Below, piece after piece: positions 1-40,097 of a DNA stretch of 40,097 nucleotides. How positions within the stretch are numbered: the stretch's first letter is position 1; the number at the start of each line of letters is the position of its first letter. This DNA comes from a virus: positions 1-40,097 of IMG/VR virus record IMGVR_UViG_3300037193_001806; one strand, given 5' to 3'. The notes beneath the pieces are model-generated. The model had not been told where the DNA came from and ran no database searches. It saw only the letters and a list, made by a program, of their open reading frames with translations. A program made the position numbers and the translations under genes.

Positions 1-141
1 CTATTGCGACAACGCGTTCTACCCCGATGGCGTCGGCGCGAACTGCCGGTGGCGCGAGGTGGACGGCAAGCGAGTACCCATCCCGGTTGATGAGCAGCGC
101 GCCGAGATGCTGGAGTCGATGTACTACAGGGCAGATGGAGA
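1..141. repeat. Terminal direct repeat, left copy (circle join)
   Basis: Bases 1-141 are identical to 39957-40097. The repeat lies inside one continuous reading frame that resumes correctly across the join, so it marks the overlap of a circular sequence and not a biological repeat. The unique length is 39,956 bp. An overlap of 141 bases equals a common assembler k-mer size, which favours an assembly overlap over a true terminal redundancy. Confidence 0.95.
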
Positions 142-412
142 GCCGGAATGGGAGGGCGCCGACGGCCATACGCCGTGGCGCCCCAGCATCCACATGCCCC
201 GCTGGGCCAGCCGCATCACGCTGGAGATCACCGACGTGCGCGTGCAGCGGCTGCAGGAGATCAGCGAGGCGGACGCGCGCGCCGAGGGTGCGGCGGCCCA
301 CCCGGACGGTCCGTGGCATGCGTACCGCTCGCTCTGGTCGCTGATCAATGGCGCAAGCTCGTGGGACGCGAACCCGTGGGTGTGGGCCATCTCTTTCAAG
401 AGGATCAAATGA
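2..412 (+). CDS. ASCH/PUA-like phage protein, C-terminal part (gene crosses the circle join)
   Basis: This is the 3' portion of a gene that begins at 39721. Joining the two parts gives about 215 residues in one frame. The visible part includes [19 protein letters not shown] and ends [15 protein letters not shown]. With the N-terminal part (a KTQTR motif, then PGDRLWVRETF) this resembles the ASCH/PUA-fold proteins common in phage early operons; a nucleic-acid-binding role is inferred only from the fold family. The stop overlaps the next start as ATGA. An internal ATG at 59 could be called a start, but the reading frame continues upstream through the join, so it is not the true start. Confidence 0.85.
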
Positions 413-681
413 GCCACGACCCGGACTTCGAGGCGTTGCGCGCCAGGCGCAATGAAGCAGTGCGAGAGCGGAACCAGAGGATTGCCGACGAAGAGGGTGT
501 GCCGCTGCAAAGCCTGCGCAGCACATTCAACCCGGAAGCCTGCTACTGCGCGTGCAGCACTGGTGGCCCGTGCGAGCACAGCTTCAGCGGCTGGCACGAC
601 CTGGGCGACGGTCTGTTCTCCCAGGTGTGCAGCCGCTGCGGCGCGTCCGCGTTCAGCCACAGCTTGAGGACTGTGCCATGA
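409..681 (+). CDS. Cysteine-rich small phage protein
   Basis: A 90-residue protein starting at the ATGA overlap with the previous gene. The N-terminal ~35 residues are charged and helical. The C-terminal half holds five Cys (CYCAC, CEHS and a [11 protein letters not shown] motif) plus several His, consistent with a zinc-binding fold. No family is recognised. It lies in the tightly overlapped early operon that ends in int, and its stop overlaps the following ATG. A longer frame from 148 exists but would overlap the upstream gene. Confidence 0.7.
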
Positions 682-911
682 GCGAGAACACCAAAACCCA
701 CAGTAGCGAATTCCTGTCGCCCGCCGAGCTGAAGGAGCTTACCGCAAAGGCAAAGGCGGAAGCCCAGGTCGAGATCCTGGAGCGCGAGCGCATCCCCCAC
801 AAGGTGCTGGGCGGCCGCGTCAAGGTATCGCGCTACCACGTCCGCGAATGGCTGGCCGGCCGCCTGGTGCCGGCATCCCGAGGTGGCGTGCGCATTGAGG
901 GCGTGAAGTGA
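678..911 (+). CDS. DUF4224-like / excisionase-like protein upstream of int
   Basis: A 77-residue protein containing FLSPAELKELTAKAKAEAQ, followed by a short basic winged-helix-like segment that ends REWLAGR. This matches the general pattern of DUF4224 proteins (FLT-EEL-ELTG...Q--WL---GI), which typically sit directly 5' of phage tyrosine recombinases. It overlaps its upstream neighbour as ATGA and the integrase as GTGA, so translation of the three is probably coupled. A role in directing excision or in binding the attP arms is plausible from position and size but is inference. Confidence 0.7.
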   Translation: MSENTKTHSSEFLSPAELKELTAKAKAEAQVEILERERIPHKVLGGRVKVSRYHVREWLAGRLVPASRGGVRIEGVK

Positions 912-1969
912 CCGGCAAACATCCACGATTCCGGTCCCACACGCGGAGGCGCAAAAACGGCAAGGTGACCACGTATTACTTCTACGACCGCCGGCCGGAT
1001 GGCGAGCCAGACATCCCGTTGGGCACGGTCTACGAAGAGGCGCTGAAGAAGTGGGACGAGATCCATCACCGGCAGCCGCGCATCGCCGGCACGCTGGAAG
1101 AGGCGTTCGACAGGTGGGAGAAGGAGGCCCTGCCGGAGTACAAGAACAAGAACACCAAGGCCGGCTACACGAAGCACCTGCGGCACCTGCGGCCGGTCTT
1201 CGGGCCGGCCCTGTGGCACGAGGTCGGCATGCCGGAGATGAAGGCCTACCTGAAGGCGCGCGGCGGCAAGACCCAGGCGAACCGGGAAATGTCGCTGCTG
1301 TCGATCGTCTGGAACTGGGCGCGCGGCGAGGGCCTGACCGACCTGCCGTTCCCGGCTGCCGGCATGGAGCGCAGCCGCTGGAAGAACAAGGAGCGGGCGC
1401 GGCGCTTCGCAGTCACCGACGAGTTATTCGCTGCGGTGTACGCCAAGGGCGATCAGATCCTGCGGGATTGCATGGATCTGGCATCGGCAACCGGCATGCG
1501 CCTCACCGACTGCGTGGCCGTGCTGCTGCCCAAAGGCGACACGCTGCGCCTGGAGGCCAGCAAGACGGGGAAGGAGGCCGATTTCGACATCAGCCTGTCG
1601 TCGGTGCTGCCGGAGCTGATCGCCCGGCGCCGCGCGCTGAAGGCGACGCACCTGATGCTGTTGAGCACCGCCGGCCGCCATCCGCGACCGATCAGCCTGG
1701 GAATGCTTCGCAGCCGGTGGGACGACGCGCGGGCCGCCGCGGCGAAGGGCCTGGACGCGCTGGCCGAGGCCGCGGAGGGCGACGAACGGGACCGCCTGCA
1801 GTCCCTGGCCGCCCAGGTCCGGAAGATGTTCCTGCGCGACATGCGCAAGCGCGCCAGCGACCTCGCCGGCAGCGACGAGGAGGCGGCCGAGCTGCTGCAG
1901 CACGACGACGTGAGGCTCACGCGCAAGCACTACCGCTCACGCGTGCAGAAGCTCAAGCCGGCGCGGTGA
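908..1969 (+). CDS. int: Tyrosine-recombinase phage integrase
   Basis: A 353-residue site-specific recombinase. The N-terminal ~60 residues form a basic arm-binding region; a core-binding SAM-like domain follows at ~60-160 (TLEEAFDRWEKEALPEYKNKNT). The catalytic domain shows the expected residues in order: Arg in ATGMRLTD (~198), Lys in ASKTGKE (~220), Arg in LRDMRKRASD (box II, where the usual His is replaced by Arg), His in LLQHDD and the nucleophile Tyr in RKHYRS (~342). GTG start, overlapping the previous stop. It lies at the promoter-distal end of the early operon and directly beside attP, as in many temperate phages. Confidence 0.95.
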   Translation: MTGKHPRFRSHTRRRKNGKVTTYYFYDRRPDGEPDIPLGTVYEEALKKWDEIHHRQPRIAGTLEEAFDRWEKEALPEYKNKNTKAGYTKHLRHLRPVFGPALWHEVGMPEMKAYLKARGGKTQANREMSLLSIVWNWARGEGLTDLPFPAAGMERSRWKNKERARRFAVTDELFAAVYAKGDQILRDCMDLASATGMRLTDCVAVLLPKGDTLRLEASKTGKEADFDISLSSVLPELIARRRALKATHLMLLSTAGRHPRPISLGMLRSRWDDARAAAAKGLDALAEAAEGDERDRLQSLAAQVRKMFLRDMRKRASDLAGSDEEAAELLQHDDVRLTRKHYRSRVQKLKPAR

Positions 1970-1973
1970 AACG

Positions 1974-2031
1974 CGTTCCGCAACCACTCTTCTTGCCTTG
2001 CAACATTTGCTGGCAGAATGCGGAACGTTTT
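1974..2031. repeat. 9-bp inverted repeat after int: arm-type sites and/or terminator
   Basis: CGTTCCGCA at 1974-1982 pairs perfectly with TGCGGAACG at 2019-2027, and TTTT follows. The same CGTTCCGC word recurs at 2151-2159 and 2174-2182 on the other side of the attP core. The best reading is integrase arm-binding sites. The 36-nt loop is long for an intrinsic terminator, but the hairpin plus T-run could also weaken read-through. Confidence 0.55.
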
Positions 2032-2060
2032 GCCGCGCCGCGCCGCGCCAGTGCTCAAAC

Positions 2061-2126
2061 GGTGCTGGGACTCAAAATCCCCCGCCCTAATCAGGCGTGC
2101 CGGTTCGAGTCCGGCCTCCGGCACCA
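2061..2126 (+). other. attP core: 3' part of a tRNA-Leu(CAA) gene
   Basis: The sequence runs from an anticodon stem-loop (loop CTCAAAA, anticodon CAA), through a variable arm, to a perfect T-arm (GCCGGTTCGAGTCCGGC) and an acceptor end that finishes CCTCCGGCACCA at 2126. No 5' half (D-arm) precedes it, so it is not a complete tRNA gene. A tRNA 3' half right next to an integrase is the standard form of a phage attP that rebuilds the host tRNA on integration. Crossover probably lies in or near the anticodon stem-loop (~2064-2085). Confidence 0.9.
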
Positions 2127-2150
2127 ACTTAGCGACGCTTCCGCTGCTGG

Positions 2151-2182
2151 CGTTCCGCATCCGTTCATCGGGGCGTTCCGCG
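2151..2182 (+). repeat. P'-arm integrase-site repeats
   Basis: CGTTCCGCA at 2151-2159 and CGTTCCGCG at 2174-2182, 23 bp apart, repeat the word found twice on the int side of the core. Four copies in about 210 bp around attP is far above chance, and the placement on both sides of the tRNA segment suits arm-type sites bound by the N-terminal domain of the integrase. Confidence 0.5.
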
Positions 2183-2213
2183 TTTGACCCGGCGAACGGC
2201 GCTACGATGGGCC

Positions 2214-2453
2214 ATGCGCGACTTCAACTTCCGCACGGAGGTCAAGGGATCGTGCTACACCTGCACGCACTTCGCCGGCCGCCTCGATCGCGGCTACTCG
2301 CTGTGCGCGCGTGACCCGCGGCCGCATGTGCAGGCCGACCCGAAGACCGGCTGCGCCGAGCCTGGTTCTGACGACGAGCCGCCGCATCCGTGGCAGCCAG
2401 GCGATCCATCGCCGCCGCTGGAGATGCTGCCGCGGATGGGGAGGCTACGGTAG
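2214..2453 (+). CDS. Small Cys-containing phage protein
   Basis: A 79-residue protein with a CYTCTHF motif, then CARDP and GCAEP. The spacing of its four Cys suggests one zinc site. Similar short proteins occur near attachment sites and lysis genes of high-GC phages, but no function is known to me. The ATG at 2214 is chosen because the conserved-looking part begins there; in-frame codons upstream run back toward attP. Its end overlaps the convergent spanin gene by 9 bp. Confidence 0.6.
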   Translation: MRDFNFRTEVKGSCYTCTHFAGRLDRGYSLCARDPRPHVQADPKTGCAEPGSDDEPPHPWQPGDPSPPLEMLPRMGRLR

Positions 2454-2978
2454 GGACGGTGAGCCCGTCAGCGCGTCATAGGCCCGCTCGCAGGCCGCCC
2501 CGGCGGCTCGGGCCCGGTCTGCATAGGCAGCCAAGACGCCCGCGCGCTCGTCAGCGCGGCTAAGCACGTCGGCAAGCACTCCGATGGGATCTCCGGCTGG
2601 CGGGCCTCCGGCGGTAGAGGCGGCACGCGCGGCTGCAACGGTGGCGGCGAGACGCTGCTGCAGCTCGTCGCGAGCGCGGACAGCAGCCACGCGATCAGCC
2701 TCGATGCGGGCGCGGCTCTGGTTGGCATAGCGGGTCACCTCCTGTAGCGCCTCGACGCGGCGCGTGTTCTCGGCTTCGGTGTCGGCCCGGGTTCGCTCCA
2801 CCTGGGCCTGCAGTTCAGCCAGATCGGTGCGCTTCTCGGCGAGCGCAGTACGGGCGGTGTGCGCGTTCCAATGGCCCCAGCCGGCCACGGCCGCGACGCC
2901 GGCCAGCAGCCAGGCCGCGGTGGGAATTCCCGCAACGGCCCCCAGGGCGCGCGCGGCGATGCCCGTGACCAGCTTCAC
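2445..2978 (-). CDS. Rz-like spanin (DUF2514-type lysis protein)
   Basis: A 177-residue protein with an N-terminal membrane anchor (AGIPTAAWLLAGVAAVAGW, ~10-30), a long charged coiled coil (~35-110: AEKRTDLAELQAQVERTRAD and onward) and a C-terminal helical region (VLSRADERAGVLAAYADRA). This is the architecture of inner-membrane spanins that bring the inner and outer membranes together at the last step of lysis. GTG start overlapping the holin stop as GTGA. No separate or embedded Rz1 lipoprotein was identified with confidence. Confidence 0.8.
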   Translation of the reverse strand: MKLVTGIAARALGAVAGIPTAAWLLAGVAAVAGWGHWNAHTARTALAEKRTDLAELQAQVERTRADTEAENTRRVEALQEVTRYANQSRARIEADRVAAVRARDELQQRLAATVAAARAASTAGGPPAGDPIGVLADVLSRADERAGVLAAYADRARAAGAACERAYDALTGSPSLP

Positions 2979-3370
2979 GGCCTGATGCCCCGGCGCGCCT
3001 CTTCGAAGACCTCGCCCAGGTCCCGGTCGCGCCGCCGCTCCATCCAGTTGAACCCCCAGCGCACCACCGCCCACGCCGGCAGGCCGCAGGCGAACACGAG
3101 GCCCAGCACCGCCAGCAGCCCGGGCAGCGTGTCCATCCAGGCCTGCAGGCCCCAGTGCTGGATCGCCGCGGCCCCGCCCCCGATGCTGCCCACCACGGTG
3201 CTGATGAGCGCCACCGCCCATTCCCGCGGGCTGCGCGGCGGCGTCATGCACATCACCACCACGGCTGCCAGGGCAGCCCCCAGCCCGTAGGCGCCCACCG
3301 CCCCGCTCAGGAGCTTCGCCCCCGCGGCCACGCCGGATGCGGCGGTCTCTGCTGGCATGCTGTTCTCCAT
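2975..3370 (-). CDS. Putative holin
   Basis: A 131-residue protein with three hydrophobic segments (~25-42 GAYGLGAALAAVVVMCM, ~50-70 WAVALISTVVGSIGGGAAA, ~82-105 LPGLLAVLGLVFACGLPAWAV) and a charged C-terminal tail (MERRRDRDLGEVFEEARRG). Size, topology and position just before the spanin fit a pore-forming holin that times lysis. It follows the tail fibre gene by 3 bp. The normal place for an endolysin, between holin and spanin, is absent because these two genes overlap. Confidence 0.75.
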   Translation of the reverse strand: MENSMPAETAASGVAAGAKLLSGAVGAYGLGAALAAVVVMCMTPPRSPREWAVALISTVVGSIGGGAAAIQHWGLQAWMDTLPGLLAVLGLVFACGLPAWAVVRWGFNWMERRRDRDLGEVFEEARRGIRP

Positions 3371-3373
3371 GGC

Positions 3374-4390
3374 TCAATTCCCGAAGGCGATCCAGTTGAA
3401 TGACGACGCATCGGAGTCGTTATTGATCTTGAATGACGCCGCAGTGAATGTGTGGGCGTTGAATGAGTAACTGGCGCCACTGTCAACACTGTTATCGGTG
3501 TATGGATTGACGAAAACGCTGAAGCAGTTATTCGGGAACGCCGTAGGAAATGTCACTGTATTGCCCGCGGTGTCCAAGCCGAAGGGCCCGGCCGCGCCAA
3601 TCTTGACAATCAGTCCGCCGGGTATCGTGAATGACCCGTTCGCAGCAACAGTGCCGATCAATGAGTATTGCGGAGACGACACGACCCAATCCGCGCCGTC
3701 GTAAACGATTGCGGTGCACTGGCCCGAGGCAATCTTTGCGGCGACCTTGATGCCGTTTTCGAGTTGCTTCAATGTCGTGGCCGCAAGCCCAGACACCGCA
3801 ATCGTCGGCGCCGCCCCTCCCGCGGTGTGGAAGATGACGTAGCGCATTGCGCCGGTTGTCAGCGCCGCAAGCGCCACGGTCGGCGTCAGCGTGAATGCAT
3901 CAGCGGTGCCGGATGACAGGGTTGCCGATGACTGATCCTCGATCAGCCCGGTGACGGTGGCCGCGGACGCCGCAATGAGCGCGTTCACCTGCTGCAGCGG
4001 CACCGGGTGCAGGTTCTCGGTGGCGCCGCCGGAGAGCGAGAACTGCCCCGTCATCTCGACGCCCCCCTCCAGCGGCACGAACTCATCGTCGCTCGCCTCC
4101 GGCACGCCGGCCACGTCGTCCCACTGCTGGCCGTCCACCGGCGCGTCGTCGGGGTCGTGCAGCGCCAGGGTGTATTCGCCCGTGCCCAGCCACATCGTGC
4201 AGCGGCCGTCGGCATCCAGCTCGATGGGGTTCTCGTTCGCCACCGTGCCGGCCTGGTTGCTGAAGGTCTGCTTGGGCGTGACGGTGCCGCTGTCGTAGGT
4301 GTGGAGCAGGTAGCCGGCGGCCGGCACGAGCTGGCCGTCGGCGTTGGTGATGCGGAACTGCTGGTCAACGAAGGGGGGGCGGGTGGCCAT
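3374..4390 (-). CDS. Tail fibre / receptor-binding protein with gp53-like C-terminus
   Basis: A 338-residue protein. The N-terminal ~100 residues (DQQFRITNADGQLVPAAG ... NENPIELDADGRCTMWLG) match the virion-attachment domain often found on podoviral tail fibres. The centre is Ala/Thr-rich and probably trimeric. The last ~85 residues (VTFPTAFPNNCFSVFVNP ... FNWIAFGN) are of the gp53-like fibre-tip type that contacts the host surface. The DNA for this tip (about 3375-3700) is clearly less GC-rich than its neighbours, consistent with exchange of the receptor-binding end between phages. Confidence 0.85.
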   Translation of the reverse strand: MATRPPFVDQQFRITNADGQLVPAAGYLLHTYDSGTVTPKQTFSNQAGTVANENPIELDADGRCTMWLGTGEYTLALHDPDDAPVDGQQWDDVAGVPEASDDEFVPLEGGVEMTGQFSLSGGATENLHPVPLQQVNALIAASAATVTGLIEDQSSATLSSGTADAFTLTPTVALAALTTGAMRYVIFHTAGGAAPTIAVSGLAATTLKQLENGIKVAAKIASGQCTAIVYDGADWVVSSPQYSLIGTVAANGSFTIPGGLIVKIGAAGPFGLDTAGNTVTFPTAFPNNCFSVFVNPYTDNSVDSGASYSFNAHTFTAASFKINNDSDASSFNWIAFGN

Positions 4391-4437
4391 GGCGTAGGAT
4401 GCTTGGTATGTCGTTCGATCCGATCTTTCTCGGCTGG

Positions 4438-6678
4438 CTAGTTGCCTCGCTCATCCTGTCGCTGCTCTCCGGAGGCGGCAAGGATGGCAAGTAGCTGGCT
4501 CACCGACGGCTGCTTCGCCTGCGCCTGACCGTTGGCAATGAGCGTCAGCGCTTCGCTGGGCGTGAGCACCTTGGTTTGCTGCCGGCCCTGGATCGCGCCC
4601 TTGATGATGTCGCGCCCGCCGAGCGGCACGTAGTTGGCCAGCCGCTCAAGCACTTCCAGCCCGCGGCCTAGCACCAGGGCGCCGCTGTTGCTGTTGTTGA
4701 CGGCCGATCCAGCTGGCTGAGCCTGCATGTACTTGCCGGCATCGCCGATCGCCCTGAGCTGCGCGACCTGATCGCGGTCGAAGAACACGGAAAGCTTCTC
4801 GTCGCCGATGTCGCGCAGCGCCCGGCGGTATGCATCATTCGAGAACTTCGTGATGTCGTCGGTGCTGTTTGTCGCGGCGTCGCGCAGGTGGCGCACGATG
4901 TACTGCCGCAGGGCCTCGCTTGCCCGCGGCTCCAGCTCGCCGGCCAGGGCGCGCACGTCGGCCGCGGTCGCGCTCTTGCCGACCAGGAACCGCTGCACGA
5001 ACTGGTCCGGCTCGACGCCTTCAGCCACCGCGCGCAGAGCTGGGTTGCCCTCCAGGCGCTGCATCCATTCCCGGTTCGTGCGCCGCGCCGCATTGAAGGC
5101 GTCGATGCTCTCCTGTCCGGCAATCGTCGGCGACGGTGGCACGGTGCCCGACACGGCCGGCAGGTTGCGGGGATTCAGGTTGGGGTTCTGCAGAGGCGCC
5201 TCGTCCAGGGCCTGACGCACCAGGCCCAGGGCCATGCGGGCCGTGCCATCGTTGGATGCCCGCTGCAGCTTGCCGATGCGCGTCTTGAGTTGCTCGGCAA
5301 TCTCCACCGTGAATGGCATCTCGCCCTTGGCGATGCGGTTCATGGTGTTCGCCACGTCGGCCGGCAGGGCACCCCCAACCATCTCCTGGTCCAGCAGCTC
5401 ATTGGCACGCCGGGTGAATGCGCCGCCCTCCAGGGGCAGGCTGCGGCCGGATGTGTCGCGCGCCGCGGCGTAGAGGCGGTCGATCCTGGCCTGCTCGCGC
5501 GCCACTGTCCCATCCAGGGAGTTGATGGCGGCGCGCGCCGCGCCCTGGGCATTCGGCGCATTGGCCGCACCGGCCTGGTCAAGCTGGCGAAGCAGCTGGG
5601 CGATGTTGCTGTTCTGCAGGGCCGGCAGGCGCTGCAGGTTGGGGTCCATGCTGTTGGCCCCGGTCTTCGCCAGGTTCATCTCGCGCGTGATCTGCCCCGG
5701 GTCCTGCGTCAGCATGCCCACGGTCGGCGTGGTGCCAGTCTGCCGGAACGCGACCAAGCGCCGCAGGGCATCCGGGTTGAGCGGCTGACCTCCGGCAAGC
5801 GCCTGCGCCACCTCGTCGCGCAGGCCGGCCTTGATCTGGTCCGGCACCCTGCTCCAGTCCAGCCCGGAGCGCTGCAGTGCCAGCTCGATCTGCTGATCTG
5901 CGGCGCGAATGATCTCGGTTCGGGGCGTCAGCAGCGAGCGAAGACGCTGATAGGCGGACCCGGCCAGGTTGTTGGCTGCACTGGTGGTGCCGCCCCCGGC
6001 CACGCCAGCCACCAGCGCCGCGGCGAACTGCTCAAGCGGGCCGCCGCCGGCCTCGCGCACAGCCCCACCAGACCCGCCCGCGGCGGCTGCACCGACGGCC
6101 TGCGTACCGGGATTGGCGGCCATGGCGGCCGGCGCCGACTTGGCGGCCTGGGCGGCATTGCGAGCCCAGTTCGTGACGGCGCTGCCGCTGGTTTGCGCCG
6201 CCCCGACGGCGGGCGCGCCAACTGCGCGGGCCAGTGAGCCGGCGGCGCCGCCCATTGCGCCAGCGGATGCGACCGTGCGGGCCGCATCGCCGATCACCCG
6301 TTCGTTGGCATCACGCGGCTGCGGTAGCCCCGCCTTGGTCGCCAGGTCCGTCGCCATGCCCTGCACAGTGGATGAAGCCTCCGGCAGGCCCATCGCGCGC
6401 AGGGCCGGGTTCACGACGATCTGACGCAGCGGCTCCACGCCGATGTCTGCCAGGCCTCCGACAGCCTCCAGGCCGTAGCGCGCCGTCAGCCCGACCTGCC
6501 GCGGGATCTCGCGCAACGTGGCGCCCACGCTCTCGGCCGCCGATGGCTTCGGCGCCTCGTCCAGCCACTCGCTTGGCACCGCCATGCCGTTCGCCTTCAG
6601 CTTGGCGGCCAAGTCGGCCTTGGTGGTGCCATCGGGCACGCCCTTGATGATCGTTCCATCCGGGAGGCGAACGTCCAT
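4438..6678 (-). CDS. Large DNA-ejection (internal virion) protein
   Basis: A 746-residue protein. The first ~45 residues (MDVRLPDGTIIKGVPDGTT) form a small motif shared by several phage internal proteins. An Ala/Gly-rich, membrane-like stretch follows at ~135-255, then long helical segments to the C-terminus. By position (last of three ejection-type genes, after the tail accessory genes) and composition it is the counterpart of the P22 gp16/gp20-type proteins that leave the virion with the DNA and form a conduit through the envelope. No lytic transglycosylase motif was seen. Its ATG overlaps the previous stop (TAATG). Confidence 0.75.
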   Translation of the reverse strand: MDVRLPDGTIIKGVPDGTTKADLAAKLKANGMAVPSEWLDEAPKPSAAESVGATLREIPRQVGLTARYGLEAVGGLADIGVEPLRQIVVNPALRAMGLPEASSTVQGMATDLATKAGLPQPRDANERVIGDAARTVASAGAMGGAAGSLARAVGAPAVGAAQTSGSAVTNWARNAAQAAKSAPAAMAANPGTQAVGAAAAGGSGGAVREAGGGPLEQFAAALVAGVAGGGTTSAANNLAGSAYQRLRSLLTPRTEIIRAADQQIELALQRSGLDWSRVPDQIKAGLRDEVAQALAGGQPLNPDALRRLVAFRQTGTTPTVGMLTQDPGQITREMNLAKTGANSMDPNLQRLPALQNSNIAQLLRQLDQAGAANAPNAQGAARAAINSLDGTVAREQARIDRLYAAARDTSGRSLPLEGGAFTRRANELLDQEMVGGALPADVANTMNRIAKGEMPFTVEIAEQLKTRIGKLQRASNDGTARMALGLVRQALDEAPLQNPNLNPRNLPAVSGTVPPSPTIAGQESIDAFNAARRTNREWMQRLEGNPALRAVAEGVEPDQFVQRFLVGKSATAADVRALAGELEPRASEALRQYIVRHLRDAATNSTDDITKFSNDAYRRALRDIGDEKLSVFFDRDQVAQLRAIGDAGKYMQAQPAGSAVNNSNSGALVLGRGLEVLERLANYVPLGGRDIIKGAIQGRQQTKVLTPSEALTLIANGQAQAKQPSVSQLLAILAASGEQRQDERGN

Positions 6679-7904
6679 TACTTCAGGTCCGAGAAGTTGA
6701 CGATGTTGCCGCCTGGCGGTTGGGCGGCCGACCCAGGCGTCGCACTGGGCGCCCCCACCACGTCAACGACAGGCAGCTCATTCCGCTTGGCGATGCCCTC
6801 GTACTCGCCGCGCTTGGCGTTGTACTGATTGACGCTCTCCCTGTAGAGGGCGTCGGCCAGGCGCAGGAAGTCAGCCCGCTGGGTGGGTGTCAGCTTCGTA
6901 CCCTTGATGACGTTGGTGGCGTAGTTCTGGACGCGGTCCAGCAAGCCGCTGGCCGCCATCGCCATGCCAAGCTCCGACTCGCGCACCACGCTGCCGGGAT
7001 CCAGCAGCTTCATGATCTTGGTGGCGCCGGCCAGATCGCCGGCCGGGCTGGCTTGCTTCAGAGACTGCTGAATCTGCGAGTACGCCGAGTGCATCTCCTG
7101 GTGGGCCTTGTAGACGGGCTCGCTTCGGAAGTCGCCGCGGAGCTTCAGCGTGTTGTCCAGCCCCTTCTGGCCGGTGTTGACGCTGACGGTGGACGAGGAC
7201 GAGCCGGCCCTGGCAATGTCCTTCTTCGCCGCGATCACGGCCTGATTTGGCTTGCCGTCCGGGCCGATGAGGTCGTTGCGCTCCCTCGCGGCCGCCTCGC
7301 GCTCCTTCAGCTGCTGCTCCATGTACTTGTCCATGCCCATGCCGGCCTGCTGGAACCACTGCTGCAGCTCGGGGCCTCCCTGGGGAATGCGCGCCATCGC
7401 GTCATCGAGCGAGCCGAGAGCATTCATGTGGTCGCGGATGTGTGGGTCGTTGTACTGGCTCATGAGCCATTTCGCCGCGGCGTCGCGTGTCCCGATGGAG
7501 CTGACCAGGGGAAGCATGTCGCGGTGGCGCTGCAAGGCGCCGGACTGGGCTTCGCCATACGTCTTGGCGGCGGAGGCTGCCTCCTTGGACGCGTCGGCCC
7601 GCAGCTTCTGGCGGTCGAGCATGCTCTTTTCCATGGTGCCGGCCACGTCGTAGTTGCCAGCCTTTCGCAGGGCGCCGATGGCGCCTTCCTCGCTGCCGGC
7701 GCCGCGGATGAGCTGCTGCATTTGCTCATAGGCGCCGCGCTTCGCCTCCTGGTCGGCGAATTGGCGCTGCCCCGCCAGCAGCTCGAGCTGCGCAGAGGCG
7801 CTCCCCAGCCGCGCCCGGTCGAGGTCGTAGGCCTCGCGGTCGTAGTCGGAAACGCTCTTGGGCGGGCGCAGGAACTGCGCGTAGATCGAGGTATCGAGCG
7901 GCAT
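6678..7904 (-). CDS. DNA-ejection / internal virion protein
   Basis: A 408-residue, mainly helical protein (YDREAYDLDRARLGSASAQ near the start; long Gln/Ala/Lys-rich helices; PPGGNIVNFSDLK at the end). Placed between the P32-like protein and the large ejection protein, it is the likely middle member of the three-protein ejection set of P22-like phages. The start at 7904 is chosen because it follows the upstream stop by 2 bp; a longer open frame runs antiparallel through the upstream gene but is not protein-like. Confidence 0.75.
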   Translation of the reverse strand: MPLDTSIYAQFLRPPKSVSDYDREAYDLDRARLGSASAQLELLAGQRQFADQEAKRGAYEQMQQLIRGAGSEEGAIGALRKAGNYDVAGTMEKSMLDRQKLRADASKEAASAAKTYGEAQSGALQRHRDMLPLVSSIGTRDAAAKWLMSQYNDPHIRDHMNALGSLDDAMARIPQGGPELQQWFQQAGMGMDKYMEQQLKEREAAARERNDLIGPDGKPNQAVIAAKKDIARAGSSSSTVSVNTGQKGLDNTLKLRGDFRSEPVYKAHQEMHSAYSQIQQSLKQASPAGDLAGATKIMKLLDPGSVVRESELGMAMAASGLLDRVQNYATNVIKGTKLTPTQRADFLRLADALYRESVNQYNAKRGEYEGIAKRNELPVVDVVGAPSATPGSAAQPPGGNIVNFSDLK

Positions 7905-7906
7905 GT

Positions 7907-8626
7907 TCAATCCCACCAGTTCGGGCCGTAGGCGTCGCTGTAGCCGGAGCCGGCGCTCATCGGCACGCCGCCGCCGTACCCGCCGCCACCGCCACCTGGC
8001 GACCCGAAGCCGCCCCGCCCCGCAATGCTCGCCAGCTGGTTGAACGTGCTGCCCCAGATGTTCCCCTGGGCCATCCTGGCCGCGCCCTGCGCATTGGCGT
8101 TGCCCATGGCGATGCTGCCGACGTTGTTCGCGTAGTTCTGCCCGGCGGCCGTGGTCTGCTGGTTGGCGGCTTGGCCGATGCCCGCCAGCCCGGCGAGCCG
8201 GTTCCACCTGTTCCCGAAAGAGGCCTCGCGCCGGTTGAAAGCGTCGTTGAACTTCGTCGTGCCGTAGTCGGTGCCGAACTGCATCAGCTCCTTGAGCGCC
8301 TGGCCGCTGTAGAGCCCACCGCCGGCCGCGGCGCTGCCCTCGAGCGCGTTGCGGCCCTGCTGCAGGCCGAACTGGTAGCCGGGCTCCTGCATCACCGAGG
8401 CGGCGTCTGGCGTGGGGTCGTAGTTGCGCAGGCCCGCCAGATCGGCCAGCGCCTGGTAGCCGGTCTCCCGGTACGGCCGCCAGTCCTCGCGCGTGAGGTC
8501 GAACTGCCGGCGCTGCTCGTCGGTGGCGTAGCGCGCTGCGGCTTCCTGGCCGCGGGCGGCACTGCGCGCGGAGCGGCTGCCAATGAGGCCGCCGACGATG
8601 GCGGAGCCTCCGATGATCCACGGCAT
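7907..8626 (-). CDS. DNA transfer protein P32 / gp7-like ejection protein
   Basis: A 239-residue protein opening with a short hydrophobic Gly-rich helix (MPWIIGGSAIVGGLIG), then a charged helix, a Tyr/Gly-rich central part (EPGYQFGLQQGRNALEGSAA) and a Gly-rich tail (GGGGGGYGGGV). The EPGYQFRLQQG-like segment is typical of the P32/gp7 family of ejected proteins. A strong ribosome site (GGGAGG, 7 nt before ATG) precedes the start. Confidence 0.85.
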   Translation of the reverse strand: MPWIIGGSAIVGGLIGSRSARSAARGQEAAARYATDEQRRQFDLTREDWRPYRETGYQALADLAGLRNYDPTPDAASVMQEPGYQFGLQQGRNALEGSAAAGGGLYSGQALKELMQFGTDYGTTKFNDAFNRREASFGNRWNRLAGLAGIGQAANQQTTAAGQNYANNVGSIAMGNANAQGAARMAQGNIWGSTFNQLASIAGRGGFGSPGGGGGGYGGGVPMSAGSGYSDAYGPNWWD

Positions 8627-8627
8627 A

Positions 8628-8954
8628 TCAGCCTCCCTGTGCGATCAGTTGATGGTCCACCTGCTCGGGGTTCGTGCAGTCGGTGGCGTGCACGCAGTAC
8701 CACGTCACGTCGGTGATGGCGGTCACCGAGTGGGTCTTGCCGGCCTCGATGACGATGCAGGCCGGGCCCTGCAGCGTGCGGCGCCGGCCCTCCACCTCCA
8801 CCACCGCGGTGCCGCTGGCCAGCAGCGAGAGGTGGTCGTGCTGGTGGCGGTGCTGCTGGAGCACCACCCCGGCCGGGATGGCGGTCTCCTTGGCGTAGAC
8901 GCCCCCGCCGAAGTGGTGGACGATACCCACGCCAAGCTGCTCGAAAGTCACCAT
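8628..8954 (-). CDS. Small cupin-fold protein
   Basis: A 108-residue single-domain cupin. It shows VVLQQHRHQHDHLSLLASG (metal-binding His cluster of cupin motif 1), then VEVEGRRRTLQGPACIVIEAG and the second motif around GKTHSVTAITDVTWYCVH. Such cupins recur in late operons of podoviruses of Pseudomonas, Xanthomonas and relatives; their task is unknown. The start at 8954 is preferred over one 24 nt upstream because GGGGTGAG stands just before it. A 16-bp palindrome shared with two other late genes lies 14 nt upstream. Confidence 0.8.
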   Translation of the reverse strand: MVTFEQLGVGIVHHFGGGVYAKETAIPAGVVLQQHRHQHDHLSLLASGTAVVEVEGRRRTLQGPACIVIEAGKTHSVTAITDVTWYCVHATDCTNPEQVDHQLIAQGG

Positions 8955-8968
8955 GCTCACCCCTGAAT

Positions 8969-8984
8969 GTGAGCGCATGCTAAC
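8969..8984. promoter_or_regulatory. Late-operon 16-bp palindrome, copy 1
   Basis: GTGAGCGCATGCTAAC. It has the form GTKAG-N6-CTMAC with a core of alternating purines and pyrimidines, and lies 14 nt upstream of the cupin start. Copies 2 and 3 are at 16390 and 18648. Confidence 0.55.
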
Positions 8985-8988
8985 TCAA

Positions 8989-9327
8989 TCAGCCTGTGAT
9001 TTCGCGGCCCGACATGCGGAACACGAGGGCCGTGGCAGTCCCGGCAATCGCGCTCACGAAGTCGCCCGGCTGCAGCACGTGGCCCACCAGCGCGGCGCAC
9101 AGGTCAACGGTGCCGGCGGCCACCGTGATGGACAGCACCAGGTTCGAGGCGCCGGCCGAGCCGCCGCTGGCCACCACGTTGACGTCGCAGGTGACCGGCG
9201 ACCCGGTGTCGTTGGTCGCGGTCGCCTTGTCGATGATCGTGCGCGTGCCGGTGGGTGCGGTGTACTGGGTGGTCTGGCTGGTCTCGATGTACTTCGCTTC
9301 CACCAGGCACTTGGCTGTGACGGTCAT
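8989..9327 (-). CDS. Small virion-associated protein, unknown
   Basis: A 112-residue protein rich in Thr, Val and Ala (AKCLVEAKYIETSQTTQYTAPTG near the start) with a predicted all-beta pattern. It starts at an ATGA overlap with the previous gene. Position among tail accessory and ejection genes suggests a minor virion or decoration protein. I recognise it as a recurrent podoviral hypothetical without a known role. Confidence 0.7.
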   Translation of the reverse strand: MTVTAKCLVEAKYIETSQTTQYTAPTGTRTIIDKATATNDTGSPVTCDVNVVASGGSAGASNLVLSITVAAGTVDLCAALVGHVLQPGDFVSAIAGTATALVFRMSGREITG

Positions 9328-9734
9328 GATTGCAATCCCTGTTTCAATGCTTCGATCTCGCGCTCCAGCTCGATGACGCGGGCCACCAGCGCCGAGACAA
9401 CACCGTCTTCGCGCTCCTCGGTCACGCTGGGCATGGGTGGCGGCGCCTGGTCATCGGCCGCCGGCAGGAGCGTGACGGCCACCGGCTGCTGCAGGAGGGC
9501 CTGCAGGAGGGCCCGCATGTCGGCCGTCGATTCGATGGCTGGCACCACCACGGGCGCCTGCTCGTCGACCTGCACCACGGTCGTGGTGTTCGTGATGTTG
9601 GTGACGTTGGTCACCGGCGCCGCCTCGGCCGTGCCCGCGAACAGCTCGCTGATGGGCCGCACCCAGTCGTGGGCCAGCAGGCCCGTGCGCGGGTCGACCA
9701 GCGGCACCCGGCTGGGATTGGGCATCGTCGCCAT
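9324..9734 (-). CDS. Tail-region protein with C-terminal coiled coil
   Basis: A 136-residue protein. The N-terminus (VPLVDPRTGLLAHDWVRPI) is a motif common to short phage proteins that precede fibres and ejection proteins. A low-complexity Thr/Val region follows (VTNVTNITNTTTVVQV), and a C-terminal helix (VSALVARVIELEREIEALK) predicts a coiled coil, probably trimeric. It starts one base inside the gp10-type stop codon (TGATG). Confidence 0.7.
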   Translation of the reverse strand: MATMPNPSRVPLVDPRTGLLAHDWVRPISELFAGTAEAAPVTNVTNITNTTTVVQVDEQAPVVVPAIESTADMRALLQALLQQPVAVTLLPAADDQAPPPMPSVTEEREDGVVSALVARVIELEREIEALKQGLQS

Positions 9735-10927
9735 CAGGCCATCTCCACGTCGGCAGAAATCGGGTTGAAGGGGGCGTCATCGGTCATGCGGACCTGCAGC
9801 ACGCGGTCATAGGCGCTGCCCAGGCGGTTGAAGCGCACGCGCCGGGCGTACTGGCCGATGGCGCCGGCCGACTCGACGCGCCAGCCCGACCAGGTGGCGC
9901 CGTTGTCGTCGCTCCAGCGGAGCATCACCTGGCCACCGGCGCCCTTCTCGCACACCAGCTCCATGCCCGGGAAGCGCACCCGGCGGCGGCCCGGGTGCGA
10001 GATCACGGGCGCGATGCGGTCGCGGCACAGCGTGCTGCCGGCGATGGTGTGCACCGTCGGGTCCATGCGATAGAGGTTGCCGTCGTTGTCGCCGATCCAG
10101 TGCTTGCCGTAGGCGAAGGCGTGGCAGCGGGCCCGCCACTGCCGGTAGTTGCCCTTGACCAGCTCGGCCCGCTCGTGCCACTGCTGGAACCGGAGGTCGT
10201 AGACCAGCGTGGTATCCACGCCTGGCACGTTGAGGCAGTAGAAGGTCTGGCCGCCGTCGCTGTAGGCGAAGGCCCGGGCCTGGGCGAGGTCGCGGCCCTC
10301 GAAGCGCTCTTCGATTGCACGCGTGCTCACGCGCTGGCCGCGGCCGGCCAGCACCAGGGCCTGGCCCGCCTTGTCCCGGCCGAGCCACATCGGCGTATCG
10401 CCTGCCATCTGGGCGCCGTGGGCTGCCGCACTGCCGTACTGCAAGAATTCGGAATCCGCCCGCTGGAACACGGCCGTGCCGCCCACGCTGTACCAGACCT
10501 CGCCAGTGGTCTCGCCCAGCAGCAGCAGCTCGCGATCCGACGACAGGATGCTCACCAGGTTGTCCGGCGAGCCCTCGGCGCTGGCGAAGCCGAGCGCCGC
10601 CACGCTCTTGGCATTGCCCAGGGCCGTCCAGGCGAAGCGCTGGCTGTTGGCCTGGATGCCGATGATCCGCTGGTCCAGGAACGCGATGCGGGCGCCCGGC
10701 GTCCAGTTGGCCACCGTCTCAATCGTGGTGCCGTCGTAGACGTAGAGCGCCGTGCCGTCGGTGATGCACAGCTGTGTGAGGTTGGCGGCCATGTCCACCG
10801 GGCCGCCCAGGCTCCCGATGGTGCCCCGCGATGTGTAGGCGCCGGCACCGTCCAGGCTATAGAGCGTGTCGCCGCGCACGGCGTGGAGCACGCCGCGGAA
10901 GGTGAAGAGGCCGCGGAGCTGGGTCAT
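9734..10927 (-). CDS. gp10-type packaged-DNA stabilisation protein, main (C-terminal) part
   Basis: A 397-residue protein matching the Phage_stabilise family (P22 gp10, tail hub that plugs the portal). Visible landmarks are [49 protein letters not shown] and [20 protein letters not shown]. Family members begin with a ~50-residue IPF-GPSY...PGL segment that is missing here but is found at the start of the gene at 12233. The frame reads Gly-Gly-Gly immediately before the ATG, and those bases (GGAGGTGGC) also form a strong ribosome site. The gene is therefore the downstream half of a split gp10, translationally coupled to the gene before it. Confidence 0.85.
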
Positions 10928-11565
10928 GCCACCTCCGCGAACACCGGAAAGGCCTCATGCCCGCGCCATGGGTCCACCCACCGGGAGATGAGCTTGCGCG
11001 CGACATCGACCTGGCCGTGCCATGCGGCGCCAGCATTGCACGTGATCTGGCCGGAGTGCTGCCGCCACGCATACCCGATCATCGGCACCTGCACCGCCCC
11101 ATGCACGAGGGCGAGGTATGCCCTGACGATCCAGTCGACGTGCAGCAGGCCGCGCTCCGCGATCTCGTCCAGCAGAGCCCGAGGCAGCAGGTCGGTCCGC
11201 AGCACCGAAAGGTGGTGGATGGAGTCCGGCGTGCTGGCGGCCATGCGCCTCGTGACCGGCTCGCGCCGCTCGCGCAGGATGCTGCCGTCGGGGCCCACGT
11301 AGCGCTGCCAGGTGAACGCAATGCCGGCACCGGTGGCCACCAGGGCCTCCTCGCAGGCCTGCAGGGCGCCGGGCATCACGATGTCGTCATCGTCCACGTT
11401 GGCCATGGTCTCGCCCTGCGAGTAGCACCACAGGCGCGACCCGACGTAGCCGAGCTGGTCCAGCAGCACCACGTGCCGCGCCTGGCCTCGCACGGACGCG
11501 CAGCACTGACCGAACCATTGGCCGGGCACCCGGTCGGCACGCGTCAGCGTGAATACCGTCACCAT
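10924..11565 (-). CDS. GT2-like glycosyltransferase inserted within gp10
   Basis: A 213-residue protein with a GT-A nucleotide-sugar-binding pattern: an N-terminal beta strand (VTVFTLTRADR), an Asp-rich metal site in MANVDDDDIVMPGAL (~54-68) and a late DW-R-YLAL...YAWRQHSGQI segment that resembles the acceptor end of family-2 enzymes. It is short for the family and lacks membrane helices. It lies between the two halves of gp10 and overlaps the second as ATGA. It may modify host surface glycans or a virion protein; substrate unknown. GC content is close to that of the surrounding late genes. Confidence 0.65.
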   Translation of the reverse strand: MVTVFTLTRADRVPGQWFGQCCASVRGQARHVVLLDQLGYVGSRLWCYSQGETMANVDDDDIVMPGALQACEEALVATGAGIAFTWQRYVGPDGSILRERREPVTRRMAASTPDSIHHLSVLRTDLLPRALLDEIAERGLLHVDWIVRAYLALVHGAVQVPMIGYAWRQHSGQITCNAGAAWHGQVDVARKLISRWVDPWRGHEAFPVFAEVA

Positions 11566-11567
11566 GA

Positions 11568-12233
11568 TTACGGTGGCGTGTAAATCGAATCGCCAGATCG
11601 GCGGACGACCACCACCATGTCGGCGCTAAACGTCGGTTCAGCCGCTTCGGCAAGGGCGAACATTTGCGGGTAGAACTCGACGGGCGCCTGATATACGTTC
11701 AGGACGAATTGAGTGGTTTGGCATATCCTGCCCTCGTCCACGAAGGGTATGGCGTCCCCGCCGATGTTGATTTCGCGAGCGCCACTTGCGTATACCTCAA
11801 AGGCCAGGCTATACGCATCCGCGGCAATGTCGGTAGCGACCTTAACCGCGTCCGTTTCCATCTTCGTCGATTCAAATACGTAATTCACCGTCACTTCATA
11901 TGTGCCGGTATCTGATATTCGAATCTTTCCCGCCCCCATGTGCTCCGCGTAATCACTTTCGGTGAGCGGTCTGGCGGTTGTGAAGTTCGCCCCCGTCAAG
12001 GTGCCGGCGTTGAAATTCCTATCGGTAGCTCGTAGAAACGCAATTACCAGCACGTCCGGCTCTCCCTCTGCAAAGTCCTGAATGAGCACCAGCCCGGGCG
12101 CATCCTTGAACACCCACGCCGTGCGCTCGTTCCCGGGCTCCTGGGGAACCGGGATCATGTTGATCGTCCTCTGCACCGAGGCCGGGCGGCTGGTGAGCTG
12201 GTAGGACGGCCCGACGAATGGGATGTCCGCCAC
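11568..12233 (-). CDS. gp10 N-terminal segment fused to a beta-rich (C1q-like?) domain
   Basis: A 221-residue protein with a GTG start. Residues 1-54 (ADIPFVGPSYQLTSRPASVQ ... DAPGLVLIQDF) are the characteristic N-terminus of gp10-type stabilisation proteins. After that the sequence changes character: about 160 residues rich in Thr/Val/Glu (FNAGTLTGANFTTARPL, KIRISDTGTYEVTVNYVF, EFYPQMFALAEAAEPTFS, MVVVVRRSG) that read like a jelly-roll of the C1q/TNF type, often used for receptor binding. The DNA for this part (about 11570-12060) is distinctly less GC-rich. The remainder of gp10 restarts at 10927. The fold call is inference. Confidence 0.7.
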   Translation of the reverse strand: MADIPFVGPSYQLTSRPASVQRTINMIPVPQEPGNERTAWVFKDAPGLVLIQDFAEGEPDVLVIAFLRATDRNFNAGTLTGANFTTARPLTESDYAEHMGAGKIRISDTGTYEVTVNYVFESTKMETDAVKVATDIAADAYSLAFEVYASGAREINIGGDAIPFVDEGRICQTTQFVLNVYQAPVEFYPQMFALAEAAEPTFSADMVVVVRRSGDSIYTPP

Positions 12234-12235
12234 GG

Positions 12236-12937
12236 TCAGCCCTCGAGGAAGCGCTCCAGGTGGCTGCGCCCATCGCAGCCGCCCACGTCGAGCTGCGGCA
12301 CGACGACGTTCACCCGCTTGATGTTGCGGCGGGCCATGGCGGCATTGCGCGCCACCGTGGGCGGCACCTCGCGCTCGTAGCTGGCGGCCACCTCTTCGGC
12401 CAGGCTGAACACCAGGGCCCGCTCGTAGCCGGGCGGCAGGGTGTACTGCTGGGTGAGCGACGCGAATGACGAAATCCGCTGCTGCACCACCAGGCTCAGC
12501 GCCACGGACGCCGCAGCGCGCAGGTGGAAGTGCAGCACACCGTTCGGCAGGGTCGGGTTGTAGAACACCCAGCGCGGCCCCAGCGAGCTGACCGCCTTGA
12601 GGCCGATGCTGTTGAACTCGGCCTCGTTGATCGTGTCGAGCGGATAGTCGATGCCGCCGACACTGAAGAAGCAGCCATCCTCCAGCCGCACGGGCCGGGG
12701 CGTGGCCACGAGCTGGCCAGTGGGGCCGATGGTGCGCGTCTGCGTGTTCGCCGGCAGCGTGCCGGTGATCGTCTGCGTGGCGTAGGCGTAAAGGTTCTCA
12801 ACGGCCCAGCCGTCCAGCATCGTGTTCAGCGCGATGAGGCAATCCGCAGCGTCGCCAGGCTTCACGGTTTGCCCAAGCGCGACGATGCCCAGGTGGCCCA
12901 GGGCCCGGCGGATGATGCTGTTGGCGGTGGTGGTCAC
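12236..12937 (-). CDS. P22 gp4-type tail accessory factor
   Basis: A 233-residue head-to-tail connector protein. ANSIIRRALGHLGIVALG and DCLIALNTMLDGWAVENL at the N-terminus, and LPPGYERALVFSLAEEVAASYE later, are typical of the gp4 tail accessory family that binds the portal ring after DNA packaging and receives gp10. GTG start. It stands directly upstream of the gp10-type gene (2-bp gap), the order seen in P22-like phages. Confidence 0.85.
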   Translation of the reverse strand: MTTTANSIIRRALGHLGIVALGQTVKPGDAADCLIALNTMLDGWAVENLYAYATQTITGTLPANTQTRTIGPTGQLVATPRPVRLEDGCFFSVGGIDYPLDTINEAEFNSIGLKAVSSLGPRWVFYNPTLPNGVLHFHLRAAASVALSLVVQQRISSFASLTQQYTLPPGYERALVFSLAEEVAASYEREVPPTVARNAAMARRNIKRVNVVVPQLDVGGCDGRSHLERFLEG

Positions 12938-12943
12938 TCGCCG

Positions 12944-13201
12944 TCACGCCTTCGCGGGCGCCTGTTCCGCTTTGGCCGGCTTCCGTTCCGCCTTCGCGGG
13001 CGCCTGTTCCGGCTGGCGTGCCGCGAACACCGGAATCTCGGGCGCCGTCGGCTTGGGTGCCGGGGGTGGCCACGAGCCCGCCGCCTTCTCGGCGCGGGAG
13101 CGCGGGAAGCGCGTCCAGCCGGCGGCCACCAGCCGCTCCACCTGGTCGGCCGGCACGTGCTGGCCGCCGTGCTCTGGGTGTTTCACGTAGACGAGGGTCA
13201 T
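12944..13201 (-). CDS. Small protein with Ala/Lys/Pro repeat tail
   Basis: An 85-residue protein. The N-terminus (VYVKHPEHGGQHVPADQVER) is a compact domain seen in short phage head-region proteins. The C-terminal third is low complexity, with two copies of an APAKAE-type 14-residue repeat encoded by a 23-bp DNA repeat. It overlaps the upstream gene as ATGA. Function unknown; possibly a head-tail assembly helper. Confidence 0.7.
   Translation of the reverse strand: MTLVYVKHPEHGGQHVPADQVERLVAAGWTRFPRSRAEKAAGSWPPPAPKPTAPEIPVFAARQPEQAPAKAERKPAKAEQAPAKA
12947..13011. repeat. 23-bp direct repeat, 42-bp period
   Basis: Identical 23-bp copies at 12947-12969 and 12989-13011. They lie in the 3' end of the preceding coding region and keep frame (42 bp = 14 codons), so copy-number change by slippage would lengthen or shorten the Ala/Lys/Pro tail without a frameshift. 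Confidence 0.9.
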
Positions 13202-13722
13202 GCCATCTCCATGTGGAAGAGAACGTCGAAGCCGATGTTGCCCACCGATGCCACGGCGCCCTGCACGACGCGGATGCCGGTGCCGTTGGGTACGACGATG
13301 CCGCCCACGCTGTCGAAGGTGCGGGCCATGTCGGCCACGCGCGCATACGCCGCGTCGGCCGTCTCCTCAGTGAAAACGGAGCGCATGGACAGCACGGCGC
13401 CGGCCGTGGCGCCGCCGCTGGGCGTGAGGCGCGCGCTGCCCCAGGTGGGCGCGAAGGGCTGGTTGTGGTTGTGGGCGCTGATGGTGGCGGCCGTCAGGCT
13501 GGTGCCCTCCGACGTGGCGGCCGTGCCGCCGGTACCCACGGCGGTGGTGCGGGTCAGGAACAGGTCCACCGCCAGCGTGCCGGTCACGGCAGCGGCGCCA
13601 CTCACCACCGGCAGGACCGACAGCACCTTCATGCGCCGGCCGGTGCCGCTGGGGCTGAAGAGGTCGAAGTAGACCAAGCCGGCGCCGACAGCCTGGGCGG
13701 GAACGAAGAGCTTGTAGAGCAT
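13198..13722 (-). CDS. Head-region structural protein, unknown
   Basis: About 174 residues from the ATG at 13722 (an in-frame GTG lies 6 nt upstream). Beta-rich, Gly/Thr/Val-rich sequence (LYKLFVPAQAVGAGLVYFDL, GTAATSEGTSLTAATIS, ending DVLFHMEMA). Placed between the coat gene and the gp4-type gene, it is probably a capsid decoration or head-completion protein. I do not recognise a named family. Confidence 0.7.
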   Translation of the reverse strand: MLYKLFVPAQAVGAGLVYFDLFSPSGTGRRMKVLSVLPVVSGAAAVTGTLAVDLFLTRTTAVGTGGTAATSEGTSLTAATISAHNHNQPFAPTWGSARLTPSGGATAGAVLSMRSVFTEETADAAYARVADMARTFDSVGGIVVPNGTGIRVVQGAVASVGNIGFDVLFHMEMA

Positions 13723-13761
13723 GCGCACGCGGGCCGGCCACTACAGCCGGCCCGGCCCTGG

Positions 13762-14268
13762 TTACGAGGTCGCGAACGGGTCGGCGTTCGTGCCCGACCC
13801 CACCACGAGCCCCTCGACGTACCAGACCGTCGAGCTGATCGCCGTGAACTTCAGGCGCCCGCCGACCAGGCCACCGGTGTCCGTGCCGTTCATGCTGATC
13901 GACACGTGCGTGGAGCCGTTGGCCTGGAACACGTCTCCCGACGCTGCCACGGTCAGGTTGCCCGAGATCACGGCGCCCAGCAGGAACACCGTCGCCGCGT
14001 TGGTGATCACCTTGTGGGCGTTCGAGGTCACGGCCACGCTCACGTCGAACTCGAACTGCATGCCCTTGACCGGCGCCGGCAGCGTGTAGACCACGCCGGC
14101 CGCCCGGTCGAAGAGGCACAGCGCGCCCGATTCCTCGGGCAGCAGCGTGCGGGTGGCCACGGCCTCGGCGATCACCTCGCGGTGCAGGCCGGTTGCGATG
14201 CAGCCGCTCGGGCCGCCGTAGCTCAGGCGCTCCAGGCTGGAGGAAATGCCGGATGAATTGGATGCCAT
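13762..14268 (-). CDS. Head-region protein, possible capsid decoration protein
   Basis: A 168-residue protein starting 12 bp after the coat gene. It has an N-terminal Ser/Gly segment, then beta-rich sequence (GALCLFDRAAGVVYTLPAP, FEFDVSVAVTSNAHKVI, STVWYVEGLVVGSGT). The pattern is like the beta-sandwich proteins encoded just after major capsid genes in many podoviruses. The decoration role is inferred from position. Confidence 0.7.
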   Translation of the reverse strand: MASNSSGISSSLERLSYGGPSGCIATGLHREVIAEAVATRTLLPEESGALCLFDRAAGVVYTLPAPVKGMQFEFDVSVAVTSNAHKVITNAATVFLLGAVISGNLTVAASGDVFQANGSTHVSISMNGTDTGGLVGGRLKFTAISSTVWYVEGLVVGSGTNADPFATS

Positions 14269-14280
14269 CTCGTCATCTCC

Positions 14281-15504
14281 TCAGGCGTTGGCCGCGCCGA
14301 TGATGCGGCTGGCCCACTGGGGCCGCATGGCCGCCATCCCGTACAGGATGTCCCCCCGCATCAGCAGCTCGTCGTTGCGGATGTCCGAGGCCAGCCAGAT
14401 CCGCATGCTGAGGCCGTCTTTGACCTTGCGCACGCACTTCTGGGCGTCGTCCAGGATCGGCAGGTCGGCCGTGATGAACTGGAACGCCTCGCTGTGGTAC
14501 ATGAGTTGCTGCACGTAGTTCGTGCTTGCGCTGCCCACGAAGGTGATGTCCGCGTTGTCCACCGGCGTGCCGCTGCAGTTCTGCCGCGGGTTGGTGGTGT
14601 CGAAGATCATCGCCGGGCTGAAGCTGATGCTGGTCGTCGTGGCGCTGGTCACCACAAACTGCTTCAGGTGCGCGTACGCCTGCTTCGTCTCCGGGTGCAC
14701 GTCATACATGTTCTCCACCGTGAACACCATGCCCTCGACGGGCGCCGCAGTGAATCCGTCCACCGTCAGCGACGTGATGCCGCTGGTCAGCGTGCCGCCG
14801 TTGATCTCGCCCGCCACATCGGCGCTGTTGGGCAGCACCCACATGCGATCGTTCTCGTACCAGTCGGCCATGGCGGTACGACCCATCATGCCCTCCCGGT
14901 ACTGCTCCTTGATCTGGCTGGAATCCTGGAACAGGCCCTTGAGGCCGTTGACGATCTTGCCCATGGCGGGCGAATCGCACTGGATGTAGCGCCTACCATC
15001 CTTCGGGGCGAGTTGCTGGTTGAGCTTCGCCCGCGCCTGCCCCACAACGTCCAGGTCTGTCATGGCCGTGCCTGGCGTGCCCACGGTGTGGTAGGTCGCC
15101 TTGGTGCAGAACGCAATGAAATCGGCCTCGATGCCGGACAGGCAGGCCATCACGGCCGGCTCGATGTAGTTCTTCGACAGCTCATCGAAGGCCCCGTCGC
15201 TGTCAACTGACTGGATCAGCTCCTGGCTGTTGAAGCGCATGTCGAAGCCGTCCTGGGTGGCGACGGTGATGGTCTGCGACACCTCGCTTTGCTCCTGCAC
15301 GTCCATGACGCGCGAGCCGCGGCGGCGCTTGTACATGTTCGGCTCTTTGACCCGCAGCGTCTGCCCGTGCGGGCCGCGGCGCGGGTCATAGGTGAACGAC
15401 TTGTCCCACTGGCGATCCACCGTCCCGATGAATGCCAGCCTCTCGTGCGCGATGCGCAGTGATTCCTCGGCCACCATATTGGTGACCTCGAAGATGTTTG
15501 CCAC
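14281..15504 (-). CDS. Major capsid protein, P22 coat (gp5) type
   Basis: A 407-residue coat protein of the P22 family (HK97 fold with an inserted domain). Landmarks are an N-terminal helix (VTNMVAEESLRIAHERLAF), RRGSRVMDVQEQSEVSQTI, QDGFDMRFNSQEL, and a C-terminal RIWLASDIRNDELLMRGDIL that is typical of the family. GTG start, supported by AGGGAG 7 nt upstream. It follows the scaffold gene as usual. The product builds the icosahedral shell. Confidence 0.9.
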   Translation of the reverse strand: MANIFEVTNMVAEESLRIAHERLAFIGTVDRQWDKSFTYDPRRGPHGQTLRVKEPNMYKRRRGSRVMDVQEQSEVSQTITVATQDGFDMRFNSQELIQSVDSDGAFDELSKNYIEPAVMACLSGIEADFIAFCTKATYHTVGTPGTAMTDLDVVGQARAKLNQQLAPKDGRRYIQCDSPAMGKIVNGLKGLFQDSSQIKEQYREGMMGRTAMADWYENDRMWVLPNSADVAGEINGGTLTSGITSLTVDGFTAAPVEGMVFTVENMYDVHPETKQAYAHLKQFVVTSATTTSISFSPAMIFDTTNPRQNCSGTPVDNADITFVGSASTNYVQQLMYHSEAFQFITADLPILDDAQKCVRKVKDGLSMRIWLASDIRNDELLMRGDILYGMAAMRPQWASRIIGAANA

Positions 15505-15516
15505 GATGGCTCCCTG

Positions 15517-16350
15517 TTACCTGCCGCGGGCCGCGATCTGCTCGCGCCTGCGCTTGATGAAAGCGTCCCCGGAGAGTTCTTTCAGCGCGGGCGTGGATGA
15601 GGCCTTTGGCTTGACTGCATTGAGAGGGGTCGGCGCTTTGCTGACCCCCTTGGCGTCCTGCTTCAGCTGGTCTTCCAGCTTGGCCAGGCGCCGCCCGAGT
15701 TGCGCAGGAGACAGGCCATTGAGTGCCGCAGCCTCTTCCGGGTTGTTGCCCAGGTGGTGCATCAGGCGGGCGGGGTCGTCGCACTCCAGCACGGCCTCGA
15801 GGAATGGCGTGGGTCGCCGTTCTCCATCCACCAGCCGAACCTCATCGCCGAGTGCGTCCATGGCCTCGCGGAAGCCATCCAGCTTGGCGCCGGCCTCGAA
15901 AGTCTTCTTGAGGCTGTTGGCGATGCTGGAGCTCCGCACCATGTCCCGGGCGCGCTCATTGGCAATGCGATCGATCTCTGCCTGCGAGAGCGCTTGAGGC
16001 TGCCGCTGCGCGGCCCTGTCGTCGCCCTGCGTTTCCCTGCCGCCCTCCAGCTGCTGCAGGCGCTCCCGAAGCTGTTGCACTTCGGTGCGGGCCAGTTCGG
16101 CCTCGCGTGCGCTGCCGCCGTTTCGTGCGGTCAGGTTTGCGATGCGCCGCTCCAGCTTGCGGATCGTCTTCTGCTCGGGGGTGAGCTTTTCGCCACCCTC
16201 CGCGCCCTGCGACTGATCGCCGGCCGGCTGCTGCTCATCGGTTTGCGGGCGAGCAAGGTCCGCGTGCTGCTGCTCAGGCACCGAAGTTTGGCCATCGCTG
16301 GCCGGGCCGGTCGGGGCGCCCTGGATCGTGGTGTCGGTAGAGGTGCTCAT
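15517..16350 (-). CDS. Capsid scaffolding protein
   Basis: A 277-residue, highly charged, Gln/Glu-rich helical protein (coiled coil at ~65-120: EQKTIRKLERRIANLTARNG) with a basic C-terminus (DAFIKRRREQIAARGR) like the coat-binding helix-turn-helix of scaffolds. It sits between portal and coat, the expected place, and would direct coat assembly and leave the procapsid. A 16-bp palindrome lies 39 nt before its start. Confidence 0.8.
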   Translation of the reverse strand: MSTSTDTTIQGAPTGPASDGQTSVPEQQHADLARPQTDEQQPAGDQSQGAEGGEKLTPEQKTIRKLERRIANLTARNGGSAREAELARTEVQQLRERLQQLEGGRETQGDDRAAQRQPQALSQAEIDRIANERARDMVRSSSIANSLKKTFEAGAKLDGFREAMDALGDEVRLVDGERRPTPFLEAVLECDDPARLMHHLGNNPEEAAALNGLSPAQLGRRLAKLEDQLKQDAKGVSKAPTPLNAVKPKASSTPALKELSGDAFIKRRREQIAARGR

Positions 16351-16389
16351 CGCGTCTCAGCATTGCCGCAAGCCCGGCAAGTGGCGCGT

Positions 16390-16405
16390 GTGAGTGTACG
16401 CTCAC
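16390..16405. promoter_or_regulatory. Late-operon 16-bp palindrome, copy 2
   Basis: GTGAGTGTACGCTCAC, with perfect GTGAG/CTCAC arms around a 6-bp spacer, in the 82-bp gap between portal and scaffold. On the minus strand TTGCGC and TACACT are 16 bp apart and overlap it, so it could control an internal late promoter. Confidence 0.55.
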
Positions 16406-16432
16406 TTTGATTGAGCGCAAGTGTTGGAGAGC

Positions 16433-18637
16433 CTACAGAGGCTGCGGCTCGGCGTCCTGCTGGGCCGGCTGGGCCTGCCCGCCGAGGGCCGCGACGAGCT
16501 GCGAAAGCAGCGCCTCCATGCTGTCCTGCCGCTGCAGCAGTGCCCGCAATGCCGCGCCCGTGTCGGCCGCCGCGGGCCCGGACTCCGGGGCGGACTGCTG
16601 CGCCGGCCGGCCCGGGTGCTGCTCGTCGGCCTGCAGCGTCTGCGTGGTGGGCATGAGCGATCCCGCGGCCTTGATCCGCTCCGTCTCGGCGCGGTACCGG
16701 TCCGTGTCCTCGTTCGCCTCGTCGGCCTCCATCTCGGCCGCCAGGCGCGCGGTCTCCAGCCTGCGGTCGGCCTTGAGGCGATCCAGCTCGGCCTGCAGGC
16801 GCTGCAGCTCGGGCTCCGCGGCATCCAGCATCTGGGCCATCTGCTGCATTTGGGCCTGCATCTGGCGCATCTGGGCCTGCGCGCGCGGCGGGATGTCCTC
16901 CTCGTCGTCGCCCTGGCCTTCGTTGGCGATGGCCTGCACCTCGGGCGGCGCCATGGCCAGCAGCATGCGCGAGTAGCGCTCCGCGTCCGGCCAGTCCTGC
17001 AGCTTCATCAGCGCCGGCAGCAGCACAGGTGACGCCTGTGGAGCCGCCTGCAGGGCCGCCGTGAGGCCCTCTGCCGCCTCGGCGCGCTGCGTGACGTAGT
17101 TCGCCCCCGGCTTCACGCGCACGTCGTAGGCGCCCACGCTGGGGTTGATCGCCACGACCCGCTTGCCGCGCTTGGCCACCGCCTGCGGCATCGACGGATC
17201 GATGGTCACCTGGCTCTGCTGGCCGTCCAGGCCCAGGATCTTGGCCACGCGCTTGGTGTCGTAGATCGTCGGGATCATGCCGACGATGATCCGCGCCACG
17301 TGCTCGATGCTGCGGCCCTGGTTGTCGGCGAAATGGTACGTGGCGGTCGCGCCCTGCTCCTTGCGCTCACGCTCCTGCCGGCCGCTGGTGGCGTTGGTGG
17401 GCGCGCCCAGGTTCGAGCGGAACATGCCAATGGCGCCCTCCATGTCGGCGATCGCCATCTGGCCGCCCTGGGCGAAGGCTGCTGGGTACTGGGGCGGGGC
17501 CAGGCGCTGTGGCGCTGGGATCTGCTTGCCCTCGCCGTCAAGGCTGTTGTACGGCAGGTACGCCGGCTGGCCGGTGTTGAGCTTGCGCCAGTGCTCATCG
17601 TGGCCTTCCACGGCCTCCATGGGCACCAGCACCGGCGCCTTGGGCTGCATGGCAACCGCCTCGATGCCGGCGCACCGCTCGTAGTTGTAGGCCCGCTGGC
17701 CGGCCATCAGCGGCCGCACCAGGCCGCACAGGTAGCGCTTGCCCTCAATCCACTGCTCATAGCCGATCACGGGCACCATGCCAATGTAGCGACCAGGAAA
17801 GTCGGTTTCCTCCAGCAGTTCGTCGCCGTTGAACGTGCACCACTTCACGGTGCGCTCCACGGCCTGGAACTCGCGCAGGATCTGCGGCGGATAGCCGATC
17901 CGGCCGGCGAGGGCGTAGTAGCCCTCCTCGTCCAGCGTCATCTCGCCCCCCTCCGGCCCCTCCACCACCACCATGTTGCGCTTCGTCTCGACCACGTACT
18001 GGTGCTCGCACACGCGCACAGCATCCTGCGTGACCCACGTGCCGTCGCCGCTCCCCTCCCAAGACTGCTTGCTGGCCTTGGGGTACTCGCGCTCGAACTG
18101 CTTGCGCGGCACCATGGTCTCCGCGAAGCCGTTGAGCGCATCACTGCCATCCGGCTCGGTGCCGTCGATGACGATGCTCAGAGGGTCGGCCACGCGGTCG
18201 ATGCAGATTTCCTGCTGGTTCGTCTCGGGGTCGATGACGCGCGGCACAGGGCGGATCCAGCCCACGCCGCAGCGCGCAGCGCCGTCCAGCGCGGTGTCGT
18301 AGGCGATCTGGGCCCGGCTGCGGTACTCAATGTGGCGGATCATGCCGTCGTACTGCTGGGCCACCAGCACGTCGCCCCGGCTGTCCACCGGCATCGTGTT
18401 GATGCCCGGCTTGTTCTTGCGGCCGTCGTTGACTACCTGCACGATGTACTGGTTCGTGCGGTCGAACGCCTCGCACAGGCGCCCCTGGCGGGCCGTCAGC
18501 GCCTCTTGGCTCCACTGCTGCGGACTGGCCGGGTTCGAGAACCTCAGGTCCTCCAGCATGCGCCGGTGATTCTCGCGCCACGCCTCTTTCGTGTCGGCGT
18601 AGGTCTCTTTCGCGCGCTGCAGCTGGTCTTGTGGCAT
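16433..18637 (-). CDS. Portal protein, P22 gp1 type
   Basis: A 734-residue portal. The N-terminal part (AWRENHRRMLEDLRFSNP, PQQWSQEAL) and the core (NKPGINTMPVDSRGDVLVAQ, YDTALDGAARCGVGWIRPVP, GYEQWIEGKRYLCGLVRPL) match the P22 portal family, slightly longer than P22's ~725 residues. The C-terminal ~150 residues are Gln-rich coiled coil, like the barrel that reaches into the P22 head. It forms the DNA entry ring for the terminase and the attachment site for gp4. Confidence 0.9.
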   Translation of the reverse strand: MPQDQLQRAKETYADTKEAWRENHRRMLEDLRFSNPASPQQWSQEALTARQGRLCEAFDRTNQYIVQVVNDGRKNKPGINTMPVDSRGDVLVAQQYDGMIRHIEYRSRAQIAYDTALDGAARCGVGWIRPVPRVIDPETNQQEICIDRVADPLSIVIDGTEPDGSDALNGFAETMVPRKQFEREYPKASKQSWEGSGDGTWVTQDAVRVCEHQYVVETKRNMVVVEGPEGGEMTLDEEGYYALAGRIGYPPQILREFQAVERTVKWCTFNGDELLEETDFPGRYIGMVPVIGYEQWIEGKRYLCGLVRPLMAGQRAYNYERCAGIEAVAMQPKAPVLVPMEAVEGHDEHWRKLNTGQPAYLPYNSLDGEGKQIPAPQRLAPPQYPAAFAQGGQMAIADMEGAIGMFRSNLGAPTNATSGRQERERKEQGATATYHFADNQGRSIEHVARIIVGMIPTIYDTKRVAKILGLDGQQSQVTIDPSMPQAVAKRGKRVVAINPSVGAYDVRVKPGANYVTQRAEAAEGLTAALQAAPQASPVLLPALMKLQDWPDAERYSRMLLAMAPPEVQAIANEGQGDDEEDIPPRAQAQMRQMQAQMQQMAQMLDAAEPELQRLQAELDRLKADRRLETARLAAEMEADEANEDTDRYRAETERIKAAGSLMPTTQTLQADEQHPGRPAQQSAPESGPAAADTGAALRALLQRQDSMEALLSQLVAALGGQAQPAQQDAEPQPL

Positions 18638-18647
18638 GGCGCGGCAT

Positions 18648-18663
18648 GTTAGCGCGCACTCAC
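18648..18663. promoter_or_regulatory. Late-operon 16-bp palindrome, copy 3, within a promoter-like sequence
   Basis: GTTAGCGCGCACTCAC, 10 nt upstream of the portal ATG and overlapping the stop codon of the gene before it. On the minus strand TTGCCC and TAACAT are separated by exactly 17 bp and flank or overlap this element, giving a reasonable sigma-70 promoter for the portal gene. Confidence 0.55.
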
Positions 18664-18938
18664 TTTCTGGGCAATGCTCCAGCCTTTTGAGCCTTGCTCA
18701 TGAGGGCGGACCACGCCGCATCTGCATCTGTATCCGTGCCCGCATCTCCAGGCGGGGCGTCAAAGCCAAACACCAGCGAGCCAATGCGGACCTGATACCA
18801 AAATACCCGCCGACGCTCCGTGATGTCGAAGGCGGATTGCCGGCACATTGGCCCAAACCTCCTGCTGTGCCGACCCCGCAGTTCGATCGGTAGGAATCCC
18901 TGCGAAATACCCGCGGTGCGCCAGTTGAGATCATCCAT
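18660..18938 (-). CDS. Small protein between terminase and portal, unknown
   Basis: A 92-residue protein (MDDLNWRTAGISQGFLPIE, then RRVFWYQVRIGSLVFGFDAP). It lies 14 bp after the large terminase stop. Mixed alpha/beta composition, no membrane segment, no recognised family. It ends inside palindrome copy 3. The start at 18938 is the first ATG after the terminase stop. Confidence 0.55.
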   Translation of the reverse strand: MDDLNWRTAGISQGFLPIELRGRHSRRFGPMCRQSAFDITERRRVFWYQVRIGSLVFGFDAPPGDAGTDTDADAAWSALMSKAQKAGALPRK

Positions 18939-18952
18939 GGCTGCATTCTGCG

Positions 18953-20455
18953 TCAGGCTGCCATCCAGCTGCCCGGGCGGTCGGCGGGTGGCAGGGTCTT
19001 CTTCTTGGCCACTGGCGCCACGTGCGTGAGGATCCACGAATCGGCCCGGTCTGGCGACTTGCCGACCCGCTTCTTGTATTCCTTCTTCGACTCCATGAGT
19101 AGCAGCCCATCCTTGTAGCTGTAGCGGTAGGAGGCGAGCTGCGATTTCAGCTCCGGGTCCACGGCAATGGAGCAGCCACCCACCTTCAGATACTCCAGCG
19201 CGGTCCGCCACATCTTGGCCTTGACGTTGTAATTGCGGTCGTCGGTGAGCCGAGCGCCCGTGTGCACGCCAACGACGACAGCCGCCCACTTCCCGCGCTT
19301 GAGCGTGTCGTAAGCGCTGACGCCCGGGCCGTCCAGCTCAATGGCAATCACCCCGATGATCTGGCCGGCGTCCTCAAACTGGCGGCACTGCTCTTCGACC
19401 ATCGCGGCCAACGCATGGCCATCTACGCCGCGCGCCGGGATGGGTTTCAGCGTCAGCAGTCCGCGGCGACAGGTGATGACGCTTTCGTCGTCGCCCATGT
19501 GGGCGGCATCGACGCCGATCATCCACGGGCCGTTGACCTCTACGTCGGCCGGGCCGAGCTGCTGCGCCCGCTCCACCAGCGCACCTGGAATCCAGGCATC
19601 GTTCGTGGAGGCGTTGTAGTCGATGTCGATTTCCTGTGCCCTGACAACCGGGTCCAGGGTCTCGCACTGCCTGGCGTACCACTCCGGCCCCTTGCGCGGG
19701 TCGTCTCGCCAATGGAACGTGAACACCTTGACCTTGCCGCCGTGCCGCTTGCGATAGAACGGATTGCCGTTCCCGTTCGGGGTGGACACGTCGATCTTGC
19801 AGTTCGAGGTCTGCGACAGGGCGGCATCGATGGATTCCGGGTGCTCGTAGAAGGCGCTTTCGTCCTTGAAGTAGATGCTCGTGCGGTTGCCGCGCCCGAT
19901 GTTGTCGCCCGACTCGCCGACGATGGCGGCGCCGTTCTCCGGGTTCACGATGGACATGAACGGAGCATGCTTCTTCTGCGTGTAGCCGGCCGGCCTGAAC
20001 TCGGCGGGCAGAAGCGCAATGAACTGCCGCGCCTTCCAGAAGAGCGACTTCGGGTCGTTCAGGTCATCGACGTATTCCTCCTTGCGCGAGCCGAACCCGA
20101 CCACAGTGCCGGGGTGGAAGATCCACATCCAGACCGCGAAGGCCACGCACAGCCACGACACGCCCATGTCGCGGGACTTCTCGGCCAGGCCATCCTCGCG
20201 GCCGCGCCACAGCTCCAGCAGCCAAACGATGAATTCGGCCTGCTTCTGGAACAGCAGGAACGGCATCGTGGTGGGCAGGCCCACCTCCGCGTTTCTGGGG
20301 TCAAACGTCATGCCCCAGTCGTTGATGAACTCGACTGGGTGCTCGCGGTAGAACTCGCGCAGGCCGGGCAACACCTCCGGATCGGCGCGGATGCGACCCA
20401 GGCGCTCGGCACGCTCCCGATAGGCGGCCTCGTAGTCCGGCGCCCAGTCAGCCAT
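18953..20455 (-). CDS. terL: Terminase large subunit
   Basis: A 500-residue DNA-packaging motor. The ATPase has a Walker-A variant in LAEKSRDMGVSWL (~92-104) and Walker B plus catalytic Glu in SIYFKDESAFYE (~190-201). The C-terminal RNase-H-like nuclease shows MIGVDAAHMGDDES (~300) and SPDRADSW (~474) as acidic metal ligands. It pumps DNA into the procapsid and cuts the concatemer. It overlaps the small-subunit gene by 8 bp. P22-like gene content favours headful packaging. Confidence 0.92.
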   Translation of the reverse strand: MADWAPDYEAAYRERAERLGRIRADPEVLPGLREFYREHPVEFINDWGMTFDPRNAEVGLPTTMPFLLFQKQAEFIVWLLELWRGREDGLAEKSRDMGVSWLCVAFAVWMWIFHPGTVVGFGSRKEEYVDDLNDPKSLFWKARQFIALLPAEFRPAGYTQKKHAPFMSIVNPENGAAIVGESGDNIGRGNRTSIYFKDESAFYEHPESIDAALSQTSNCKIDVSTPNGNGNPFYRKRHGGKVKVFTFHWRDDPRKGPEWYARQCETLDPVVRAQEIDIDYNASTNDAWIPGALVERAQQLGPADVEVNGPWMIGVDAAHMGDDESVITCRRGLLTLKPIPARGVDGHALAAMVEEQCRQFEDAGQIIGVIAIELDGPGVSAYDTLKRGKWAAVVVGVHTGARLTDDRNYNVKAKMWRTALEYLKVGGCSIAVDPELKSQLASYRYSYKDGLLLMESKKEYKKRVGKSPDRADSWILTHVAPVAKKKTLPPADRPGSWMAA

Positions 20456-20915
20456 GGCCCAGCATGCGCTTGTAGGCCTCCTCGGCGGTGAGTGTCACGG
20501 TGCTCTCGCTGCGGATCGGGGGCGCGCCTGCGTCGCCGCCCAGCGCGTGCTCGTGTCGGTCGCGCCATTCGCCCGACTGCCGGTTCTTCAGCCAAAAGAT
20601 GCACGCCGTCGTGTCGGGTGGGTGGTGCTTGCGCAGCTGCGTCTTCACCACGCGGCCCTTCACGACCCGGATGTCCACGTCGTCGTGCTCGTAGCCGATG
20701 GCGCGCTGGTACAGGCTGCGCACCACGCGCTCATCCGCGGCCACCTTGGCGTCTTTCAGCGCCTTGGCGAAGCCGGGCTGCTGCAGCTTCCACAGGTGGA
20801 ACGTGCTCACCACCACGCCGAAGAAGCTGGCCATCTCGGCATCGGTGGCGCCGAGCTTGCAGAGCTTCTTGGCTTGGTCGGTGAACTCGGGTTTGAACTT
20901 GGTGGGGCGGGCCAT
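20448..20915 (-). CDS. terS: Terminase small subunit
   Basis: A 155-residue protein with an N-terminal helix-turn-helix (QAKKLCKLGATDAEMASFFG, VVVSTFHLWKLQQPGFAKAL), an oligomerisation region (ALKDAKVAADERVVRSLYQR) and the RKHHPPDTTACIFWLKNR motif common in small terminases. It would recognise the packaging start site and recruit the large subunit. The pac site, often within this gene, cannot be read directly. Confidence 0.88.
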   Translation of the reverse strand: MARPTKFKPEFTDQAKKLCKLGATDAEMASFFGVVVSTFHLWKLQQPGFAKALKDAKVAADERVVRSLYQRAIGYEHDDVDIRVVKGRVVKTQLRKHHPPDTTACIFWLKNRQSGEWRDRHEHALGGDAGAPPIRSESTVTLTAEEAYKRMLGHG

Positions 20916-20925
20916 GGTGAGATTC

Positions 20926-21294
20926 TCAGGGCAGGCGACGGATGTGCCGCTTGGGCGGGACCCACGGCTTGCGCACGTAGATGCGGCCGGCGACGTGGGC
21001 GTACCACATGGACCCGGGCCTGCAGTACCGCTTTGCCCAGTAGATGCCGAGCAGGCTGAACACGTGGAACGACTCTCGGTCGCCGGGCCGCCACGCCGCC
21101 CGCAGGTACACCACCGTGTACGCCACCGACAGCACGAACAGCCCCCAGGCCTGCGCCTGCCACGCGAACAGCAACCATGCCGGCTGCCCGCACAGGCCCA
21201 CCACGGGCGCCCAGCGCCTGGCGCGTTCGCTGCGGCCGGTGGCCATCCAGAGGGCCGAGAGGCCGAAGAGGGCGAGTGCGAGTTGCAGCAGCAT
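20926..21294 (-). CDS. Membrane protein, unknown
   Basis: A 122-residue protein with about three hydrophobic helices (LLQLALALFGLSALWMA, VVGLCGQPAWLLFAWQ, WGLFVLSVAYTVVYLRA) and a basic C-terminal tail (VRKPWVPPKRHIRRLP). It starts 2 bp after the preceding stop and lies just before the small terminase. It might be an extra holin-like or superinfection-related protein, but nothing specific supports either. Confidence 0.65.
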   Translation of the reverse strand: MLLQLALALFGLSALWMATGRSERARRWAPVVGLCGQPAWLLFAWQAQAWGLFVLSVAYTVVYLRAAWRPGDRESFHVFSLLGIYWAKRYCRPGSMWYAHVAGRIYVRKPWVPPKRHIRRLP

Positions 21295-21296
21295 GG

Positions 21297-21722
21297 TCAG
21301 GCGCGACAAGGCCCGAGCCCGCACTCGGCACAGGTCCGCGGGTAGGCCGCGCCAGCGGCTTGCAGCTTCTTCGTGCACCGCGCAAAGTCGTTCGCAGCCG
21401 GCTGCGCCTGCTTGGCCGCCTGACCGGTCTGGTAGGGCATCCACTGCGCGTAGGCCGTGCCGGGCGGGGGCGGCGCGTCACCCTCCTGCACCAACGGCAC
21501 ATAGCGCCGCGCATGCAGGAGGCCGGCGTGGTCGGCTACGGTGAGGTTCACGCGCCTTTCGTCGTGCACGTAGCAGATGCCTGCGTCGCAGGGCTGGCTG
21601 CGATCCTGCGCGCCAAGGACCCCCTCCTCTCCCTTGGTAAGCCTCTCGGCCTCGGCATACTCCAGCTCGCTCGGCCAGTACCAGACGCGCCGGCCGATGG
21701 TGGGTTTGATGATGATGGTCAT
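21297..21722 (-). CDS. Phage protein with C-terminal Cys motif
   Basis: A 141-residue protein. The N-terminal half (IGRRVWYWPSELEYAEAER, CYVHDERRVNLTVADHAG) and AQWMPYQTGQAAKQ form a beta-barrel-like module widespread in phages of high-GC proteobacteria. The C-terminus carries RTCAECGLGPC, a possible zinc site. Function unknown; it is typically found in the early-right operon before the terminase genes. Confidence 0.72.
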   Translation of the reverse strand: MTIIIKPTIGRRVWYWPSELEYAEAERLTKGEEGVLGAQDRSQPCDAGICYVHDERRVNLTVADHAGLLHARRYVPLVQEGDAPPPPGTAYAQWMPYQTGQAAKQAQPAANDFARCTKKLQAAGAAYPRTCAECGLGPCRA

Positions 21723-21774
21723 TCTTTCCTTCCGTTGTCGCCCCGACTCGCAGCGCGGGGCGGATGCTGGTCAA

Positions 21775-22059
21775 TCAGTGTTTCGGCCCGTCGAGCGGCG
21801 CACCGGGCGCCACGCCATGCACGCCCTCAATCGCAATGCCCGGCATCGCCTCGTTCAGAGCCTGCCGCGTCACGGCCTGGGCCAGTGCGATGAACGCCGC
21901 CTGCACGTCGGTGCTGGCCTCGTAGGGCGGCGTGGGGATGGTGGCCAGCACCATCCAGCCTTCCGGCATCCTGAGCCCGGCTCGCGTCCACCCGTCATCA
22001 AAGGATCTGACCTCGACGCGCAGCGCCAGCTTGCCGTCCTTCGTTGGTTCAAAGCTCAT
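21775..22059 (-). CDS. Small early protein, unknown
   Basis: A 94-residue protein (GKLALRVEVRSFDDGWTRAG, GWMVLATIPTPPYEASTDVQ) with mixed beta/alpha composition, no Cys cluster and no membrane segment. It starts at an ATGA overlap with the RusA gene, so it is probably co-translated with it. No family recognised. Confidence 0.65.
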   Translation of the reverse strand: MSFEPTKDGKLALRVEVRSFDDGWTRAGLRMPEGWMVLATIPTPPYEASTDVQAAFIALAQAVTRQALNEAMPGIAIEGVHGVAPGAPLDGPKH

Positions 22060-22517
22060 GCCGCAATCTCCATCTGCTGCACCGCCTTCGCCGGCACAGG
22101 CTCCTCAACAGACCACACCTCGACCCGCACGCAGGGCGTGGCCGAGTAGCGCTTGCGCACGCGCACGTCCACCGCCAGCACGTCGTCGCGCCACACCACG
22201 CCGTTCATGCCGTCGAACACGGCCTTCACCACGTTGTCGGCATCGGGCTTTGCGGTGGGCATCACTTCGCCAGCAAGCGCCGCGCGCTGCTTCTTGGCCG
22301 ACCAACTCGCCGGCACCTGGCAGTCGATGAAGACGTTGCACGCGGCGGCCACTTCGAGCGGGGGTCGGCCGGCCATGGCGGCCTGGGCTGCGTGAGCGAT
22401 GAGCCCTTCGTAGGCGACCGTCTTCTCCGGCGTGAACATGCGCGCGTGGCCACCGATCTTGCCGACGCGAGGCCGGCCCTTGCCTTGCGGCTGGCCTGGG
22501 ATGGTGAAGCGGATCAT
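22056..22517 (-). CDS. rusA: RusA-family Holliday junction resolvase
   Basis: A 153-residue endonuclease. The N-terminus (RFTIPGQPQGKGRPRVGK) and the acidic active-site region PDADNVVKAVFDGMNGVVW-RDD (~100-122) are hallmarks of RusA. As a dimer it cuts four-way junctions, resolving recombination or replication intermediates before packaging. It overlaps both neighbours as ATGA within the replication operon. Confidence 0.92.
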   Translation of the reverse strand: MIRFTIPGQPQGKGRPRVGKIGGHARMFTPEKTVAYEGLIAHAAQAAMAGRPPLEVAAACNVFIDCQVPASWSAKKQRAALAGEVMPTAKPDADNVVKAVFDGMNGVVWRDDVLAVDVRVRKRYSATPCVRVEVWSVEEPVPAKAVQQMEIAA

Positions 22518-22630
22518 TGCGCCCACCTCGCCACCAGGTGCCCGACACCGAGCAGCAGCAGGATCGTCGAGATCCACAACAGCATCACCACGACTGCCGC
22601 AGTGGCCCACCTCTTTGTGCTCGGCCTCAT
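22514..22630 (-). CDS. Single-pass membrane micro-protein
   Basis: 38 residues: a basic N-terminus (MRPSTKRW), one hydrophobic helix (AAVVVMLLWISTILLLLGVG) and a short tail. ATGA overlaps on both ends show it is tiled into the operon, which supports real translation despite its size. Role unknown. Confidence 0.65.
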   Translation of the reverse strand: MRPSTKRWATAAVVVMLLWISTILLLLGVGHLVARWAQ

Positions 22631-22878
22631 GCCCCCGGCCCCTGCTGCCGCTCGATCATCCGGCGCGCCGCCTCCGCAGCCTCCTGCGGCACCTCCACGC
22701 TGCGGCACTGTGCGTCGACCATCGGCCGCGCGTAGCCGCGGCGCTGCAGCTCGGCGCGGTGCATGACCAGCGCGACCCCGCAGGCCTGGGCGTTGAGGAA
22801 TGGGCCCTGGTGGCCCACCTGCAGTTGCCCGTCTGGCGAGTAGGCCAGGACGATCAAGGCGAAAAGTTGTGCGTTCAT
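22627..22878 (-). CDS. Small protein with N-terminal signal/anchor
   Basis: 83 residues. A short hydrophobic start (NAQLFALIVLAYS) is followed by GPFLNAQACGVALVMHRAEL and a helical C-terminus with a second Cys (VDAQCRSVEV). The two Cys could form a disulfide if the protein is exported. ATGA overlaps on both sides. No family recognised. Confidence 0.65.
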   Translation of the reverse strand: MNAQLFALIVLAYSPDGQLQVGHQGPFLNAQACGVALVMHRAELQRRGYARPMVDAQCRSVEVPQEAAEAARRMIERQQGPGA

Positions 22879-23288
22879 GCGGTGGCGGCTCCGGTCGTGG
22901 TGGCGTGGGTGATGGGTCGGGGATAGGCAGATTCGTCGCGGGTCCCCGGACTGGCCGCGAAATGTCCCCCGTTGCTCTGCGCGCCTGGGTGTGCCGGTGA
23001 ATCGCCGGCGGCTGACGCAGCGGGCCCCATCTGCCATGGGGTGATGTGATCGTGTTGGGTGGTGACGGGCATGCCGTCGTGGCCGGGCTCGCACAGCCGC
23101 TCGGCGGGCTCGCGCCGGTCCTCGGCGTGGTAGTGCTGGCAGTGGTCGCGCTTGGCGCACCAGCCGCCCATGCAGGCCTGTGGCTTGGGGGATCCGAAAA
23201 CGCCCCTGTGGCGCTGCATCGGGCACTGGCTGCTGCGATGCCCCTCGCGGCCGCAGAGCACGCAGGTGAGGCGTTCGGCGGGGGTCAT
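22875..23288 (-). CDS. Zinc-knuckle (CCHC) phage protein
   Basis: A 137-residue protein whose N-terminus holds a textbook CCHC knuckle, CVLCGREGHRSSQC (C-x2-C-x4-H-x4-C), followed by a second Cys/His cluster (CMGGWCAKRDHCQHYH, then C). The C-terminal ~60 residues are low complexity. The knuckle suggests single-stranded nucleic-acid binding. The gene is in the replication operon between the P-like gene and the micro-protein genes. The tail beyond ~90 looks poorly conserved. Confidence 0.7.
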   Translation of the reverse strand: MTPAERLTCVLCGREGHRSSQCPMQRHRGVFGSPKPQACMGGWCAKRDHCQHYHAEDRREPAERLCEPGHDGMPVTTQHDHITPWQMGPAASAAGDSPAHPGAQSNGGHFAASPGTRDESAYPRPITHATTTGAATA

Positions 23289-23776
23289 TGGGCGTCTCCC
23301 GGCGCCGCCAGCTGGGCCTTGAGCGCCTCGCGGTAGGCAGTCCGTGCGTAGTGCCCCAGCCTCTCTCCGCCATCCTCGCGGGCCTTGAGGCGCCATGCCC
23401 AGGCCCGAGGGTCGGAGTGCGTGGCCTGCTCGCGCAGCGGCTGCAGGGCGGCCCTGACGCGCTCCGGGTCCGCCTTCGGCGCAGGCAGTGCCGGCACCGG
23501 CCGGTCAGGCCGCTGGGCGCACAGCGCCGCGAACTGCGGCAGCGTGGGGGGCAGTGGCGGCAGGTTCTCCAGGCCGTGCCGGATCGCATCCGGGTTGGCC
23601 GCGAAGGGCCCCAGGGTGCGTGCCCAGTGACCCCGCATGAACGCGGCATGCGCCTCGGCGTTCTCGCCCTCCGGGCATGCCCAGGCGCGATCGAACGCGC
23701 TGCCGTAGGTGGCCCGCATCGTCGCGAAGATGCGCGCGATCCAGGCGTCAGGGAGCGATGGTGCGGGACTCGACAT
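23285..23776 (-). CDS. Phage replication protein P-like (helicase loader partner)
   Basis: A 163-residue protein beginning WIARIFATMRATYGSAFDRA, with a later LPPLPPTLPQFAALC motif. This combination is characteristic of P-type replication proteins that follow the O-like initiator and recruit the host DnaB helicase. It overlaps the initiator gene by 29 bp in another frame, as is common for O/P pairs. No ATPase motifs are present, so it is not a DnaC-type AAA+ loader. Confidence 0.75.
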   Translation of the reverse strand: MSSPAPSLPDAWIARIFATMRATYGSAFDRAWACPEGENAEAHAAFMRGHWARTLGPFAANPDAIRHGLENLPPLPPTLPQFAALCAQRPDRPVPALPAPKADPERVRAALQPLREQATHSDPRAWAWRLKAREDGGERLGHYARTAYREALKAQLAAPGDAQ

Positions 23777-24719
23777 CGATGGCCTCCGGCTGGGGTGGCG
23801 TGGTGGTGGGCAACGGGTCCATGCCGCCGCGGACGAGGGCGCCGGCGGTGGCGAGCTGGCGGGACTGCCGGTCGGTGCTGGGCGAGGTGGGCATGCGCCC
23901 GCGGTGCATGCCGGCGGCGCGCTGGGCAACCTCCTCCCGCTGCCGAGTGAGGGCCTCGATGAGCCACGCGAACGGCTTGGCCTTGCGCTGCGCCTCGGCG
24001 GTGAGGCCGAGGAACTCCGCCTCTGTGGCTCCCGCCTCCAGCAGGGCGAGCAGCTTCGCGTGACCGGGGTTGGTGTCGGGGATGCCGTGCTGGCGCAGCA
24101 GGCGGCAGATGGCGCCGGCCTGGGTGGGCGTTGGCGGCGAGGTGGCCTGCTGCGGTGGCTCCGCGGGCACGCGCGGAGCATGCGAAGCATGCTTATTCCC
24201 TGTCCCTATCCCTGTCCCTATCCCTATCCCTTGGTGAACGTCGCGTTTGTCGTCACGTTCTACGTTACGTGCAACGTCACGTTCATCGTCACGCTGCAAC
24301 TGTTGCGCACGTCGCTTCGCTTCACGTGCCTCCGTCGCAGCCTTCGTGCGTGCACGCTGGGCCTGCTTCTCGGTCCACGCGACGATGGCCTTTTCGGCCA
24401 CCACAGGGTGATACAGGCGGCCGTCGCTGCACTTCACCCAGTTGCGTAGGGCGCCGGCCCGCACAACCTCCCAGGCCTTGTCGATGCGGCCGCGGGCCAC
24501 GTAGCCGGCCTGCTTGGCCTGCCACTGGTCGCTGTCTGGGATGGAGCCGGCCGGCACCTGGTGCCAGGCGGCGCACCACAGCAGCAGGGCCGCCCAGCAC
24601 GCCTCCGGGGACTCCTCGGCCGCCAGGTCGGAGTCGCGCACGCGCACGACATCCAGCGGCATGAAGGGGAAGTCGCGGAGGTCGACTTCAGACGCTACCA
24701 GTGGTCCCGGGAGAGTCAT
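23748..24719 (-). CDS. Replication initiator (DUF1376-containing, O-like)
   Basis: A 323-residue protein. The N-terminal ~95 residues (VDLRDFPFMPLDVVRVRDSD ... LLLWCAAWHQVPAGSIPDSD) form the DUF1376 domain of phage O-like initiators. A basic linker follows (KAATEAREAKRRAQQL), then a tetrapeptide-repeat region (RDDE-RDVA-RNVE-RDDK) encoded by DNA iterons, a Gly/Ile/Thr stretch, and a C-terminal domain with ICRLLRQHGIPDTNPGHAKL. It probably binds the iterons within its own gene and melts the origin, as lambda O does. Confidence 0.82.
   Translation of the reverse strand: MTLPGPLVASEVDLRDFPFMPLDVVRVRDSDLAAEESPEACWAALLLWCAAWHQVPAGSIPDSDQWQAKQAGYVARGRIDKAWEVVRAGALRNWVKCSDGRLYHPVVAEKAIVAWTEKQAQRARTKAATEAREAKRRAQQLQRDDERDVARNVERDDKRDVHQGIGIGTGIGTGNKHASHAPRVPAEPPQQATSPPTPTQAGAICRLLRQHGIPDTNPGHAKLLALLEAGATEAEFLGLTAEAQRKAKPFAWLIEALTRQREEVAQRAAGMHRGRMPTSPSTDRQSRQLATAGALVRGGMDPLPTTTPPQPEAIDVESRTIAP
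24177..24193. repeat. Perfect 7-bp hairpin beside the iterons
   Basis: AGCATGC-GAA-GCATGCT, a perfect inverted repeat with a 3-nt loop, lies next to the pyrimidine hexamer tract and iterons inside the initiator gene. It may extrude as a cruciform during origin opening. Confidence 0.6.
24197..24232. repeat. Six tandem TCCCTR hexamers
   Basis: TCCCTG, TCCCTA, TCCCTG, TCCCTA, TCCCTA, TCCCTT in succession: a 36-nt all-pyrimidine tract on the plus strand. It encodes the Gly-Ile-Gly-Thr run of the initiator. It may serve as the unwinding element next to the iterons and is also prone to slippage. Confidence 0.85.
24239..24298. other. Probable phage origin: five 12-bp iterons
   Basis: Five contiguous 12-bp units: CGTCGCGTTTGT, CGTCACGTTCTA, CGTTACGTGCAA, CGTCACGTTCAT, CGTCACGCTGCA. 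They keep exact 12-bp phase and show the consensus CGTCACGTTCAT. Location inside the O-like initiator gene, next to a pyrimidine tract and a hairpin, mirrors lambda-type origins. Confidence 0.7.
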
Positions 24720-24745
24720 ACTGGCGGCCTACCACTGGAGGGCTT

Positions 24746-24967
24746 ATGGACGAGCAACAGCTCTGGGAACTGGTCGAGGCGGCGAAGCGCTCCGTACAGG
24801 CGTGTGATGCCGCTATCGACAAAGCCATCAGCGAAGCGAGGCGCAGGGTCGACGGGCCCGAAAAGTTGGCGGAAGCGTTTCAGGCCGCCGAGCTGGCTGA
24901 CGCCGAGTACCGCCAAGCCGTCACCCAGTGGGCCGAGGCGAGGTGCCGGGCCGCGCGGAGGACGTAG
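24746..24967 (+). CDS. Small helical protein on the opposite strand
   Basis: A 73-residue, Ala/Glu-rich helical protein (QLWELVEAAKRSVQACDAAI, AEAFQAAELADAEYRQAV). A good ribosome site (GGAGG, 4 nt before ATG) precedes it, and third codon positions are about 80% GC as in real genes here. It runs against the surrounding minus-strand operon. The complementary strand also has an open frame (24716-25000) with ATGA joints on both sides, so which strand is used is not fully settled; the plus-strand product looks more protein-like. Confidence 0.55.
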   Translation: MDEQQLWELVEAAKRSVQACDAAIDKAISEARRRVDGPEKLAEAFQAAELADAEYRQAVTQWAEARCRAARRT

Positions 24968-24996
24968 CCCCACGAGGCTGGCGGAGCGGGTGACCG

Positions 24997-25767
24997 TCAT
25001 GCCGCAGCCTCCGCGAACAACTGGCCCTGCAGGGTCGCTTCCTCGATGCGCCGGCAGGCGATGTCAAAGTACTCTGGGCTGTGCTCGCAGCCGATGAACC
25101 GTCGCCCGGCCCGGACGGCGGCAACACCGGTCGTGCCCGAGCCCATGAACGGGTCTAGCACCAGGCCGCCAGCGGGGCAGATCTCCACCATGGAGGCCAT
25201 CAACTCGACGGGCTTCTGGGTCACATGCTCGCGCTCGGCCGGCGATCGGTACTCGTAGAACCCGGGGAGGCAACCCACGCCGCGATCGGCCGGCATTGCG
25301 CCGTTGCTGCCCCACACGACGTATTCGGCGGCGGCGCTGAACCGCCCCATCTGCGGCCGGGCTGAGGTTTTGACCCACGGAACGATGCCGCGCCAGGTCC
25401 AGCCACCCGCCTGCAGGTAGTCCGTCGAGACGGGCAACTGGCGCCAGTCGGTGAAGAACAATCCTGGCGCACCCGGCTCCGCGGCGCGCAGCGCGGCCGA
25501 AGACCACAGGGCCGACCAGAAGTGAAAGCCCCTCTGGTCCCGCGAGTCGCCGCCGAAGTTGTGAACCTTCCCGTGGTTGGAGCTACCGGTACCCAGGTAT
25601 TTGGTCTTCGTGTCCAGCACGCGATCACCGCGGAACTGCCCCCCGCTGCTGTAGGGTGGGTCGGTGATGACCGCCTGAGCGATGCCCGGGCTCAGGCTTT
25701 GCAGCACATCGAGGGCTTCGCCGCGGTACAAGGTCGCTGCACCAATGGTGACTGCTTCGAGGGTCAT
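24997..25767 (-). CDS. DNA adenine/cytosine-N4 methyltransferase (beta class)
   Basis: A 256-residue SAM-dependent DNA methyltransferase. Catalytic motif [11 protein letters not shown], is near residue 36, and the SAM-binding motif, [17 protein letters not shown], is near the C-terminus, an order that defines the beta group of N6A/N4C enzymes. The target-recognition region lies between. No restriction partner is adjacent, so it probably methylates phage DNA against host restriction or alters regulation. It overlaps the CII-like gene as ATGA. Confidence 0.92.
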
Positions 25768-26153
25768 GCCACCTGCCTCACCACCGGCCCAGGCCGCTCC
25801 AGCTCCTCCAGCCGCGCCAGCTTGTGCTGCAGATCCCGCCCCATCTCCAGCAGTTGCCGGCGCAGCTCGTCCGCCTCGTCCCGCGGCTTGATGGGCACGG
25901 GCTCCGCGTAGCTCAGCTCCGCGGCCAGGTACCGCATGCCGGCGTGGCAGCCGCGCTCGCGGGCCATGCGCATGATGTGCACCACCTCGTCCAGCGCCAG
26001 CTTCTCGTTGCGATCCGGGTTGAGGCACGCCAGCAGGAGGCGCGCGGCCGCGTCCACGTCCTTGGCTGGCCACAGGGCGTGGCCGACTGCCTTGGAGCCG
26101 CCGCACTCCGCCACGCAGTGGGCCAGTGCGTCGTTGAGGGATTCAAAGACCAT
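25764..26153 (-). CDS. CII/CP76-type phage regulatory protein
   Basis: A 129-residue protein matching the Phage_CP76 (CII-like) pattern: [20 protein letters not shown] (helix-turn-helix start), [20 protein letters not shown], then a C-terminal coiled coil ([20 protein letters not shown]). Members act as transcriptional activators in the lysis-lysogeny decision or as early regulators. The ATG at 26153 follows a GGAAAGG ribosome site; a strong hairpin lies just upstream. Confidence 0.85.
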
Positions 26154-26381
26154 GGTGCATGTGCCTTTCCAAAGGGTTCCAAACGGTGGGTGTGGGGTGT
26201 GGAACGGCGTGGATGCATGTGCAAGCGCTTTCGGCGAAAGTGCCGCACATGCACAAACCAACACCTGACAACACGTGGGCCCGGCGGGCCGTGGCGCGAC
26301 TGCTGCGCCGCGTGCTCGTCGACCTCGCGCGGCAGTACATGGAAGCGGCGCGGGCGGTGCGAGAGTGAGCGCGGCTCAGGC
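26154..26381. other. Non-coding gap with structured DNA upstream of the CII-like gene
   Basis: This 228-bp gap in the early operon has no convincing minus-strand gene. It contains a 17-bp two-part hairpin (26214-26253), a GTTCCA/TGGAAC inverted repeat (26176-26213 area) and, on the plus strand, a 39-codon open frame (26249-26368) lacking a ribosome site. It may be a leader or attenuation region for the CII, methyltransferase and replication genes. Confidence 0.5.
26214..26253. promoter_or_regulatory. Large imperfect hairpin
   Basis: The outer stem TGCATGTGC (26214-26222) pairs perfectly with GCACATGCA (26245-26253). The inner stem GCGCTTTC (26225-26232) pairs with GAAAGTGC (26236-26243) with one G-T, around a GGC loop. 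No T-run follows on either strand, so it is not a standard terminator. Confidence 0.65.
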
Positions 26382-26618
26382 TCATCGCTGCAGCCCCCTG
26401 CGCGCCGCTGTCGGCGTGCCGCCGGCCTGGCCGCTGCGCGGCACCCGCACCAGCCGCTCCATGGGGTGCACGACCCGCACCATGCGGCCACTGCTCATGA
26501 CCCAGTTGCAGTGCGCCATGTGCAGGTCAAGCTCGATGTCGTACACCGTCATCACGGGGTGGGTCATGTCGGCGGCCGGCACGACGGCATCGCCGATGAG
26601 GATGGGCGGGTGCGGCAT
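26382..26618 (-). CDS. YodC/DUF2158-like small protein
   Basis: 78 residues. ILIGDAVVPAAD-MTHPVMTVYDI and a later HCNWV resemble the short SH3-like YodC/DUF2158 proteins (GD-V-LKSGGP-MTV...C-WF). A GGGAGG ribosome site stands 8 nt before the ATG. The C-terminal ~15 residues are basic and Gly-rich. Function of the family is unknown. Confidence 0.6.
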   Translation of the reverse strand: MPHPPILIGDAVVPAADMTHPVMTVYDIELDLHMAHCNWVMSSGRMVRVVHPMERLVRVPRSGQAGGTPTAARRGLQR

Positions 26619-26704
26619 GTCAGGCCTCCCGGGCCGCAAAGGGCGGGCACCCTGCCTCGGATACGCTGGGGGTCTCCCAACCATCCGGCCCGAGGAGGGC
26701 GCCC

Positions 26705-26884
26705 ATGAACACGGCACACAAGGCATTCCGCGACAACCAGACCCTGCTTGCCAGCAGCTCGGACGAGGTGCAGAAGAACCTCAACACGGGGCTGCTCCGC
26801 CTGTCGGAGATGGTGGCGGCCCTGGATCAGCGACTGCAGCAAGTGCAGCAGCAGTTGCAGCGCATCGAAGGACGACTTCCCTGA
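26705..26884 (+). CDS. Small coiled-coil protein on the opposite strand
   Basis: 59 residues (MNTAHKAFRDNQTLLASSSD, then LSEMVAALDQRLQQVQQQLQ), predicted as one long coiled coil. A strong GAGGAGGG ribosome site precedes the ATG. It is convergent with, and overlaps by about 104 bp, the 3' part of the minus-strand gene at 27047. Its plus orientation inside a minus operon implies its own promoter in the 86-bp divergent gap 26619-26704. Possibly a regulator or an inhibitor; unknown. Confidence 0.55.
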   Translation: MNTAHKAFRDNQTLLASSSDEVQKNLNTGLLRLSEMVAALDQRLQQVQQQLQRIEGRLP

Positions 26885-27047
26885 CGCGGTATTCGCTGGC
26901 AACGAGACCGTCGCTGACGGTCGCCAGCAGGCTCTGCACGAACGTGCAGACGATCCGCTCTTGCTCCGGGGTGAGGCGCGGCTGCGGCCGTTCCATCGCC
27001 TCGGCCACGGCGGCCTTCACGACCTCGCGCAGCTCCTGCGGGGTCAT
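26781..27047 (-). CDS. Small early protein, unknown
   Basis: 88 residues. The first ~65 look real (MTPQELREVVKAAVAEAMER, LTPEQERIVCTFVQSLLATV, a helical hairpin). The last ~25, which lie opposite the coiled-coil gene, are low-complexity Pro/Gly/Ala. It begins 1 bp after the previous stop. The protein may in practice be shorter or its 3' end may have been overwritten by the opposing gene. Confidence 0.55.
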   Translation of the reverse strand: MTPQELREVVKAAVAEAMERPQPRLTPEQERIVCTFVQSLLATVSDGLVASEYRVREVVLRCAATAAALAAVADPGPPPSPTGGAAPC

Positions 27048-27048
27048 G

Positions 27049-27276
27049 TCAGCGCTCCGGCTTGCAGCAGAACACGCACTGCCTGCCGTAGAGGTGGGAG
27101 TGCATGCCCTGGTATTCGGCGAAGAAGTGCCCAAGGCCGCCGCACAGCTCCTGCAGACTCGCCTTCTCGGCATCGATGCGCGCACGCTCTCGCTGGTAGG
27201 CGGCGCTGTACTCTTTGCCGAGCGCCTCCCTGCGGTCGATGATGTCCTGGTGGGTGATGGGCTTGGCGGGTGTCAC
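27049..27276 (-). CDS. Small Cys/His-containing early protein
   Basis: 75 residues from a GTG start with AAGGA 7 nt upstream. A helical N-terminus (ITHQDIIDRREALGKEYSAA) is followed by ELCGGLGHFF and a C-terminal HLYGRQCVFCCKPER, giving a likely metal site. The start overlaps the stop of the 46-residue gene upstream as GTGA, supporting coupled translation. No family recognised. Confidence 0.6.
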   Translation of the reverse strand: MTPAKPITHQDIIDRREALGKEYSAAYQRERARIDAEKASLQELCGGLGHFFAEYQGMHSHLYGRQCVFCCKPER

Positions 27277-27413
27277 AGACGTTCCTTTGCGTTGAGGCGC
27301 ACCGCATCGCGGCGCATGGATTGCTGGAGCCGGCGCGCCTGCACCACATGCCGCGGCGTCAGTGAGGCCACGAGGGCGAGCCACCAAGAGCGCAGGCGCG
27401 TGGCGATGCGCAT
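27273..27413 (-). CDS. 46-residue early micro-protein
   Basis: A short basic protein (MRIATRLRSWWLALVASLTP ... RRLQQSMRRDAVRLNAKERL) starting 1 bp after the Cro-like stop, with GGAGAGGG 7 nt before its ATG, and ending in a GTGA overlap with the next gene. Tight tiling on both sides and a plausible ribosome site argue that it is translated. Trp-Trp-Leu-Ala-Leu-Val suggests weak membrane affinity. Confidence 0.55.
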   Translation of the reverse strand: MRIATRLRSWWLALVASLTPRHVVQARRLQQSMRRDAVRLNAKERL

Positions 27414-27414
27414 G

Positions 27415-27795
27415 TCACACCCTCTCCGTCCGCTGCTTCACCAGCGGGAAGTCGTCGGGGCGCAGCGGCGGCAGGATGTCGCCCGGCCGGGTGGCATGCC
27501 TCCGGCCGCCCGAGCGTCCACTTGCCTTGTCAAGCAGCGGCCTGCCGTGCGGCCAGGCCGGATCCGGGATGCGCACCCACGTAGCCAGCGGGCACGAGGT
27601 CTCGCAAGTCACCCGGAAGCCGGTGGCTCGCTCAAGGTCGGGGGCGCGATCTTCGGGGATCGGCTTGGGCCTCTCCGGCGAGGCCCACTGGGAAACCATG
27701 ACCGGGTGCACGCCGAGGGCTCGCGCTACAGCCACGCCAGCGCCTCGGCCGGCCTCATCCAGGTAGGTGCGTAGGTCGCATGGGGTGATGTCCAT
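27415..27795 (-). CDS. Cro/YdaS-like DNA-binding protein
   Basis: 126 residues. The N-terminal ~65 (DLRTYLDEAGRGAGVAVARA, LGVHPVMVSQWASPERPKPI) match the YdaS/Cro-type helix-turn-helix. The C-terminal half is Pro/Arg-rich and less ordered. It is transcribed away from the repressor across a shared operator region and is the first gene of the rightward-early operon, so it is the functional Cro. Its promoter places the transcription start at or within a base or two of the ATG, which suggests a leaderless message. Confidence 0.8.
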   Translation of the reverse strand: MDITPCDLRTYLDEAGRGAGVAVARALGVHPVMVSQWASPERPKPIPEDRAPDLERATGFRVTCETSCPLATWVRIPDPAWPHGRPLLDKASGRSGGRRHATRPGDILPPLRPDDFPLVKQRTERV

Positions 27796-27800
27796 GCCTC

Positions 27801-27828
27801 ATCTTAGCGCATTACTAAGCATCGTCAA
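27801..27828 (-). promoter_or_regulatory. Promoter of the Cro-like gene (PR-type)
   Basis: On the minus strand TTGACG (27828-27823) and TAAGAT (27806-27801) are 16 bp apart. A 17-bp operator fills the spacer and overlaps the -10, so bound repressor would block polymerase. Predicted start about 27794, at the ATG. Confidence 0.65.
27803..27819. promoter_or_regulatory. Repressor operator, site 1
   Basis: CTTAGCGCATTACTAAG: perfect CTTAG/CTAAG arms, 7-bp spacer, lying between the -35 and -10 of the Cro-like gene promoter. Related sites are at 27851, 30702 and 30727. Confidence 0.7.
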
Positions 27829-27850
27829 TCGTTCTTCGCTACGCCATCAG

Positions 27851-27867
27851 CTTAGCTTTGCGCTATC
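27851..27867. promoter_or_regulatory. Repressor operator, site 2
   Basis: CTTAGCTTTGCGCTATC: same geometry with an imperfect right arm, centred 48 bp from site 1 and 19 nt from the repressor ATG. Probably mediates control of the repressor's own gene. Confidence 0.55.
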
Positions 27868-27877
27868 CAATGTCACC

Positions 27878-28348
27878 ATGAAGACGATTGAAGAAGTACG
27901 GCTTCAGCGGCTGCAGATGCTGCGTGAGGAGTTCGGCACGTTGAGCGCCTTGAATGCCAAGCTGGAGCTGAACGCGCGGGACTCGACCCTCAGCCAGATC
28001 CTGAACAAGTCCCAAAAGGGGCCGGACAAAAAGCCGGCCTCGATGGGCTCAGCCATGGCTCGCAAGCTGGAGTCGGTAACAGGAAAGGAGCCTGGCTGGA
28101 TGGACAACGACCCCGCCTTCGATAAGCCCGCGACAGCCAAGCTGCCATTCGCGGACCTTGACGCCTTCGAGGGTCAGTTGATTACGCTCTTCAGGCGCCT
28201 GTCGCTCGACCAAAAGCACGACGTGCTGGTCGAGGTGAACAAGCTGGCCGACAGCGGCGGCGAAACCCCGTCCACGAGTAACCCATACCCTGTGCCCTAC
28301 GCCGGCCCAGAGCGCAGGGTCAGCAGGGCCGGCGAACGAGCGTCGTAG
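27878..28348 (+). CDS. Phage repressor (CI-like, no peptidase domain)
   Basis: 156 residues. The N-terminal ~75 (VRLQRLQMLREEFGTLSALN ... DSTLSQILNKSQ ... MARKLESVTGKEPGWM) form a lambda-repressor-like helix-turn-helix. The C-terminal part (DAFEGQLITLFRRLSLDQKH) is only about 75 residues and has no S24 Ser-Lys dyad, so SOS self-cleavage is not expected; induction must work differently. The start at 27878 is chosen because homology-like sequence begins there; no clear ribosome site precedes it, suggesting a leaderless or weakly translated message. Confidence 0.82.
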   Translation: MKTIEEVRLQRLQMLREEFGTLSALNAKLELNARDSTLSQILNKSQKGPDKKPASMGSAMARKLESVTGKEPGWMDNDPAFDKPATAKLPFADLDAFEGQLITLFRRLSLDQKHDVLVEVNKLADSGGETPSTSNPYPVPYAGPERRVSRAGERAS

Positions 28349-28383
28349 TCGGTAGCACCACAACAACTTCGGCAAGGGGTGCC

Positions 28384-28623
28384 ATGGAAGATCAGCTCAC
28401 GTCATGGGAAAAAACGGAGTCCGCCATCGAGGAGATCAGGCGGCACGCGTTTCACGTCTCGTGCAACACCGAGGTCGGCAATGAGAAAGCCGACATCATC
28501 ATCAGGCACCTGAGGGAAATCAGCGAGCACGCCAAGTCGGTGGCCGACCAGGCATCGGTTGCTTTCTGGTTTCGCGCCATCGCAGCCGTTGCGCTGCTCT
28601 ACATGGCGGCGAAGCTTTCATGA
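28384..28623 (+). CDS. Small C-terminally anchored protein
   Basis: 79 residues. A charged helical body (WEKTESAIEEIRRHAFHVSC, RHLREISEHAKSVADQASVA) ends in a membrane helix (FRAIAAVALLYMAAKLS). Preceded by a purine-rich ribosome site (AAGGGG). It lies directly after the repressor and is probably expressed in the lysogen. Possible superinfection-exclusion protein, but no family match is known to me. Confidence 0.65.
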   Translation: MEDQLTSWEKTESAIEEIRRHAFHVSCNTEVGNEKADIIIRHLREISEHAKSVADQASVAFWFRAIAAVALLYMAAKLS

Positions 28624-28698
28624 GGCGCCCCGGGTCAGAGCGCCCCGAAGAAATTGAGCCGGCGCAGACGCGGCGGCAATAACGCGAAGGATAGTCCA

Positions 28699-29493
28699 GT
28701 GCGAACAACCGCGACTTCCGCGATACTCTCGCTCATCGTGCTCTCTGGGTGTGCAAACCCATACTCGAAGTTTTACCATGGCATCGACGATGCAAGGACG
28801 AGACCCGGGTATGTGGAGAGTCAAGAACCAATTCAAATATACTCGACCACCGACATTGAGCGTGACCGCAAGGATCTCATGCGTCGCGGATATGTCCAGA
28901 TTGGACACTCTGCATTTAGTGGTGGCAGCGGTCGCGCCAGCAAGGAGGATGCGATTGCCCAGGCCAAGAAGGTGGGCGCACAAATTGTGCTAACCACGGA
29001 GCGGTATTCACATACCGAACATGGCGCCGTACCGGTGACAATGCCCACGTCATCAACCTCCTATAGCACGGGCAACGCAACGGCATACGGCTCGGGTGGA
29101 ACTGTGAACGTTTTTGGATCGGCAACCACCACCACCTACGGCACAAGTACTACGTTGGTGCCATACTCTACGGACCGGTCTAACTTTAATGCCACATTTT
29201 TTGCGAAGATATTGCCACGGCTTGGCATTCATGTCGAACCGCTTGACGATGCAAAGCGCCGCGAACTGGGCAGCAATATAGGATTACTAATACATAGTGT
29301 ATTAGAAAACTCACCAGCATTCGGCGCCGATATATTAGCTGGTGACATTCTGACCGGCATAAACGGTCATCCAGTGCGATCCCGTGAGGACATGCGGGCG
29401 GTGACAGGAAAAATACCTCCCAATGGAACCGCTGTGCTCACCATTAACCGCGGGGGCGCCATTCTTGAAAAGACGGTGACCATGGCCCGTTGA
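28699..29493 (+). CDS. Lipoprotein with C-terminal PDZ domain (lysogenic conversion candidate)
   Basis: 264 residues from a GTG start with AAGGA upstream. A signal peptide ends in the lipobox LSGC with the lipidated Cys at 18; the +2 residue is Ala, which favours the outer membrane. A mixed N-terminal domain follows (DIERDRKDLMRRGYVQIGHS, AQAKKVGAQIVLTTERY), then a Ser/Thr/Gly-rich linker (~120-150) and a PDZ-like domain (~190-262: ENSPAFGADILAGDILTGIN, PNGTAVLTINRGG). The DNA is much less GC-rich than the rest of the window, a sign of recent transfer. It probably alters the cell surface of the lysogen. Confidence 0.78.
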   Translation: MRTTATSAILSLIVLSGCANPYSKFYHGIDDARTRPGYVESQEPIQIYSTTDIERDRKDLMRRGYVQIGHSAFSGGSGRASKEDAIAQAKKVGAQIVLTTERYSHTEHGAVPVTMPTSSTSYSTGNATAYGSGGTVNVFGSATTTTYGTSTTLVPYSTDRSNFNATFFAKILPRLGIHVEPLDDAKRRELGSNIGLLIHSVLENSPAFGADILAGDILTGINGHPVRSREDMRAVTGKIPPNGTAVLTINRGGAILEKTVTMAR

Positions 29494-29765
29494 GGCCAAC
29501 CCCCCTCCTCTGCCTGGCCCTCCTACTCCCCCAGGCCGATGCCGCCCCGCGCAGCAAGGCCGTCCGCGCCGAGTTCATGCGCACGCACCCATGCCCGGCG
29601 AACGGCGCCACCAAAGGCCCCTGTCCCGGCCACGTGGTGGACCACATCATCCCGCTGTGCGCCGGTGGTGCTGACGCGGTGGGGAATATGCAGTGGCAGA
29701 CGGTGGCGGCAGCGAAGGAGAAGGATCGAGAGGAAGCTAGGTTATGTCGAGCACGACGGCCATAG
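29490..29765 (+). CDS. Secreted HNH nuclease-like protein
   Basis: 91 residues with a TTG start overlapping the lipoprotein stop (TTGA). An N-terminal signal peptide (RPTPLLCLALLLPQADA) is followed by FMRTHPCPANGATKGPCPGH and the HNH core VVDHIIPLCAGGADAVGNMQ. Two Cys pairs suggest a disulfide or zinc. This exported HNH family is found in many proteobacteria and prophages. It may degrade incoming DNA in the periplasm. The TTG start is accepted because it alone gives a complete signal peptide. Confidence 0.72.
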   Translation: MRPTPLLCLALLLPQADAAPRSKAVRAEFMRTHPCPANGATKGPCPGHVVDHIIPLCAGGADAVGNMQWQTVAAAKEKDREEARLCRARRP

Positions 29766-29775
29766 GGCATTAGGT

Positions 29776-29991
29776 ATGACTGAAAAAGTAGACCCGTTGG
29801 CATCATCAAGTGGGGCAACCGCCACCCTATTGGTTTTGATCCAACTTATCAAGGCGACGCGAAACGTCAGGGGGTTTGATCATATGAGTTTCGGTTCCGC
29901 GCTGCGTGAGACGGGCCGACAGTTGAGGGAATCTGGCGACACAAAGGCGGCGGACGTCGTAGATTTAGTGATCAAATATTCAGAGAAATAA
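29776..29991 (+). CDS. Small protein, unknown
   Basis: 71 residues (ATATLLVLIQLIKATRNVRG, then RETGRQLRESGDTKAADVVD). A short hydrophobic segment near 16-26 is followed by a helical C-terminus. It lies between the HNH gene and a membrane-protein gene with 10- and 3-bp gaps. No family recognised. Confidence 0.55.
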   Translation: MTEKVDPLASSSGATATLLVLIQLIKATRNVRGFDHMSFGSALRETGRQLRESGDTKAADVVDLVIKYSEK

Positions 29992-29994
29992 CGC

Positions 29995-30429
29995 ATGCCA
30001 ACACCCGCTCGTGACCCGGTGATTGCGGAAATGATCGCGTCGGCCATGTCGTCAACCGGCGGAGGGGCGCCTCCTCGCGGGGTTGACACCGCCAAAGCCG
30101 CGGCCGATGATGGAAAAATGAATGAGCGCATCTCAGCCCTGGAGGCAAAGTGGGGAGCCGTCATCCCGACGCTCGCCACGAAGAGCGACATCGAAGGCAC
30201 CAAGGCGTCGATCGCAGAGATGCGCGCCGAAGTGGCCAAGGGCTTCGCCGATCAGACCAAGTGGATCGTCGGCACCGGGATCGTTGGCATGGTCGCGTTT
30301 GTCACCATCATGACGTTCGTGCTGAACAACGCCACCCCCAAGGCGCCGGCCGCCGCCGCCCAGCCGCCGATCATCATCAACGTGCCCGGCGCTGCCGCGG
30401 CGCCTGCTCCGGGCGCCTCCCGTCCCTAG
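29995..30429 (+). CDS. Coiled-coil membrane protein
   Basis: 144 residues. An N-terminal Ala/Gly region is followed by a coiled coil (~42-85: MNERISALEAKWGAVIPTLA, TKASIAEMRAEVAKGFADQT), one membrane helix (IVGTGIVGMVAFVTIMTFVL, ~90-110) and a Pro/Ala-rich tail. Such proteins are frequent in the immunity region of prophages and are often guessed to act in exclusion; function unknown. Confidence 0.68.
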   Translation: MPTPARDPVIAEMIASAMSSTGGGAPPRGVDTAKAAADDGKMNERISALEAKWGAVIPTLATKSDIEGTKASIAEMRAEVAKGFADQTKWIVGTGIVGMVAFVTIMTFVLNNATPKAPAAAAQPPIIINVPGAAAAPAPGASRP

Positions 30430-30431
30430 CG

Positions 30432-30635
30432 TCAAGAAGCGGGCGCGGTCCGCGCCCCATTGAGCAGCCCCTGCAGCTGGGCCAACGTCTGCCGCGCGGC
30501 ATCCATGCGCGCCAGCTCGGCAGCCGCTTGATCGGCCGACATCCTTCCGTCCCTAACTAGCTCCGGGAACACCTTTCGGCGCCGGCGCAGCTCGCGCGCC
30601 AAGCACTCGATTTGATCATCCAGAGTCACATTCAT
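30432..30635 (-). CDS. Small helical phage protein
   Basis: 67 residues, almost wholly helical (LDDQIECLARELRRRRKVFP, ADQAAAELARMDAARQTLAQ). This is a recurrent short protein of prophages in high-GC proteobacteria. It is convergent with the membrane-protein gene (2-bp gap). Its promoter must lie in the control region that also holds the terminator and operators. Confidence 0.68.
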   Translation of the reverse strand: MNVTLDDQIECLARELRRRRKVFPELVRDGRMSADQAAAELARMDAARQTLAQLQGLLNGARTAPAS

Positions 30636-30649
30636 CGCTCACTTGCTCC

Positions 30650-30673
30650 AGCCCGCCACGCGCGGGCTTTTTT
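30650..30673 (+). terminator. Intrinsic terminator
   Basis: AGCCCGC-CACGC-GCGGGCT followed directly by a run of T (six, counting the last base of the stem). It would stop plus-strand transcription coming from the immunity/lysogenic genes before the early promoter at 30717. Confidence 0.85.
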
Positions 30674-30701
30674 GCGTCTGGGCGGGAGTGTCGCACGAAT
30701 G

Positions 30702-30718
30702 CTTAGCGTTTTCCTATT
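30702..30718. promoter_or_regulatory. Repressor operator, site 3
   Basis: CTTAGCGTTTTCCTATT: same 5-7-5 layout as the sites beside the repressor; it overlaps the -35 box of the leftward-early type promoter by two bases. Confidence 0.6.
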
Positions 30719-30745
30719 GACCGCTGCATAGTAGAACGCTAATAA
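30717..30745 (+). promoter_or_regulatory. Early promoter (PL-type) for the recombination operon
   Basis: TTGACC (30717-30722), 17 bp, TAATAA (30740-30745), near consensus for sigma-70. Operators overlap its -35 and its spacer/-10. It would drive the long plus-strand operon that runs through the circle join to int. Confidence 0.75.
30727..30743. promoter_or_regulatory. Repressor operator, site 4
   Basis: CATAGTAGAACGCTAAT; its complement ATTAGCGTTCTACTATG shares TTAGCGTT with site 3. It lies between -35 and -10, in the same geometry as site 1 at the Cro-like promoter, and is centred 25 bp from site 3. Confidence 0.6.
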
Positions 30746-30801
30746 TCCCTCCAACCCACCGCACAGCCCCACCGGGGCGGGTGGGACACCTGGAGGGTGT
30801 G

Positions 30802-31026
30802 ATGGCGACAAAGCCCAAGAACTGCCGCAGCGGCGAATCCCCCGAGCGGATGCGCTTCCGAGTCGCGATGGAGACCCGGGCGATCAAGGCCTGGGCCGAG
30901 GCCCGCAAGGTCGGCACCAAGCCGCCCACCTGCGCGGAGCGCGGCGGCGCGCCGCTGCCCAGCCCAAAGGGGTCGTGCCGTCGTCGGCGCGCTGCGAAGG
31001 TCGGCGCCGTGCAGGTGGCCGCATGA
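30802..31026 (+). CDS. First gene of the plus-strand early operon, unknown
   Basis: 74 residues, basic (RMRFRVAMETRAIKAWAEAR, GSCRRRRAAKVGAVQVAA), with two or three Cys. A strong ribosome site (GGAGGG, 30792-30797) precedes the ATG. It is the first product of the PL-type promoter. Small proteins at this place in other phages include host-takeover and anti-host factors; nothing specific is visible here. Confidence 0.6.
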   Translation: MATKPKNCRSGESPERMRFRVAMETRAIKAWAEARKVGTKPPTCAERGGAPLPSPKGSCRRRRAAKVGAVQVAA

Positions 31027-31346
31027 ACGCGCGCATCGATCCCGACGAAGCGCTGTGGGACAAGGCCCGCGGCATGCTGGCTGATGAGCTGAACCAGAGC
31101 GGACCGCAGCGCAGCCCAGCATGGTTGCCTGAGGATGAGCGCGCCTACGTCGAGGAAAACGCCCCGGCCTACGCGGCCGCGCTGATTCGCGAGGACGAAG
31201 AGCTTGAGGCGCTGTACGACGAGGCGCTCTTGCGCCTGTGTCTGGCCTTCGCCGACGCCCCGCCGCCGGCCATCATCCTCAGCCACCACCTCATCTACAC
31301 GGCCGCGCCCATCGTCGTGCATGCGGCGCTGGAGGCTCGGTCGTGA
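31023..31346 (+). CDS. Small acidic early protein
   Basis: 107 residues, acidic and helical (PDEALWDKARGMLADELNQS, IREDEELEALYDEALLRLCL), ending in a mildly hydrophobic segment. It starts at an ATGA overlap. No family recognised. Confidence 0.65.
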   Translation: MNARIDPDEALWDKARGMLADELNQSGPQRSPAWLPEDERAYVEENAPAYAAALIREDEELEALYDEALLRLCLAFADAPPPAIILSHHLIYTAAPIVVHAALEARS

Positions 31347-31657
31347 GCGCGCGGCACACGCCGGGGCACGACCTCACGCCTCGCACTGTTCGTGTGGCTG
31401 CAATCCTTGCCGAGCGCTTCGCGAACCCGGACGTAGCGGCCTACAACCGCTCCCGCGGAGGTGCGCGTCACCGCGCCAACAGGTACATCGTCGCGCCGAG
31501 CACGAAGCGCCGAGAGCAGTTTTGGTTCGGGGTCGGCCGCGCCCTCACCGCGGCCTACTGCTCGCGCGGCATGCGGACCGGCTACGAGATGGCCGTGCGG
31601 CGCGCCATCGAAGGCGCCCGCGCCGCCCTCGCCAAGGCCGCCACCCCCACCACCTGA
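31343..31657 (+). CDS. Small basic early protein
   Basis: 104 residues from a GTG start overlapping the previous stop as GTGA. Basic, with TPRTVRVAAILAERFANPDV and KRREQFWFGVGRALTAAYCS; it could bind nucleic acid. No family recognised. Confidence 0.62.
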   Translation: MSARHTPGHDLTPRTVRVAAILAERFANPDVAAYNRSRGGARHRANRYIVAPSTKRREQFWFGVGRALTAAYCSRGMRTGYEMAVRRAIEGARAALAKAATPTT

Positions 31658-31736
31658 TCGCTGTCACGCGGCTGCGGCAGCCGGCCCACGGGTCGGGCGT
31701 AAGACCGCGAGCTGCAGCACACCACACGAGGACACC

Positions 31737-32081
31737 ATGACCCCTCAAGAGCAACACGAGCGCCGCGCCCGGGCCCATGACAGCCTGCGCAGCGAGCTGA
31801 TCCTGGCGCTGACCAATGACCCCACGGCGACCGTCAGCGCGCCGGCGTTCCATCGGTGCTGCGGCGGCCGGATGACGGCCGTCCAGGTGGTGGCGGACCA
31901 GGTGGATGGCACCTGGGACGACGCCGCGCTGGCCGAGGCGCTGCGCATCGTCGGCATGTGCGCCCGCGGCGCTGTCGGCGCCGAACTGCAGGCCCGGGCG
32001 CAGGCGTGGATCGCCGGGCGCGCCACGGAGCACGCGGACTTCCACGCGGCCACGATGGCCGCCGAAGGGGTGCCCGCATGA
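31737..32081 (+). CDS. Small early protein, unknown
   Basis: 114 residues (HERRARAHDSLRSELILALT, AFHRCCGGRMTAVQVVADQV, ALAEALRIVGMCARGAVGAE), helical with three Cys. An 80-bp spacer without clear structure separates it from the gene before. Its stop overlaps the next start as ATGA. Confidence 0.62.
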   Translation: MTPQEQHERRARAHDSLRSELILALTNDPTATVSAPAFHRCCGGRMTAVQVVADQVDGTWDDAALAEALRIVGMCARGAVGAELQARAQAWIAGRATEHADFHAATMAAEGVPA

Positions 32082-32416
32082 TCACCAGCATCAAAGAGCT
32101 GGCCGCGGTGCGCGCGATCATGCGAGAGGACCTCCTCGACGTCTGCGCCCGCAAGATCGCGCGCCTGTCGGGCGCCCAGCCGCAGGCCCAGATCATCCCG
32201 CTGCACCGCGGCTTCGTGGTGCGCGAGCCCGACCCCCTGCCGCAGGCGCCGCTGCGCGAGTTCGTGGCCACCGTCACCCCGCGCGATGGCGAGGCGCACG
32301 AGCGCACCGTGTGGGCCACGTGCTCCATGGAGGTTCTGGTGGCCGAGGTCGAGCGGCTGGACGGCATGGGCATAGCGCGCGTCCGCATAGAGGTGAGGCC
32401 GCTGCCATGCCGCTGA
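32078..32416 (+). CDS. Small early protein, unknown
   Basis: 112 residues, alpha/beta (IKELAAVRAIMREDLLDVCA, LREFVATVTPRDGEAHERTV, MEVLVAEVERLDGMGIARVR). The C-terminal part reads like a small ferredoxin-like fold. ATGA overlap at the start; the next gene begins 10 bp before its end. Confidence 0.62.
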   Translation: MITSIKELAAVRAIMREDLLDVCARKIARLSGAQPQAQIIPLHRGFVVREPDPLPQAPLREFVATVTPRDGEAHERTVWATCSMEVLVAEVERLDGMGIARVRIEVRPLPCR

Positions 32417-32643
32417 TGCACGCCTTGAGGCTGCACGCCCGCCGGCTGTACCTGCGCGTGCTGCTGGCCAGCGCAGAGTACGACCAGCACTGGCACGAGC
32501 ACCAGGCCGACCGGGCCGCGTCCGCCGCGGATCGCGACTACTGGGCCAGCCTGGCCGCGAGCGACCGGTTCGTGCAGCAGCAGCTGCGCGTGGCGATTTC
32601 GCGTGTCGAGTCGGCGCTGTGGCCGGTGCGGGGGGTGGCATGA
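32407..32643 (+). CDS. Small helical early protein
   Basis: 78 residues, His/Arg-rich at the N-terminus (ALRLHARRLYLRVLLASAEY) then DYWASLAASDRFVQQQLRVA; one long helical hairpin is likely. Overlaps the genes on both sides. Function unknown. Confidence 0.6.
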   Translation: MPLMHALRLHARRLYLRVLLASAEYDQHWHEHQADRAASAADRDYWASLAASDRFVQQQLRVAISRVESALWPVRGVA

Positions 32644-32978
32644 GCGCGAAGCCCTCGCTCTACTCGTGCAACCGCTGCAGTGCGTCGATCTACTTCGCCA
32701 AGCGGAAGCCGTTCAATGAGGACGGCACACCGCATCGCTGCATTTGCAAGCCGCAGGCTCAACCGCCGGCCACCAGCAACCAAACCGCAGTGCTGTTCGC
32801 GATGGGCGCGATGAACGCCATCATCGGCGCGCAGATAAAGGTTGGTGGGATTGATCACATCCACCACATGAACTTTTACGACGTGGCAGATGCATCGTGG
32901 CAGATGGCTGCCGCGATGGTGAAAGCGGAGGCCAACTACCGCGATGAGTTCGCCAAGGCCACCGGAGGTGCGCCATGA
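32640..32978 (+). CDS. Zinc-ribbon-like early protein
   Basis: 112 residues. The N-terminal YSCNRCSASIYFAKRKPF together with HRCICKP gives a four-Cys ribbon; the rest is helical (VADASWQMAAAMVKAEANYR). Possibly a nucleic-acid-binding accessory of the recombination genes that follow. ATGA overlaps on both sides. Confidence 0.65.
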   Translation: MSAKPSLYSCNRCSASIYFAKRKPFNEDGTPHRCICKPQAQPPATSNQTAVLFAMGAMNAIIGAQIKVGGIDHIHHMNFYDVADASWQMAAAMVKAEANYRDEFAKATGGAP

Positions 32979-33325
32979 GCGAGCACGAAACCATGGGCGC
33001 ATGCCCGGAGCACTTCGAGCTGATGCGCTCGGCGCTCGACCACATCGCCAAGACCGCGCGGCGCAGCCGCACGGCGACGAGGCGCCTTCGCTGGATCGAG
33101 GCCCGCGCCGAAGGAGCCCTGGCCGGCCGGCCCTTCGTCCGCGCCGAGATCGACCTGCCGGAGACCGTGGACAGCCAGGCGAGCCGCAACCAGCGCTTGC
33201 GCTGCCGCATCAAGCGGCTGGAGGCGGCCCTGACCAGCATCGAGCGCATGGCAGAGATCGGCGAGCCGGGAATTGCCCAGGTGGCGCGCGACGCCATGGC
33301 GAAGAACTATGGAGATACCGAGTGA
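32975..33325 (+). CDS. Small basic helical early protein
   Basis: 116 residues (FELMRSALDHIAKTARRSRT, NQRLRCRIKRLEAALTSIER), coiled-coil prone and rich in Arg. Starts at an ATGA overlap and ends in a GTGA overlap. No family recognised. Confidence 0.62.
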   Translation: MSEHETMGACPEHFELMRSALDHIAKTARRSRTATRRLRWIEARAEGALAGRPFVRAEIDLPETVDSQASRNQRLRCRIKRLEAALTSIERMAEIGEPGIAQVARDAMAKNYGDTE

Positions 33326-33642
33326 GCGCCCGACCAGCCATCGCCGAATCCATGGCCGCCCGCCACCAGGCTGCGCGCGCCATCCTGGCCATGCCGGTAG
33401 CGCCGGCCAGCGAGGACCTGCGCGCCGCGATCAACGTGCTGGGCGGGCACGGCCACTGGGAGCTGGCCCGCCGGCTCGAAGCCTGCTTGCAGCGCGGCCC
33501 CGCCGTGGTGGACATCCTGCTGCGCATCACCCGCACGCTGCAGGCCGATCACGAGCGCGAGGAGCTTTCGCCGGGCGTGTCCGTCAGCGACCTGGACGAG
33601 GCGCGGGCCATGCTGGCCGACGTCGCTGGGGTCGAGGCATAG
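33322..33642 (+). CDS. Small helical early protein
   Basis: 106 residues, GTG start, helical (AIAESMAARHQAARAILAMP, LGGHGHWELARRLEACLQRG, SVSDLDEARAMLADVAGVEA). It directly precedes the RecT-like gene, with a 42-bp gap. No family recognised. Confidence 0.62.
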   Translation: MSARPAIAESMAARHQAARAILAMPVAPASEDLRAAINVLGGHGHWELARRLEACLQRGPAVVDILLRITRTLQADHEREELSPGVSVSDLDEARAMLADVAGVEA

Positions 33643-33684
33643 GCCGGCGGCACCACCGAAGAACCGAGACAACAGGAGATCCAC

Positions 33685-34515
33685 ATGAACGAACTCGCCC
33701 CGATTGCAAGGACCGCAATCCAGTCCGCGCAGCCCCTTGACCTCAGCCCTCGAACATTTGAGCAGGCGCTGCAGTTGGCCGACTACATGGCCAAGTCGGA
33801 GATGGTCCCGAAGGGGTATCGAGGCCGCGCAGGCGACTGCTTCATCGCAATCCAGTGGGGCGCCGAAATCGGCCTCAAGCCTCTGCAGGCGGTGCAGAGC
33901 ATCGCCCCCATCAACGGCAAACCAAACCTCTATGGCGACGCGGGCAAGGCGCTCCTGCTGTCTCACGGTTGCATCATCGAAGAAGATGATGCTGAGACGG
34001 TGAAGGCAAACAGCCGTGCGCGCTGCAAGATCACGCGGCCAGGCCGTCCGCCGGTGCAGAGGACGTTCTCTCTCGAAGACGCCAAGACCGCCGGCCTGTG
34101 GGGCAAGGAAGGCCCGTGGCGCCTTTACCCGTGGCGCCAGATGGCATGGCGCGCTTTCTGGTTCGCTGCGCGCGACGCCGCGGCTGATCTGCTGCGCGGC
34201 ATGGGCGGCTACGAAGAGGGGCTCGACACGCCGGCTGAGCGCTTCATGGGCTTGGCGGAAGAAGTCAAGCCGGCAGATCCGCCTGCCTTGCCGGCCTACC
34301 TCGCCGACGACTTCGCCAAGAACCTGCCGGCCTGGGCCAAGGTCGTTGCCGCAGGCAAGAAGACCGCGAGCGATCTACTGGCGATGCTGTCCACCAAGGC
34401 GACATTCAGCGAGGAGCAGAAGGCTGCGATCCTCTCCCTGAAGGCGGCGCCACCGCCGGATCCCGTTGACCCCTTTGTGGCCGAAATGGATGCCGCCGTG
34501 GAGTCCGACCAATGA
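33685..34515 (+). CDS. RecT-family single-strand annealing protein
   Basis: 276 residues. The order LADYMAKSEMVPKGYRGRAG, CFIAIQWGAEIGLKPLQAVQ, SIAPINGKPNLYGDAGKALL and MAWRAFWFAARDAAADLL is typical of RecT-like phage annealing proteins. It pairs complementary single strands made by the YqaJ exonuclease encoded next (ATGA overlap), giving RecA-independent recombination. An AGGAG ribosome site precedes the ATG. Confidence 0.85.
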   Translation: MNELAPIARTAIQSAQPLDLSPRTFEQALQLADYMAKSEMVPKGYRGRAGDCFIAIQWGAEIGLKPLQAVQSIAPINGKPNLYGDAGKALLLSHGCIIEEDDAETVKANSRARCKITRPGRPPVQRTFSLEDAKTAGLWGKEGPWRLYPWRQMAWRAFWFAARDAAADLLRGMGGYEEGLDTPAERFMGLAEEVKPADPPALPAYLADDFAKNLPAWAKVVAAGKKTASDLLAMLSTKATFSEEQKAAILSLKAAPPPDPVDPFVAEMDAAVESDQ

Positions 34516-36461
34516 AGCTCCACAACCTCATCCAAGGCAGCCCCGAGTGGAAGGCCTACCGCGCCCAGCACTTCAACGCCAGCGACGCGCCGGCCATGAT
34601 GGGCGTCTCTCCTTACAAGACCCGCGCCGAACTGCTGCGCGAGCTGCACACCGGTGTGGCGGCCGATGTCGATGTCGGCACGCAGATGCGTTTCGACAAC
34701 GGCCACCGCGCCGAGGCGCTGGCCAGGCCGCTGGCCGAGGAGTTCATCGGAGCCGAGCTGTACCCGGTGACCGGCAGCGAAGGCCGGCTCTCGGCCAGCT
34801 TCGACGGTCTGACGCTGGACGAGCGGATCGGCTTCGAGCACAAGGCGCTGAACAACGAACTGCGCCGGTGCTTTGCCCAGATGGAGACGATCGCTCCGGC
34901 GCACCGCGAGCGCGTCGAGGGCCGCGAGCTTCCGATCTACCACCGCGTCCAGATGGAGCAGCAGTTGTTGATCAGCGGCGCCGAGCGCGTGCTGTTCATG
35001 GCCAGCCAGTGGACGGCCGACGAGGAGTTGGTCGAGGAGCAGCACTGCTGGTACTACCCCGACATGGCGCTGCGCGCTGATATCGTCGCCGGTTGGGCGC
35101 AGTTCGAAAAGGATCTGGCCTGCTACTCAATGCCGGCGCCCGCACCGGCGGCGCCAGTCGGCAAGGCGCCCGAGACCCTGCCGGCGCTGCTGATTGAGGT
35201 CACCGGCAAGGTGACGGCGAGCAACCTGGCCGAGTTCAAGGCAACAGCGCTGGCCGCGATTCGCTCGGTCAATCGAGACCTGAATACCGACCAGGACTTC
35301 GCTGACGCGGCCAAGGCCGTGAAGTGGTGCTCCGATGTCGAGTCGCGCCTCGAAGCGGCCAAGCAGCACGCACTGAGCCAGACGGCCAGCATCGATGCAC
35401 TCTTCAAGACCATGGACGACATCGGCGCCGAAGCGCGCCGTGTGCGCCTGGACCTTGACAAGCTGGTCACGCGCCGCAAGACCGAGGTCAAGGAAGAAGC
35501 CGTCGTCGCCGCGCGCCAGGCGCTGGCCGCGCACTACGACGCGCTGAATGCCGAGCTGTCCCCGGCGCGCCTGCCGGTACCGGCGGTGGACTTTGCCGGC
35601 GCGATCAAGGGGCTGCGCTCTTTCGACAGCATGCAGTCGGCGCTCGACGCTCTGGTGGCGAAGTCCAAGATCGAAGCGGACACCGCGGCGCGCAACATCC
35701 GCGCCAACATCGCAGCATTCGGCGAGCAGGATGCCGGTTTCGAGTTCCTGTTCCCCGACCTGCGCCAGCTGGTGCACAAGTCGCACGACGACTTCAAGGC
35801 CACGCTGAGTGCGCGCATCGCCACGCACCGCGCGGCCGAGCTCGAGCGCCAGGAGCGGGAGCGCCAGCGCATCCGCGCCGAGGAGGATGCCAAGCAACAG
35901 GCCGAGCGCCAGCGCCAGGAGCGCCTCGCTGCCGAGCGGAAGGCCCGCATCGACATGCGCATCCAGCAGCTGCAGGACGCGCTGACAGCCGCGGCCGGCG
36001 ACTCGTCGACGCAGATCGAGGCCAAGCGCCTGGCCATCCTTGCCACGGAGCCGAGCGAGGACCTGTACGGCGACCGCATGGGCGAGGCTGTCACGCTGCG
36101 GTCGCGGGTGCTGATTGCGCTGGGCGAGCAGCACGCTGCGGCGGTGGCACGCGAGACCGCCGAGTTCGATGCCGCCGCAACCAAGGCCGCGGCGCCATTG
36201 CCTGCGCTGGCTCCCGCACCCGTTGCTCAGCCTACCACGGCACCGCGCGCGCGGGCCGCGGAGCAGCCGACCCTGAAGCTCGGCCAGATCAATGAGCGGC
36301 TGGGCTACGTCGTCAATGCCGAACTGCTCGCGCGCCTGGGATTCGTCGCGCACGCCGACCGTTCTGCAAGGCTGTACCGCGAGGGCGACTTCAAGGCCAT
36401 CTGCGCGGCGCTTTCGGCGCACACGCTGTCCGTCGCCGCGGAGGTCGCGCAAGCCGCCTGA
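34512..36461 (+). CDS. YqaJ-type viral exonuclease with long C-terminal extension
   Basis: 649 residues. Residues ~1-200 are a lambda-exonuclease-fold (YqaJ) nuclease: QGSPEWKAYRAQHFNASDAP and SPYKTRAELL, then Asp98 and the Glu109-x-Lys111 pair (FDGLTLDERIGFEHK). The partner of RecT, it degrades 5' ends. The remaining ~440 residues are unusual for the family. They include a DUF1351-like helical part (VESRLEAAKQHALSQTASID, RLDLDKLVTRRKTEVKEEAV), a highly charged coiled coil (~438-480) and a small C-terminal domain (GQINERLGYVVNAELLARLG) that may bind DNA. Confidence 0.85.
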   Translation: MKLHNLIQGSPEWKAYRAQHFNASDAPAMMGVSPYKTRAELLRELHTGVAADVDVGTQMRFDNGHRAEALARPLAEEFIGAELYPVTGSEGRLSASFDGLTLDERIGFEHKALNNELRRCFAQMETIAPAHRERVEGRELPIYHRVQMEQQLLISGAERVLFMASQWTADEELVEEQHCWYYPDMALRADIVAGWAQFEKDLACYSMPAPAPAAPVGKAPETLPALLIEVTGKVTASNLAEFKATALAAIRSVNRDLNTDQDFADAAKAVKWCSDVESRLEAAKQHALSQTASIDALFKTMDDIGAEARRVRLDLDKLVTRRKTEVKEEAVVAARQALAAHYDALNAELSPARLPVPAVDFAGAIKGLRSFDSMQSALDALVAKSKIEADTAARNIRANIAAFGEQDAGFEFLFPDLRQLVHKSHDDFKATLSARIATHRAAELERQERERQRIRAEEDAKQQAERQRQERLAAERKARIDMRIQQLQDALTAAAGDSSTQIEAKRLAILATEPSEDLYGDRMGEAVTLRSRVLIALGEQHAAAVARETAEFDAAATKAAAPLPALAPAPVAQPTTAPRARAAEQPTLKLGQINERLGYVVNAELLARLGFVAHADRSARLYREGDFKAICAALSAHTLSVAAEVAQAA

Positions 36462-36466
36462 TCAAT

Positions 36467-36597
36467 GGGGAGCCGCCGGCCGAGGCCGCAAGGCGATGGG
36501 CAGGCGCAAGCCGCAGCGAAGTTCGGTCACTGCTGACGATCAGCCCGGATGGGCCGAAGTCCCGAGAAGCGGGCAGTGATTTACCGACCGGCTCCCC
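36467..36597 (+). ncRNA. Candidate structured RNA in the spacer before the DnaQ-like gene
   Basis: This non-coding spacer is closed by a perfect 9-bp stem, GGGGAGCCG (36467-36475) with CGGCTCCCC (36589-36597). Inside are GCC-GCAA-GGC (36485-36494) and GGC-GCAA-GCC (36503-36512), both capped by GNRA loops, then a longer arm TCACTGC (36527-36533) with GCAGTGA (36573-36579) that encloses GCCC-GGAT-GGGC (36543-36554). The arm can extend by CGG/CCG (36524-36526 with 36584-36586). This order of nested stems strongly suggests a folded RNA, either cis-acting in the 5' leader of the exonuclease gene or a processed small RNA. Not matched to a known class. Confidence 0.6.
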
Positions 36598-36626
36598 GCC
36601 ATTTTCCAAACCACCGAGACAGCCAT

Positions 36627-37250
36627 ATGAACATCGCCCTCTTCTACGACACCGAGACCACCGGCCTGCCGCTCTGGAACGACCCCAGCGAAGACCCGCG
36701 CCAGCCGCACATCGTGCAACTCGCCGCGGCGCTGGTGGACCTCGACACCCGCCGCACGGTGGCCAGCATGGACGTGATCGTGCGGCCCGATGGCTGGACG
36801 ATCCCTGAGGACGTGGCCGCCATCCACGGCATCACCACGGAGCGCGCTCTGGCGACCGGCGTTCCGGCGCGCGTGGCACTCCAACTGCTTATCGAGCTGT
36901 GGGACCGAAGCAAGGTGCGCATCGGCCACAACGAGAGCTTCGATGCCCGCATGGTGCGAATCGCGCTGCTGCGCCACCGCGACAACGACCCTGAGGCCGA
37001 GACCAACGCGCGCTGGAAGGCTGGCAAGGCCGAATGCACCCAGGCTCTCAGCACGCCCATCCTCAAGCTGCCGCCCACGGCAAAGATGATCGCGGCCCGC
37101 CGCAACCACTACAAGAGCGCGAACCTGGGCGAGGCGTACCAGCACTTCATGGGACGGCCGCTGGAGAACGCGCACAGCGCCATGGCCGACGTCCAGGCCT
37201 GCATCGCCGTGTACTTCGCCATTCAGGACCGGCAGCGCGCCGCGGCCTGA
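36627..37250 (+). CDS. DnaQ-like 3'-5' exonuclease (DEDDh)
   Basis: 207 residues. Exo I motif FYDTETTGLP (Asp8, Glu10), Exo II in GHNESFDARM and Exo III in NAHSAMADVQA (H-x4-D) give the complete DEDDh set, so the enzyme should be active. It degrades single strands from the 3' end and probably trims recombination intermediates together with RecT/YqaJ. The gene is flanked on both sides by structured non-coding spacers. Confidence 0.9.
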   Translation: MNIALFYDTETTGLPLWNDPSEDPRQPHIVQLAAALVDLDTRRTVASMDVIVRPDGWTIPEDVAAIHGITTERALATGVPARVALQLLIELWDRSKVRIGHNESFDARMVRIALLRHRDNDPEAETNARWKAGKAECTQALSTPILKLPPTAKMIAARRNHYKSANLGEAYQHFMGRPLENAHSAMADVQACIAVYFAIQDRQRAAA

Positions 37251-37354
37251 CCACCACGGCCAATTTCCCGGGGCGACCAGGCGGGCACCCTCCAGCACGC
37301 CAGCCCGCGGTGCCGCGAGAGCGGCGCCCGCCCCACCCAATCACCAGGAAGACC
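37251..37354 (+). promoter_or_regulatory. Second structured spacer, before rdgC
   Basis: A 104-bp gap with strong self-pairing. GGTGCCGC (37309-37316) pairs with GCGGCGCC (37321-37328), one G-U, capped by a GAGA tetraloop. GGCGGGC upstream (37280-37286) could alternatively pair with GCCCGCC (37326-37332), so two mutually exclusive folds exist. Possibly a leader that controls translation of the RdgC fusion. Confidence 0.45.
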
Positions 37355-38644
37355 ATGTTCAAGAACCTGATCATCTACGCCATCGGCGCCGAGGTGCCTC
37401 GCAGCTCTGCCGCACTGGAGTTCGCCATGGCGCCGGGCGCGTTCGTGCCCTGCGGCAAGACCCAGCCGAGCAGCTCCGGCTGGGTGCCACCACGCGGCAT
37501 CGCCCACGGCGCCCTGGTCGAATCGGTGGGCGGCCATTGGCTGCTGAAGATGATGACCGAGACCAAGCTGCTGCCCAATGAGGTAGTGAAACGCCGGGTC
37601 GAAGAGATGGCCGCCCAGATCCACGAAGAGACGGGCCGCAAGCCGGGCAAGAGACAGCGCCGCGAAATGGCCGCCGAGGCGATGCTGGCGCTGCTGCCGG
37701 TGGCGTTCACCAGGCGCACCACTGCAATGGCCTGGATCGACCCGCGCGCCAAGCTGCTGATGATCGACGCCGCGAGCCAGGCCAAGGCCGACGTGGTGGC
37801 CGCTGCGCTGGTGCAGTGCTGGCCGTCGATGAACCTGCACCTGCTGCGCGTGCAGGAATACATCGATGCGGCCATGGCGCGCTGGATGCTGACGAACAAC
37901 CCGCCCTTCCGCTTCAGCATCGACCGCGACGCGGTGCTGGAGAGCGCGGCCGATGACCACGCCATCGTGCGGTACCAGCATTACGGGCTGGACGCCCCGG
38001 ACGTGCGGCACCACCTGAGCTGCGGCAAGGTGCCCACCAAGCTGGCGATGACCTACGACGCCCGCATTTCGTTCGTGCTGGTCGACGACCTTCGGATCCA
38101 GCGCATCGAGATCGCCGACACGGTGTTCATGGGGCAGCAGGCCCAGCCTGGCGACGAGTTCGACGGCGACGCGGCCATTGCCACCGGTGAGCTTGCGGCG
38201 CTCATCTCGTACCTGATCGAAGTGCTGGGCGGCCAAGCCGTCCTACCCATTGAGGCGGCCGCGGCGGCCGATGATGACTCGGAAGACCCAGCGCCGGCGC
38301 CGCAGGACGACACCGACGCCGATCCGCTCTACGTGGACGCCTGCGCCCTGGTTCGCACGAAGCAGTGCGCCTCCATCTCGCTGGTGCAGCGGCACCTGTG
38401 CATCGGCTACAACCGCGCGGCGCGGCTGCTGGAGCGCATGGAGAGCGACGGCCTGATAAGCGCCATGGGCACCGACGGCAATCGCACCGTGCTGGCGGTG
38501 GACGACGTTCGGGAGCCGGAGCGCGGGGAAGGCTGGCCGTTTCCGCAGGACGGCGCCGGCGCGGCCGAGCCGCCTCCCGACGAAACGGTCATCGAACTGC
38601 CGAAGCGCGGTAGGCGGCGCAGCAGCGCGGGAGCGCAGGCATGA
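37355..38644 (+). CDS. rdgC: RdgC-like protein fused to an FtsK-gamma winged helix
   Basis: 429 residues. Residues ~1-305 follow RdgC (MFKNLIIYAIG, WLLKMMTETKLLPNEVVKRR, IHEETGRKPGKRQRREM, SFVLVDDLRIQRIEIADTV). RdgC is a ring-shaped DNA-binding protein that limits RecA access. After an acidic Pro-rich linker, residues ~323-382 (DPLYVDACALVRTKQCASIS, LVQRHLCIGYNRAARLLERM) match the gamma domain of FtsK, the winged helix that reads KOPS. Bacterial RdgC stops at about 300 residues, so the gamma domain is an addition. It may give the ring sequence specificity. Confidence 0.85.
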   Translation: MFKNLIIYAIGAEVPRSSAALEFAMAPGAFVPCGKTQPSSSGWVPPRGIAHGALVESVGGHWLLKMMTETKLLPNEVVKRRVEEMAAQIHEETGRKPGKRQRREMAAEAMLALLPVAFTRRTTAMAWIDPRAKLLMIDAASQAKADVVAAALVQCWPSMNLHLLRVQEYIDAAMARWMLTNNPPFRFSIDRDAVLESAADDHAIVRYQHYGLDAPDVRHHLSCGKVPTKLAMTYDARISFVLVDDLRIQRIEIADTVFMGQQAQPGDEFDGDAAIATGELAALISYLIEVLGGQAVLPIEAAAAADDDSEDPAPAPQDDTDADPLYVDACALVRTKQCASISLVQRHLCIGYNRAARLLERMESDGLISAMGTDGNRTVLAVDDVREPERGEGWPFPQDGAGAAEPPPDETVIELPKRGRRRSSAGAQA

Positions 38645-39048
38645 AGGCCATCACGGAAGAGGAGCATGCCGAACTGCTCGCCGCAAAGGCAGAGCGTGAG
38701 GCGCTGCTGGCGCTCATCAACAGCCCGCACAACGCCGAGTTTCTGGAGGGCACGCGGCGAGAGGTTGCCCACCAGGTGCAGCGCTGGGGCACCGTGCACG
38801 ACCGAGCCAAGGCGCCGGCGGATTGGTTCTGGCTGGTTGGCTACCTCGCCGGCAAGGCGCTCCATGCGCACGCCGCAGGCGACACCGAGAAGGCGCTGCA
38901 CCACTGCATCAGCAGCGCCGCGGTGCTGGCCAACTGGCACACGCACATCTTGCTGGGTGCCGGAGCCATGACGCCAGGCAGTTCGGACCTGCAGCGGTTC
39001 CTGGAACAGACGTTCGGGGCCGGTGTTGCGGAGGCGCGGCCGGCATGA
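38641..39048 (+). CDS. Conserved phage helical protein (HD/WH-rich)
   Basis: 135 residues with a characteristic block: VQRWGTVHDRAKAPADWFWL, VGYLAGKALHAHAAGDTEKA, LHHCISSAAVLANWHTHILL. This recurrent phage family resembles an all-alpha MazG-like fold, with possible metal ligands in WG--HD and HH; a nucleotide-pyrophosphatase role is only a suggestion. It starts at an ATGA overlap with rdgC. Confidence 0.72.
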   Translation: MKAITEEEHAELLAAKAEREALLALINSPHNAEFLEGTRREVAHQVQRWGTVHDRAKAPADWFWLVGYLAGKALHAHAAGDTEKALHHCISSAAVLANWHTHILLGAGAMTPGSSDLQRFLEQTFGAGVAEARPA

Positions 39049-39206
39049 CCATCGTCGCCCGCGCAGAAATCCGGCTCGAGCTGCTCGTGGCCGCCTGCCA
39101 CGGCCAGAGTGAAGACGAGGCCGTTGCCGCTGTCGCCGCTCGCTACTGCCTGCCGGTGGAGGTGGTGCGCGAGGTGGCGGACGAGATCCATGGGGAGGTC
39201 GCATGA
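39045..39206 (+). CDS. 53-residue HTH-like micro-protein
   Basis: A short helical protein (MTIVARAEIRLELLVAACHG, QSEDEAVAAVAARYCLPVEV). The order helix, helix, CLPVEVVREVADEI resembles a small helix-turn-helix. ATGA overlaps on both sides support translation. It could be a regulator or an excision-related factor. Confidence 0.6.
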   Translation: MTIVARAEIRLELLVAACHGQSEDEAVAAVAARYCLPVEVVREVADEIHGEVA

Positions 39207-39724
39207 GCGCCGACAACCTGCAGCCGTACGATGCGGCGCTACCTGATCCGAAGCGGGCGCCCGTACAAGGGTTCGCTGGCGGCATTCCGTGGGCGTTGCA
39301 TTTGGAGGCATACGACGCGTACTGCAAGAAGTACGGCGCCCAGCCTGCATTGATCGACCTTGGGGGGCGCTACTGCCGCGGCGGCTTTGGCGTGAGCGAA
39401 CTGGATGAATTCGTGCCCGGGTGGAGAGATCGTGTCGGGGTGCGCGGCTACACCGAAGAGCAGGTGCGCGCCATCCTCGCGGACGCCCACGCACACTACG
39501 AGGCGCAGGTGCGGCAACTGGGTGGACTGGCGCGGCCTGATACCAAGGCGCTGATTGCGGAGCACATCGACAAGGTGTGCATGTACGGTCATGGCTGCGC
39601 GGCTGAGGCGCTGTCCGAATTGCGCGCTGGCCACGAATCGCAAGCCGGGCACCCGCGGTACGACTTGTCGTTGCTGCTTGAGGCGGTGGAGGCCGGCGCG
39701 CGCAAGCTGCTGGGTGGCGTATGA
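39203..39724 (+). CDS. Phage protein with conserved N-terminal module
   Basis: 173 residues. The segment GFAGGIPWALHLEAYDAYCK ... GGRYCRGGFGVSELDEFVPGW is a well-conserved module in early operons of many proteobacterial phages, function unknown. The C-terminal part is helical (EEQVRAILADAHAHYEAQVR, DLSLLLEAVEAGARKLL). Starts and ends with ATGA overlaps. Confidence 0.72.
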   Translation: MSADNLQPYDAALPDPKRAPVQGFAGGIPWALHLEAYDAYCKKYGAQPALIDLGGRYCRGGFGVSELDEFVPGWRDRVGVRGYTEEQVRAILADAHAHYEAQVRQLGGLARPDTKALIAEHIDKVCMYGHGCAAEALSELRAGHESQAGHPRYDLSLLLEAVEAGARKLLGGV

Positions 39725-40097
39725 CCGAAGCCAAAGAGCACCCCATCCTCATGAGCGCGCCCATGGTGCGCGCACTGCTGTCCGGCACGAAGACGCAGAC
39801 GCGGCTGGTCGTGAAGCCGCAGCCTACGGCTAGCTTCAAGCGATTGTCTGGGGACGTGGCGCAGTTCTGGGATGGCTCCGCTGTAACCGGCCTGTCATCC
39901 GAGCGGCGCTGCCCCTACGGAAAGCCCGGTGACAGGCTCTGGGTGCGCGAGACGTTCTATTGCGACAACGCGTTCTACCCCGATGGCGTCGGCGCGAACT
40001 GCCGGTGGCGCGAGGTGGACGGCAAGCGAGTACCCATCCCGGTTGATGAGCAGCGCGCCGAGATGCTGGAGTCGATGTACTACAGGGCAGATGGAGA
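39721..40097 (+). CDS. ASCH/PUA-like phage protein, N-terminal part (continues at base 2)
   Basis: Starts at an ATGA overlap (MTEAKEHPILMSAPMVRALL). SGTKTQTRLVVKPQP and later YGKPGDRLWVRETFY are typical of phage ASCH-like proteins. The frame runs off the end and continues without shift from base 2 to 412, giving ~215 residues. See the entry at 2-412 for the C-terminal half. Confidence 0.85.
   Translation, partial: MTEAKEHPILMSAPMVRALLSGTKTQTRLVVKPQPTASFKRLSGDVAQFWDGSAVTGLSSERRCPYGKPGDRLWVRETFYCDNAFYPDGVGANCRWREVDGKRVPIPVDEQRAEMLESMYYRADG
39957..40097. repeat. Terminal direct repeat, right copy (circle join)
   Basis: Exact copy of bases 1-141. See the left copy for interpretation. Confidence 0.95.

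What the first reader, a model, noticed from the sequence alone, without database searches (positions are those of the whole stretch)
9734..12233. gp10 (DNA-plug tail gene) split by a two-gene insertion
Seen: the signature N-terminus of a gp10-type protein (ADIPFVGPSY...PGLVLIQDF) is at 12233-12072, while the rest of the protein starts only at 10927 ([14 protein letters not shown]). Between them lie ~1.14 kb encoding a low-GC beta-rich domain fused to the N-terminal piece, then a glycosyltransferase-like gene. The nine bases before the second ATG (GGAGGTGGC) read Gly-Gly-Gly in the gp10 frame and also act as a ribosome site, as if former coding sequence had become a translation start. All junctions are tidy (2-bp gap, ATGA overlap) and no frame is broken, so this looks like a working two-chain gp10 and not decay. 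A split of this essential head-closure protein is, as far as I know, undescribed. Known: gp10 seals the portal via gp4. Inferred: the extra domain would be displayed at the tail hub.
Basis: partly seen in the sequence, partly recalled or inferred. Interest (0 to 1): 0.78.

Follow-up and report, generated by a model that had tools for sequence, protein, structure and literature searches.

The report
Split tail-plug gene carrying swappable cargo
In this virus, and in 17 other uncultured viral sequences found here, the protein that seals the short tail is encoded in two pieces and the small piece usually carries an interchangeable extra domain, so an essential plug seems to have become a socket for host-recognition parts.

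Summary
The split is real. Residues 1-57 of ORF 11568-12233 match the P22-gp10/Hc3 family (phrog_578) at positions 3-58; ORF 9734-10927 matches 60-469. Nothing is lost and the record has no second gp10. It is not a private oddity: 17 further uncultured phage contigs have gp10 cut at the same point, just before an "RG" motif (16 of the 18 hold both pieces). A tree rejects a single split clade (p-AU 4e-6), so the cut was gained, or undone, several times. The slot content differs: lectin-like, DUF11-type or orphan domains, fibre proteins, GT-like genes, or a known tail-fibre cassette (phrog_4176/phrog_4950). Cassettes are exchanged independently of gp10. Seven contigs carry two N-pieces, always one bare and one with cargo. 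Published nozzle structures put the cut at the platform/propeller boundary, near where other podophages dock fibres. Best reading: the 54-residue piece completes the gp10 platform in trans and is an anchor displaying replaceable host-recognition cargo on the tail hub. Two-chain gp10 is well supported; complementation and display are inferred. The window's own cargo is an orphan domain plus a weakly GT2-like gene. I found no published description.

The parts
12236..12937 (-). gp4-type head-tail adaptor gene directly upstream (context)
   Evidence: phrog_637 head-tail adaptor Ad3 E 5.6e-9; phrog_12985 E 1.6e-41
12072..12233 (-). N54: N-terminal piece of gp10 (platform strands), anchor module, GTG start
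   Evidence: phrog_578 positions 3-58; 58-75% identical to other clade-I N-pieces; third-position changes dominate, dN below dS
11568..12071 (-). cargo domain fused to N54 (167 aa plus stop), lower GC, no detectable relatives
   Evidence: open frame; GC 56%; no match in phages or viral contigs; model not usable
10924..11565 (-). second gene of the cassette, weakly glycosyltransferase-2-like, 213 aa
   Evidence: phrog_19440 E 1.3e-8 (unknown function), phrog_14775 glycosyltransferase E 0.009; Pfam GT2 E 0.004 below cut-off
10928..10936 (-). GGAGGTGGC, ribosome-site-like stretch before the gp10C start, inside the last codons of the upstream ORF
   Evidence: sequence; not shared by other split loci
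9734..10927 (-). [quoted passage not shown]
   Evidence: phrog_578 positions 60-469 E 2.6e-80; PDB sequence relatives 9vyg_M E 5.5e-31 and 7eeq_1 E 2.2e-25 via profile A1

Best explanation
gp10, the nozzle/plug protein of a P22-like tail, is made as two chains. [quoted passage not shown] it binds the 397-residue chain in trans and completes the platform at the point where the chain would normally enter propeller blade 1. Its free C-terminus lies on the outside of the hub and carries a replaceable host-recognition domain, usually with partner genes in the same cassette. Where two N-pieces exist (one bare, one with cargo) they would share the six hub sites. Shown: two intact frames, same cut in 18 contigs, no other gp10, recurrence on the tree, cassette exchange, known tail-fibre genes as cargo in some relatives. 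Inferred: complementation in trans, outward display, host recognition, shared occupancy. For the window itself the cargo's role is inferred from position only.
For: Pieces abut in the family profile. Same cut in 17 other contigs, gp10C always starting 2-5 residues before the RG motif or at it. No full-length gp10 in any split record, including ones of 35-58 kb. One split clade rejected, p-AU 4.3e-6, or 7.8e-4 without L081. N-pieces under purifying selection. Slot content includes phrog_4176 and phrog_4950 tail-fibre proteins, which also follow C-terminal repeat domains of other phages' tail proteins. Cassettes and gp10 evolve separately. All 7 two-copy contigs have one bare and one cargo N-piece. 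Single-chain relative L024 folds as P22 gp10, TM 0.83, with the cut in the loop between strands 46-52 and 57-63; T7 and SU10 papers put that boundary at platform/propeller, near the fibre docks.
Against: No complex prediction or experiment. The window's cargo is an orphan and its model is unusable. The GT-like gene is below the family cut-off and unlike the GT-like gene of L091. The window has other fibre-like genes (3374-4390, 8628-8978), so cargo need not be the receptor binder. All split contigs are uncultured. Bare N-pieces show cargo is not always present.
Confidence: 0.72

Rival explanations
1. Neutral split at a domain boundary: the two chains assemble as before, and unrelated accessory genes settled in the tolerated gap without being displayed on the tail.
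For: The cut is at a structural boundary; two contigs (L097, L099) have only a bare N-piece; accessory genes sit next to gp4 and gp10 in single-chain phages too.
Against: Cargo is fused in frame to 16 of 25 N-pieces; N54 is duplicated only in split loci; slot content repeatedly is tail-fibre or lectin-like.
Confidence: 0.15
2. N54 has been released from gp10 and now anchors fibres elsewhere (for example on gp4), while gp10C works without it.
For: The platform contacts the adaptor in T7 and SU10; N54 is conserved beside very different gp4 (L005/L091: N54 62%, gp4 26%).
Against: Every split contig long enough to tell keeps at least one N54 directly with gp10C, and N-pieces match the family profile exactly up to where gp10C begins.
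Confidence: 0.09
3. The pieces are rejoined at the RNA or protein level (intron, intein, trans-splicing), giving an ordinary gp10.
For: Cut without loss of residues.
Against: No Rfam intron in the region; the insert carries unrelated tail genes in each contig; gp10C has its own start codon in several frames; L097 has a 53-bp gap only.
Confidence: 0.02
4. Gene decay or misassembly.
For: Uncultured metagenome records.
Against: Same architecture in 17 other contigs, all frames open, purifying selection.
Confidence: 0.02

Closest known systems
P22 gp10 / Sf6 gp8 / Pan3 and Pam1 stabilisation protein (phrog_578, head closure Hc3)
   Same: Sequence of both pieces, gene order after gp4, fold of the single-chain relative
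   Different: Two chains instead of one; the N-piece carries cargo and can be duplicated
T7 gp12 and SU10 nozzle proteins
   Same: Propeller plus platform, N-terminal strands belong to the platform, fibres dock at this level (PMC6702177, PMC9509320)
   Different: Single chain; fibres are separate proteins bound to dock domains or loops
Modular receptor-binding proteins with a conserved N-terminal anchor (e.g. Klebsiella phage tailspikes, PMC8262889 and PMC12692247, abstracts)
   Same: Conserved short N-terminal anchor, exchangeable C-terminal domain
   Different: Here the anchor is a piece of the plug protein itself
phrog_4176 / phrog_4950 tail-fibre cassette (Pseudomonas, Xanthomonas, Stenotrophomonas phages)
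   Same: Occupies the gp10 slot in L002, L003, L094
   Different: Not present in the window, whose cargo is unrelated to it in the searches made

Membership tests
P22 gp10 / Hc3 (phrog_578) | Sequence match over the whole profile | tested here: met
   3-58 by the N-piece, 60-469 by gp10C
P22 gp10 / Hc3 (phrog_578) | gp10 fold (platform plus propeller) | tested here: met
   Single-chain relative L024 matches 8u10/8eap, TM 0.83; not modelled on the window's own two chains
P22 gp10 / Hc3 (phrog_578) | Gene order portal, scaffold, coat, adaptor, gp10 | tested here: met
   portal 16433-18637, scaffold 15517-16350, coat 14281-15504, adaptor 12236-12937
P22 gp10 / Hc3 (phrog_578) | One polypeptide chain | tested here: not met
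   Two ORFs in the window and in the other split contigs
P22 gp10 / Hc3 (phrog_578) | Closes the tail channel as a hexamer | not testable with these tools
   Needs virions or a complex structure
Anchor-type receptor-binding protein | Conserved N-terminal anchor with variable, exchanged C-terminal part | tested here: met
Anchor-type receptor-binding protein | C-terminal part from a known tail-fibre or receptor-binding family | tested here: inconclusive
   Relatives: fibre families follow in the cassette. Window cargo: no relatives
Anchor-type receptor-binding protein | Binds the host surface | not testable with these tools
   Needs binding or host-range assays
Glycosyltransferase family 2 (ORF 10924-11565) | Passes the Pfam family cut-off | tested here: not met
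   17.5 bits against 23.3 over 55 residues

The most novel reading that the evidence does not exclude
A natural split-protein display system: an essential phage tail plug was cut at one domain boundary several times, turning its N-terminal strands into a plug-in tag of about 54 residues. Phages mix bare and cargo-tagged copies on the six hub sites and exchange cargo cassettes with other tailed phages. A second cut site near the C-terminus (L192) suggests that the whole platform domain serves as such a socket.
Probability: 0.45. Interest if true: 0.9.

Novelty: new variant of a known kind. Interest (0 to 1): 0.8.

Why it matters
Short-tailed phages are known to dock fibres onto an intact hub through separate anchors. 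Here a part of the DNA-retaining plug itself seems to have become the anchor, supplied in trans, sometimes twice. That would couple host recognition physically to the gate that holds the genome in, offer a way to decorate a six-fold hub with two kinds of subunit, and give a small natural two-part tag that can be tested with purified proteins.

Tried and rejected
Genome contigs (84,980 species) scanned with gp10C and N54 alignments: no relatives. Cargo and GT-like gene in viral contigs: none; in phage records: none for the N54-cargo protein, two weak hits for the GT-like gene. N54 against PDB sequences: nothing credible. Fibre-cassette proteins against PDB sequences: none. AF2 of the 221-aa protein: pLDDT 40, not interpreted. 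Rfam over 9000-13000: none, so no known intron. Window GT-like gene against the L091 174-aa gene: no similarity, so I do not treat them as one family. Gly-Gly-Gly relic: rejected. JBD30 baseplate was considered as a model for the fibre cassette; its paper gave no link. Literature searches for a described split gp10, nozzle or tail tubular protein B: nothing found; the library lacks most subscription papers.

Full report
Observation. On the minus strand the window has a gp4-type adaptor gene (12236-12937), a 221-aa ORF whose first 54 residues (12233-12072) look like a gp10 N-terminus, a 213-aa ORF (10924-11565) and a 397-aa ORF (9734-10927). PHROG family 578 (head closure Hc3, the P22 gp10 family) matches residues 1-57 of the first at profile positions 3-58 and the last at 60-469, so the pieces abut without loss. 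Junctions are as described. Cargo GC is 56% against 66-70% around it. The 40-kb record holds no other gp10 and no other N-piece. One inference fails: GGAGGTGGC lies within the last codons of the upstream ORF and other split loci have unrelated bases there.

Recurrence. Scans with gp10C and with the N-piece found 17 other uncultured viral contigs with the same cut (read). Sixteen of the 18, window included, contain both pieces; L089 and L100 end before gp10C. gp10C starts just before the RG motif in each ([54 protein letters not shown]), where single-chain proteins run on from PGL to IRG. No split record contains a full-length gp10, including those of 35 to 58 kb, although records may be incomplete. 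The twelve isolate or complete-genome phage records I read are annotated with single-chain gp10, and no single-chain locus in the set carries an extra N-piece.

Phylogeny. On gp10C the split state needs four changes, three of them forced by well-supported branches. Holding all split rows together is rejected (p-AU 4.3e-6; 7.8e-4 without the distant L081). The cut arose several times at one place, or arose early and was undone in lineages such as L024/L096; the counts cannot separate gain from loss.

What lies in the slot. It varies: orphan domain plus GT-like gene (window); LamG-like domain plus another GT-like gene (L005, L091); LamG-like domain plus fibre genes (L004); DUF11-type domains (L110, L112); a domain that looks like a propeller by eye (L081); or a repeat domain followed by two tail-fibre families, phrog_4176 and phrog_4950 (L002, L003, L094, partly L100). 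In other contigs the same repeat domain, followed by the same two genes, ends tail proteins of other phages (L187 phrog_1082, L202 phrog_4271), so in the split podophages N54 stands where another tail anchor stands elsewhere. Cassettes move independently of gp10: L005 and L091 share an 84%-identical GT-like gene while gp4 is 26%, the LamG cargo 41% and gp10C 40% identical; L002 and L003 share 75% in gp10C but 29-43% in the cassette; L110 and L112 share 57% at the start of the cargo but 37% in N54. L100 carries the repeat cassette on an N54 of another lineage.

Two kinds of N-piece. The 25 copies fall into 9 bare (3-30 residues after N54) and 16 with cargo (124-398). Seven contigs have two copies, and each has one of either kind; dealt at random this would be roughly 0.4% likely, but the contigs are not independent. 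In L029, L069 and L112 the bare copy lies directly before gp10C with no insert and the cargo copy lies upstream. A cut with no insert makes sense if bare and cargo pieces compete for the same six sites; that is inference. Between N-pieces third-position changes dominate (window against L002a: 13/6/33) and dN is below dS wherever it could be computed, so they are under purifying selection (about 50 codons, rough).

Structure. Single-chain L024 was predicted with high confidence (pLDDT 90) and matches Pan3, P22 gp10 (8u10, 8eap; TM 0.83), Pam1 and Sf6 gp8, more distantly SU10 and T7 nozzles. The cut falls in the loop between strands 46-52 and 57-63. In T7 the N-terminal 45 residues of the nozzle add three strands to the platform barrel formed mostly by the C-terminus (PMC6702177). 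[quoted passage not shown] The cut is thus at a domain boundary expected on the outside, near where fibres dock. The complex could not be computed, and the model of the window's 221-aa protein is unusable.

Second site. In L192 (35-kb contig) gp10 is interrupted near its C-terminus: gp10 1-400 is fused to the repeat domain, phrog_4176 follows, and phrog_4950 is fused to the last ~70 residues of gp10. The distance from the C-terminus (about 69 residues) resembles that of the SU10 dock loop (Trp839-857, chain about 910 residues); this is a count, not an alignment.

Conclusion. Two-chain gp10 is well supported (about 0.93). That N54 completes gp10 in trans and displays replaceable host-recognition cargo is the best explanation (0.72 overall) and rests on position, family content of relatives and known nozzle structures, not on measurement. 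The weakest point is the window's own cargo: an orphan domain, a GT-like gene below the family cut-off, and other fibre-like genes elsewhere in the phage (3374-4390, 8628-8978). I found no published description, but the paper library is incomplete and phage collections hold mainly cultured phages in which I did not see the split.

Noticed in passing
L192:2376-5726: gp10 split at a second site near its C-terminus by the repeat/phrog_4176/phrog_4950 fibre cassette, with the cassette fused to both halves of gp10.
   Followed up: partly
phrog_19101 (matches window gp10C residues 322-384 and the second L192 piece): A 595-position family of unknown function whose last ~70 positions are gp10 C-terminus; it may hold further gp10 genes split at the C-terminal site.
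   Followed up: partly
window 37034-38644: RdgC domain (residues 109-400) fused to an FtsK gamma domain (428-488) in one phage ORF, with about 108 extra N-terminal residues.
   Followed up: no
L008:1147-2827 (MW202691.1): A 426-aa 'polysaccharide biosynthesis' ORF stands before an only 138-aa tail accessory factor (gp4); gp4 may be split in a similar way there.
   Followed up: no
L012:803-2842 (MW202573.1): A 2-kb ORF annotated 'DNA repair protein' lies between tail adaptor and single-chain gp10, another insertion at the same gene border.
   Followed up: no
L069:1644-1886, L112:3676-3918, L029:5739-5960, L004:2694-2939: Bare N-pieces tend to end in a short LLxEDGxxLLxE-like tail of 20-30 residues.
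   Followed up: no
window 3374-4390 and 8628-8978: Other fibre-like genes: gp53-like C-terminal domain tail fibre, and a 116-aa tail fibre adhesin-like protein.
   Followed up: no
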